Shown one piece after another: positions 1-64,000 of a stretch of 64,000 nucleotides of DNA (position 1 is its first letter; each line of letters opens with the position of its first letter). The notes beneath the pieces were generated by a model. The model made no database searches and had not been told where the DNA came from. It saw only the letters and a program-made list of their open reading frames with translations. This DNA is from Aldrovandia affinis (taxonomy: Eukaryota; Chordata; Actinopteri; Notacanthiformes; Halosauridae), in the NCBI GenBank assembly GCA_029706075.1, contig JAINUG010000011.1:5067501-5131500 (forward strand), written 5' to 3'. Both the position numbers and the translations under genes were made by a program.

Positions 1-401
1 GGTAATTAATTAGTTTCTGCGATACCTCAGGCTTCTGCTCTCAGGAGTTTGGAACACAACTGGACCCTGAGACGCAGCGGTTTTCTTGTGATCTGCGATT
101 CTGGTGAAGGAACATCTGCTCATTAAGATGTGAGTTGGGGGATCACTGCCTCTGTCACCCGTTTGAAGTGGTGGTGGATGAAAAACGAGTGCGAAGCCGC
201 ATCAGAGGAATCAAATTAAACGTGCTCCGCAAATCTATACGCAGGGGCTGAGACCCCTTGCTGGAGTAATTTAATTGTGTGTGTGTGCGTGTGTTTGTAT
301 GTTTGTGTGTGTTGGAGACTTATTCAATTTACAAATCACATACTCTAACCCAGTTTTCTTAACAGAGAGTACATTTGGGCAGGGTACATTGAGGCTAAAT
401 C

Positions 402-448
<47 letters not shown>

Positions 449-1100
449 CAGTATACAATTTACACAGACATGCACCTGAAAGCATCATATGAGCAGGGTA
501 CAGTACATTGGAAGCAGAACTGTAAGTGCAGTTTCACACAAGCACGCATTGACCAGGGTCACCCACTCGACCGCAGAACAGCATTAAGCCCTCGACTGAT
601 GTTCACACACACAATCTGATGTGTTGTTATTGTTATCGAGACATTGTGAGGGGAAATTAAATTCCAAAGCCTATCAGTCAAAACCAAGACGTGGAAAACA
701 GGAAGGAGGAAAAACGCCTCAGGACTAAATAACTTTGTCAAACACTCCCATGTATCCATCCAACCATCCAACCAACCGACCAAAAACAATGCACGGAAAC
801 AAAAATAATTAACATTATTTATCCAATTTAGAATGGATAACACTCGGGTTTCTGTACTCTTTTCTAAACACTCTTTTCAGTATGGCATCAGATCCATATG
901 CGTTTTCTCTCCAATGGTAAAGAGTACATTGCCAGCATTGGTTCTCTTAGCACCCACCCAGGGCCGTCTCAAGGGGTGGGCGGGGCCCAGGGCGAGTCAA
1001 CCTACGTGGGGCCTAGCTGTTAACACAATGACATCATAGACTTAGCAACTGCTTAGCAACCATTGTTTAAAATGGCCAACCCATTGTTTAATAAATTATT
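1..1100. other. Intronic sequence, no gene seen
   Basis: Part of EDIL3 intron 9. I see only simple repeats: a TG-rich stretch near 275-320 and a (TA)n microsatellite at 407-445. The short open frames have no recognisable content. Confidence 0.6.
407..445. repeat. (TA)n microsatellite
   Basis: An uninterrupted TA dinucleotide run of about 39 bp. Confidence 0.97.
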
Positions 1101-1109
1101 ATTATTATT

Positions 1110-1440
1110 TAAATGTATTTTTCCCCGCTCACCATGGGGGGGTTCGATTCCACTGGCCGCGCTAGAGTCGGCTCTGGCCGGGAGTGTCACTAGGGGGTGG
1201 CAATTGGCTCCAGGGAGGGGGTGGGAAGCCGACATGAGTTCGCTGCATATAGGAGTGGCTCTGGAGTAACGGAGTTAAGGTCGGTGGCTTGGCAGAGTGC
1301 CGTCTCGGAGGAGACGATACTTCAGCTTTGTCACAGGGCTACCGCAGCAAGCTCACAATACGAGGGGGGGATTGACATGAAAAATCTAGGGTGTAATTGG
1401 CTACTAAATTGGGAGAAAATGGGATGAAATCAGAAACAAA
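1110..1440 (+). mobile_element. GC-rich SINE-like repeat, family S, copy 1
   Basis: A GC-rich body of about 300 bp starts near a box-B-like GGTTCGATTCC and ends in an A-rich tail with AAATTGGGAGAAAATGGGA. It aligns over its length with the reverse complement of 48488-48791, sharing GCTCTGGCCGGGAGTG, GTGCCGTCTCGGA and GGGGGGATTGAC. It is not a protein-coding region. I cannot name the family. Confidence 0.75.
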
Positions 1441-2729
1441 TACTTTAAAAAAATGTATCCAGGTGTTTTGATTAGTGACCATAGGACTGGTTCTAAACTT
1501 TGTTCACTGATTGCTTCTCGAACTATAAAACAAATGTATAAAAACACTTACTGGATACTTGTAGTGTAAAATCACACAAATAGTTAATTTTTTTGTATGA
1601 GATATGGAGTATCAAATGTTTCCATATCAAAGAGAAAAATTGATAAAAAATAAAAATAAAACATTCACGAGGGGAAAAAGAGAAAAAATAAAGAAGTCAG
1701 AGAAATGAATATTAAATGCAACTGGGAACTGGGTTCAGCTGGCCATACTGAATGTATTAAAACTGAAGATACTGGAAACTTTGGAGAAAACAAGATATCT
1801 GCCACTCAGAGGCCAAACAAGAACATGGTACATGATTATACTAATATGATATCTTAACTGTAAGAATCTGCATCCCGTGGTATCCTGTGGAAAAATACAA
1901 CCATTATCCTCTGTGTGAAGCTCTAGACCACTAAACTTGGGAATAAGAGACATTCAATCTGGTAACTAGTGAATTGCCTACATCGGCTCTCTGTGTTAAG
2001 CACACTACTCCCTTAGCAGCCTCCCTGCCATGTAATCAGGTTCAAGGTCTGATGGAGGAATGAAGTGGCTTTTAAATGGTATCCCAGTGGTTAAGGCCAG
2101 GGGAATTAGAGAAGGGGGGTCATTTGACAGAGTGGACAGGCTGCGACTAAAAGGCTGATTTGATGATAAAGGAGAGATAACAGAGGACCCAGGCACCGCT
2201 TTGGGCTGCCCCCACCGATCCGCTTCACAGAGATCCCGCCCCCGCTCCTTTGCCTTTCAAGCCAGCGAGGTGTCCGACGGTCACGGCGCACTTCATGGTC
2301 TCGCCCGCATCAGTGCACGGGCGCTGCCCAGAGGCCTTGCTCGCGGATCAATGTTCTGTCACCAAAAGGCTGCGACGTTTCCAGCGGCAACTCTGTGGGA
2401 CAGGGCTCAGCGTTGAAGTGATAAATGCCACCACCCCCAAAAAAAAAAAAAAAAAAAAAAAACAGCCACTGAATGCTTTTAAAGCCACAAAATGCCAGCG
2501 GCCCTCTCTGAAGCTAAACTCCCACAGAGCCCTGCATTGTCTGTGATACTGGGCCTCTTGTCGGTTTAGTTGTGAAAACAGTATGGTCTGTGGGTACTTT
2601 CGCCAATTCATTGCCCGATGGGGATATATGCCACAGCAAAATTAGTTCCACAATTGAACAAACACTTAAGGACAACCTCCGGGAAACCAAAATTCGAAAA
2701 CAGTCATGGAAAAAAAGGTTGAAAAGTGA

Positions 2730-2781
<52 letters not shown>

Positions 2782-3200
2782 TATATTCCTCTTTCTAACA
2801 TCTCTGAAAAAATCACAATCAAACTGAGCGGACAGCCTTTCACTTTGCATACATTATTGAGGTGCTCTAATGCAGGCGGCTTGAACATTAAGTCACCTGT
2901 GTGCCACAGAGAGATGGTGAAAAGGGAAAGAAAAAAATCCATACCAAAATCAAAGTTCCCATCAACATCAGAGTTCATAAAATATGCAAAAATGACCTCG
3001 TATTGACTGGAGTTTAAGTTCCCTTATACTGTATGGCAGAATGTATCAACTGCTCCCATTTCCATGTGTGTGTAAGAATGATTGGACCTGCAACGGTAAA
3101 CCTTTAAAATAAATTACACCTTTGAGTTCTCTTAATGTGCCTGACTTTATATCTCCTCGAAGGACTACTTTAGCAAGAGCTGCAGCTCTGGATTCAACAG
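1441..3200. other. Intronic sequence with simple repeats
   Basis: No gene or clear transposon recognised. It holds a poly-A run at 2439-2462 and a (TA)n microsatellite at 2732-2776. Confidence 0.55.
2732..2776. repeat. (TA)n microsatellite
   Basis: TA dinucleotide run of about 45 bp. Confidence 0.97.
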
Positions 3201-3204
3201 AATT

Positions 3205-4117
3205 ATAATAATCTCAGTGTGAACTGTCGGAATGGACATGGAAGTGACAGACCAGTCTTTAGTGGCTTTTAACACAGACAAGGAAATAAAGGCCCACACT
3301 CTCCACAACATCCGGAGGATCTGACCGTTCCTCACCCAAGAGGCCACACAACTCCTGGTCCAGGCCCTGGTGATCTCGCGTCTGGACTACTGCAGTTCCT
3401 TGCTGGCAGGCCTACCGGCCTGCGCCATCAAGCCGTTGCAACTTGTTCAGAATGCTGCCACACGTCTGGTGTTCAATCAACCCAAGTTCACCCACGTCAC
3501 CCCTCTACTCTCCTCTCTGCACTGGCTCCCCATCGCAGCACGCATCAGATTCAAATCACTGGTGCTTGCCTTTCAGGCTGCTAGAGGAACTGCTCCCACT
3601 TACCTCCAGACACTCATCACACCCTAAACCCCAGCCAGACCCCTCCACTCAGCCTCCTCTGGCAAACTGACTGTCCCATCCCTCCGGGCGCCTGGCAGCC
3701 GCTCCTCACGGTCTCGCCTCTTCTCTGTACTGACCCCTTGGTGGTGGAACGACCTTCCGCAATTGGTGAGGACCGCGGAATCACTTGCGATCTTCCGCAA
3801 GAGACTCAAAACCCACCTTTTCAGACTCAACTACCACTGAATTCTGTACATCTAGCCTATTGTCATCACCACGGCCGTCTAGCTCAACACTTCTTGTATA
3901 TGTATCCCTGCCTTCTCATTAAAAAAAATAAAGAAATTGTTTTTATAATAACCAGTGTTACAGGTATGGTATGCAGCTGCCTACAATGATGTCTATCGCT
4001 GTATTACTGCACTGATCTCATGCGCAAACTATGATTGTTCCTACCACGTATTAATCTTGTAAGTCGCTCTGGATAAGAGCGTCTGCTAAATGCCTAAAAT
4101 GTTCAATGTAAATGTAC
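3205..4117 (+). mobile_element. L2-clade LINE, 5'-truncated 3' end
   Basis: The frame at 3370-3627 encodes the C-terminal end of an L2-clade reverse transcriptase: SRLDYCSSLLAGLPACAIKP, LQLVQNAATRLVFNQPKF and SLHWLPIAARIRFKSLVLAF. A shifted frame continues with SRLFSVLTPWWWNDLPQLV and RKRLKTHLFRL to about 3838. Weaker matches with stops reach up to about 3205. The 3' end has the L2/SINE tail GTCGCTCTGGATAAGAGCG followed by TCTGCTAAATG and a short TGTAAA-type repeat. The copy lacks the endonuclease and most of the RT and is dead. The same tail type ends the SINE at 11134-11280, as expected for SINEs that borrow L2 machinery. Confidence 0.85.
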
Positions 4118-4626
4118 TCTCAAATGCTGGAAAGTGTTCTTAAAAAAACTGATTTCCTTTAAAAAATTAAAAATTAAAAAAGTAGAAGGGTGACAATACA
4201 CAAACAAAAATGAATCAGGTACAACAATTAAAGCATAAATCACACACATTGACGAGTGCTTAAAGTGGAGGATTTTGAGTGTTATCATTCTATATTATTA
4301 ATATTAAGAAATATAAAAGAAGGGGAAAAAGAGCTGCTAGTCAAATTCCACATACTGTTATCAGGCACCACATTCTGTTAAATCTATTAAATTTTTTAGT
4401 TGTTTTATTTTTTAAATATAAATTAAAATAAATAATTTGTTAATAAATAATAATAGTGGGTGTATGTGGGTACAGGTTAAAACCAAATGTTTCAGCTTGA
4501 CACTCTTTTGCTTCAAAGCACATCGATGGATGCCATAAAGGGGATCGATTCACAATGTAAGCTTCGGGTGGGAGCGTCTTGTGATCGATTTAGCTTCAAT
4601 GAACAGAGTGATTTAGGAAAATACAA

Positions 4627-4628
4627 AT

Positions 4629-4659
<31 letters not shown>

Positions 4660-4660
4660 T

Positions 4661-4723
<63 letters not shown>
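4627..4723. repeat. (CA)n microsatellite
   Basis: CA dinucleotide run of about 95 bp with two small interruptions. It directly precedes the 56-bp minisatellite. Confidence 0.97.
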
Positions 4724-4769
4724 TATAAAGTGATTATGCTTGCTGCCTCTTCAGGTTTCCCATCCGCCT

Positions 4770-5105
4770 TCATCCACATATCTCTACGACGTGCACTCTC
4801 CTGTCTAATGCAGTGATCATGCACTTCATCCACAGATCTCTACGACATGCACTCTTCTGTCTAATGCAGTGACCACGCACTTCATCCACAGATCTCTACA
4901 ACATGCACTCTTCTGTCTAATGCAGTGATCATGCACTTCATCCACAGATCTCTAATGCGACGTGCACTCTCCTGTCTAATGCAGTGATCATGCATTTCAT
5001 CCACAGATCTATATGACGTGCACTCTCCTGTTTAATGCAGTGATCATGCACTTCATCCACAGATCTCTACGACGTGCACTCTTCTGTCTAATGCAGTGAT
5101 CACGC
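4770..5105. repeat. 56-bp minisatellite, about six units
   Basis: Tandem units of about 56 bp read CTTCATCCACAGATCTCT, then a GACGTGCACTCT-type segment, then CTGTCTAATGCAGTGATCA. One unit is slightly longer through a duplicated TAATGC-like piece. Units differ by only a few bases, which points to recent expansion or homogenisation. Confidence 0.93.
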
Positions 5106-6050
5106 ATGTACCCCACCTTTAAAATAACACTTTCCCAGCAGAAAAGGGCACTGCAAGATCACTGCAATAGACAGCTTTCATCTCATGTACACTCCGTGTC
5201 TGCTGAGTCCTGTGGAACATCCATGGCAAACAAATATTACTATATGAATAGGATAGCTTATTTACAAACACCCTCAACCTGCCCCCCAACTACCCACCCC
5301 CATGTAGAAACTATTCATGCTTGGCAAGGCCTCCCATTGGATAAATTAATACTCAATTTACTTTACATAAGCTTGCATTGGCTGCTTTTGTCCTAAACTT
5401 TGAGTAACACATTTCAATGAGTGTTATATTAATTTATTTCTTGCACAATATTTTTTTCCATTAATTTCAGTTACTGCCGGGCCAGTCATATTTTTTCACA
5501 TGCATAACTTGAGCACTGCGATTATTGCATTTATGTTCAATCACATTACGTTTACAGAATCAGTTGGGATATATGAGCAAATTGCAAACATGTCACAAGA
5601 CCTCAAAAGAAGTGGCTCAGCACGAACGTTGTCACAAACGTTGTGAGTTGTCAATTTCATTCCACTGCCAGACACTCCCGGTTGTCTGTACGTTTCTCCA
5701 AAACTCTGGGAACGGATTCAAAATGGATGGCATTCACATCATTTGTGTGTTCTGTATAAACAGTTCTGCATGACATGAATGATTTACGACACTCTTAAAT
5801 CTTAAGGTTCACTCAACAAAAGATGCATTCCGTTCATTACGGAACAGTTTGTTAAATGGGCTGCATTGCTATTTCCTCCTATATCCTGCAGCTACACTGG
5901 CTGCCTCCAGTGACAGTATGAAATTCACATGTAGCAATGCAGCAGAAGAGAGTGCCTAGATATTTAAAACAGTACATATTTAAAGTATAATTCAACTACA
6001 ATTTTATAAATTGCTACGGGATTGCCCGGGATTGCGGGATTGCGTCATAC
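5106..6050. other. Intronic sequence, no gene seen
   Basis: AT-rich unique-looking sequence. Small open frames have no recognisable domain. Confidence 0.5.
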
Positions 6051-6380
6051 GTGCTGAGAGTAGGGAAATATACTATAGCAAATCCAAGAGTAGGGAAATA
6101 TACTATAGCTAACTAGCTTTTGTTGGTTTAAATTTAAATTTAATTGTTGTATTTCAAGCGTAGAGCGTATAGCCGTTTCGGTTGGCTGCTACCAGCGCTC
6201 TTGCTACAGAAACCGGACCGAAAGTTTTTTAATTCGCTTTAAGTGTTGTTTCCATTTAGACATTTCTGCACCTGAGTGTTCGGAACCGAGGTGTATAGTA
6301 TTTTTTATCGACTTGGTGTCTCTGTTTAGGTAGTAATTCGTTCAGTGCAGGGAGAGCAGTAGATATATTTAGGGGTGAAA

Positions 6381-7295
6381 ATGTGGCCACCGGCAGTGCA
6401 GTGTGAGTGTTGTAGAATGATTGCATTTCTGGAAGAAGACTTCCAGGAGGGTTTCATCTGCGACAGATGCCAGCTTGTGAAGCATCTCGAGAGAAAGATC
6501 CTTGATCTCGAAGCCCAACTTGTTGGTCTCGACTGCCCTGCAGAATTTGCAGAGTTCCAGGAACTAATTAGTACGCCCTTTAGAGAGTTAGCCTGCACGC
6601 CGAAGCGGGGTAGGGGGGAGACTCTAGAGCAGGTAGGGAGAGAGAGTTGGGTGACGGTAGGGCGCCAGCATAGAAAAGGGCGCGCACATGCAGGGGCGGC
6701 ATCTCCAGAGATTGTGGTGTCCAACCGATTCCAGCCCTTGCAGGAAGAGGATCTGGCCCAGCCCTCTGTGAGCGGGAGGAAAAGGGAGTTAATTGTAGTG
6801 GGGGATTCAATCATTAGAGGTGTAGACAGTATAGTCTGTTCGCGGGAAAAGGAATCTCGCATGGCATGTTGCCTGCCTGGTGCTCAGGTTGGAGATCTCC
6901 TGGAACACGTGGACAAGCTCCTGGCCAGAGCAGGGGTGGATCCAGTGGTCATGGTCCATGTTGGAACCAATGACATAGGTAAGGGTAGGTTTGAGGTTCT
7001 GCAGGACAAATTTATAGAATTAGGAACAAAGTTAAGGGGCAGAACCTCCACGGTGGTCTTCTCTGGAATTCTGCCAGTACCACGTGCTAGCAAAGGCAAG
7101 CAGAATTTTATATGGAGATTTAACACGTGGCTACAAACCTGGTGCAGGAAAGAGGGGTACAGGTTTATGGGGCACTGGGACTCCTTTTGGAACAGGGGTG
7201 ACCTGTACAAGCGGGATGGATTACACTTGAACCGGAGGGGTACAGATGCATTGGGCCAGCATATGCTTAGGGTAGCGGAGGAATATTTAAACTAG
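6381..7295 (+). CDS. CR1 LINE ORF1 protein (zinc finger + SGNH esterase)
   Basis: An intact ORF of about 304 residues from the ATG at 6381 (a GTG two codons upstream is also in frame). The N-terminus has a cysteine cluster (CECC, then C-D-R-C about 17 residues later), fitting the zinc-binding/PHD-like module of CR1 ORF1. A short leucine-rich coiled coil follows (LVKHLERKILDLEAQLVGL). The C-terminal half is an SGNH/GDSL-type esterase: VVGDSIIRG (catalytic Ser near residue 145), HVGTNDIG (block III, near 197-200) and DGLHLNRRG (catalytic Asp and His near 281-284). ORF1 proteins of this type bind nucleic acid, and the esterase role in retrotransposition is not settled. It is followed by a gap of about 120 bp and then ORF2 on the same transcript. 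Confidence 0.9.
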   Translation: MWPPAVQCECCRMIAFLEEDFQEGFICDRCQLVKHLERKILDLEAQLVGLDCPAEFAEFQELISTPFRELACTPKRGRGETLEQVGRESWVTVGRQHRKGRAHAGAASPEIVVSNRFQPLQEEDLAQPSVSGRKRELIVVGDSIIRGVDSIVCSREKESRMACCLPGAQVGDLLEHVDKLLARAGVDPVVMVHVGTNDIGKGRFEVLQDKFIELGTKLRGRTSTVVFSGILPVPRASKGKQNFIWRFNTWLQTWCRKEGYRFMGHWDSFWNRGDLYKRDGLHLNRRGTDALGQHMLRVAEEYLN

Positions 7296-7637
7296 GGACT
7301 GGGGGGGCAGGGAGGGAAATTAGTAGTAGTAGTATTATGGATAGGGAGGTACAGACTGCCCAGATGGAAGATACCAGGGTGGAGTATAATAAATCTGAGG
7401 ATATCATTAATAAAGATTTTTTTAGATCATAATGTGAATAGAGGTGGTTCGGCACACTCAGGTGTGGAGGGGAAGGACAACATAAGTGTGAGTAAGGCTC
7501 TGAAGCTCATGTGTTTAAATGCGAGAAGCATAAAAAATACATTTTTGGAACTGGAGGCTGTCATGTTGAATGGGGGTTATGACATTGTTGGGATTACTGA
7601 GACATGGCTTGGCACAGCGGATGGGGAGGAATATAAT

Positions 7638-8005
7638 CTCATCTCATCTCATCTCATTGTCTAAGCCGCTTATTCCTGGTCAGGGTCGCGGGGGGGGCTG
7701 GAGCCTATCCCAGCATTTTGCATAGGGGCGAGAGGCAGGAATAAACCCTGGACAAGGCGCCAATCCATCGCAGGGCACACACACCATTCACTCACACACT
7801 CATACCTACGGGCAATTTAGACTCTCCAATTAGGCTAACGTGCATGTCTTTGGACTGTGGGAGGAAACCGGAGTACCCGGAGGAAACCCACGTGGACACG
7901 GGGAGAACATGCAAACTCCACACAGAAAGGCCCCCGGCCTGGATTCGAACCCGAGACCTTCTTGCTGTGAGGCGACAGCGCTATCCACTGCACCACCGTG
8001 CCGCC
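7638..8005 (-). mobile_element. DANA/mermaid-like tRNA-derived SINE, copy 1, nested in CR1
   Basis: The reverse complement starts GGCGGCACGGTGGTGCAGTG (box A region), has a box-B-like GGTTCGAATCC, the conserved GTTTGCATGTTCTCCCCGTG body, and ends AAGCGGCTTAGACAATG followed by (ATGAG)n. Nine-bp target duplications GAATATAAT flank it (7629-7637 and 8006-8014). It interrupts the CR1 endonuclease. The name is by resemblance to zebrafish DANA/mermaid; the 3' part differs. Confidence 0.88.
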
Positions 8006-8862
8006 GAATATAATGTAGAGGGGTACAAATTGTTTAGGAAGGATAGAACTAATAAAAGAGGAGGGGGAGTGGCCCTATATGTGAAAGACAATCTTAATGT
8101 GCAGGAAATTCCAGGTATAAACTCATTAGTTTCTTGTGAGGACATCTGGATTAGATTATTGGGAGATCGTGAGAAGGGCCTTAATATAGGAGTATGCTAT
8201 AGACCTCCAGCTTCAGACAGTAACATAAATAGTACGCTCTTTGGTAACATAAAACAAATCTGTGCTGAAGGAGAGATGATAATACTGGGCGACTTCAATT
8301 ACCCCTCTATTAATTGGGAGATAGTGACAAGTCAGGGCAAATGTGAAGAAGAGTTTTTAGATATGGTCAATGACTGCTTTTTGGTACAGTCTGTTACTCA
8401 GCCTACGAGTGGGAAATCAATACTGGATCTGGTTTTGTGTAACAATCCTGATAGAATTTGCAGCACAGAGGTAGGAGAACCAATAGGGGCAAGTGACCAC
8501 AGTGCAGTTATTTTAGATATTTTTTGGCAAGTTAAGACAGCCTCCTCTAACTCTCTAATTTTTAATTTTAGACGAGCTGACTTTAATAAAATGAGAGAGA
8601 ATTTAAGTAATATAGATTGGGTAAAACTTCTAGATTGCAGAACTGTGAATGAAAAATGGACTATATTTAAAAGGGTTATTGTAGATGTACAGCGTAAATT
8701 CATCCCCAAAGTAAGGAAAAATAGGATGAAAAAACAGTCTCCGCAGTGGATGACTAAATCTTTACGGGAGATTTTGAGGCAAAAGAAACGACTGTACAGA
8801 GTATATAAAAAGGATAACTCAGAGAGAAACAAGTTCGATTATTGTAATATGCGGGCTAAGGC

Positions 8863-9230
8863 GGCGGCACGGTGGTGCAGTGGATAGCACTGTCGCCTCA
8901 CAGCAAGAAGGTCTCGGGTTCAAATCCAGGCCGGGGGCCTTTCTGTGCGGAGTTTGCATGTTCTCCCCGTGTCCGCGTGGGTTTCCTCCGGGTACTCCGG
9001 TTTCTTCCCACAGTCCAAAAACATGCACGTTAGGCTAATTGGAGAGTCTAAATTGCCCGTAGGTATGAGTGTGTGAGTGAATGGTGTGTGTGCCCTGTGA
9101 TGGATTGGCGACCTGTCCAGGGTGTATTCCTGCCTCTCGCCCGGAACGCATGCTGGGATAGGCTCCAGCACCCCCCCCGCGACCCTGACCAGGAATAAGC
9201 GGCTTAGACAATGGATGGATGGATGGATGG
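8863..9230 (+). mobile_element. DANA/mermaid-like tRNA-derived SINE, copy 2, nested in CR1
   Basis: Same family as 7638-8005 but in the opposite orientation, same length (368 bp), with 3' tail (ATGG)n. A 14-bp target duplication ATGCGGGCTAAGGC lies at 8849-8862 and 9231-9244. The two copies differ at few positions, so both insertions are recent. Confidence 0.9.
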
Positions 9231-11133
9231 ATGCGGGCTAAGGCTAAAAAGGAAATAAGATCAGCTAAAAGGCGGTTTGAAATTAAAATTTCCCAAGATG
9301 CAAAAAGTAATCCTAAGAAGTTTTTTCAATATTGTAGTAGAAAAAGGAAAGTTAAGGATGAGGTTAAGTGCATTAAGAATAAGGAAGGAACTTTGGTTTA
9401 TAATAATAAGGATATTGCAAACACAGTAAACAGTTACTTTGTGGAGAGCTTTACTAGAGAAGAGGTTATAAATATGCCTAAATGTATAGACAAGGTACAT
9501 AATGTTTTGGAGGACTTTGAAATAAGGGACGTAGAAGTACTACAAAAACTACAAAAACTTAAGACAAATAAGGCAGCAGGCCCGGATGGCATATATCCCA
9601 GAGTACTCAAAGAACTTGGGGAAATTATATATAAACCATTGACAGATATTTTCATTCAATCCATAATCACTGGAGAAATACCAGATGACTGGAAGCAGGG
9701 TAGTATAATTCCAATATATAAGAAGGGGGACCGTACTGACCCAGGGAACTATAGTCCTGTCAGTTTAACTTGCATCGCATGTAAAATGCTGGAATGTATT
9801 ATTAGGGAGAAGTTGGAATCATTCTTGATAAATAATAGTATTTTAAGGGAGAGCCAACATAGATTTCTCAAAGGGAGGTCATGCCTAACAAACCTCCTGG
9901 ACTTTTTCGAAGAGGCTACAAAGTGTGTTGACCTGAACCAGGCTTATGATATTATATATTTGGACTTTCAGAAAGCATTTGACAAGGTACCACACGAGAG
10001 GCTCATTGCTAAAATGAATTCAGTAGGAATTGCAGGAGTAGTTTCACAGTGGGTTCAAAATTGGCTGCAAGGGCGAGTACAAAGAGTAACAGTAGGTGGG
10101 GCCGAATCTGACCTCGGTGCTGTGGGCAGTGGTGTCCCGCAGGGATCGGTGCTGGGACCTCTGCTCTTCCTTATTTACATAAATGATCTTGATATGGACA
10201 TTAGTAGCAAAATAGTTAAATTTGCAGATGATACTAAACTTGGGGGTTTGGCAAACAGTTTGGAATCGACTAAAGTAATCCAAGATGATTTAAACAAAAT
10301 CAAAAAATGGGCAGATACATGGCAGATGATGTTCAATATTGCTAAATGTAAAGTTATGCATGTGGGAAATAAAAACATTAGAGAGGAGTATTTTATGGGA
10401 GGAGAAAAGTTAGTAAGTGTTCAATTTGAAAAGGACTTCCGAATTGTAGTTGATCAAAGCCTATCTGCATCAAAGCAGTGTGCTACAGCAGTGAAAAAAA
10501 GCCAACAGGATGCTGGGATACATAGCAAAAAGTATTGAGTATAAATCAAAGGAGGTTATATTAATGTTATATAATGCCTTTGTCAGACCGCACTTAGAAT
10601 ACTGTGTGCAGTTCTGGGCACCGCACTACAAGAAAGATATAGAAGCTCTTGAAAAAGTCCAAAGAAGGGCAACTAAACTGATACCTGGTATGAAAGGTAA
10701 AAGTTATGATGATACTGTAGACATAAAGCACTCAATCTATTTAAACTTAGCAAATGGAGACTTAGGGGGGATTTGATTGAGGTTTTTAAATTCCTAAAAG
10801 GGATTAACAAAGTAAAATACCACAGATTTTTAAAGATAAGTGGGGTCAGCAGAACAAGAGGCCACAGGTGGAAATTAGTTAAAGGCAAATTCCGCACAGA
10901 TATTAAGAAGTTTTTCTTTACACAGAGAGTTGTCAATGCCTGGAACAGCTTGCCAGGTCAGGTAGTAGAGGCAGAAACGCTTGGGCTATTCAAGTCCAGG
11001 CTAGATGTAGTACTAGATACTCTTTAGATTAGGACATGATGAGCCTAGATGGGCCGAACGGCCCGTTCTCATCATTATGTATTCTTATGTTCTTATGTTC
11101 TTAAATGTTTTGCCCCACCTTTGCTTAAGTATG

Positions 11134-11280
11134 GTTCTGTGTGGCTCAGCAGGTAGAGCATGGCATTGGCAACGCTTAGGTTGTGGGTTCAATTCCCACT
11201 GGGACCACATGTACTGAAAAATGTGCATTCACTACTGTAAGTCGCTTTGGATAAAAGTGTCTGCTAAATGGGATATATTA
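11134..11280 (+). mobile_element. HpaI/SmaI-like tRNA-derived SINE
   Basis: The head is tRNA-like, with box A GTGGCTCAGCAGGTAGAGC and box B GGGTTCAATTCCC. The tail is CTGTAAGTCGCTTTGGATAA then GTGTCTGCTAAATG, the L2-type tail of salmonid HpaI/SmaI-like SINEs. It lies about 30 bp after the CR1 3' end. Confidence 0.85.
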
Positions 11281-11284
11281 AGTA

Positions 11285-12110
11285 TGAAACCATACCAAGG
11301 AGCCCCCGGTTTTTACTAAGCAATAAATCAAGCTAATGTGACATTCTTCTGTGGTTCTGTTATCAACTTCAAAGCAATCAAAGCCTCATACAATCCCCAG
11401 AATGCATTTCAGCACCTGTATGCCTCTGGATTGAAACATTTCTGCAGTGTCTGCAGGGGGCTGAAACCACAGAGGAGCAATGCAATCACTGTGTGTTTTG
11501 ATGGAAATCTTTTCGAATAATAATGTTCCATGGAAACATAAATGTAATTGGTCCAGGACAGAAACCTGACCATGCTATAAGGGGTCATAATTGAATCGTA
11601 AAAATACAGACTTGTTTCCGGGAATCTGAAATCAAGTATTCATTCTCTTCCATTTCACAGAAGAGCAGAAATTGAATGTACAGAGTGAATGAAGATTGAA
11701 AAATGAAAGCGGGAGTTCTGCACCCCTCATATGGTGTTGGGCACTTCATTCAGATACCCACTAAATTGTAATATGTGGAGCAACTTAATGGTACCTTTGC
11801 TTCATTCCTGGGTGCTGTCTTAAGGGAAATAGGGATTAGGCACAGGAGCAAAATACACACATATGCACACAGTGAGTCGAATGGCAATCTCAGTAGCTTT
11901 GATTTGAGTCAAGATGCTGCATTCCCTGGAGATTCAGATTTTTGATAGATGGGCCAAAGAACAAAGATTAAATATCATGCTACGAAGAAGCTCATAAATC
12001 AATCATCAGAACATGAAAAATACATATATATATATATGTACGGATCAGGGAGCAAGGAGCAGACAGCACGCACGAATAAAAATCCTTTCTGTTTATAATG
12101 GAATCTGGAA
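11285..12110. other. Intronic sequence, no gene seen
   Basis: Unique-looking AT-rich intronic DNA with no recognised repeat. Confidence 0.5.
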
Positions 12111-12115
12111 TATAG

Positions 12116-12812
12116 TGTCATGGTTTGAGTGCCTGTTTAGCCCTGTGTGGGCGTATTCCTTTTCTATCCTCGTGAGTACGTTCCTGCTCATCTCCATATC
12201 TAATCAGCGGATTGTTTTCAGGTGTTCACTGCCTACTTCAGTTCGCTGCTTTCACTACTCCGTGCTTCAGTGTCTATTCATTTGGTGTTGAAGCGGTGCG
12301 GTGTCAGTCCTAAAAAGAAAGTATTTAGAAAAGTATTTCACTTTAGCTTTCGCCACTTCTACGGAAGTCTAGCTTTTCTTATTTTGTTTGGTCTGTGTTT
12401 CGGGGTTACTTACCGGCAGACCCAGGGCACTTATTTTCGCTGTTCGTTTTCCTAAACTGCGTCTTAGGCGTCTGGGTTCTATTCCAGCTTTGTTTTTTGT
12501 TTGTGTTGCGACTCAAATAATTTTATTTATTTTTTCCTCTGCATGTGGTGTTGGGCTACACGCTAGAATTTTCTGTTTGGTTTTACTATCGTTCGGTACC
12601 GTTCGTGGACCGCTTTTATTCGCCCTTTTTAGGGGTAGTTATTATTTCGTCTTACGCTGGGAGTTTTGTTTTATTTTCTGTAGCGGTTCTCGTGGGTTCC
12701 AAGGTTCCCTTGCTCCCTCTTGTGTTTTAGTGACATCCTGATTTTTCAGGAGTGTTTCTGATCCTTATTCCCCATTGGTCGCACTTGGGCCTCACCCCTA
12801 CAAGCCCTCACA
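12116..12812 (+). mobile_element. Probable fossil solo LTR (Gypsy-like), tentative
   Basis: A T-rich block of about 697 bp begins TGTCATGG and ends CACA, the TG...CA form of retroviral-type LTRs. Imperfect 5-bp repeats flank it (TATAG at 12111-12115, TACAG at 12813-12817). No internal genes lie on either side, so it would be a solo LTR, an old remnant. The family is inferred from form only. Confidence 0.45.
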
Positions 12813-15716
12813 TACAGGTCTTTGAGGGAAAGAAGCTTTGAATATAACTGGATTTAAAACTCCAGCACCAGACTGAATTGTATATAAGGTCTTTCCTCCT
12901 CCAAGCTAAATTCATTTGATGCATAATTTAATTAACAATTAAGGTGTGGGGGTGGGATACAATGAGTTTGGAAGAGTAAGTGCTATATCAACCTGGATTC
13001 TAATAAAACCTTACTGATAACTGCCTAACAAAATTGCAGGAAACCTGTTTCAAACTTTCTGAGTTTGTGGTTTGCGGATGCCCTCCTTGAGCTAATGGAA
13101 TATGAGACTTTCTCAAATGTTTTTAAGAAGAAACAAAATACTCAGAAACACACAAGCCTGTTTGTCCCAGCTCAGTCACACCTCCATAGAAATTGAATAA
13201 AATGGCTGGATTGAGGGATTTGTAGATTGAGGGACTTGTAGATGGATCTGTACCATTTGCAATGGATAATATTTCAAGCCTCACAAATTCAGTAAAAAAT
13301 AAATACATTCATGAATAATCAAGCCACGATATAAACTCTACCAAAACCTGAAACACCAGGAAACAAAAAAATAAAGTCAAACTTTTATTCTTCCCTGTTG
13401 AGGCAGTATTTACACAACGCACAAACACAATGGCCAACTTATCCAATTCTGTGAGTGTATTTCCTCTAACCCAACAGATATTAACTGAATCTGATCAGAG
13501 TTTTTATTCTAGAGTTGCCCATCCTACATACAAATACAGGGATTCTGAATAGGTTGGACTGAATTCTATGAAACATGAATTTATATTAAGGTCTTATTAA
13601 TTAACAATCCATTATCAACATACCTCAACCATTATGAGTGACTTAGGTAATGGGTAAGTGCAGGTAATGCAAAGAAAATCGTCTAATACTAATTTACAGT
13701 GTTAACCGAACGTATTTGCTTTTATAAATCATTTCAAATGTGTAAGCAGAAAATACTAGATGACAGACTTGTCAACCCAATAATGTAATGTCAATAGCAG
13801 ACAATGAGTGAATGTTAATAACATATGTAAGTGAATGTGAATATCATGGACACATGTTATAATGATTTATTAAAATGTTAATATATGTTTAATTAATGGA
13901 TATGAATGACAGTTGCTCTTCTGTATCTGATAGAAATAGCTGGACCCCTTATCTAATATTACAAGGGGTGAACTTCAACAAGGGAGGTTCCATTTTTAAT
14001 ATCATATTTTCTAGATCAGATGTAATAGATGTCCTTCAGCAACTCACTCAGTGAATTACAAGAGCTAAGATTGCAGACAGGTGCCTCTAAGTTTCTTTCC
14101 AGTTTTTGTTGACCTAGGCAACATGACTTCAGGATATATTTCAATCAATTCCTTTGGGCATAAGTTATGTTGGTTAATAACAGATTCAGTGAGATAAATA
14201 CCAACAAAACAATGCAATGCATGCACACAGCTGATGTATTTATACTGTTTATCATTTTCTATAGTCATAATCTTAATGTCCACAAGGCAAAATGTATGGT
14301 GAACGTTCATCATTCTAACATGTTTTAAGCAGAATCAATAGGGAGTCTGTAATCATTATTATACTTTGGATAATGTGTTTCTTTAAAAACACTGCAAAAT
14401 TTAGCTCAATTTTATTTATCATACAAGACATTTAATCAACACAGCATTGGCTCTGTGTTATATTCCAGTTATAATTACAATTTCACAAAACCCTTTCCTT
14501 CAAAGATGCTTTATAGTCTCCCTTGAAGGTCTAAGGATAATATGTGCTTAATTTTTGAGCTGCTCATAGCTTTGTCACCTGCACCACAAAACATGTAGAT
14601 AATACATACTTGAATGATCTCAACAAGATAATAAAGATGGTTGTCACGCGTATATCTCACACTATCACATTTGTTAGAAATGTTGCATCCCTACAAAACG
14701 AGTCTTGTAGGGATGCATTTATTTCAAGGATTTGTAATAAAACAGTGTTTTATATATATTGGTGGCGGATGGGCGACTGGGGATGGTAAAGTAAATGCAA
14801 ATAGTACAACGCTGGCAGGCCTGAGTCGCTCCCTGGGTTTATGGGGCTTGTAACTCAGGTTAAACTCCTGCCTCCTACTAAAGGCTGAGGGCAGCTCTGG
14901 GGACCGAATCTGCTGTACAAGGCATCTCTTTTCTGGCCCTGACCCTGGCTGAAGAACAAAAAACAACAACAACAAAAAACAAGAAGGTGACAAAGTGTTG
15001 GATCTTAGAAGTTTTTGAAAGCCATGTTTTTAGTTTTTTTACTTGGCGGGTTCATCCTCCATTTAATCTTGCTGACCTTTTCCAATCAAGGATTCTTGAA
15101 AGCACTGTTGTTCTCAATGAGGTCAGGTCAGTCTGAGGGAGACTGTGTGGTGCATTTAATTGAGAGAGCTTTGTTTCTAACCTATACAGTATCTACTACC
15201 ACCCACACATTCACACACAAACACACACAGCTTTTGGTGTACTGAATGTTGTTTCAGGAAACCACACTCTCAAAATTGCTATTGTATTCTTACAACGGAA
15301 TTTGTTTTTCAACAATGAAAAAGTACTGAAACATCTAATTTGAATGAGTACTGAATCATCTCTCACAAATAAAATGGCTGACACTAACTGACCCACAGCC
15401 AGTCCATCATCAATCACATTATTTTCCATGAAACACGCTGGCCCGCAAGATTAGCGGGAAATTGCTGGGGACTGCATTACAGCTGAGATGGGATTTACTG
15501 ATGTGTGACTAAGGCAGTTGACTCTGCTCTGCCTTAGGATGAGCCAATTATCGAATTCTAACTCCTTCAAAATTTCAATGTGTGACTTTTTAACACATCA
15601 AACATTGCGCTGGGTTCAATTATCTGTAAGCTACAGACACCATATTATTTATATGTATTACTGCAAAAGATGTATTTATTGTGAAATCAATTCACAATTT
15701 GCAATTAAAATTGATA

Positions 15717-15719
<3 letters not shown>

Positions 15720-15752
<33 letters not shown>
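15720..15752. repeat. (CA)n microsatellite
   Basis: CA dinucleotide run of about 33 bp. Confidence 0.97.
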
Positions 15753-15757
<5 letters not shown>

Positions 15758-16739
15758 ATATAACTTATTCCACTCCATACGGAGTACGTATTGCTTCTTC
15801 AATGCAAACTGTTTGGTTTGAAGGTTAAAATCTCACTGTTCTCCTTTTCAATTTGCACTTTTAGATTTGTGCACCTACAGAGACATGTTTTAATTATGAG
15901 GAGTGAGCATATTTCCTCTGTCCTTACACTCCCCCATATAGGGTCTAGAGTTGTCCCAGCACAACATTTTCCTATCGCTTCTTAATATTCCTTTTTAAAA
16001 GTGTCATTGGGCACAGTAGGGAAGATTCCAATACTCCCCCTCTCTGTCCCTCATGGAAAAAACCTGCTATTCTACAAGACGAAGTTACACACTTTCAAGT
16101 GCACCCTAGTGTAACAGTAGGGGTTCATTTCAGGTCTTCTTCTTAGAAAAATAAAAATAACAAATAATTTTAAAAATAACAAAACACAAAACAGGGTTCT
16201 CTCGAATCCTCTTTAGCCAGCGGTCCTCTGATATTGCATGACCCAATAGGCGTCGGTTTACAAGCTTTAAGCTTCAGGAGGCTTGGCTGTGGCACATGCA
16301 GTGAAATTCTGCTTGTAGGCTGATAGTGGGCTCTCTTTTTTGGAAGCTGCATGTCACCACAGCTACTGCACGCGAGTAAGAAGGGGAGCAATCAACATAA
16401 ACTAGCTGCTTAAAGTCCAGTCCAGTCCAGATCAAAAATGAGAGAGCATTTGAGATGACACTGGTGAGTTTTCCCAAATAATTGTAATGTTACTGAAAAA
16501 AGACTATACACTTCACATCAAAACAATGGTTAACAAATTAAATGACCATTTCCATAACCATAAGTTATGAGGTGATTTAAGGGATCCATCTCATCTTTTA
16601 ACTGTGGACTTTTATCTTGTAAACTACAGCAGCTGCAAGCAGACGTTCTAATATTTATTTTTGCCTCCCTTTCTAATAAAAAAAAAATATGTGTATGGTT
16701 TCTTTTATTATGTGTACAGGACACCTAGATCATATGTAT

Positions 16740-16832
16740 TTTGCTCTTTTCCCCCTGTTGTAAAGCACCTTGAAAATTCCTTGTATTTTAAAATGTGCTA
16801 TATACAGTAAATAAAATGCATTATTTATTATT
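16740..16832 (+). mobile_element. LINE 3'-tail-like fragment
   Basis: TGTAAAGCACCTTGAAAATT, then GTGCTATATACAGTAAATAA, ending in an ATT-rich tail, resembles the 3' tail common to fish LINEs. No coding part remains. Confidence 0.45.
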
Positions 16833-17124
16833 AATACCAACGTTTCTAACTAGTGAAAAAACATGAGGGCCAATAATGGTGATTAGTACATTGGGACCTT
16901 TATTGATCGGAAAAGGCTTTGTGGTGAAGGTGTGGGCAAGTCACCTCAACCACCAGCAATGTGTAGCACCCGCCTGTTAACCCTCAACAAACATATGAGT
17001 TGTACATGGAGGGATTTATCAAGCCAATTAAACTGGGTAACACTGAGATGACCAGGTGGACAGTGCCTGATTGGGCACATGGCAGGGCCAGAACAGAACA
17101 TGAATGAAGGTGAATTCGTAGCAT

Positions 17125-17446
17125 TCATTCATTCATTGATTATCTACCCCGCTTATTCCTGGTCAGGGTCATGGGGATCTGAAGCCTATCCCAGCATGCA
17201 TTGGGCGAGAGGCAGGAATACACCCAGACAGTTCGCCAATCCATTGCAGGGCACATACACCATTCACTCACACACTCATACCTATGGGCAATTTAGACTC
17301 TCCAATTAGCCTAACGTGCATGTCTTTGGACTGTGGACACGGGAGAACATGCAAACTCCAAACAGAAAGGCCCCGGCCTGGATTCGAACCTGCGATCTTC
17401 TTGCTGTGTGATGACAGTGCTATCCACTGCCCCACTGTGCCGCCCT
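17125..17446 (-). mobile_element. DANA/mermaid-like SINE, copy 3
   Basis: Same family as the two SINEs nested in the CR1, more diverged, with a deletion of about 25 bp in the CGTGGGTTTCCTCCGG region. Target duplications ATTCGTAGCAT (17114-17124) and ATTCATAGCAT (17447-17457) differ at one base. The tail repeat is (ATGA)n. Confidence 0.88.
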
Positions 17447-17457
17447 ATTCATAGCAT

Positions 17458-20400
17458 ACTATTGCGAATTTCCCATTGGGATCTGTAGTGCGGAATAGTG
17501 GGTAGAGAAATCCACTTGGAGCTTGGAATGAATAGGCTACGTAATGTGGAAACCATGAAAATGGCTTATTGGTTTAAGTGTTCCTACCAAGCCAATGAAT
17601 AATATAGGTATTTACAGATTAAAGTGAATGTTCGCACAGTCCTTGTGAACTAAGCTAGGTATGCACATTTCCATTTTTATTATTTCAGAGTGTTTTACAG
17701 CACATCTTTATTGTGCCTGACTAAGGTCTTGCCCTTGCATTTTGACAAATCTATTAACGTTAGTAAAGTGCACTCTTTATTTTACTTTATTATACTGATA
17801 ATTAAATTAAATGTATCACTACCTTTATGGATTTAATTTTAGCCTAATAAAGTATAGAGATTTTTGACATTGATGAAAGTTTTGAGGCTTCAGTTTACAT
17901 AACCTTTACATAACTGCCTGTGTTACGCTCGACTGACTTTGTTGCATAACCACTACACCACCTCATTAGATGGAAAGATTGTCAGGTGCAGTTTATGACA
18001 CCATTTAAGCTGTTTGATGCCAAGCCTTGTGAAAATCAAGAAAGGTAAAAGGAAACACGACTATTTCACCAAGAGAAAAAAAGCTTTAGCACCATCCGTA
18101 GTTTTGCACATTTACAAATAAATGTCATTTTTTGTTTTTTTCTTCACATACAATTTTGCTTTACTTAAATATGTGACACTTGCATGCCCCTGCTTCAAGA
18201 ATCTTCATTTTTCTTTGCCTTTCAATACTTTTTAGACTCTAAAGCAGGTTGCTCATCTTAAATCATCTCTATGAAAAATTATTTATGTGTTCTTGGTGGA
18301 CATTTTAATTTATTGCAGCATTGTCTAACACACCTCCAACACACGATAATTGTCATTACACTGTCATTCATCTCATGCGCCTGATTGAAATAGTAATTGA
18401 ATGATTGTTTGACACATGGTTTGAAATAGAGGCTCCATCGACCCCTTGGTGGTGGAGTTCTGAAATACATGTGAGATAACAACACAAGAGTTTCTCCAGG
18501 CCCTATATCTGAGGTCTCTGCAATCATTTTCCAGTTGAACTTCAAGGCCATTAAAGGTTTTTTTAATCAATGTGAAATAAATCATTTGTGGCAGCTCCCC
18601 TCCACATGGACACCATGAATACAAGCAGTACACTTTTCTGTGTATATGAATTCCAGGAATGTGACTGCCCACTGGCCACAGGATAGTATGTGTGGTGGCT
18701 GTTACCTCAACGCCACGTTTCATTTGACTTGGTGAGGCCAGCCAATCAACTGGTAAAGCACCATGAGACAATCTGTTTGTAAATGGTGTCATACCAAAAT
18801 AATTGAGTTAACTGATTGAACCGGCATCGACCGATCATGGTCTGACCAAGGTTGAAAAAATAATGGATGTCATGGGCTTAGCAGCAGAGACATGGGGCTT
18901 TAATGTACAGTAAATCAAAGACCCTAGGGCAGGTGGAATTCCAACCGAGAAGCTTGAGTTTAAAATGAAGGCAAGGCAAAAAAAGGCAAGCTCTCTGTTC
19001 TCCAACTTGAACTGACCCTTTAAGTTTTCATTTGAAAGGACACACATTTTAACAAGTGATTTTAATGAGCGACAGATCTTCATCCAAGGAAAAAAAAAGC
19101 TTTAATTCTCGCCATCCCACAGAGTTCCTCCTCGTCCTTACTGTATTTCACACCGACAAACGGGAAAGAAAAAAATATTTAAAATGGAATAAATAGGCCA
19201 CTAATGAGAGCTTCCTCTTAATCCTCTGTGACGGTATTACTTGAATCAGTCCTTTCGTGACTAGATGACTCTATTCTTGGATCTCAGGGTCAGCAACGCA
19301 TTCAGGCGAGGGCGACGCTGCCAGAACAGCACAAGCCTTTTAAATTAAGCTGTCTACTCTCTTTATGTACACCACACCTGATGTTGAAAAAAGTAAAATA
19401 ACTATTAGTGTCTTTAAATGCGCAATAAATGTGCGCTACTGGGTAAGACAAATGCTTGAACAATATTATTGCTACAGTGCCACTAATTCACTGTGGCTAC
19501 GTTTTATACTGAAGTCGATAGTGGAGAATTACATCAGATGTCTGGCGTGAGCTTCTGCCAATGCACATTCACAATGGAGTAAATCTCTCAGCTAACTCAC
19601 ACCCTCTTTACTTATCACCAAATTTCACGTGGGAATTATTTTTCATTAAATATTCATCCCCACATGAATGCATCAGACACTTTTCAATTCTCTTTTGGAA
19701 ACTCAACTAATGTTATAACAAACACAACCAATGAAAACAAAAGCATAACTGATATTATGATCTCAGATAGCTTACTTTTTTCTCTACACTACTACTATGG
19801 ATTCATTTCAGCGCATTGATAATTCTGACCTACTACACTTACTGTTTACTGAATGTAAATGAAAGTGTGTTTATGGATTTCAGACTTTTGAATCAATAAA
19901 TATTAATAAAATACTGATGAAAACTGGTTTGATACTGGTTTGGCCTTCATTGTTTTTCTCATCACATTTCCTTTCCTGCATTTTATTTGGCTGCAGATTT
20001 CTCAGCCCTACCCTCACAAGGGTATATATAGTGGTGTGTATTAGTTGCATTGACAAGGCTTCCAGCATTCATCATGCTCTCACTCAAGTTATCACAGAGA
20101 AGTTAAAAGGTGATGAAGTTGCAGTTAGCATAGAGAATTCAGTCTTTAATGAGCAGATTTTCTCGACTTAATTAAAATGTATCTAGCTTGGTCAAACAGG
20201 CATGTTTTTAAATGTAAAATGTTTCAAGTAATTTGATAAGAAAATCACATTTGTTGCTTATTAGTATTTGGAAGATATTGGCAACCGTGCTGATGATTAT
20301 TTGGATGTTTTGCATAGTGCAATATCATTACCGTTACGAGGCAGGGGGTGAAAACAAAATTGAGATTATTCACCAGTGTTTCTCCTCTCTAGGATGCGAT

Positions 20401-21555
20401 TCACTCCATAATTTGTATACATAAGCAATCAGCATTTGCCTGCTCGAATGCCTCGTCATTTTGTCAAACAATGTTCATTATTTCCTCAGTCCCATTTCGA
20501 AAGGTTTTACTTCAGGATTTATATTAGGGCGCTCATCTCGTTTGAGATGTAGAACAGAGAAAGGAGAACACTCCTTACATATCCATCCGTCATCAGCTAT
20601 AACAGGGAAACGGTGAGATCATATACTATCACTTACACACATGCCAGACAAGTTTCATGATATTGAACGGTGGCATGTATGGCACAATTTTTATCTTCAA
20701 TGGAAAAAAATACCTAGCATGAAATGCATATTAAGTACATCTATCTATCTATCATATAATGGGTTGAATAATGATTTGACAGAAGACTGTGTACGCTGTA
20801 CAGGGCTATGCACACTGCATGAGCCATTTCTGAACTATCGTCCCGTTGCAGTGATGAATACGTTGTAAGCAAATACATCATTGTTTGTGAAAGGCCTCCA
20901 TTTGTCTAAGTGTGGTTTAGGCCTCACTGTGCGTGCAGCCAGCTGGCTCTGAAATGATCAGCACTTCTCAACGTTCAGTATTAAAGACATTCAAGATGCA
21001 TGGATTTAAGACGGGGTCTAGACATTCAGAATATGAGAAAGGAAGAAAAACACTCCCCAGTGGGGAGGGGGGGGCGGGTGATGGTTGGTAATGGGGAGTG
21101 AGGCCTGACCAATTTTCCCCACATGATTAACAAGTAGTAAATATGAGATATATATCATTCAAAAAAAATGTGGTTGTATGCTTTCTCTTTCAGACAGATA
21201 GAAACAACCACCAAATTCTTGTGCTTGCCCTCCAGTGTCCACAAAGTGCTGATGGCTGCTTAAACCAAAGAGCATTGCTGAGCAATTATGTGAAACGCAT
21301 TTCAGCGGAGGTCGATCTGATTTCACGGTTCGGTCAAAAGTGAGAAGAGAACAATTTCCTTGTGAAGCCCAAATAAAATAGGCAACACTTGATGATAAAA
21401 ACAGACTTCCTGTGAGTCAGTGATTGTGATATGGGGGAAGAAACAGTAATGCCAAAGCAGTTGGGGCTTGGTGAACCTGTAACCAGAAGACCAGGGGTTC
21501 AGAGAGATTCTGAGGGTTTTACAGTCAACAAGGAATCTGACTGCTTCACGAAGAC
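17458..21555. other. Intronic sequence, no gene or clear repeat
   Basis: AT-rich unique-looking DNA. The open frames here are short and show no recognisable domain. Confidence 0.5.
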
Positions 21556-21718
21556 CTGGATTAAATCAACATTTGTCCTTAACTTTGATTTACACACAAA
21601 TTGTGTTATTTTATATTTCAGTGCAAATGGTGATTGCTGAACTTGTCAAACAGTGTTTATGGAGGTAACATTTAATGTAAAAGTTAAAGTTAAGAATGGT
21701 GATTAAATACAGCCCAGA
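21556..21718. mobile_element. Short TIR element (MITE family Y), copy 3
   Basis: The left end is CTGGATTAAATCAACATTTG followed by TCCTTAACTTTGA. The right end is its imperfect inverted copy (AAAGTTAAGAATGGTGATTA). It is related to 58528-58697 and 32322-32493. Confidence 0.65.
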
Positions 21719-24700
21719 ATATCTAGGCATACTGTATGTATACAGGGATAAAGGCCTTGGGTAAAGTTATCCACCCCAAAAATTATAGGGGCATTGTAAC
21801 TATATAGTATTCTGGGTGGGGGAAGGGAAAGACAGAACTGTTCTCTAAAACACTCAATTATATTAACTTGGAGTTTAAGCCGGGTTCAGTTTGGGGTGCT
21901 AACCTGCTGAGTTGGGGTTTGTGCCACTGTGCACAGCTTCCAGGTCAGACCAGCAGGGGGCCCAGGGGCAGTTAGGCAACATGGCCCTACCCTCTCCTGG
22001 TAAACACTGGCTCATTAATGTGGCAATCTTGCTAGCACATAACCCCCCTCTCATGAGAGCGCTTTAAAAAAAAGTCCATGCTCACAAGGGAGAGATTCAA
22101 AAGGGGCAGTGTCCTGGGTCTTGTTTCAGACAGGCATTATCAGAGGACGCCGCAGAGGGCTGTTAACCGGCACAAATCAGTGCTCCTGGGCCTGATTCAG
22201 CCAGGCGCAATGTGAACAGCGTACGCCATGGCTAAGCCGCATTAACTATGAGCGAGTGCGTAACGGTGCGCACGCTTCCCGCTGGGTTGGCGGGACAAAG
22301 CACTGGAATCTCACAGCATGGGAGAAACCCATCTGACTGGGCGATCCCATACAGCCATGTTGGGACGGAAGGGATGGCTGTAAATGTATTCTAAGACTGT
22401 ACAATAAAAACGTTGTACCCATGTTTTGAGCTATCAAGCTTTAACGTTTACAAACACTGTATGATAGCACTGTATTTGTACTTCACCAATGTATGTTTTA
22501 ATATGCTTACAAGTGCTTGATTCAGAGTCATTTCATTGGATCACATGTACGCTTGAGGTTTACAGCACACTTTTATCTACCGCTTCTGTAACACAGCACA
22601 TCACTTACACTGCACTGGAAGAAATTAACCAATCAAAGAGTGATGAACAAGCAAGTCTTTCTGAAAGACAGATTCTGAAAGCCCACAGCTTGTTCAACGT
22701 TCAGATTGCTCTGTTCAGTTCAGTTTAGCACAGGTACTCCATTTAACATTACTTTGCTTTTCTTTTTATCTGAATCATTTATTTTTGTCCCTTGTTATTG
22801 TGACTGCAAACACAACACAGTCCATGCTCCATTTGGACTGTGTTGAGTTTTCCAGGAGGGAGAGAAACAAAAAAACGGAAAGGAAATTACATCCTTATTG
22901 GATCAAAATCCCTTTCTTCCACTTGGAGCCATTTAGCTTGTTTATTTTGTACCTGTTTGAAGTCTTCAGAAATGATTAAATTCACACAGGATCAAGAAAA
23001 GCAATTCTAGCAGCTAATCCTCCTGCAATAATTATCCATAAATAATCTGTGACATTAAAGTGGCATTTCAGCTCAGCTGTGTCTGGAGCTGACACTTTTT
23101 TTAACCAAAATTACAAAAAAAAATTCTGACAGTGCTTACAGCCACCCTAACATGGATATTTAGACCCCTGTGCCATAGCTGTCACTGACACAGCACTAAA
23201 TAAACTGGTCAGAATGTGTATGTGGCCTTCACATTGGCCACACAAACCACACAGACTCTTGTTTGTTTGTAACTCAAGTAATGGAATGACAGTCAAGGCG
23301 TTAAGGCTCCCCAAACAATGTATGTTGTGCCAAACTAAAACATGCCTATCATTGTTCAGTGAATTGGTGCATTTTAACAGGGAGTAAATATACATTGTAT
23401 AAGTAACAAAATGCAGCTCTAACCCTGAATGTCTAGTCAGTGTGGAAGACTCAATCGCCCATAAGCCATATTTTTGCCTCAGCCCTGGACTGTTCACTTT
23501 TCTCTGACTTGAATGTAAAACGTTATTGTTCGGTCATCTATTGTATACTTCCTTGTAGATGAGGGAAGTTTACACAGAATCAGAGTTGGAGGGTGGTATT
23601 ACAGGAGACAAGGGCTAAGTGATTTAATGTCTCAAGTGTGTCTGTTCTATCTGACTACTTAACCATTGGGTGTCGGTTGGCTGTTCTTCGCAGCGAACTC
23701 TACATCAGGTGTGGGGGAAGGAAATGGGAGGGGGTGGTCTACACTTGGGGCGGAGACGCGAGACTGTTAAAAGGTGATCAATTCATTAGACAATTCAATG
23801 CAAGAGGAAAGAGGGCAAACGAAAGCAATTTAAAACTTAATTACGCTAACGCCTGGGAACGCCACATGGTAATAGACAAACCCGCGAGGGCCAAATAAAT
23901 ACATTAAAGAAGGTAGGTGTTGGGGGTGGGGGGGCTTATCCTTACATCTGCCCAGTCAGCATTTAAGGCCCTACGCTACAGCGGGGTGTTCACAGCACAC
24001 TGGAGGAAACAGCGATAATAATTCTGAGGCTTTTTCCAGAATGCGACAGGGACTGAAGCCTCTCGCCCGCACCAGACCGAGACCAAAGAAAACCTCCCCG
24101 GAACACTGATCTCACTTCTCCTTCGCATGTGCGAGTTATAATTACTGTATTCCGTGTCCCTGGACCCTACGGTGAGATTTATATTTCACACATTTAATAT
24201 ACCTGTCCTTGTCAGTAATGAGATGCACACCTGCATGTGCTACATGTAAAATCAAGCACAAGCTGGCGGCGCGGTTGACTTTTACCTACTTACTTTACAT
24301 ACCTTAACTAAGCACCTTGCTGTTGCGTTTGGTATTTAAGAAGGGACCTGTGAAATGACACACTCTGTGATAATAAATCACTACCTGTCACCCCTACCTG
24401 CGCCTGCTTCATACCTAGGGACGGAGGCTGATTAAAAGAAAACTGCTTTCTGTGCTACAGTCATGCTTGATAAAATATCACAAAAAGCCTGAGTGATACC
24501 ATTTTAAACCAGATGCATTAAACTGCCCAAAAAACAAAAAAAGCAAACAGCGTGGTGCCTCAGTGCTGGGGTATTTTAAACATAGTGGGGGTACATGTCT
24601 CATTCTGTTGTATTGGGCCTGAGGCACTCTGTGGTTATATTTGGATTCTGAAAATATGTCGCTGGAGAATCTGAGGCAATTTGGCACACAAAAGGCCTGC

Positions 24701-25430
24701 AGAAAGTGTATCCAATAATTCACATGTCAAACCTTCTTTACTGCTGACACTGGCGTTTGTCAGACTCATCTTCCCCCGAATCCATCACTTATTCTTTTAT
24801 TGAAATTGCTTGCTTTGGTGGCGGAAGCTCCGCTGCGACTCAGAGAGCATAAATCTCCGGAAAGTTCCGGGACGCAGCTCACGAACACAGCGGTGGCATA
24901 ATTTCAGCCATAGAACCCAATAGCATCATACATTGGACTCGCTCCAATTCCCCACCCCCGGCCTATGACAACACAGACAGGAAAATATTGACTGCGGTGT
25001 TTAACTATTCGGCAGAGAGTTAAATAACGTATCTGTTTTGTTGTTCTTCTTTTTTTTAAGACAAAAAATGTAATGGGTTCTGTACGTAAGGTAAGAAATT
25101 AACCTGATTAAGTGACAGAAAGGTGTCGTTTGCATCCTCTGTCATGCCATTAAATTAAGTTGCTCATGCAATAAGGTCTGAACTCTTCTCTATTGTTTTG
25201 AGTGTGCAAGCTGATAAAAGCTGTGGTTAGAGAACTTACAGAATACATTTCTTTATTCGTATCTTGACTCACCCAGAACCTCACAAACAAAGAAGCACAC
25301 AGCTTTTTTCTCTTTACGTTCCTCTGTGTACCTTAAACCAGAGTGATATGAACACTGTGGTCCCAATTAAAGTTAGAAGTGCGTTCGATTGAGAGAGAAT
25401 AGTCACGGACGCTGCAGTTGGCTGGAGCTG
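21719..25430. other. Intronic sequence, no gene seen
   Basis: No exon or transposon recognised. The frame at 23638-23898 looks like chance. Confidence 0.5.
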
Positions 25431-25620
25431 AAGCCCTGTGATTGGCCAATCCAGCCATAAATGTCTTTATAATTGAAATTATTGCCCCTGCGGCATTGCA
25501 GTTGTCATGATTAATTGAAATACTTAATTCATCATTAAGGAAGTCTAATTAATTCCATTAATCTATCAAATTTAAAGCAATATTGTATCTTCATAGACAT
25601 ACAATTATTTGCCATAGAAA
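25430..25620. promoter_or_regulatory. Candidate conserved non-coding element (homeodomain-site-rich)
   Basis: A non-repetitive AT-rich stretch contains a CCAAT-type motif (GTGATTGGCCAATCC) followed by a cluster of TAATTA/ATTAAT-type homeodomain cores (near 25510-25565). Conserved enhancers in vertebrate introns often look like this, but conservation cannot be seen from one sequence. Confidence 0.25.
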
Positions 25621-26871
25621 CTGGAGTGGGGTGAAGTCAACTGCTATTTAAAAAAAAAGGAAAACAAGCATCGTTAAAAAGAACCTGGCCTCTATAATCA
25701 GCTGTTTTAGGTCTGTCAGGAATGCACAAAACACACACACCCTTCATCACTCTCTAAATTTGGGCAAGGAAGTTATTACATCTTTAAAGACTGATTCGGG
25801 GATTCTGATTCTGAAATCGGCAGATGCAATTTTGCATCCCCTGGGCCCTGTGATCAAAGGATTTGTTTCCAAAAATGCTTCCGGCTTCCACTTTCTCAGT
25901 GAGGCTAATGCAAGCGAGTATTTCTATACCCTCTCTACCATTGCTAGAATGCGGTGAAATACCTGTGTTCGCATCTTGCTCGAGTTTCAATACGGGTGTA
26001 CACATCCTCCTAATACCCTTTGCTGTACCAGTATTACATTCTGCTCTGGGCTCTCTGGATGCCATCAGGGGAAGGCATGCAGGGGACACGGCAGTGTTTC
26101 ACTTGTGTTGCTGGCAACATGCTACAGGGAGGCGCCATGGGTTTGACTAGGATAATCAATGGCCTGTTTTTTCTTAACATAGAGTGAAAGCACTGATTGC
26201 TTGTGCCTCCCTGCGGTCTAGATTGTGGAATGTGTGAATTTTAGGGTTTTACGATAACATCAGGATACAGATCCTCCAGAAGCCTACAGTGTGGAAGCAG
26301 TGGAGGTTTTAAGTTAACTCACTGACAAAATCGCAGAGAATAAAAACAGATGTTCTACAAACATCAGGAAAGCCTCTTTCTTTAAATCCAGATTCACAGT
26401 CCTTTATGTTCTAAGCCTTACCCAGGAGCCACTTCAGATTTACAGATGGCTGGATGGGTATTTACTGAAACAGTCTAGACGAGTTCCCATTCTGCATTTG
26501 ACTCCCTGACCATTTAAAAATCCTATACGCTGTGGACCTCCTATTTGTTTGAATGTGCTTCAAGGCCTTCTCTTACTTGGGTTTCTGGGCTCTAAAAATG
26601 AACACAAGCCTTTGCTGTTTCTAACAATGGCAGGCTTTTTTAAGGTCCTGCAGGATTTTATACAAGTACAGGGCCCGTGGGAGCCGCCCTCAGTTACCTT
26701 TAATAAGCTCTTCACAAAAATACGGCCTCTCTCCTGTCTGAAAGCACCGAGCAACAGCCTAGGGTAACGAGAGCATGATACAGTAAATGAGTGCAGTGGA
26801 GGGGGAGCTTCCACTAAAAGAGTGTCATCATTTAACGCTTCAAGAGGGAGGGTTGGGGTTTGGGAGCGTAC

Positions 26872-27056
26872 CTGAAGCCATTGCGATTGGTCGCTGTGCC
26901 CAGACGTCCATGCGTTGACTTTGCCCTGCTTGTCTAGCCTGGCCTTGCCTGGCTCCCACGTGAACATGTCCATGTTGAGAGTCCTGAAGATGCTGGATGC
27001 ACTGATCTGATAGTCCTGGATGTGACCTGTCTTCAATCCCATTGGCTCGGAGCACC
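26872..27056 (-). CDS. EDIL3: EDIL3 exon 9: first part of discoidin domain C2
   Basis: This 185-nt exon encodes the start of the second discoidin domain: [18 protein letters not shown], then [21 protein letters not shown] and ending [10 protein letters not shown]. It is the C2 counterpart of exon 6 and has the same phase 1 start and phase 0 end. The acceptor is GTTCACAG before 27056 and the donor is GTACGC from 26871. Exons 10 and 11 (the remainder of C2, ending near ELLGC) were not found between base 1 and 26871, so intron 9 is probably at least 26.9 kb and the 3' end of the gene is outside the window. Confidence 0.94.
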
Positions 27057-27255
27057 CTGTGAACACATAACAACCCCCAAAAAATTGAACATATCAATGT
27101 TTTGACAGAATTTCTTTCCAGTTCTGCTTGTCAAAATGTGCGGTGTGTCTAAACAAAGCTTGAGGAGCACTCTGGCTTGTCTGACCTCCAGCAATCTATG
27201 CTGTGCTGAGAGGTGCCCCCTAATGGACACCCTTGTGTGGTGCAGAGTCACTGAC

Positions 27256-27400
27256 CAGTGAGTTCACAGCCCAGGAGCTCCATGCGGAGGGTGCAGTGCC
27301 TCCTGCAGACTTGTGGGTAAATCCGCACGTACTGCCCTTCAATCGGAGGGGTGAATGAGTTTGCAGAGGGGGTGTTGTTGTCAACATTTCCACGAAATAT
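27256..27400 (-). CDS. EDIL3: EDIL3 exon 8: last part of discoidin domain C1
   Basis: This 145-nt exon encodes [19 protein letters not shown] through [17 protein letters not shown] plus one base. It carries the terminal strands of C1 ([23 protein letters not shown]) and the closing cysteine. The acceptor is CTCCCAAG before 27400. The donor is a weak GTCAGT from 27255, chosen because the leftover G joins GG of the next exon to give the expected Gly before CSEP. Intron 8 is only 199 bp, so exons 7, 8 and 9 form a tight cluster. Confidence 0.94.
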
Positions 27401-27976
27401 CTTGGGAGAAAAATAAAGTCTTTTAAAAGTGCAGTCTTTTAAAAATGAAAGGACCCCGTCTCCTGCCAGAACACACACACACGTAGCGAGAGTGAACCAT
27501 TATATACTTAGTTCTGTATTGATATTCTTTAAATACAACTGAATACTGCTTTTAGCTGTTGCTAATCTCAAATTAGGATTAAAAGAGAAAAACCTGTTCA
27601 TAAAATTCTATACACTTATAACAAGTACTTTTTACATACGCATTAGTAGGTTCTGAATTATTAAACCCAGTCTTCTGACCTATTTTAACAGAGAAGCAGG
27701 GAATGACTGCATATGAAATTCCAACGATTGGATGTCCCAGTTTGGAAACATCTGCAAGCATGCAGACAATGCAAACTCTTGGGTTGATCTGGCCTATTGA
27801 CATCCCTAGGGATAGGCAAAGCTGAGGCTCTCTGCCTAAAACAACAGCCCCCTTTTCTCATTACCAATCGTTCCGCAAACAACCCAGACACACCCCTCTC
27901 AAACTCCAAGAAAGCAAACTGCATTTCGAGGAAGAAACACTTTGCTTTATCGACACACCGGCCCACCGTGGCTCAC

Positions 27977-28132
27977 CATGTCCTCATCCGTGCCCTTGAC
28001 CTTGTACGTCCTCCAGGTCTTGCCGTCGTCGCTGGAGGCCACCTTGTAGGACTTAATGTACTCTGGGCTCCCAATGCGCTTGGCCCCCTGCGTGATCAGG
28101 CCCGTCACCCTCATACTCTTCTGGAGGTTTAT
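27977..28132 (-). CDS. EDIL3: EDIL3 exon 7: middle part of discoidin domain C1
   Basis: This exon has exactly 52 codons in phase 0, the length of the corresponding human segment as I recall it. It runs from [19 protein letters not shown] to KVKGTDEDM. The discoidin core motif VTG-x-ITQGAK and the strand segment [19 protein letters not shown] are clear. The acceptor is CCCTCACAG before 28132 and the donor is GTGAGC from 27976. Intron 7 that follows is only 576 bp. The exon is intact and conserved. Confidence 0.95.
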
Positions 28133-29770
28133 CTGTGAGGGAGAAGCCAGGCACGGCCATGTGACGGACAATCAGCCAGGAGGGTACAATACAAGTTCTG
28201 TACATCCTTATTGCCCCAATGAGAAATTTGGTTTTCAGCGTGTAATATAAAAATATACTTAGACTATAGGCCATTACATACAAATGACAAATTACATGCA
28301 GGCATTGCATTCAAGTTTCAAATATCCTGTCAAAAGTGGACTTTAGAATTTAACGCTAATATAAAGGGGTGCAGACAGTGTATTTATGGCCGTGTCTTTG
28401 CACAATACAGCTACAGGACATCTCACATCTTAAATGTGTCCAAAAAAAACCAGACACCCCAAGGCAATAAAAAATCAATATCCTGTAAAATGTGGACTTA
28501 ACCTGGGCAAACAGTGGTGTATTTATGGCCATGCTTTAAATGGGCGGAGGGACAGGTGGCAGCACCGAGCAATACGAACCTTGCCTCACTGGCTCGGCCC
28601 AGGAGAAAAAAACTTTACTGTAAGCAGGTTTGGTCGGTGCTTATCAATTAATGTTTTAAGTAACTGGGAACAATGACAGCCGGTTACTGTAAAGTGCAGA
28701 TGAAGTGCAGCAAATCTTTGCCGCCACAAAGAGAGGCAAACACACAGCGGGGGGTCTGTGCTCTTACGGTTTTGATCCTAGAGATGTTCCCGGAATTATG
28801 TGGACTCAAGCGCAACCTTCTCCGTAGGGGGGAAGCACCGAAAACAAACATATTGATAACCACACATGGATAACGCCATCCAGAATCCCCCCAAAATATA
28901 ATGATCGAGAGACCTACACCCTTGAAGCAGCATCAAAAAGCAGCGACTCTGGAAGTGCATCAACGTGCTGATGCATCATGTGAAAATGGTTCCCAAATTA
29001 CGACCAGACCAATTTAGCAGCAGGGATGTGAGTGCTTTTTCACGGCTTTGTTTCCCCAAGGAACTCAGGGGACAAGAAGCCCAGAACAGAGCAGAGGAGT
29101 ATTATGGGACATGAGATCCCTCCCAGTGGGCATGCAGTGCCTATGTTTTTGCCAGCTGCGCAGAAATAGCCAAACAGCTTACCAGCAGTAAATGGTGAAC
29201 TTCCTGTAATGCACCTTTACCACGTCCTCCCTCAACCTTGCTGCTGGTCACTGAGACCTGTGGGTGACTCAAAGCTCATGGGAGTCCCAGGCGGCCATAT
29301 TTGTACTGGCACAAGAGTCATCATCTCTTCCACTTGGTAGGAGGCAGACTATGGTTTGAAGTGTTGCAGTCAGCCATTTGACTTTTACTTGCACCATAAT
29401 TGTTGGAAAATGGTCAATTAGTTTAGTTAATGACCTCCTTGTCAAGTGTTTGTGTGTGTATGTAATTACAGTAGCTCTGCAGCAGTTACATCTAAATGAG
29501 AAAATGGTGTGCTAAGCTCACAATGATACAGACTTAAACAATACTTTTACACTTAAACCTGGTCTTTACATTTTTGCAGTGTTTTTGGAAAATGAAAATC
29601 AACCCCTACCCTCCATTGCACAGACACAAATGTTTTTCTTTACAAAAGTCTTGTTAGTGCACAGAATTACACATACTTTCTTTCTTGAGATACTACTGTG
29701 CATAGTAATTCATATCAACTAGTATGGCTTTCAGTGAGAGCTACGGCATTGCCCAAAATGTAGCATACAT
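28133..29770. other. EDIL3 intron 6, proximal part, no gene seen
   Basis: Unique-looking intronic sequence without recognised repeats. Confidence 0.5.
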
Positions 29771-30445
29771 ACACACAGACACACATCCCCCCACAAACAC
29801 ACACCCAAACACTAACTTCCCTTCCACACACACAAACACCCAGCCCCCCACAGACACACACTCCACATACACACATCCCCCCACACACAAACACCCACAT
29901 CCCCCCACACAAACAAACACACACATTCTACCCTCCCACACACACATGCGAACACTCACATCCCTCCACACACACACACACACACACAAACAAACACCCA
30001 CATCCCCCTGACACCCATACCCCCCCCACAGACACAGACACACACACACAAACACCCACAACCCCCAGCATACCCCTCCACACAAACACCCACATCCCCC
30101 CCACACACCAAAACCCACACCCCCTTCACACGAACAAACACACACATTCCACCCTCCCACACACACATGTGAACACTCACATCCCTCCGCACACACACAC
30201 ACACACACACAAACAAACACCCACATCCCCCTGACACCCATACCCACACACCCCACACAGACACAGACACACACACACCCCCACAAACCCCCGCATACCC
30301 CTCCACACAAACAACCCCCCACCCCCACAAACACCCATATTTCCCCCCACACAGGCCCACCCACATTCCCTCCACCCAAACACATACAAACACCCACATT
30401 CCTACACACATACACAAGCACCCACATCCCCCCCTACACACAACC
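29771..30445. repeat. CA/C-rich minisatellite
   Basis: About 675 bp of imperfect tandem units alternating CA runs with C-tracts, of the form CACACAAACACCCACATCCC. A block of about 230 bp is itself duplicated (compare 29900-30010 with 30120-30240). The minus strand, which is the EDIL3 transcript strand, is G-rich with runs of five to seven G. Long open frames here (for example 29741-30427, minus) are repeat artefacts. Confidence 0.95.
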
Positions 30446-30977
30446 CCTGCCAGCATACATATTCATCACTAATCAAGGCAGCAGTAGTGCCACTGCATAA
30501 CTGGATATTCTTTGACAAAATAAGACCATGATCAGAAGAGCCCTGTCACAGAATTCTTCATAAAAATGTGTGGTGACCCTTAAGGGAATGCTTAGGTGCT
30601 CTGAAATTGGATGTGACTGTCTATCCTTGGTTTTAAGTGAGGGTACTGATATAGGCAATGCATCTGTGATCCACTGGGAAAGCATGTATAGTGAGCCAAT
30701 ACCACACTTTAGAGATTAAATGATCTTGAATTAATTATCTTGCCACCTTTCTGCCAATCACAGCATCCAGCTGGCTCCCCAAACAACTGGAACTTTGTTT
30801 TATATTTTAGTGATATAGAGGTTTGTCCAGGTTTTATTTATTATGAGTTATCTGACTATATCACTAACAGGCCCGGTCTGCCTGTCTGGGACTCTGCACT
30901 CAAGGCTGATGAAGCAAAACCACATGTGCATAAATCCAGAGCCTGGAACACACACAAACACACACATGCATGCACAT

Positions 30978-31029
<52 letters not shown>

Positions 31030-32320
31030 ACATACACACAGACACACATACAGCACTGCATGTACACATAAATACTGCATACACGTAATTATGCACACAC
31101 ACACCCATACATGTACATGCATACACACACACACACACACAGACATATTGTATAGACATGCGCATACTCACACAAATGCACATGCATATATACTAGGGCT
31201 GTACTATGCTAATCAGTCCAATTTATCGCTTTAATGCTTTAATCACCAACACATTTTTGAGAAAAATTCATTATTACATTTGCATATTGACGCATATTGT
31301 GTTAGCTCACTTGCTAATCTTATTTGATATAAGAGCACTAGCTAACGGAAGGTACAGCCATCATTTTCAACATCAGTTTTTAGCCAAGTCTCATGGTGCA
31401 ATAAAGGTAAAATTATCTTGAATATAGCTGGTGTTTTGTCACTCAAGTTAAGAAGCTGAGAGCACTATATGTGATTGATATAACCTAAAAATAACAGAAT
31501 TTGGAGGTGTTTAGTGAGGGATAAATGAATAGAAATGAATGCAATGGAATGCAAATCAATAGAAGTCAAAGAAACTTGCATATGATTAATCCATCGATTA
31601 ATTCAACTAATGGTAAAAAAAAAGAATATGCATACATACAGTATATATATATGGTATACGCACACATGCTGAAACTTTCAATAATGTGATCTATAAAGAG
31701 ACCGAATGCTTGGTGTAAGCCTATGGGCTGTGCTGGCATGCACTGAAACAGGGAGCAGTGGAACAGACATGCCTTTATCAACATCTGCTCTAACCCACAG
31801 CTTCCAAGCTTGGCCCCACTTTCCACCTTACCCTCTCACTATCTGCCCCTCTCACCAACTGTCCCTCTCATGATGTGCCCCTCTCACTACCTGTCCCTCT
31901 CACTATTTGCCCCTCTCCCTATCTTCCCCTCTCATCAACTGCCCCACTCACTATCAGCCATTCCTCTTGCTTGCCCCCCCACCTCGGAAGCAGAGAGCCC
32001 AGAGGCACAACAGCATTTGGAAAGCCCCCACCTTTTTTGTCCCAATTATGCAGCCCTTCTCCAGAGAACAAGAGAGAGAGCTCACAGCTGAAACACCTCC
32101 TCCCGTGTGGTGTCATTAAAGCCAAAACACCCTGAACATCCCTGCAGCACAGAATCGCTGGCTTCCCACACAAGCTACAGGCAGCCGACTGGGTTTTCAC
32201 AGGAGGTCGATCTCCCATTCTACCAAATAGAGATGAACTCAAGTGAAATTTTATATGTGCCTATTCACAGTATGACACATATGAAGAATGTTGTAGCCAA
32301 ATATGAAACCAAAGAATCAC
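30446..32320. other. EDIL3 intron 6, distal part with CA repeats
   Basis: A (CA)n microsatellite lies at about 30975-31030, with smaller CA-rich stretches to 31142. A pyrimidine-rich imperfect repeat of CCCCTCTCACTA type lies at about 31830-31960. No gene seen. Confidence 0.6.
30975..31030. repeat. (CA)n microsatellite
   Basis: CA dinucleotide run with few interruptions. Confidence 0.95.
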
Positions 32321-32321
32321 G

Positions 32322-32493
32322 CTAAGGATTCACACAACTTTGACACAATTACAAGCAAAAGTGTTATGTTTTTTCTTCACAAACATAACACGTTTGCTGG
32401 GTTCAGCGATCACCAAAATGAACAAACTCTGTGGAATAAAACAAGCACTGTATGTATGAGTCAAAGTTAAGGACGAATGTTGATTGAATCCAG
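32322..32493. mobile_element. Short TIR element (MITE family Y), copy 2
   Basis: The right end is GAATGTTGATTGAATCCAG, preceded by AAAGTTAAGGAC. The left inverted end is degraded (GGATTCACACAACTTTGACA). The internal part shares the CTTCACAAACA and GCGATCACCAAAATG-type segments with 58528-58697. Confidence 0.6.
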
Positions 32494-33982
32494 GCCAAAA
32501 TAGTTTTATCCTACATTGCATAACTTTATTGTACATTATCAAGCTTCGTAAATAAGCACAATGAATACTATTAGAATAGTATTATAGCATGCAAATCTCA
32601 AAGGCCATTGTGCATTCAGATGGTTTAATCAAAGGTGAAAATGGATAATTGTTTGCAGTAGAAATCTATTTTAAGCCCTTAACTGTCACCCACTACTTTT
32701 GGTATTCACACCTATTTGGACACACCCGAAATAACAGTTTAAAAACTCAAGAACTATGATATGGCCACATGCCTACATTTGTTATAATTTGAAAGGAAAC
32801 ACATTGTATTTTATGGCGGTGTGCTCAAATAACATGTGCATGTTTAGTTTTCTTGTGTAGAAACTCAATAAAGGGGTCCTGTGAGTTTGGTGCATGCCTT
32901 GTACGACATGTCAACTAAGTTTGTGCAAAAAAAACTGACTTCTAGACCTAAGGACTCACAAAATAGAGGCCTTTTAGTGTGTGGTGTCACTGGTGGTCTC
33001 CAAGTGTCCCAAAACCTATCCAAGGCGGCCAAATTGGCCCAATGATTTCTATTCACTTCTGTAACACTTGAAAACATACTAAAACGTTTTGATGACCACA
33101 AAACCAGTTTTTATCACCCAAACTATTATGGATCATTATTTTTCTCACAAAACAGATACTAATGTGATGGCTCAAAGTGTCTCCTAATGTCTCCAAGTGA
33201 CCCAATTCACTTCTGTGACACTATGAATCACACTACAGCATGTTGTTGCCTATGAGACACATACACCAAAGTCAAACCAAAGAATTGGATAGCAACAACA
33301 GAAGCAACAACATTGTAAATGGTACCAAAGGCAAATGGTAACGAAATGGTAAAAAAAGTAACCAACGGGACAGTAGTCTGGTTATTGTGCGTTGTGTGCC
33401 ACATTACACAGATGAAAGGACAATGGAGCTAATGAAATCAATTGTCAATTTCACAATCTAAGAAAGCTTATGGACGTGCTTAAGTATGAGGGGCCAACCG
33501 CTAATGCTATAATAATTTGGCAAAGTCTGTGAGAGCCACTGCTATGTGCCTGTAACTCCCAGGCATGGCTGCAGCTCTACATTAGTCCATGGTATATAAT
33601 GTAATAATATAATGGTAGTGGAATAGTGGGCCCACAGGCTCTACACAAGCGTGCTCTGATCTTATAGCACCAAAATCCATTGAGGAATTCTAGAACAGCT
33701 CTATAAATTATCAGCACATTTAGTCAGAACTGACTTACAACCGCAATTCACTATGCACTCAACTTTGATTACGTGGGGAAAAAAATAGAAGAGAAAGCCA
33801 GCTTTTCATTTTTACATGTCTCACATCACATTTGTTTGTCTAATTTCAGTAACCACACAATTAAATGTTGTTAGGAAAGAAGCATCACTTACTTGAATGC
33901 TATTCAGAGTTATTCAGAGTTAAGGTCTAGCTTCATTGTGGGTATACTGAACTGGGGCTAAGGTCTGGTCTCGGTCTGGTAC
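32494..33982. other. EDIL3 intron 6, no gene seen
   Basis: Unique-looking AT-rich intronic sequence up to the donor of exon 6. Confidence 0.5.
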
Positions 33983-34164
33983 CTGAATCCAGGGCCATCG
34001 GTCATTCTCAGCAGCTGTCCAGGCGTTCACCAGGCCTTTCTTGTTGAGTCGGGCAAAGTACGGATACCACTTCTGCAGCCCAAAAAGAGCCCGGTGTGTG
34101 GACGAGGCTGTGATCTGCTGGTTAGAGATGATTCCTCCCTCCATTCCCAGGGGTCCAGAGCACT
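33983..34164 (-). CDS. EDIL3: EDIL3 exon 6: first part of discoidin domain C1
   Basis: This 182-nt exon encodes the start of the first F5/8-type C (discoidin) domain, from [16 protein letters not shown] to ENDRWPWIQ. Its first two bases AG join the A left by exon 5 to give the Lys before CSGPLG, exactly as in known EDIL3. It ends on a codon boundary (CAG) with donor GTACCA. The opening cysteine normally pairs with the last cysteine of the domain in exon 8. The C domains bind membrane phospholipid. The acceptor is TTCCCCAG, but its upstream side is a (TG)n repeat of about 90 bp instead of an ordinary pyrimidine tract. Intron 6 downstream is about 5.8 kb. Confidence 0.95.
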
Positions 34165-34170
34165 CTGGGG

Positions 34171-34262
<92 letters not shown>
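34171..34262. repeat. (CA)n/(TG)n microsatellite at the EDIL3 exon 6 acceptor
   Basis: An almost pure CA repeat of about 90 bp ends 6-7 bases from the exon 6 splice acceptor. In the transcript it reads (UG)n followed by UUCCCCAG, so it occupies the position of the polypyrimidine tract. Confidence 0.97.
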
Positions 34263-34343
34263 AACACATAGATGAAGGCAAATTAGTTCAAGATCACTCT
34301 AGCATGTATCAGTTTCATACAGGAAAACTATTTGTGTAAGTAC

Positions 34344-35021
34344 CAAAGGGACAGCATTCTTTGAACTTGATTGTCAAAATATCCTTGTCCACGGTTATAC
34401 TTTCTAAGATGGCCCGTTTGTTAACAGCGGCCTCCGAGGTGCTCTCTTCATCATCATCATCATCATCATCATGCTCATCGTGGTCGCCATCGCTGATCGA
34501 TTCAGTTTCAGAGGCATCCACCTTGCTGGTGTCGACTTGGGAAATGTCAGACGGGGTTTCGCAGATGAAGATCGTGTCCTTTGTTTCACTGACTGAGGAC
34601 GTGTTCTTCTCCTCACTCTCTGAAGGTGACTCCTTTGTAATGCTCAACGAGAACGACTCTTTCGTCCCGCTCATCGAGAACGAATCCTTTGTCTCGCTCC
34701 TGCTCCTGGACCCCATGAACGAAACCAAGTCCTTGTTTTCAGACAGGGACATATCACTTTGACTTAAATTGATCAGAATGCTGTCCTTATTTCCCACAAT
34801 CAGCGTAATGTGCCTGTTATTCTCGCTCTGACAAAATCCGCTCCGGTCGAAATTTTCAATGAGTTCAATTTTTTGCGAGGCCAGGTCACCCTCATCTGCT
34901 GAAGGACACATGGCTTTCTCATGGTCACCAGAGGCAAATAAGGCTTTAAAGCCAGATCGCATGGACGCTCTACTACCCTGTTTGGACTCCATCATCACCA
35001 GTGGCAACATGCACACAGCAC
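34344..35021 (-). CDS. Candidate cassette exon or nested ORF in EDIL3 intron 5 (acidic, Ser-rich)
   Basis: On the EDIL3 sense strand an open frame of 233 codons (35016 to the stop at 34315, first ATG at 35010) ends 150 bp before exon 6. I do not recognise the protein. It has a more complex N-terminal part (with HITLIVGNKDSILINLSQ), then imperfect repeats built on S-x-T-K-[DE]-S-F-S, an acidic stretch with seven consecutive Asp, and a C-terminal KDILTIKFKECCPF. There is no signal peptide or membrane segment. An AG just before 35021 and a GT at 34343 bound 678 nt (226 codons). Both junctions are phase 1, so the segment could sit between exon 5 and exon 6 without breaking the EDIL3 frame, between EGF3 and C1. 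The donor (G|GTACTT) is weak and the acceptor is moderate. Alternatives are a retrocopy fragment or a chance ORF. Confidence 0.4.
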
Positions 35022-36840
35022 CTTTAAATAGTCACCCAGGGAAAACACTAAACTGGGAAGGCATGACACTAATCTGTGTCTAATGCAATCTGTCGTTCCC
35101 TAAAGTGTTAGGATCAACAAATAGCTAATCAACATACCCGTTTTTTTTCTTTTCTAAAATTCGCAAAGCAACATTTCGTCATAACAATATTATGCAGTCA
35201 CAGCTGTTGACTTGAAATCCTGCCAAAAAAAAATCTTCAAAGCCTGAGGTTCTTCTCTGAGGCTCTGGGCAACTTTTGTTTACACTAAATATGTGAATCT
35301 TAAGTGGTATAATTACATTTAGTGGAATCATAGAACTGGGCATGATCCCAGAAGTTCTGTACTCTGAAACTCTTATTAAATATTAGAAAAAAGTAAGTCA
35401 GGCACAAATGGAGCTAGAAGAGGATTCTGCATTACAATCTCAGTTTTTGCATGCCAACAATTTGCCACAATTAGACCAGCATACAGTGGGCTTGTTGTCA
35501 GATAATATAAACGTTGATTGCTCCCCAATGAACACAATCTCTAACAGCTCGCGATAAGCAGCTGTCTATGAGGACTTTTTATTTATTAAAGTGTTAGCAA
35601 GCCATTATGTTATCCTTGGGAAAAAAAGCAACAGCCAGTTTACTTCACTGCATTCTGCTCAACGGTCATTCTCACGGTCTAATATGTAGCAGCAGAAAAT
35701 CTGCTTTGTAGCAAAAGGGATGCTTTTATTTGCAGATTTGCAGACAACTAAAATCAAGCAGACGATTGAATTACTGAACACTTATTGCTGCTGTTGTCAA
35801 AGTCTACGAAAATGACTCCACTGTATGCATAATTATGTCCTAAATATCGGTGGTTACTGTACTTTTGAAGAGAAAAAAATCCATCGTTCAGATTAAATGA
35901 GTTAACAAGACCCAACACTAGCAGTCCACGTTGTTTGCCAGTAGCTACCCATTTTCTGTATTGTGTTCTTACAGTAGGTTTGTTAAATGCAGAATTCATG
36001 CTAAACATGATAATTGCTCACAAAATGTATTTAGCAACTTTTAACATTGCTAAATACCATTCATCAGTTTTTCCCCTCAACAGACCAGAACCTTTAATTT
36101 CAAAATCCATGAGTCAATGCTTTGAGCTTAATTAAATTGAGTTTTTCATAATTCTGCTTGAGAGAGACAATAACATACAAGTTGTTTCTAATATATAGAT
36201 TAGTCATCCTCACTCTTGTGAGATGAACAATTATGTAGTAATTGTTTCCTTTTTTTTTTTTTTACACTTCTCAATACACAACTACAATTTCATGAAAGGA
36301 GATAAACAAATCGTGGCCAAAGCTAAATGACACCTGGTAGATTTTTTTAACATAATCCTCAGAATTGGCACAGAAAATGTCAGAATAGAACAGCATTCTA
36401 TTCATCTGCGGATTGAGTGGGAATCATTACATGATTGTCCAACTGAATCCTGTGTGTGACTTATATCCTTGGGATCTGAGTTTTACCAGCATCAAAAGTG
36501 TTTTTTAACCAATGTCTGACTTATAGAGGCAGGCAAACTTTCACAATGGCAAGGCTTTCCCAAGCTCTGCTCTTTCCCCAGATTTACTCATTTCTACTGC
36601 TATGAGTTCAGTTATCAATAGGTATCCTGTGCTGCAAAGTGGCAGTAGATGACTGCTGAAAGGAGGCGTAATGCAATTTAATGCTATTCTAAATCTCTGC
36701 TATGTTTTTGTACAGCGATGCAAAGAGGGGCTTCCATGTATGAGAAGCTCTGCCAGAAAACAGACTGCAAAACAAAAATCTGCCTCGAAGGCTAATGCTA
36801 TTAATGTTAGCATGATTAAAATATCACAAAATTGGACAAA
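35022..36840. other. EDIL3 intron 5, no gene seen
   Basis: Unique-looking intronic DNA upstream of the candidate cassette exon. No recognised repeat apart from short A or T runs. Confidence 0.5.
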
Positions 36841-36842
36841 AG

Positions 36843-36985
36843 GTGGCAGTGTGGTGTAGTGGTGAAGAAGCTGATCCTGAAACCCAAAGGATCAATTCAT
36901 ACACCTACCCTAAAATACTTAACCTGAAGTTAAGTTAAGGACATATCCAGATGTACATGGATTAGATTAATTTATTGAAATTAAA
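36843..36985 (+). mobile_element. V-SINE-like fragment
   Basis: GGTGGCAGTGTGGTGTAGTG is the tRNA-like head. It is followed by AAATACTTAACCTGAAGTTA, a shortened form of the V-SINE centre (ACCCTTGAGCAAGGTACTTA in better copies). The 3' tail is not clear. Confidence 0.6.
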
Positions 36986-36989
36986 ATAA

Positions 36990-39220
36990 ATCACAATAAA
37001 ACAATTACATGAATTTCTATTTTATTTAATTGTATTACTTATTGTCCTGGATGAGGATGTTTGCAAAACAAACAACTACATTAAATGAGATATTGGTGGA
37101 CAAAAAAAGCTACAATAAAATATATACTGTATGTACAGAATAGAGCAAACTATATAGAAAATATATCCATGTCAGCTTCTGTAAATGCACGATCAATATG
37201 AAAGTCAGAACATGGCCCCTGAAAAATACTGTCATCTGCCCTAAATAGGTATGCAAACGTAGCATACTAACCTTGGATGATCTAATAGTGCATACCATTA
37301 CATATAAAATAGAGACACTCTTAGTAATACAGACCAAAGATATTTCAGGACACAAGCCTTTGGAAGGAACAGAGTGCTGGTAAAGTACACTCAAACCTGG
37401 AACATCTCTGGCCTATGTGAGATGTGCACAGATACAGTTTTACTGCCTAATACCCTGCTCAGTGCTATGACCTGAATCTATACTGTCGAATGTGGTAATC
37501 ACAGCCTCCCCTTTGCTTGTGATGTGTTAGGAACCCAGAAAACGTTGCTGTATTTATTTCCCCCTCTGGTGTTGTGATGATGTACTGGCACATGCTATCC
37601 TACATGTATTTATGCGCTTATTGCTATTCCAATCTTCAATTTCCAAGATTGAAAAAAAAAAAAAAAAAAATGTTTGAAATAAATTAAAGAAAAACAAACC
37701 AGGCAGCAAGATAGAAGACTAGAAGAGGCTTTGACAATTTAATGGAGGGGCTTACAAAATACATTTGGTAATTCAAAATTGGGATAAGAAAGGGGATTAA
37801 AATTGAGTTTAAATTACAGAATGGCTGTAGAATAATTCCAGGAAAAATACAGTTTTATGATTTTTGCAAGACACAAGTGCAGTGCACATTTTTAGCTGGA
37901 AAGTATGAAGACAAAACAAAAATAGAATGTTTATACTATTAGCCACTTTATATCTATTTTACCTTTCTGATTTTTGTACTGGTTGATTGTCAGCCATCTT
38001 CAAGATAAGATTTGGTGCCTCCGAGTCTTCACTGATCAAAGCTTTTTTTCCCTTTATTAAACCAGGTAAGTCAACTGAGAAATGTTATTTTGCAGTGATG
38101 ACCTGGGGAATCATAGTGAGGAGGAAATACAAGGGATTATGTAGCAATCAGCTTTTAAGGGAATGATTAGGTGGAAAAGGGGATGGTTAGGTGTACAGAG
38201 ACAGTTTTGAGGAAAATTGACCAGGACGTTAGGGTTTAGGACAGTAGGCCCCTACTATTTTGAAATGTGCTATGTAATTTTTAATGACCACAGTGGAAAT
38301 AAAGGCAGACTCCAATCAGCTTTTAGCTTTGAGGCATGTGTTTCTAGTTCTACCCTGCTCCAGATCTTTGTGGAACAGGGAGTCAGGTTTCCCTGACAAA
38401 CTGTGGTCTAAAGATTCTCTGCCAAACTCTCGCCCCCACACAGCCACCCACCCCCGCACCGAAGGCAGTGTGCAGCCATGGCTCCTCTACCACTCGCATC
38501 TTTAATGTGACACTTATCCTGTGACGCTAGCCCGCAGGTCACTTTCCAGCCGTGCGCGACTTCGATGTATCGTGTGTGGCAGCCGCTGAGGTTCCGAGGA
38601 ACATACCTGCCTGTCGATAATTCGATCGAGGCAAAAAGATAAAGTGGCAAACTCAGTTCTGGGTGCTTGGAAACAGATAAACAAACAAAAGAGCATCGAC
38701 ATGGTAGTAAACTCTAGAACACAGTGGGGGGTGGGGGGATGGACAGTATTTACTTTGCCAGTGACTCACAAAGAAAATAAAGAGTGGCCTGTCTGTTGCC
38801 AACTGTCCACGCGGAGCCTCAAAAAGGGTCTGGGGCCCTGGGCTGCCTGTCAGGTCGATGCGGAATGGTAGATCTCTAAAGTCAACGAAAAACCCGTAGG
38901 CAATAACCCTCCCTGGGGGCCTCCCTTGGTCCATGGAGACAGAGGGAGATGGCTCAGTTTCTTACTTTAAAGGTCTGTAAAAATGGGTAACGTAATAACG
39001 ATGTATGATATCATAATATCTTGTCATAACTTGTCATAATATAATAAACATGTTGAACGGATAATGCAATAACTTATTACATTATCAGCAACAACTTTTT
39101 TGATTAATAACTTTAATGGATAACATAATAATAATAATACCAAAGATAGGGAGTCAGATAGTGATAAGTATCATTCAGGAAGCCGACATAGAAATCAAAC
39201 ATTACAGCTGGTTTGATTAT
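36990..39220. other. EDIL3 intron 5, mostly unassigned
   Basis: A poly-A run lies near 37650-37669. A fragment at about 38045-38110 (CTTTATTAAACCAGGTAAGT) resembles a widespread fish repeat that I cannot place. No gene seen. Confidence 0.45.
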
Positions 39221-39224
39221 TCAT

Positions 39225-41160
39225 TATGTCGGAGAGGTGCATTTTGGTCATCCTATGCAGGCAGACAGAATGTGGCCCCTGGCCTAACCTGGATGCTCGT
39301 GGACAGCCATGGGGCCATCATTGACAGGTTTATTGCTCTGTAAATGAAACCAGGGCACTTAGGTACAGTATGTAGCCCTGGCAGTCAGTGCAGTCCATAT
39401 TAGGTCAGCACACCACATTTACAAGCTTATGTCACACACCACAATTTTAGGGTTCTACCTATGAGCTGGAAATTATGGATCATGGAGAAAGAATTATGGC
39501 CCACCAGATTGAAAGTGGAGGTCAACGTGGTATGATTGATGCAATTTTCTTGAGCATATTATGTCTCTCCAAATATCAGCTCAACCTACATCTCTGTATA
39601 AACTAAGCTGTCTTCCCCAGGTCCTATCAACGTTTGGTATCACCACGATTCTCAACATGAGAGAAGCATATCACTCATGACCTTGAAAAGATATCTTGTG
39701 GTAGTAAGTGACCAAAAAAAAAATATACCTGGCTTGTGCTGGACCTTCCCCCAAATCGCCAATGAATTATGCATGGGCTAAGGAGGGAGGGACCCCTCCC
39801 CCTTCCCCTCCAAACACTTAAAGCATGACTTTTTGATAGCTTGAGCTCTGTTTTTGCTGGTTTTAGAGGAGCTAGCAATTCTACACTTTCCTGCATAATC
39901 CTACAACATTCCTGCTTTTATGTCTAGAATTTAGTATTTGAGCCCTTGTAATAAAGAACCGTATAAATGCCAATTTTGTGAAAATTGACATAGACGTCAC
40001 TTAAGGTAATTTGATACCAACTTTGTATAATTAAGTGGTATAATCAATATTTCATGCGACTGCTGCCAAGTATTTTAAATTTCAAAATAGTCTCACGTGG
40101 AATAACCGTTTATATCCACAAGCGAAAATGGACGCCCAAGCTGTAACTTTGTACGCTGCAGACCAAAGTCAGAGAAATTTGGTCTCAATACTCAAACTCA
40201 ATACTTGGAAGGATTGGCAACGCAAGACCATGAGGGATGCAGGGAAACCCTACATCAACAGGAAGGGAGTTGTGAAAAGGGGGAAAAGTCCGCCCAAAAA
40301 GGTATGTGGAAGAACCGTATATGAAACATTGTAGCTAGCCAGCTAGCTAGCTAATGTTAACGTAACATTGGCTGGTCCAGTGAGTGATCAAACTTACTGA
40401 ACTGATATATAACTGTAACAATAACGGTAACAAGTTTTCTATGATGAGATAACTGACCAACTATAAATTACATCTAGCTGTGTTTGTATCACTAACGTTA
40501 TTTTAACCTACTGTTACAACATCATGTAACGTTAACGTTAAGTCTAATGATAGCCATCAGAGATATACTGTTCTAGCACATACTACAAATTAAAATACTC
40601 TTAAAAATAAGACAAAACTATATCACAAAAAAATGACAAATGTATTCAAATATATGAGTGTTATAATATATTTTAAGTATGTTGCAGAAAAACAACTAAT
40701 TATGTAATATACGTACAGTATATAGGCCAAAAAATAAAATGATCTGATTATCTGAAAATGGAAAAAATGCACATATATGGTTCTTCATCTGTCGGACTAA
40801 TTTGTTATGATAGTTAAACCTACATCTGTAGATTGGATTTGTCTAACTGTAGTAACTTAATAAACCAGCTGTTCATTTTAATTTAATTGTGAGTTGATTA
40901 ATTTTGATGAAGGTTGATCCACCAGATTGCTCTGCCTAACATTCAATTCTGTGATTTAATTGATAATTGATATCTTGTGTAGTAATTATTATATTAAATC
41001 CAATAAATATATTTGACATGTAGGATAAGTGAGGGGTCTTAATGCGTAATACCACCTATGATCAGTATTCAGAGTGCTGAACTTTAAACAAGGGCATTTG
41101 ACTGTTAAGGCTACTGGATACAGGGAATAGACTATTTTTATTCAAACTTCACTGTTCTGA
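39225..41160 (+). mobile_element. Unclassified large repeat X, copy A (longest)
   Basis: This stretch shares long segments with the reverse complements of 46600-47620 and 57572-58230, for example CTTGAAAAGATATCTTGTGG, TGCATGGGCTAAGGAGGGAG and TATTCAGAGTGCTGAAC. Copy A holds about 1.2 kb that copy B lacks, including a 68-codon frame at 40128-40334. Possible outer ends are a GTAACGTAATAAC motif near 38988 and its inverted form GTTATTACATTAC near 42940-42955, which would make it a DNA transposon of about 4 kb. The class is unproven. Confidence 0.6.
40128..40302 (+). CDS. Possible first exon of a repeat X gene
   Basis: From the ATG at 40128 the frame reads MDAQAVTLYAADQSQRNL and continues with a basic region (KDWQRKTMRDAGKPYINRKG) to SPPKK. 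At that point AAAAAG|GTATGT makes a strong splice donor near 40302. Translation past it stops after a further 10 codons. The basic Lys/Arg-rich content would suit a DNA-binding N-terminus. I do not recognise the family, and no downstream exon was identified in the window. It lies on the strand opposite to EDIL3, inside the longest copy of repeat X. Confidence 0.35.
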
Positions 41161-42069
41161 CAATTAACTTAATTTAAGTTTAATTTAAAGTTCTGTAGCA
41201 ACACAATGAGAGTAGCCTATTTGTATTTATTTTTTCAAATGTGACAGAAATGTATTGATTCCAATCAATAATGGATTAAAATTATTTAGATTAGTGTATT
41301 TTGTAGTCAGTCAAGTTCTGTCATATCAGAGTTCCAAAGAACATCCATTCCCATTCATATCAGAGGTTCTACTGTAATTCGGAGGTATCCAGTATACAGT
41401 AGCTACAATAACCTCAATGTATTTAAACTTCTATAAATCTACAGTACATCCTAACCAGGGTCACAGTCTCTGATTATGTAATACATACATGAAAAGTTGG
41501 CTAACATTAGCTAATGAGTTTGCATGACAATTAACTTGTTCTAGATCCTCGGCTATGATACTAGTCCCACAAACTCCGAAAGCAAGCTGGTTTTATGCAT
41601 CGCAAGATAACTAATCTAGCTAGCTGTTAGCTCGCTACTACAAAGTACTGTATTTCGGTAGTTTACAGGCTTATTAAGTTAGGTCATTCATGTTAGCTAG
41701 CAAGCACTGTTAACTTACATATTTTTATCTTCACCTTCATTGCTACTTTGAGCTAATCTGGACTCAAGATAACATTCTGTTTGCTATAATTCTGACTGTG
41801 TTCTTGACAACAAGGATGTGACAGTAATAAATGTCTGTTTCCAAAACAGTTTTACATATATCTCTCACGTTTTATTTGATTTCTGGCTGGTATTTTTTGG
41901 CCCATTGCTGCCATCTACTGTGCAAGCAATGAATGCTTTCATCTCTTCCTGAACATGGGCAAATGAGGAACTATATTTTTTGGCGGATTTACATGTGCCA
42001 AAAGACCCGCTAGACCACCTAGGATGCTGCATACTTTTGCATTTTTATATATTTTGTGGCAATTAGCTA

Positions 42070-42240
42070 TGGTATAAGCAGAATAAACCACTCCAAGCCA
42101 TGCATTCTCAGTATATATAAGCACTTCTGGGGTGGGAACGGCACTTGGCCTAACAACCTCGTGCTGCAGCACCACCCCAGGCATGCGTATATATCCTGAG
42201 AACACACGGCTTGTCGTGGTTTATTCCTTACATATACAGT
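42070..42240. mobile_element. Palindromic (foldback) MITE
   Basis: Arms 42081-42135 and 42172-42226 are inverted copies, about 80% identical over 55 bp, with a 36-bp loop. Both arms begin GAATAAACCAC and reach TGGGGTGG at the loop. The structure resembles fish foldback MITEs of the Angel type; the family is not certain. Confidence 0.75.
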
Positions 42241-42849
42241 TCCCTCTGACTGACTGACACCTTTGATGAAGATGAGCAAAGATAGATATATCAAATCAAC
42301 AATTCAGGCAACAAGCTATGTTTTTCTCAAAAATGTATATATCAAAATTGTTCATAATCCACATAATTATTTTAAATAAAGTCCAACAAAAACGAATATG
42401 CATAGGCACACTTTTCAGTAATTAGTGGCAATTCCGTTTCTTTGCTCCAGGACCGGCATGATATGTCCTACGGAGGTGTCAACAGACATATTTTCTAAAT
42501 TGAGTGCCTACTTAAAAATCAATCAATATGATTATGTGTGGGTGTCTACAGTGCCAACTGCTGACTAGTCTACTATATTGCAATACACACCTCATTTGTG
42601 CCAATTGAATGATTAGTTGAGATCGTAATGTGTTGATTGCTTAACAAGTAGTTTCAGAAAGTCCTGCGTCGGGGGGACGGGGGGTCATGCCCCCCCAATA
42701 TTCAAAACATTCCCTTTCATTATGTCCCCCCCAACATTTAATATGTGGTTACGCCCTAGGTGCATATATCAAAATGTGATACCTGAAATGAATGAATATC
42801 GATTTGCAGAATGTAGTGTTAATAGTGTGTTGAGCTCTGGTCTTTATCT

Positions 42850-42975
42850 CTCTGTCATATTTATTACATTACCTGGCACATTATTACATTATCCCATTAT
42901 ATTACATTATAAATGAAAAAGTAATTACATAATTATAAAGTTATTACATTACACGGTGTTATTACATTATGCAGT
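42850..42975. repeat. ATTACATTA subterminal-type repeats
   Basis: The motif TTATTACATTA or close variants occurs about seven times in 125 bp. An inverted form (GTAACGTAATAAC) is at 38986-38998. This could be a terminal region of repeat X or a separate element end. Confidence 0.5.
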
Positions 42976-42979
42976 TAAT

Positions 42980-45050
42980 AGGAACGTACTGTCCCTGTCA
43001 ACCGAAGGCCTCTACGTGTAGGATCTGGGGGCTGATTCAATGAGACATATCACGTGAGTGAGCTTGGTTTTGTTTTTATTTTTTCCAGATGTGATAAAAG
43101 ATTATGTGTTTGTTGCTGGAGGGCTTAGATTCAATCTAACTGCAGTGTGCTTTGCCCTTAACATTGAGGAGAAAACTTTAATGGCCTGTAACAAAAACAA
43201 CCATTATCGAATGCTAATGCCTTTGGTCAGTAATAAAGACATAAGGATTCCACATAAGCAGAATCATTCACTCTGAATATTCTGGAAAACTGAATCTGAA
43301 TAATTACAAATACAATTTGCAGCTGATAGCAAACAATCAATGAAAAACAGATTTAAAATTGGACATGTGTGTGTGTGTTGGCCTGCCCTTCTTTATAAAG
43401 TGAGAGAGCATAAGAGAGGAGAGGAAAGGTTTTGAGACATGATTTTCTCTGAACAATCGTCCCTTTGATAGTGAGATATCTCCTTGACCAGGAGATATCT
43501 TCCCCTCTTCCTGCAGTCTTCTGTTATGGGGAAATACTGCTATGGGGCGAGGGAACATTTACATAACAAGGAAGGAAAGGCTTTATACATTTTTTACGCA
43601 ATACACACATTTTCACTCACGTACGCACGTGAACATACACACACTCACACACACTAGCACTATGGTATAATGTATCACCTTCCCTGTAAAACACATTTTT
43701 GTGTATATGTAATAGTATGTAAAATATGAATGTAAAATACATAAACATTCATGTTTTATTGTTAATGGAATAATAGACTACAAGATTTTTGTTCTTCACA
43801 ATTCAGAGATTTTTTTTTTTCTACTGCACAAAATAATTTCTAGGGTTAGGCAGATAAGTGAGCCTTTTAGGCATACAAAAATTGTCTTTCTGGAAGGACC
43901 TTTATCATGGCTCCAGCTATCAGACAATTGGCTTGAATTTCCTATATGACACTGTGGTAAGTTATAACCCCACTTCTTCGATAGTATTTGCATTTTATTT
44001 TTTATTGCTCTTTTTATTGCTCTGGTTCAAAAGAATGAATGCTAATGTTTACCAATGGTAGTGCTTCTTGTAGGACCTGAATCTGAAACTCTTTGTTTTG
44101 TGTATCCTTTTAATCCCTCAATCAAATGATAGATTGTAGACAAGCAAAGGCAAATATATAACAAATAAACATGACACCTCATTCAGGCCTGCAGTTTTCT
44201 TAAGATTGTCACTGTGTGTTTCTGTCTCATAGGTTATTTAATGTCAAAACAGTCACCTTATAATTTTTTGATTGTTATTTTTGCAGTTTGTGTATGTATA
44301 TGTGTGTTTCTGTGCACTTGTCTGCATATGCATATCTGCGTGTGTTTGTGTGTTAGCTTGTGTCTGCGTGTGTTTCGTGTGTGCACATATGCGTACATTC
44401 ATGTGTTGGCGGTGTGTGTGTTTGTGTGTGCACGTGTGCGTACATTCGTGTCTGGTAGTGTGTGTGTGCTGAAACTGTGTGGCATGTCTAATTTGCATTT
44501 CAGAGAACAGACAACAGAGATATGGTTTTCTTTTGTCACTTTTACTACCTCCTTTACTACTACGTGCTTTGGCTTTCTATATAGGGAGCATGTGGCGTAA
44601 AGTATTTAATTTTCAGTTGTTTGAGTAAAGAGAGCCATGCTAAAACAAGCAAATTGCACTCCAATTTCCAAATAACATATTATTGTCATACTGAAGCATC
44701 TTTAATGTGAAAAAGTGAAAATGTATAAAGCCTTCATAGTTTCATTACCTGATGTTCAGCACAGTAGAGGTCTTCCAGTTGTAGGTTCATAGATGCAATA
44801 TTTATGACCATGCATGTCATTATAGTCTCAGATATGCATGTGTGTGCTAAATCATTTTAATCTGCCAGAGATGCGTAAATGAAAATTCCAGAAGAGGGCA
44901 CCTCTTCTTTAAAATAACATATTTTGTCACATTTCTACAGGTTGTGTTGCACATGTTAATTTATATTTGGATTCTGCATGTTCCCAATAAATAAAGATGA
45001 AAAAAATGGATGTATGACTACTGCCTGACTAAAGCATTCTAAAATATACA
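42980..45050. other. EDIL3 intron 5, no gene seen
   Basis: Unique-looking DNA with CA/TG-rich imperfect stretches near 43640-43670 and 44285-44470. No coding signal. Confidence 0.5.
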
Positions 45051-45052
45051 AG

Positions 45053-45217
45053 CAACTGCCAAAATAAAGGCAACAATCGAGTAAATGAGGGATCCTTTAA
45101 GTAGGTGCCACAGCCAGTACTGTTGGGTATGTCTGGCTCTCCCTTTTCCAAATCCCCCAGGCCTGTTTCAGTGCCCCCCACCCCAGGTTACCAAAGTGTT
45201 GCCTTTATTTTACAGTA
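45053..45217. mobile_element. Tc1-type MITE
   Basis: The inverted ends are CAACTGCCAAAATAAAGGCA and TGCCTTTATTTTACAGTAG, 165 bp overall. The same end sequence (GTTTCCTTTATTTTGG) terminates the Tc1-type element at 62110-62990, so this is probably an internally deleted relative. Confidence 0.65.
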
Positions 45218-46600
45218 GTCAGTAACCTGTATGATATGCGGTTCAGAAATTACCTTTACCAATGCTTTTATAACTGTTGTGTTTTTTGTTTTTTTATTGA
45301 AAATCAGAAGTAATAATTTAAGTTCATGGTGGACTATACATGTGAATGCACACAAACGGGGACAGAAAATACTAAGAATCATTAATAAAGCCCATTGATG
45401 CAATTTTCAGATTTGGTCAGATCAGTTAAGCAATTTAACTTTCATTGGTTAATGTCCTGTTCATCATACTTTAGCTAAAATAAGAAGCTGACTGTGGTGA
45501 TACCAGCAGTATGGCATCATACATGGCACAAAAGTATATATATAGCTGTGGAAGAATAATGATATCACCATGGGAAAATATATTAAATTGAAAGAAATGC
45601 ATTTCTCATTTCTAATCTATATCCTTTGTTGCAAAGCTACGTTATGGCAATAGCATCCCAAACTAAATACAATGTATCGTTTTGTTGATCCTGAATAGAA
45701 AGTGCCGATGCAGTGTTACTATTTACACAATTTAGAAATTCCACCAAAACTAGATTAGAAAATGTACTTTAGTTCCCTTGCCTCCAGAGAATTTTCAAAG
45801 CTTAGAAACAGCAGTATGGAGAGAGTTTTATGTTTTTTCATAATACTTTCAGTTTTAATACAATACTTGGTAAAATATTGTAACTCGTAAAATTATAATT
45901 ACCTTGCAGTAGTATGTTATAAATGACATCATCAGCTTTGAGCTTTTTTGGTAAAAGTACTGTATTTTGGAGTATTATAATAGCCATGCGGTATTAAGGC
46001 TTTAATAACATTGTAAGCTGGATGGACTGATGAAAGGATGGATGGACAGACAGAGAGGAAGGACTGAAGCAACATTTTAGGAAGTGTATAGAGATTTACA
46101 ATATATGGCTTGGTAACATATTGTAATTCAGACTATTATAATAAGGTTTTGTTTTATTGGCATGACATTTTACAATACACATTGTATGTATAGTTATCAT
46201 AGCAATTATATTGTCATGTTAAAATACAATTAGAATAATGTGCATCTCAGATTGTGCTGTCACTAGGTAGAATAGATTATCTAAATTGGAAATACTGTCA
46301 TAGTGTGGCTGAAAAAAACACAGTCAGTAAAGATTAGCACTTTGCAATGAAAAGTAGGCTAATATATCAATATTCTTTTGTAATGTCTTTGTGCAACACA
46401 CCAAGGGGCTTAGTAATGAGTTTACATATAGCTGGTGAAACCGACCACATGCGGGACATTTATTATGATGGGGACAGAAACGGATGGATTATTATTGAGT
46501 TTATTATTATGTTCATTTTCATTTTCAAGAGAATAAAGCATATAAGTTATATTGAAAACGACTGTTGTGTTGGGTAAATGAGAATTGAAGAACAAAGGCC
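45218..46600. other. EDIL3 intron 5, no gene seen
   Basis: AT-rich DNA without recognised features up to repeat X copy C. Confidence 0.45.
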
Positions 46601-47620
46601 TATTCCCCGAATCCAATAGCCTTAACAGTCAAATGCCCATGTTTAAGGTTCAGCACTCTGAATATGGAACACGAGTGGTATCCCTCACTTATCCATTGAT
46701 TGAATTTAATAATTATTGCACAGAATACCAATTATCAATGAAATCACTGAATTCACTAGACAAACACTAGACAAAAACAAAGTATTCAAAGGTCTACAGA
46801 TTTACATTTACAAAATTAAATCCTAGACATAATAATTACATGTAACAATCACGAAAGAGATTAAAAGAAAGAAAATTATATAAAAACAAGTCTCTCCCAA
46901 AAAGCAGACAAACACAGCCAGCAAACAAAGCAAAACGAGCTCAAAGTGAAAGCCAGGACCAGATTTCTAAAGGATGCTAGAATGTGTAGATTCAAACCCT
47001 AGAATTTCTAGACTGAACACAGCCATCAACAGGTCACAGTCTAAGTCTTCAAAAGAGGGAGGGTTCCCTTGTCCAGGTATGTCCCTAGTCCAGGAATTCA
47101 TTTATGATTTAGGGAAGGACCAATGCAAGCCTGGTTCAGACCCCTTTTTATAAAATGTTTGGGTCACTTACTAGCACAATACATCTTTTCAAGATCATCA
47201 TTGAAATGAGGCACCAAACATTGTTTATGTTGGGTTTAGGGAAGACAGTTTAGTTTATACAGAGATGTGGGTTGCATTATTATTTGGAGACAATATACTC
47301 AGGCAAAGAATATTGCTACCATGCAACAAGGCTAATCGTGACATGCAGACCTCTGTTTTTCTCTGGTGCAATTTCCAGCTCATGGGTTGAATCCCTAAAG
47401 TGTGGTGTGTGACAAAGTAGGCACATGGTGTGCTAATCTGCTATGGACCATGCTGGTGCCAAAGCCTCATACCTTAGTGCCCTGGTTTCATTTAAGAGGT
47501 AATAAAACCTGTCAGTGATGACACCATGGAAGCCCACATTTGTATTAGGTCAAACAGTGTGTCAATAGGGAGGTGGAAATTTAGGTTAGGCACTGGATCA
47601 TAACATGCATACACCTCCTT
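46600..47620 (-). mobile_element. Unclassified repeat X, copy C
   Basis: The reverse complement aligns in blocks with copy A: AATAGCCTTAACAGTCAAAT and AGTTCAGCACTCTGAATA-type sequence at the left, and CTTTTCAAGAT, TTTATACAGAGATGTGGGTTG and CCTGGTTTCATTTAAGAGG to the right. The middle differs from copies A and B, so each copy has its own internal deletion. Confidence 0.6.
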
Positions 47621-47649
47621 GACAGTTGTAATTACCATTTTAAAAGGTA

Positions 47650-48345
47650 AACTATTGTGAGCTTACTGATTACAGTTAACCTGCATAGTCAGGGAGTTCA
47701 CTAGCCAGGTAGTACTGTAGATATTTACATGGCAAGTTACGGTTGCTAGCTAGCCAGCACTGGATATATTTATATTTATATAATATAATCAGAGTTATAT
47801 AAATAGTATTTAAGGCTTCTAGTTACATCTTTCCTGAAACTGGGGACTGGAGCTAACAAGGAAAGGGCTAGTTAGGTAGTAAGTTAAGCAGGACGTAACG
47901 TTAAGACATGCTTAAAGACGTCAACAATTGTGAGCTTACTATGATTGCAGCTAACATAGTCAGGGAGCCAGCTAGCCAGGACTGGAGATATTTACACAGT
48001 AAACTATCGTGAGCTTGCGGTGACTGCATTTAGCTAACGTAGTCAGGGAGCAAGCCAGCCAGTACTGGAGATACACACTAAACTATTGTGAGCTTACTAT
48101 GACTGCAGTTAGCTAATGTGGCCAGGGAGCTAACTAGCCAGTACTGGAGATATTTACACAGTAAACTATTGTGAGCTTACAATGACTGCAGTTAGCGAAC
48201 TTAGTCATGGAGCTAGCTAGCCATTACTGGAGATATTTACACAGTAAACTATTGTGAGCTTACTTTGACTGCAGTTAGCTAACATAGTCAGGGGGCTAGC
48301 TAGCCAGGACTGGAGATTATCACACAGTAAACTATTATGAGCTGT
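47650..48345. repeat. 83-bp satellite, about six units plus a diverged one
   Basis: From about 47925 units of 83 bp repeat: AAACTATTGTGAGCTTAC, TGACTGCAGTTAGCTAAC, GTCAGGGAGCTAGCTAGCCA and GTACTGGAGATATTTACAC. A diverged unit lies near 47650-47750, separated by unrelated sequence. Unit differences are modest. No gene. Confidence 0.93.
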
Positions 48346-48487
48346 ACCTTTAGATTAGATATCATGTTTTTCTTATGTCACGTTTACTCATTTCAATAGG
48401 GGAAAAGAGAATGTTGTATTTGCATTCAAATCACACAATTATGTTTTCTGTACCCAAATGAGCAACTCACAATTTTTTTTGTGTTTC

Positions 48488-48791
48488 TGATTTTATCCCA
48501 TTTTCTCCCAATTTTGTAGTCAATTAGACCCGCTATTTTTACGTCAATCCCCCCCTAGTAATGTGAGTTCGCTACCGTAGCCCTGCGACCGGTAGTGACG
48601 AAGCGTAGTGACGCCTGTTCCGAGACGGCACTCACCGTCCGTCGACCGTAACCCCGGTGCTACAGGGCCACTCTATGCAGCGAACGTCACGTCGGCTCCC
48701 CTCCCCCCTCCCTGGGGCGGACAGCCAATCGCCGCCCCCTGGTGGCACTCCCGGCCAGAGCCGACACTTGGCGAGACGGGGAATTGAAATG
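48488..48791 (-). mobile_element. GC-rich SINE-like repeat, family S, copy 2
   Basis: The reverse complement begins near CCCCGTCTCGCCAAGTGTCG and ends with AAAATTGGGAGAAAATGGGA TAAAATC-type tail. It is the best-preserved copy with CACCAGGGGGCGGCGATTGG, and aligns end to end with 1110-1440. Confidence 0.78.
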
Positions 48792-49112
48792 AGCAACTCA
48801 CTATTAAACTTCAACTATTAATTTAAGATATTTATTGGCCATTATGGCAGTATTGCATCAGAAATGGAAATTTGCAGTGTAAATACAGTAGAACATCTTA
48901 ACACTCATACTACGGACTTGAATACAGTACAAGTCTTACTACAGACTAGTTGCACTAGGAAATACCAGTGTATAGTGACAGCACTGTAGGCTTGTGCTAA
49001 GGCTATTTAAACCTTTATCTCAGCCACTTAAATCCTTAAAATCTAATAAATTCACTATCAAGTAAACTTCCTGAAGCTTTGGGGTTACTGTTAAGAATTT
49101 TTGCATCACAGG

Positions 49113-50565
49113 CAGGGTTGGGAGGGTTACTTTGTAAATGTAATTAGTGCCTGAATACTGATTACACGGCTCTGAAAGTAATCAGATACGAATACAGTTA
49201 CATGTCTCAAAAAAGTAACGTATTCAGATTACTTTTAGAATACTTTTGGATTACTTACTTTTTCCATCACAGATGGGTATGTTTTGGGGAAGCTGTACAT
49301 TGGGAAGCTGTTATATAGCCAAAGGTGGTGCTACTTAGTACTAAAAGGTGCTCAAACTTTTGCACATGCCATGTTCACTTTTTTATTTGATCAGTAATAC
49401 ATTTAAATAGTTATTATGCATTACACTTTGAAAAGGGATGTCATGTTCAACTTTCCACTGTGTTGAGGTCAGGTCAGCTTCTGTTCATTTAATAATAAAT
49501 ACTAATACATTTGAGATGTCAATTTAGCTAAATATATGCAACATTGTATCTGCATTTTTTGTTGTAGTCATCATCAGTAACATGTTATGGAATTAGAATG
49601 GACAGATTACAAATTAATCATAATAAAAAGCAAAGGGATATTGAAAGGCAAGTTCTTTTACTGTTTTGATGGCTCATCATGAGCATAACTCAAACACAGC
49701 ATCTGAAACAATGTAATAACTTTTTAAACTTTTTTGGCACTGGAATAACAGCGACTTGTAAGGGATATGGCTTAGAAAAGTGCCAGTGTTGGCGGGCTGT
49801 GTAGCGGCGAATGCTCGGCAGTGCATAACGTAATTGACGTATAGTAGGGTAAAATTGGCTACCAAATTGGGAGAAAACTGGTAAAAAAAAAAAAAGAATA
49901 AAATAAAATGTCATCGTTTCAACAATAAAGAAAGCAGTATAAAATTAGCAGAGCAGTTCATGCGATGCCTCAAACTGTAGGCTAAGGTCAGGTAACAGCA
50001 AATTACTGCAGAACTGTGTTCATTAAGCTGAAGGTTAGCTAACGTCGACTTACTCCAAGTGCTTTTTAAGATTCGAAGTCGAGTCCTTTGATGCCGACAG
50101 TATCTTTATTCCTGGAAGACACAAGGTACACTGGACCGACAGATTTTTCCCATTTTCTTCTTTAAACTGGAAATTGTGTCGATAACGCCACAAACTAAAA
50201 GCTGACTTTTCTTCCTTGTCGCTATCAATGTTTGTCTTTTTTTTTTAACGCATTTTTCTTAACGCAGTTTTTTGGTTCTGTGCAGCGGCTGTAGTTTTCG
50301 TGAGCTGTGTGATGATAATCATGTAGGCGTGAGAATTTCATGCTGTAGCTTTAGTAATGAATATCAGCTCATTAATGTTTGTAAGGAAAACTTTCCACCA
50401 AGAATTCCAAGAAGTAATCCAAAATGTATTCACTTCAGTTTTATTAAAGTAACTGTATTCAGATTACTCGATTTTCAAATGTAACGCGAGCTGAATACAG
50501 TTACTTGATTTTTGTATTCTGATTACGTAACGCCGTTACATGTATTCCGTTACAACCCAACCCTG
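49113..50565. mobile_element. Non-autonomous hAT-type DNA transposon
   Basis: The ends are inverted repeats CAGGGTTGGG...CCCAACCCTG, flanked by perfect 8-bp target duplications ATCACAGG (49105-49112 and 50566-50573), the hAT signature. The subterminal regions carry repeated GTAACTGTATTCAGATTAC-type motifs in both orientations. No transposase frame is present. A family S fragment lies inside it (49786-49887). Confidence 0.88.
49786..49887 (+). mobile_element. SINE-like family S, copy 3 (3' fragment), nested in hAT
   Basis: It has only the 3' part: AAAATTGGCTACCAAATTGG, then GAGAAAACTGG and a 13-A tail, inside the hAT element. Confidence 0.65.
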
Positions 50566-50573
50566 ATCACAGG

Positions 50574-53530
50574 GCATCATCCCCTAAGGAGCATTCAATT
50601 GTTACGTGACGTGACAGTGAACAGTCACCGGGACAGGTAATGAAACCATTTATGGTATGAACTCCACTTCTGAGATTCAGACACTAGATCTTATGTGGTG
50701 TATCTGAATAACTATTTTAATTAATGTACAGCTCTTTTGGGAAACTGTCACTTAAAACTCTGAGGAAACCATCATTCACATCTCTCTACACTTAGAACCT
50801 GTGGCATTGTTATTTGGGCCCAGATTAAGTTGCTAATGGATGAAACAGAAATGAAATGTTGTCTTTATATCTCTTAATGCATTATCACTGGGAGTCTTTC
50901 TCTGATAGTGACTCCAATATATTATATATTTTCGGAAAGATACCAATCAGGCTTGTCTCAAAACATAAAATGAATAATTTGTCCTTGATCCATAAAGAAC
51001 TAATAATGGAACTGACAAAGACCACGACAAGAATGAGTGGGGAACATTACTTCACTATCTTGTTTAATATATTTCTTGAAGTCATCTAAAGTAAGTAGAA
51101 GAAAACCAATATCCCCTATGATTTATGAAGATAACGTGCTAAGGCTTCATTGAGGACTCTTTATTGCTTCTTCCCTACAATCATAACTATGAAAAGGTAC
51201 AGGCGATAAATTCAATAAGCTGACCAAAACTGTTAATACATGGTATAATGTTATCGCTGAGGAAAAACTGTAAGGCAGAATTTTAGAGTGCAGAATGCAT
51301 GCTCGATTGAAGGCAGGAGAAATGCAGGGTCACTGACCTCAGAAATGAAAACACCACAGGGCTTGGTACTGTACTCTCTTGTGCAATTGTTGGATAAATG
51401 CAGGGCTTGTGTCCAACATGTGGTGGAATGGAATCCTAATATGTGAATTTCCTGTTTTGCCCTTTATTAATGTTAAAACCATGAGAGTAAAATGAATGAG
51501 GGCTTAATGATTGTTTCTAAAGGCACATTGCATTTATAATGGTAACACTGTGTCTTTTAAAGTATTTTAATGTCTTTTTTTTGGCTAATGGCTTAAAGCA
51601 TAGGTCAAAGCAGATCCAGCCTGTTTGGTCTTATTTAATGGTCCGTACACACCAGCGGCAACACAGACCTTCCAGGTGACAGGACAAATATGCAGTGAAG
51701 ACACCTTTCACCAAGGCAATTGCACATTTAAGGTTAATCCAGGCAAACTACCAAAGCATTCAGAAATGAATTTAAACAAATAAAGGAAGGTTCAATAAAT
51801 ATGCTACATCCGATCCCATTAAAATGCAATTACTATGAAAGATCATTGGACTAGATCAGACTACACTCTGAGAAGCTTAATCCTACTGCTTGGTTGCCAA
51901 GCAAAACATGTTTAAAAATGATAAACTGTTTAATTTTTCCCCTTAGATCATTGTGTTTTATATTTCTGTCTGAACAACTGCTGGGCAGAACCATGTGCCA
52001 ATCTGTGCTTGGTGTGAATTGCACCATCAAGCAGCATAGGTCATATTAATGTACTGCAGTATGGACGCTTGCCTTTTTCGTCATGTCAGGCATAATTGTA
52101 ACACAATGCATATTATTATCAGCATCAGACAAAATCCATTACATAGAGATTTCCCTGATTCAATTAATAAAAATACAATTACAGCATACAGTACATACTT
52201 AGATATCCTACATGATAGAGACAGTTAGTAACAAGAACATTCCTTAGTTATAGAACAAGGGGCTGAGAGAGTGTTGCAGAGAGTGTTTCAGTCAGTAACT
52301 GAAATGCAGAAACCCGTCATTAAGCATGGTGTGGCAGTTTTGGCATTTTACAAGTGCAGACCCTCTTCAGCGTTTATGAAAATGAGTTGTGGTCATTGCA
52401 TAAATTATGAAATTAAGTCCAACAAGCCAGGAGCACATCTGGACTGCCCCTGACTGAGATGGATAAAAGCTCCCACAAGTTTCCTGCAGATGCTCCGAAA
52501 CAGGAAATAAAGCCTGTCGACTGAGCGTGCATCCCCTTCAATTTAACTCCCTGTTTTAATGTCTCTCTCCAGACCTGGACTCCTGCCTAGTCTTCTCATT
52601 AACTGGATGCTATAACTGCAGTTGACTTCTGATGTCTTTCAAGATCTACTACCCTAAAGACTTTTTTTCACCAAAAAATGCAAAAATAACAATAGCAATA
52701 AACACCCTTTGGCAAGCAGCATCATGAAAAAAAAATAGTGAATGAAGATATATTGCAACTCATATGAAAATGTTTGTAATGTTATTACTGACCAGGGAGT
52801 CATGGACTGGAAACTGCATAATGTCGGATTTTCCGCGGCTCAGTCTTTTCAGATCCCCCAGAGGTGCATCTTCTTCTGTTTATTCCCACGATGATGTAAA
52901 TCCCCCAAAGCCTTTGAGGGAAGGACTGACAAACTTTGTAGCCAGCAGCACTTGAGCAAGTTCATAACATGCGGAGAGAGCTGGAAAACTGTGAACGCCC
53001 ATGGGTCACACGATTTTTCAGACTGCAAAGAACTGAGCAGAAGAATGTCACAGGTTCCTTGTGATCCTTGACGCCAATATGTTTTACTGTTTACTCAGCT
53101 AAATACTCTAGCATGTCCATATAGGTATTTGGGACCGTATGTTATGAAGCTCAATTGAATTAACGTCAACTAACAGCCCTCTTGCCTGGGCGGACCAACC
53201 ACTTAGTGAGATTTTTTTGCCCATTAGCAAATTGATTAAGTGTCATCATAAAACAAAAAACACATGAGGAATAAATGTGAATGCATAATGCATTAGTGAT
53301 AAGGATGCAAGGGCAGTGACAAAATGTCTGGATTTCAAATCTCTCCAAGGCTCAGAATTATGCTGACCATTCCAACCTCATAGCGTTGCGGCAGAAATTA
53401 TCTTATGAAGACTGTTTGCTCCATGGTTGTGTGGTATTACATTATATGAAACCTCTGAGAAAAAAAAACATCATTTGTTGGTCATTTGTTATTTGACACT
53501 TACAGTACTATACAGATGACATACAAAATG
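50574..53530. other. EDIL3 intron 5, no gene seen
   Basis: Unique-looking AT-rich DNA with no recognised repeat. Parts such as 51640-52460 are of mixed composition and could be conserved intronic sequence, but nothing in the sequence proves it. Confidence 0.45.
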
Positions 53531-53609
53531 ATTACATGATTAAGGGAAACAATGACAAATATGGATCCAGTATGTCTCTATACTGCCCTTGTTTAAAGTT
53601 CAGCACTCT

Positions 53610-56600
53610 CTTTTTTTGTGAACAATTATTTTATTTTGTTATTTTGTTATTATTAAAATCCATACAACCTTCATCTGCAGCCACATTCCAAGCTGTGATT
53701 GTGTTACAAGAAGCTCTGTGAAGTCGAGCTGTAGTTTTCTCAAGGAGAATGATATCAAAAAAGTAACCCTGCCATACTGCTCTGTAATCATCCAGCCCTT
53801 TATTTAGTTTTATTTGCAGCAGTTAATCCTGCAAGCAGAATTTTCCTGTATTTGAAAGGTAAATTCTATTTAGTGTCGTCTGCCAACAGAAGCCCCTCAG
53901 GAGAGTGTAGAACATTTGCCCCCAACATTTTACTTAATGTGGACATAGCAAAGCATCTCAAAGCATCTCCAAAGCATATCAATTGCAGGACACTCCCAAA
54001 ATACATGTAGATAAGTCCCAATACCCCCCCAATGTGCAAGTCCGACAGACAGGATCCGCCACAAGCCTCATTTGAAATCTCCTGAGTGGAGTTGCATAAT
54101 AACTATGCCAGTTTAAAATGGATCAATTGGTGTGCTACATTTTTTGACAATGAAAAAACATTTTGCCAAACAGTAACCCAATCTGGCATAGCACCCAATT
54201 TCTTCAACTCCCTATCCCACACTAATATGATCGGGAGATTTTTTAAATTATAATCCAACAATTTGCTGTATACTAATGAGACTAAACACAATTCCTGAAA
54301 ATAGGGTAGACCAGCATGGCCAAAAATATCCTTTAAAATATATATATTGCATGTTGACCATTGGGAGCGCACAAAGGGGCGCTAGCCTGTAAGAAGAGAT
54401 ACATTTTGCCAGATAGGAGATCATGTATGAAGCGTGGTTGGAAGATTCAAACCTTTAGAAACTGTCCCATATTTGCAGCGTTAGTAATAATATTGTCCAT
54501 ATGCAGAGAGACAAACTTCTGTTTAAGACCAGAAAATGGTAAATCTTGCAAACGATATGGTTTAGGTCATTAACTTTCAATAGGATGCCAGGACACAGAG
54601 ATTTCAGGATGAAACCATACCTGCATACCTCTTAGTTGAAAGGCCCAGTAATAGCACTGAAAATTCGGTAGAGCAAGACCCCTAGCAGATTTACGGCACT
54701 GTAAAGTAGCCAATCAGATCCTATAACATTTTGCATTCCAAATAAATTTGGAGCTCAAAGTATTCCATTGGTTGCTAAACTTGTAAGGGTGGGAAAGAGG
54801 TAACAGAGAACAAAAAAGTAAGATGAGACAACACATTAATTTTGATCATGGGAATTCTACCGTGCAGTGTGACCCAATGCGATGACCACCTATCCAAATC
54901 AGTCTTAATTTTAGTTAATATACTATCATAGTTTAGTTTTTTAATTACCGATATGCTCTTTGATATTATGACACCAAGGTATGTCAGTCCTTCTTTACAG
55001 GATAAAGTATTTGCCAGGTGTGTTATTGATGGATGCATAGATTCTACATTAAGCGGCAACAAAACTGATTTTGTCCAATTAATTTTATATCCAGAAAAGG
55101 AACCGAATAACTCAAAAAGCTGCAGAGCGTTAGGAGGAGAGTAATCAAGGTCTGACAGATACAACAGCACATCATCCGCCTACAAAGAAATATGATGCCT
55201 CGTGCCCTTTACTACAATAGGGTAAATGAACTCACTTTGTTGGACTGCCTGTGCTATAGATTGAACTGAGAGGGAAAAAGGACAGGACATAAGGGACAGC
55301 CCTGTCTTGTGCCCCTTGACAGAGGGAACTGGGAGGACATCATCCTACCCTGTGGATAGGCAGGCAGTTGGGGAGTTATACAGTGTACGTTTCATGTCGA
55401 TAAAGGGAGAACCAAATACAAATTGTCTCAACACTGCAAGCATATAATGCCATTCCACCCTGTCAAAGGCTTCCTGTGTCCAATGACAGGATGGCAGATG
55501 GCGAGGGAAGGGTATCAGCCTGGTCTATAACATGCACCAAACAACGTATATTATCTGAAGCATGTTTCAATTTTATAAATCCTGTCTGACCATGATGAAT
55601 TAGAGAATGAATGATGACAAACCGTCCAATCCTGGGGCGCACCTTTTATTAATTAAACACAAAGCCTCCTCCAGTTCCCCTAAAGACAAGGGGCATCTTA
55701 TAGTGCCACCTGCTGCGGAGTCAGTTGGGATAGATCAAATTCTATCTAAAGCTGTGACGTTAGTATACATTTCTGATGAGTACAGTTGAGAATAGTAGTT
55801 TTTCAGAACCTCGTTTACCTCTTCTGGCTGGTAGCGCAACTTTCCCGATGAGTCTCTGATTATGTCAAGAGAAGCAAGCTGCTCCGTTTGTTTTAAGTGA
55901 AGAGCTAATAACCTGCTTGGCCGTTCACCGTATTCATAGCATAATTGTCTAGTTTTAAGCAAAAATAACCACTTTGTTTCTAGATTTTTTTTTGTGCCTT
56001 GCTTTTAAGACTTTTAGCCGCCGCAATTTATTGTTGCAAATATTCTTTTAAAACTGTGATTCAGTAGTATTACTGTCCTTCTCCAATTGTGTCAACTGCC
56101 ACCATCTGGATTTATTCAATTAAGATGCACATGATATGGTACTGCTGCATATAAAACACTTGGTTGCCTCCCAAAGGGAGTGAGGGGTTACCTCAGAGCA
56201 AGAGTTATGCAACAGAAATTCTTCCAGGCCTTTGGTGACATGACTAATAAGTTTCTCATTCTGCAACAAAAAGGGTTAAACCTCCAGCGTTTGGCTCTCT
56301 TCACATCTTGAGTGAAATGAAAAGAATAAGCTACAGGTGCATGATCAGAAATCAATATATTTTGCATTTCGGTGGAAGTGGCAAATACAAAATAAACTCT
56401 TAGAAACTAGAATCACACACATTCTGCTGTACAATTTGTGCCTACCCAAGTAAAATGTGTAGTCCTGAGTGGTAGGATTTTCATTTCGCCAAGGGTCACA
56501 CATAGAGAGGTCATTTGTGAAATCCCTCATTAACTGTGCGTTTTTGAGAGATTAAGTAACTGGTTGATGAGAAGTGTCTAAAATATGTGGTTGAAATCGC

Positions 56601-57571
56601 AGAGCTAAAACAATCGGGATGTTCCTGTTCCTGTTGCTGTTCATTGAAGTAACTAGCAATGGGCACTCCGGGCACAGCAAGTCCAAAAACTCAGTAGCCG
56701 CTGCAGGAGAGTCAAAAAGATGGGCCTTGGATTTATGGATAAAGTTGAGTCTGGCAGGGTAGAGACGAAAGGCTTGCACGCCATTGTCACGGGCTCGCTT
56801 GATCAGTTGGGATAAATGCTTCCGACGTTGGGCTGTATGTTTGCTGTAATCCGCAAAAAAGCAAATCTCCTTTCCATCCACAATCAGAGGGTATTGCCTG
56901 GCAACCTGCAGAATAGCCTGGCAATCAGGGTAGCGGAGCAGGCTAAAAATCTGGGTTCTTGGCCTGTCGCCTAGATTATCAGTTGACAGTTTGTCAACCA
57001 GATTAGGGAATTGAGGGAGAGATCCAGTGAGAAAGGCTACTGCATCGGAGCCTTCACTACCTTCACTAAGACCAATAGCACGGATGTTTAATCTGCGGTT
57101 ACAGTCTTCCAACCCTGCCATTTTGGCTTCCATCCGCTCGACTCAGAAGCAGCACATGGACATAAGCTTAGCGTTTTTTTCCACTTTATTTTCAAGTCCC
57201 GAAAGGTTTGTTTTCATACCTTTCAAATCGCTTGACAGAGCCGCCAGTTCTGACTGCATCGAGCTCAACTTCCTTCCAGGCGACTGAACTGAGACTCAAG
57301 AAACGTTTGTTGTTTCTGTGCCCATGTTTCCAAAAATGCCATAAGCTCCAAGCAACTTTTCCCCCTTCCTTAGAAGTGGATGCATGAAAAGGTGCATGAA
57401 AAAGCCCTCCTTTTTGGCTCTGTAACATCTCAAAACCTTAATAAACAGTACCTATTTACCAAATGCATGAGGAATGCAGTAAAATTTGTAAAAATACACA
57501 TATAATGGAGAGGAAGGGATGGAGCCAAGGTTCACACCGCCATTTTCCAACAGGTCACGTGGAACCCCCCA
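53610..57571 (-). mobile_element. L1/Tx1-type LINE, decayed, with target duplication
   Basis: Perfect 15-bp target duplications AAAGTTCAGCACTCT flank it (53595-53609 and 57572-57586). On the minus strand, ORF1 remains at 57133-56552 (RRLNIRAIGLSEGSEG, then a basic C-terminal part with FFADYSKHTAQRRK), typical of fish L1 ORF1. ORF2 remnants follow: endonuclease end (CDPWRNENPTTQDYTFYLGR, 56500), linker (GERPSRLLALHLKQ, 55900), RT after the catalytic region (LLYLSDLDYSPPNALQLFEL and FGSFSGYKINWTKS, 55150) and the C-terminal segment (VFSLSKNVAHQLIHFKLA, 54110). Many stops and shifts are present. The short T run at 53609-53617 is the former poly-A tail. It interrupts repeat X copy B. Confidence 0.9.
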
Positions 57572-58230
57572 AAAGTTCAGCACTCTGAATACTGAACACA
57601 AGTGGTATAACGTATTAAAACCTCTCACTTATCCTACATGTAAAATATATTTATTTAATTTAATATAATAATTATATAGGGGAGGAGGATGGCTCCCTCC
57701 CTCCTTAGCCCATGCATGATTAATTACCAATTTGGGGGAAGGTCCAGCACAAGCCGGATTTTATATTTTTGTTTTGGTCACTTAGTACTGCAAGATATCT
57801 TTTCAAGGTTGCTATTCATATGCTCCTCTCATGTTGATGACACCAAACATCTCTAGGGCCTGGGAAGGTTTATACAGAGATGTTGGTTGAGATGATATTT
57901 GGAGAGACACAATATGCTCAAAAAAATGACGACCAGGTGACAAGGCTAATCATATCATGTTGACCTCCACTTTCAATCTGGTGGGCCATGATTCTTTTCT
58001 CCATGATCCATAATTTTCAGCTCATAGGAAGAACCCTGAAAAATGTGGTGGGACATAGGCTTGTAAGTTTGGTGTGCTGATCTGATATGGACTGCACTGG
58101 CTGCCAAAGCTACATACCATACCTAAATGCCCTGGTTTCATTCACAGAGTAATACACCTGTCAGTGATGGCACCATGCATGTTTATTAGCATTTAGGTTA
58201 GGCTAGGCCATATTCTGTTTGCCTGCGCAG
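57572..58230 (-). mobile_element. Unclassified repeat X, copy B (split by the L1)
   Basis: The reverse complement matches copy A in two blocks (A 40975-41095 and 39230-39795). Its remaining end lies on the other side of the L1: 53530-53609 has CTGCCCTTGTTTAAAGTTCA, matching copy A near 41075-41105. It lacks the exon-bearing middle of copy A. Confidence 0.65.
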
Positions 58231-58257
58231 GATGGCAGAAATGCCCCCTGACAGTAT

Positions 58258-58505
58258 GATAAAGATAACTCAAAGATTGGGGGTTTGATTTGCAGATGCC
58301 ACACTGCCATTGTACCCTTGAGGAGATAACTCAGAGATTACAAGTTTGATTCCCAGATGCCGTACTGCCGTTGTACCCTTAAGCAAAGGTACTTAACCTG
58401 AATTGCTTCAGTATCCAGGTGTACAAATTGATTGTATGTCAAATAAATGTAAGCTTTGTAAATTGCTCTGGATAACAGCATCTTTTGAATACCAAAGTGT
58501 AAATG
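58258..58505 (+). mobile_element. V-SINE-like element with duplicated head
   Basis: The centre GCCGTTGTACCCTTAAGCAA, GGTACTTAACCTGAATTGCT and the tail GCTCTGGATAACAGCATCTT identify the V-SINE type. About 60 bp covering box B and the start of the centre are present twice in tandem (from 58263 and 58324). Confidence 0.75.
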
Positions 58506-58527
58506 ACAACAGCTGCCAGTCAATGGT

Positions 58528-58697
58528 CTGGATTCAATCAACATTTATACTTGTACTTTGGCTCACAAATACAAGCAAGTGAAACATTTTTTTTCTCCAC
58601 AAACACATTTTGGTGAGTGATTGGTGATTGCTGAAAAAAACTAAACAAGAATTTGATTGTGAGTTAAAATTAAGAACAAATGTTGATTGAATCCAGG
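58528..58697. mobile_element. Short TIR element (MITE family Y), copy 1
   Basis: Inverted ends CTGGATTCAATCAACATTT and AAATGTTGATTGAATCCAG, about 170 bp overall. CAATGG occurs next to both ends and may be the target duplication, though its register is off by one base. Confidence 0.8.
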
Positions 58698-58892
58698 CCA
58701 ATGGCATGTACAATTGTCAAAATGTAACTTGGTGTTGAATCTAATCAAACAAAACGTGCTGCTGCAGCATGAAGGTATAATATATCATGGCATGATATAA
58801 GAGACTATAAGAAAGCTGTATAACTTAAGATTGTGCATGGAGCATGTAAATCACACCATAATACATTGCTCTAGCATTGTAAGGTACATTAA

Positions 58893-59643
58893 CCCATATC
58901 CGCCGAACTACGGGATATTCCACAGACCGCGCAAATGCTACAGTGGCCATCCTATAGAAAATCCCGTAGCAGAAATTCTATGAAATTGAAATGTGTGTTG
59001 AGGTGCAATGTCCAAATATTATATCATTATATAACAAACACATGGGGGTGTAGACTTCGCTGACAAAACATTTGCCTGTTACAAGAGACAAACAAAGTCG
59101 CTAAAGTTGTATTATAAAATGATTTGGTACATGCTTGACATTGCTATCCTAAATGCTTGCATTGTTTACAATAAAGCTCATAATACAAAGATGAAATTGT
59201 GCGACTTCAGAGAGTCTCTATCAACAAACTTGATAGGTATAAGCTACAGGAAAGCAGTAGGAACTCAACAGGATCCCAACAGACACAACAAACAAAAGTC
59301 ATGCAAAAAATTGAAACTAATAACAAAATGAAGAATGAGATTAACTTGTGACATTACAGAGAATGATACAAACTAAATTCATTGAAATATAAGTCACATT
59401 TGAAAATGGTTACATGTTAATGTAGATGTGACAAATAAATGTAAGATTGTAATAATTTGTATATGATGATTTTTCAAATAACACATCACTTTATATATCA
59501 AAATAAAGATAATTTCATGGTCTTTCCAATGATATATAATTTGCTTACTGTTTTTCTTTCCATGTCCAGGAGATAAGTGCTAGACTAAAGGTGGCTGGGC
59601 ACACACCGTGTTTATACAGAATAATGCATTAGGTGGATATGAG
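58893..59643 (+). mobile_element. piggyBac-type transposon, internally deleted
   Basis: TTAA flanks both sides (58889-58892 and 59644-59647). The ends are inverted: CCCATATCCGCCGAACTA at the left and AGGTGGATATGAG at the right. Inside, 59044-59328 encodes a transposase C-terminal fragment: GVDFADKTFACYKRQTKS, MIWYMLDIAILNACIVYNK and MKLCDFRESLSTNLIG, matching the GVDLAD...LLDIAIVNA...DFR pattern of PGBD-type transposases. The N-terminal part and the DDD core are missing, so it cannot move itself. Confidence 0.85.
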
Positions 59644-59910
59644 TTAAAACTAGCACGGAACTTGAAAACAGCAGTGGTTCGATTTTTAAAAAAAGGACAA
59701 TCTACAGCAAATGCAAACCCTTGTTTGGAACTTGTCATCAAATGGTCGCCTTGGAATTGAGTTCACATTGAAATTAAAATGGACTAAATCAAGGTTGTGA
59801 TGTAGGATATGAGAGCACTGTTTCTGGGGGATTGTGAAGTAGGATAAATACATAAATATGCACACTGAAAGCTTTCCAACCATCCCCTGTGTCTTGCATT
59901 GTGCCGGAAT

Positions 59911-59911
<1 letters not shown>

Positions 59912-59942
<31 letters not shown>
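59912..59942. repeat. (TG)n microsatellite
   Basis: TG dinucleotide run of about 31 bp. Confidence 0.97.
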
Positions 59943-59944
<2 letters not shown>

Positions 59945-60049
59945 AATTTCAACATCGCGGCTAATAGCTAAAACTGTGTCAGGGCTGGCGGATAGCGTAT
60001 CGGTCTAATGCACCCGTATTTGGCTGGTCCTGTACAAGTGCAAGCTGTC

Positions 60050-60385
60050 TATTACATTACAGGCATTTAGCAGACAGGGACATGGTTTGAAACCCATCTC
60101 TGCCAGACCGTCTTTTAGCCCTGATGGGGAGCGGCATTTGGCTGTCCGCTCCTGAGGGAGGGGGGAGGGTGGTCGGCACGAACTCGCTGTGAAGCACGCA
60201 AGGGTGTCTCCAGAAAGGGGGGTCGGTTAGCTCCATCTCGAAGGAGGCGGATCATCGCTGGCCTCGGAGAGTAGCTTGCCCCATAGAGATGGGTGGCAAG
60301 TTCGCAGGGAGGGTTAATTGAAATAAATAGAGGGGTATAATTGGCTTCCAAATTGGGGAGAAAAACTGGGAAAAATCTCAAACAA
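60050..60385 (+). mobile_element. SINE-like family S, copy 4
   Basis: The GC-rich body (GGCTGTCCGCTCCTGAGGGA, CACGAACTCGCTGTGAAGC) ends in GGTATAATTGGCTTCCAAAT and TGGGGAGAAAAACTGGGAAA. Just upstream, ATTACATTACAGGCATTTAG (60051-60070) is the reverse complement of an L2/SINE tail, a separate small fragment. Confidence 0.7.
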
Positions 60386-61131
60386 AATAAACTGTATAAA
60401 CTGAATAATTGATTGCCAAACAATTAGTCTTGTTAATTAAGTCTTCCTTCTAAGATCCAGGCAAATAACATAAGAGGGAAGCACAAAGCTAAAACAATCA
60501 TTTTTATACATACTTCACAATGGCAAGGCCACATTTCAAAGTCAATATAAATAAATAACAACAATGCATAAAGACTCCCATTACGCCATTCTCTGTCCAT
60601 ACGACAGTTGAGGGGGGGATTAGCATTAGAGTGGAAATGTAAAAGCTCACATTCGTAGCAGCCCTCATCGGCCACAAAAAAGTAATTGAACTGGAGCCAC
60701 AGGGCACGATGCAATTAACTTCACCATTGTGCGGAGCAATTGCAACCCAGGCCTGGGAGAATAGGGAGATGCACCACCACAACAGCCAGAACAATTGAGG
60801 TTTGAGGACCTCTCCATCAGCTAGAACAACACTGTTACGACCTGGAGCCTGATCACACAAGTGACTGAAAAAGACACACCTCAATGCTAACACAGCTAAA
60901 TGTTCAGTATCTAATCCCATCTAATAATATATGCAGATACAGACACGAAGCAATTTAGATAGACAATTGGACTGACAGATAAAGACAGAGATGGTAGGAT
61001 CCTCTTCCCAAATGGTCTCCAGGAAGCAGGGATGGATTTTTCTTGGCAGGCTTTGGAGTTTGAGCATGATCAGGGGCACACAAAAGGGGAGTGTAGCGGT
61101 GGGGGGGTGTATTAAAAAACAGCATACTTAC
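60386..61131. other. EDIL3 intron 5 start, no gene seen
   Basis: Intronic DNA downstream of exon 5. The minus-strand frames at 60433-60920 show no recognisable domain. Confidence 0.5.
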
Positions 61132-61245
61132 TGTACTGGCAGTTTCTTCCCATGTACTCTCCAGGGCATTCGCAGGAGTAGTTGGCAACCAAATCCGTGC
61201 AGATTCCTCCATTTTTACAAGGGTGTCTTTCACACTCGTTAACAT
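61132..61245 (-). CDS. EDIL3: EDIL3 exon 5: calcium-binding EGF-like domain 3
   Basis: This 114-nt exon encodes one EGF-like domain that begins DVNEC and ends GRNCQY. It has the six expected cysteines, the calcium-binding start (D-x-N-E-C) and the Asp/Asn hydroxylation pattern C-x-D-x4-Y-x-C in [10 protein letters not shown]. It matches vertebrate EDIL3 EGF3 almost residue for residue as I remember the human protein. The acceptor is ..CTTGCAG before 61245 and the donor is GTAAGTAT from 61131. The exon starts with two bases that complete a codon and ends with one base of the next (phase 1), which exon 6 completes as Lys. EDIL3 is a secreted matrix glycoprotein that bridges alpha-v integrins and phosphatidylserine; the RGD lies in EGF2, outside this window. 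MFGE8 is the nearest paralogue but lacks a third EGF of this sequence. Confidence 0.95.
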
Positions 61246-61474
61246 CTGCAAGAGCCAAGAAAACAAAAAAGGCACATTCATTTCTTTGATGCTGGGGAGT
61301 AGGCAATTAGCATGGTGTCCTTCTTGTTAAGATGCTTCAGGAGGCATTGTTTATTCAACTGGCTTTATTTGTAATTGGTTGCTACCCCCCTCCAGATGCA
61401 TAAAAATGACAGAATGCTGAATCCATGTTAATAATAACTCAAAATAATTACTTGGGATGAACAATTAATACTAT

Positions 61475-62105
61475 AGATACAGGAGGTATGAAAAGTGTTC
61501 ACCCCGTTGGCATATTTAGCATTTTATCTTCTTACTTCATGGAATAAAAATGGATTTAATTGGGATTTTGTGCCACTGATCAACACAAAATACTCTATAA
61601 TGTTAAAAAAAAAATGGAAAAAAGAATCTCAGAAGCTTTTTTGTTATTTCTTTACAAATAAAAAACTGTAATAATTGACTGCATAAGTATTCACCCCTTT
61701 TGCTAAGACACACCTAAATAAACTGGTGCAATCAATTGTCTTCAGAGGTCACATAATTATTTTATTGGAGTCCATCTGTGTGAAATTAAGGTTTTTCAAA
61801 CTATTTCAAATGAAATACACCAGGTGTGAAAAGGTCCACATTTGGCCTGTGCTTTTCCAAAGAGCTTCATCATAAAGACCAAAGACCAGGAGCACTTATC
61901 AAAAGAAGATGCGGGAGGTGCGGAAAAGTTGGCACGCGAATCAGAGGGGGAAAACAAGGCACACACATTAATTTGTTATTTTCTACACTGTTGATTTGAG
62001 TTTATATTTTGCTTTCCAACTTAAAGACCATTTACACTGTTAAAAAAGAAAGTAACAAACTCAAAATGTTTAAATGCCCCAAAATATGTAAGCCATTCTG
62101 AGTGA
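61475..62105 (+). mobile_element. Tc1/mariner-type fragment (TIR region)
   Basis: GTATGAAAAGTGTTCACCCC near the left and AAGTATTCACCCCTTTTGCT (61684-61703) repeat the same motif. Together with AAAATGGATTTAATTGGGAT this resembles the end region of a common fish Tc1-like transposon. No usable transposase frame remains. Confidence 0.6.
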
Positions 62106-62109
62106 TCAC

Positions 62110-62990
62110 CAGGGTTCATCCTATGGTGAAGCATTTTCTATGCAAATGGAAAGATAAGTGGTCAAACTTTTATTTAACAGGTGACACTGGTCCCCATCCA
62201 CAGGGCATTGAATAACCACAAGCTGTGGTGAAATAGGCCACTGAATGGTTTGATGAGCATGAAAACAATGTACAGCAAATCACATGCCATGGCCGTCTCA
62301 GTCACAAAAATAGGGTCCAAAACCAGATCTAAATTTTTTTCAGATTTAACTTCCAAAATATAGGAAACATTTGAGTCAATGAAGTTTTCTCCCAAATTGG
62401 GAGTCAACTGTAGCCCCTATTGATCCAACTATTCCCCTTCCCATCCAAGCTCTGAATGGTTTGTGAGCTGCCTGCAGTAAATCACTACTAGACCAGCCAC
62501 TACTCTGGAACAGATGGCGGCAGGGATGATGAACCACCTCCTTCCAGATGACACTTGCCCGAGCGCCGATCGTGATTCCGATACATCCAGAGAAGCTTTC
62601 TGTGCATTCAGCGAGCTCATACTGGCTTCCCTGCCCCCTTCCTCTGGGACGGTCAGCTAATCGCTGCCACTGAACAGGACACCGGGGCAACCCGCACTCT
62701 GGGAAAGTGACTGGAGTGCGTCGCAAGTTACTGGTTACACAACCCTGGGGGCCCCAGTCACCACATCTCAACCCAATTGCACACTTATGGGAGATTCTGG
62801 AGCAGTGTCTGAGATAACATTTTCCACCACCATTAACAAAACACCAAATGATGGAATTTATATTGGAAGAATGGTGTTATATCTGTATAATATGTATAAT
62901 CTATGCCAAGGTGCATTGAAGCTGCTCTAGTGACTCATGCCCTTTTAAGACACTTTTTGTTGGTGTTTCCTTTATTTTGGAGTTACCTTT
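62110..62990 (+). mobile_element. Tc1-type transposon 3' part, split by a family S SINE
   Basis: GGTTCATCCTATGGTGAAGC and GAATGGTTTGATGAGCATGA belong to a fish Tc1-like transposase gene. After the SINE the frame reads SPHLNPIAHLWEILEQ (62756-62803), matching the Tc1 signature SPDLNPIEHLWEIL but with the catalytic Glu changed to Ala. The element ends near GTTGGTGTTTCCTTTATTTT. It is dead: it lacks the 5' part, has stops, and is interrupted. Confidence 0.8.
62306..62754 (-). mobile_element. SINE-like family S, copy 5, nested in a Tc1 element
   Basis: It is flanked by 7-bp repeats CAGTCAC (62299-62305 and 62755-62761) that are a single site in the Tc1-like sequence. The reverse complement has GGCAGCGATTAGCTGACCGT, GAAGGGGGCAGGGAAGCC, AGCTCGCTGAAT and the tail CCCAATTTGGGAGAAAAC, but continues about 80 bp beyond the usual tail. 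Confidence 0.75.
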
Positions 62991-62992
62991 CT

Positions 62993-64000
62993 CGATATAT
63001 ATATACAAAAGTTAGGACCCAGTGCTTAGCTGCCAAACCCTGCTGTTTTGAGGCCTTCTCAAATTTAGGCCATCTCAGGACCCTGACAGGTGTCAGCTGG
63101 TGTGAAAACACTCACGCGCATTGTAGATCCCACTAAGCTTGCTGCATCAGATGACAAGCTTCTGCTAAAACTATGTGAGGAAAAAATATGTTTGATCTGC
63201 ATAAACATTTAAAATAAATAAATTTAGCCCGTGTTTGCAAAGGTTTGTCGGCTTGGTAAAATGTTGACCAAGTAAAAATCTCTGCACCATTTCTCTGTAC
63301 ATAAACGACTAATACGCAACACCTTGCGTTGACTACATGCATTCTTATACTTAAAGAAAACCTTTCTGTGTAGTGAAAGAAAAATAGCTACAAGAATCCC
63401 TGAAGATAATGTACGTTCCTAGAAACCTGCTAAATGTTCTGTGTGAATAATATAAGCTCCAGAATATTATACTACAACTGAAGGTCAGTGGTATTTCAGA
63501 AGCTGCTAGTTCCGTGAACTGTTTACTAAACAGGTAGAGAGTAGTGATGCATGTTTTAAACAGCTCTTTAATATGACTAATGGCAGTGATTTGCACACAT
63601 GAGTATTCACATGCAAATCAAAAATAAATTGCTCTCTGGGAATTTATTAAAACATGGGCTGTGGACCATTTTTATTATCATATCTGTCGCCTGGCTAATC
63701 TGGCATGCCTCAGTTACAGCTCAATATAGCACACTTTTTTAAAACTTGTTTTAAAAAACTTGAATGATAGAAATAACCTGATAAATACATAAAGATGTAT
63801 ATCAAAATGTGTATCAAATGTTATCATAACATAAAATATATAATCTAAACATATTTATATTATAAATACAATACATAAATACAAAAAACATTCTGTATTT
63901 ATTTTATCTATACATTTCTTTATTTATTGAAAGTGCTCTTTAAAATAATCTTGTCTTGCTTGCTTGCCATCCTTGCCCAAAATAAATACCACAGATTATA
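62993..64000. other. EDIL3 intron 4 start, no gene seen
   Basis: AT-rich intronic DNA. A POU-octamer-like ATGCAAAT lies at 63611-63618 in a non-repetitive stretch, and the end of the window is very AT-rich. No exon of EGF2 was found. Confidence 0.5.

Follow-up and report, generated by a model that had tools for sequence, protein, structure and literature searches.

A coding-like open reading frame in intron 5 of EDIL3 in Aldrovandia affinis: a possible nested orphan gene

An open frame ahead of EDIL3 exon 6

The window, the whole stretch of 64,000 nucleotides of Aldrovandia affinis DNA that was analysed, carries EDIL3 exons 5 and 6 on the reverse strand and, in the intron between them, a long open frame on the same strand. 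The features of this part of the window are as follows.

61132 to 61245, reverse strand: EDIL3 exon 5 (third EGF domain), ending in phase 1 (...TACA/GTAAGT)
34315 to 35031, reverse strand: open frame of 238 codons plus TGA, coding-like, with a single match in its own genome
34344 to 35021, reverse strand: cassette exon proposed in the preliminary description, 678 nt, phase 1 at both ends, weak splice sites
34315 to 34992, reverse strand: putative ATG-to-TGA reading frame, 225 residues (MESKQGSRAS...), A at -3 and G at +4
34617 to 34898, reverse strand: alternative cassette of 282 nt, phase 1 at both ends, better-scoring sites, probably a product of chance
34564 to 34698, reverse strand: five tandem units of 27 nt or 9 residues (SETKDSFSM SGTKESFSL SITKESPSE SEEKNTSSV SETKDTIFI)
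33983 to 34164, reverse strand: EDIL3 exon 6 (start of the C1 discoidin domain), beginning after CCCCAG in phase 1

Exon 5 matched the third EGF domain of EDIL3 in the PDB (4d90, chain residues 97-133, E 3.7e-28), with Delta-like 1 ranking above it (E 1.1e-28), and it also matched the Pfam EGF family (E 7.1e-7). Exon 6 matched the discoidin domains of factor V, factor VIII and lactadherin and gave no match in Pfam at E 0.1. Joined to each other, the domains of the two exons would be consistent with EDIL3. The intron between them measures 26,967 nt, and the exon 5/6 junction lies in phase 1. Most of 34165-34285 on the reverse strand, which precedes the exon 6 acceptor, consists of a (TG)n microsatellite; splicing of exon 6 could depend on the length of this tract.

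The preliminary description had reported a 233-codon frame on the EDIL3 sense strand. The frame is present, and its length was corrected to 238 codons, running from stop to stop over 35031-34318 and closed by the TGA at 34317-34315. The distance of 150 bp from the stop of the frame to exon 6 was reproduced. The AG at 35023-35022 and the GT at 34343-34342, between which the cassette exon had been placed, were also verified; they enclose a segment of 678 nt, in phase 1 on either side, whose near end lies 179 nt from exon 6.

Coding signal of the frame

Base composition differed among the three codon positions of the frame when stops were disregarded (chi-square 48.9, p 8e-9). In a periodicity scan of the window (714-nt windows, 50-nt steps), the top eight scan windows all overlapped the frame. 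Windows near 10.6, 3.9 and 10.2 kb ranked next, interspersed with one further window that overlaps the frame; those near 10.6 and 10.2 kb lie over the reverse-transcriptase frame of a LINE. A codon-usage score, calculated from a human codon table and with stops skipped, was equalled or exceeded in 5 of 3422 windows, two of which overlap the frame.

When the score was followed in 150-nt steps with stops penalised, it was negative in all 11 steps on the upstream side (starts 36000 to 35100), positive in all seven steps within it (starts 35010 to 34470), and negative again in the two steps that follow; the step over exon 6 scored +2.6 in the same frame and +11.2 in the frame of exon 6 itself. One step of each other frame inside the segment was positive too (+14.4 and +8.1). 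The strongest coding score within the frame was found at 34560-34411. The first 37 codons from the ATG at 34992 scored +9.5, compared to a mean of -6.5 (sd 6.5) for intronic windows with stops ignored; 0.8% of 2000 such windows reached +9.5. The data support the view that the segment is protein-coding now or was so until recently.

The edges of this signal were also scored. The 12 codons before the ATG gave -0.3 and the 8 codons past the GT of the proposed exon gave -3.6, both stretches being too short to decide; if anything, they lean slightly to an exon. The edges are too coarse to tell an exon from a gene, or to pin the ATG and the stop. The 678 nt had a GC content of 0.475, whereas values of 0.35-0.39 were measured in three flanking pieces of the intron and 0.42 in the DNA leading up to exon 6. 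The CpG observed/expected ratio was 0.76 in the segment, 0.40 in the window and 0.42-0.50 in three EDIL3 exons, but high values are not confined to the segment, with at least 40 scanned windows at 0.78-1.01.

The openness of the frame was compared to chance. Sixty simulated sequences of 64 kb that followed the trinucleotide statistics of the window contained no frame of at least 238 codons; their longest frame averaged 163 codons and reached a maximum of 215. With the trinucleotide statistics of the frame itself, 31 frames of at least 238 codons were obtained in no more than 60 sequences of 64 kb, so that composition accounts for part of the openness. With its dinucleotide statistics, none of 15000 simulated frames some 237 codons long (three frames in each of 5000 sequences) was open, and the analytic value was 3.4e-6. 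The 31 simulated frames are what a chance open frame, aided by the purine-rich repeat, has in its favor, whereas the period-three composition, the highest among the windows scanned, and a codon score that is positive along the entire frame, beyond the repeat too, both argue against it. Because of the periodicity this reading is largely refuted, and we regard it as extremely improbable.

Internal repeats and predicted protein

Repeats in the encoded peptide, noted in the preliminary description, were recovered as the five tandem 27-nt units listed above, which follow the pattern S-x-[TE]-K-x-x-x-x-x. Self-match of the DNA at lag 27 was 0.429, compared to 0.248-0.326 at six other lags. Over the ten pairs of units, differences were counted at 33/90 first, 25/90 second and 53/90 third codon positions, with a column permutation p of 0.01 for the third-position excess. 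By the Nei-Gojobori method dN was lower than dS in the five computable pairs; dS was uncomputable in the other five, which we read as saturation. The divergence of the units hints at selection on the protein, a hint rather than proof, since there are few units, they are related to one another, and the register was picked from the protein.

The 238 residues include 47 D/E and 24 K/R, 40 serines, six prolines and as many cysteines. Fourteen [ST]-x-x-[DE] sites, which we take to be of the casein-kinase type, and one S-x-E site were counted. AlphaFold2, run on the single sequence, returned a mean pLDDT of 36.6 and a pTM of 0.23, with runs above 50 at residues 181-196 and 208-223; such low values fit a disordered protein, to the extent that a single-sequence model can indicate this. 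Two strand-rich stretches, residues 69-95 and 201-230, were compared for internal similarity; this was not significant (p 0.23) and was dropped.

Search for relatives and origin

The segment matched itself alone in a DNA search of its own genome (1.22 Gb, 2576 contigs), where counts are lower bounds. The protein search of the same genome returned the frame itself and one stretch of 29% identity at E 0.25 among the best 11 candidates scored; since this search scores the best candidates only, it may have missed distant relatives. This 29% stretch proved to be a minisatellite. No family or structure above the cut-off was found in Pfam (best E 0.39), NCBIfam (0.11), PHROGs (0.11) or the PDB (0.59). 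The scan of IMG/VR for viral relatives gave 7 pattern matches, and that of prokaryote genomes gave 120, with 0 confirmed in either. All six of these collections are of kinds other than vertebrate genomes. Rfam gave 0 matches at gathering thresholds on 33900-36000.

A strong match to an unrelated multi-exon gene, as expected of a retrocopy, had been named in the preliminary description as evidence against its exon; the protein search of the genome returned no parent of this kind among the candidates scored. An exact flanking duplication longer than 7 nt was absent (34230-34345 against 34990-35400), and a poly(A) tract downstream of the frame was not visible in the sequence. A transposon or a recent retrocopy was rejected on the single DNA match in 1.22 Gb, the failure to find a parent, and the lack of a visible poly(A) tract and of a flanking duplication. 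Both origins are therefore unlikely.

An older event was considered as well. The segment may be a dead or transposed fragment of a fast-evolving or foreign gene, left by a lost parent or by an old insertion of an unknown element, in which the frame is still open and has no function now. The shift in composition at both ends would suit such a fragment, as would the failure to find relatives, the absence of either poly(A) signal looked for, and splice sites of decoy quality. Against it, neither an exact flanking duplication of more than 7 nt, a visible poly(A), a second copy or parent in the genome, nor a viral relative in IMG/VR was detected; the frame is also intact across 238 codons. We consider this origin possible but rather unlikely.

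Splice sites and a possible EDIL3 exon

Splice sites were scored with weight matrices and ranked against every AG or GT of the strand. The acceptor at 35021 fell at percentile 62.7 and the donor at 34343 at percentile 66.9, compared to 96.9 for the acceptor and 90.7 for the donor of exon 6. The donor had been called weak in the preliminary description, and its rank among the GTs of the strand agrees with this. The frame offers 67 combinations of an AG with a GT, spaced by 120 nt or more, that fit phase 1 on either side, and the phase match is for this reason weak evidence. Better phase-1 sites are present inside the frame, with acceptors at 34898 and 34895 (percentiles 96-97) and a donor G at 34616 (96.3). 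The 282-nt cassette bounded by these inner sites is disfavored because it leaves out the strongest coding part.

The preliminary description had interpreted the segment as an EDIL3 cassette exon, a 226-codon acidic, Ser-rich linker from the third EGF domain to C1 that would separate the integrin-binding and lipid-binding halves of the protein. Its coding nature, the AG and GT and the phases held up; splice sites of normal strength did not. The exon would share its strand with EDIL3, have phase 1 at both ends and lie close to exon 6, and a segment placed at random in this intron would have one end no more than about 180 nt from one of the two exons in approximately 1.3% of cases. The edge scores given above lean slightly the same way, and the long form of mouse MFG-E8 offers a precedent at the equivalent place (PMC4939324). 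Against the exon stand the decoy-level acceptor and donor, the 67 pairs that chance makes available, and a CpG ratio higher than that of the three EDIL3 exons; it would also be strange for a secreted linker to have six cysteines and to include an in-frame ATG with a favorable context. We judge a cassette exon unlikely, while regarding it as a reading to be taken seriously. Its more specific form, a taxon-restricted EDIL3 exon that encodes a phosphorylatable acidic linker of about 226 residues between the EGF and discoidin domains and was derived from an orphan frame captured by the intron, is more doubtful. In the portions of open-licence PMC papers covered by the literature search, no EDIL3 exon of this kind was met.

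The segment might instead serve as an alternative terminal exon of EDIL3, either as a first exon that opens with the ATG at 34992 and is joined to exon 6, or as a last exon that follows exon 5 and runs to the TGA at 34317-34315. It adjoins exon 6, and one weak site would suffice for either form. With no AATAAA or ATTAAA after the stop, a weak donor and no evidence of a promoter, a terminal exon seems very improbable.

A possible nested orphan gene as the preferred explanation

We slightly favor an intronless orphan gene over the other readings, and give a probability of roughly 0.38 to a small protein-coding gene of one exon that sits within EDIL3 intron 5, in the orientation of its host, and is either live or died recently. 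The frame is complete from ATG to stop, bears a coding signature and carries an A at -3 and a G at +4; it is open beyond chance, has one match in its own genome, and the differences among its repeats are concentrated at third codon positions. Translation would run from the ATG at 34992 to the TGA at 34317-34315, and transcription, by its own promoter or by read-through from EDIL3, is assumed. The product would be an acidic, Ser-rich, mostly disordered protein of about 225 residues with many acidic casein-kinase-type Ser/Thr sites. Inspection by eye revealed no obvious leader, and the protein may act inside the cell as an acidic binding segment regulated by phosphorylation; if the segment is spliced into EDIL3, it would be an extracellular spacer.

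The position of the frame counts against a nested gene. Such proximity to an exon within a 27-kb intron would be an odd coincidence if the two were unrelated, and it favors a link to EDIL3. Neither AATAAA nor ATTAAA was found from 34330 down to 33500, so that a separate transcript would lack an obvious end before EDIL3 exon 6. A promoter scan gave nothing on the strand of the frame, but it used bacterial models and is uninformative for this eukaryote locus.

If the frame is independently translated, it would represent an orphan gene inside an intron of EDIL3, itself the subject of research on vessels and immunity. Splicing into EDIL3 would mean that a bridging molecule has acquired a long spacer separating its two functional halves. 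The frame was invisible to the family libraries searched here.

Comparison with known systems

Orphan single-exon genes nested in introns are a recognized kind of gene. The candidate resembles them in its one-piece ATG-to-stop frame in a host intron and in the lack of relatives found, and differs in lying on the strand of the host, 150 bp ahead of a host exon, with neither common poly(A) signal nearby. With processed retrocopies it shares a single-exon coding stretch inside an intron, whereas neither a parent gene nor a poly(A) nor a flanking duplication was detected.

SIBLING-type phosphoproteins, such as osteopontin, are acidic and Ser-rich, contain an Asp run and are probably disordered. 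The same properties apply to the candidate protein, which differs in showing no obvious leader or RGD by eye, in having only one S-x-E site and in giving no sequence match.

MFG-E8 is a homologue of EDIL3 (DEL-1), and its long form in the mouse has an alternatively spliced Pro/Thr-rich segment between EGF2 and discoidin 1 (PMC4939324). The segment described here has a similar position between EGF and C1 domains. It differs in being rich in Ser, Asp and Glu and in being known from DNA alone, whereas the mouse segment is Pro/Thr-rich and its alternative splicing has been reported.

Other features of the window

A LINE in several frames occupies 6363-11027 on the forward strand. Its recognizable parts, all matched in Pfam, are listed below.

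6363 to 7295, forward strand: GDSL-type lipase frame of the LINE
7745 to 8887, forward strand: endonuclease of the LINE
9189 to 10538, forward strand: reverse transcriptase of the LINE

A further frame of this LINE at 10713-11027 (forward strand) had no Pfam match. Frames judged by eye to be L1-like lie at 54775-57142 on the reverse strand, with no Pfam match at E 0.001. Elevated CpG observed/expected ratios of 0.78-1.01, compared to the window mean of 0.40, were observed in 714-nt windows starting at 11851-12251, 48151-48551 and 49551-50051, and also at 5551-6001. Similar translated words (RAHTPFTHTLIP...GNLDSPI) were seen by eye at 7745-7990 (forward strand), 8920-9237 (reverse strand) and 17140-17454 (forward strand); the three places represent a dispersed repeat, which has apparently inserted in the LINE.
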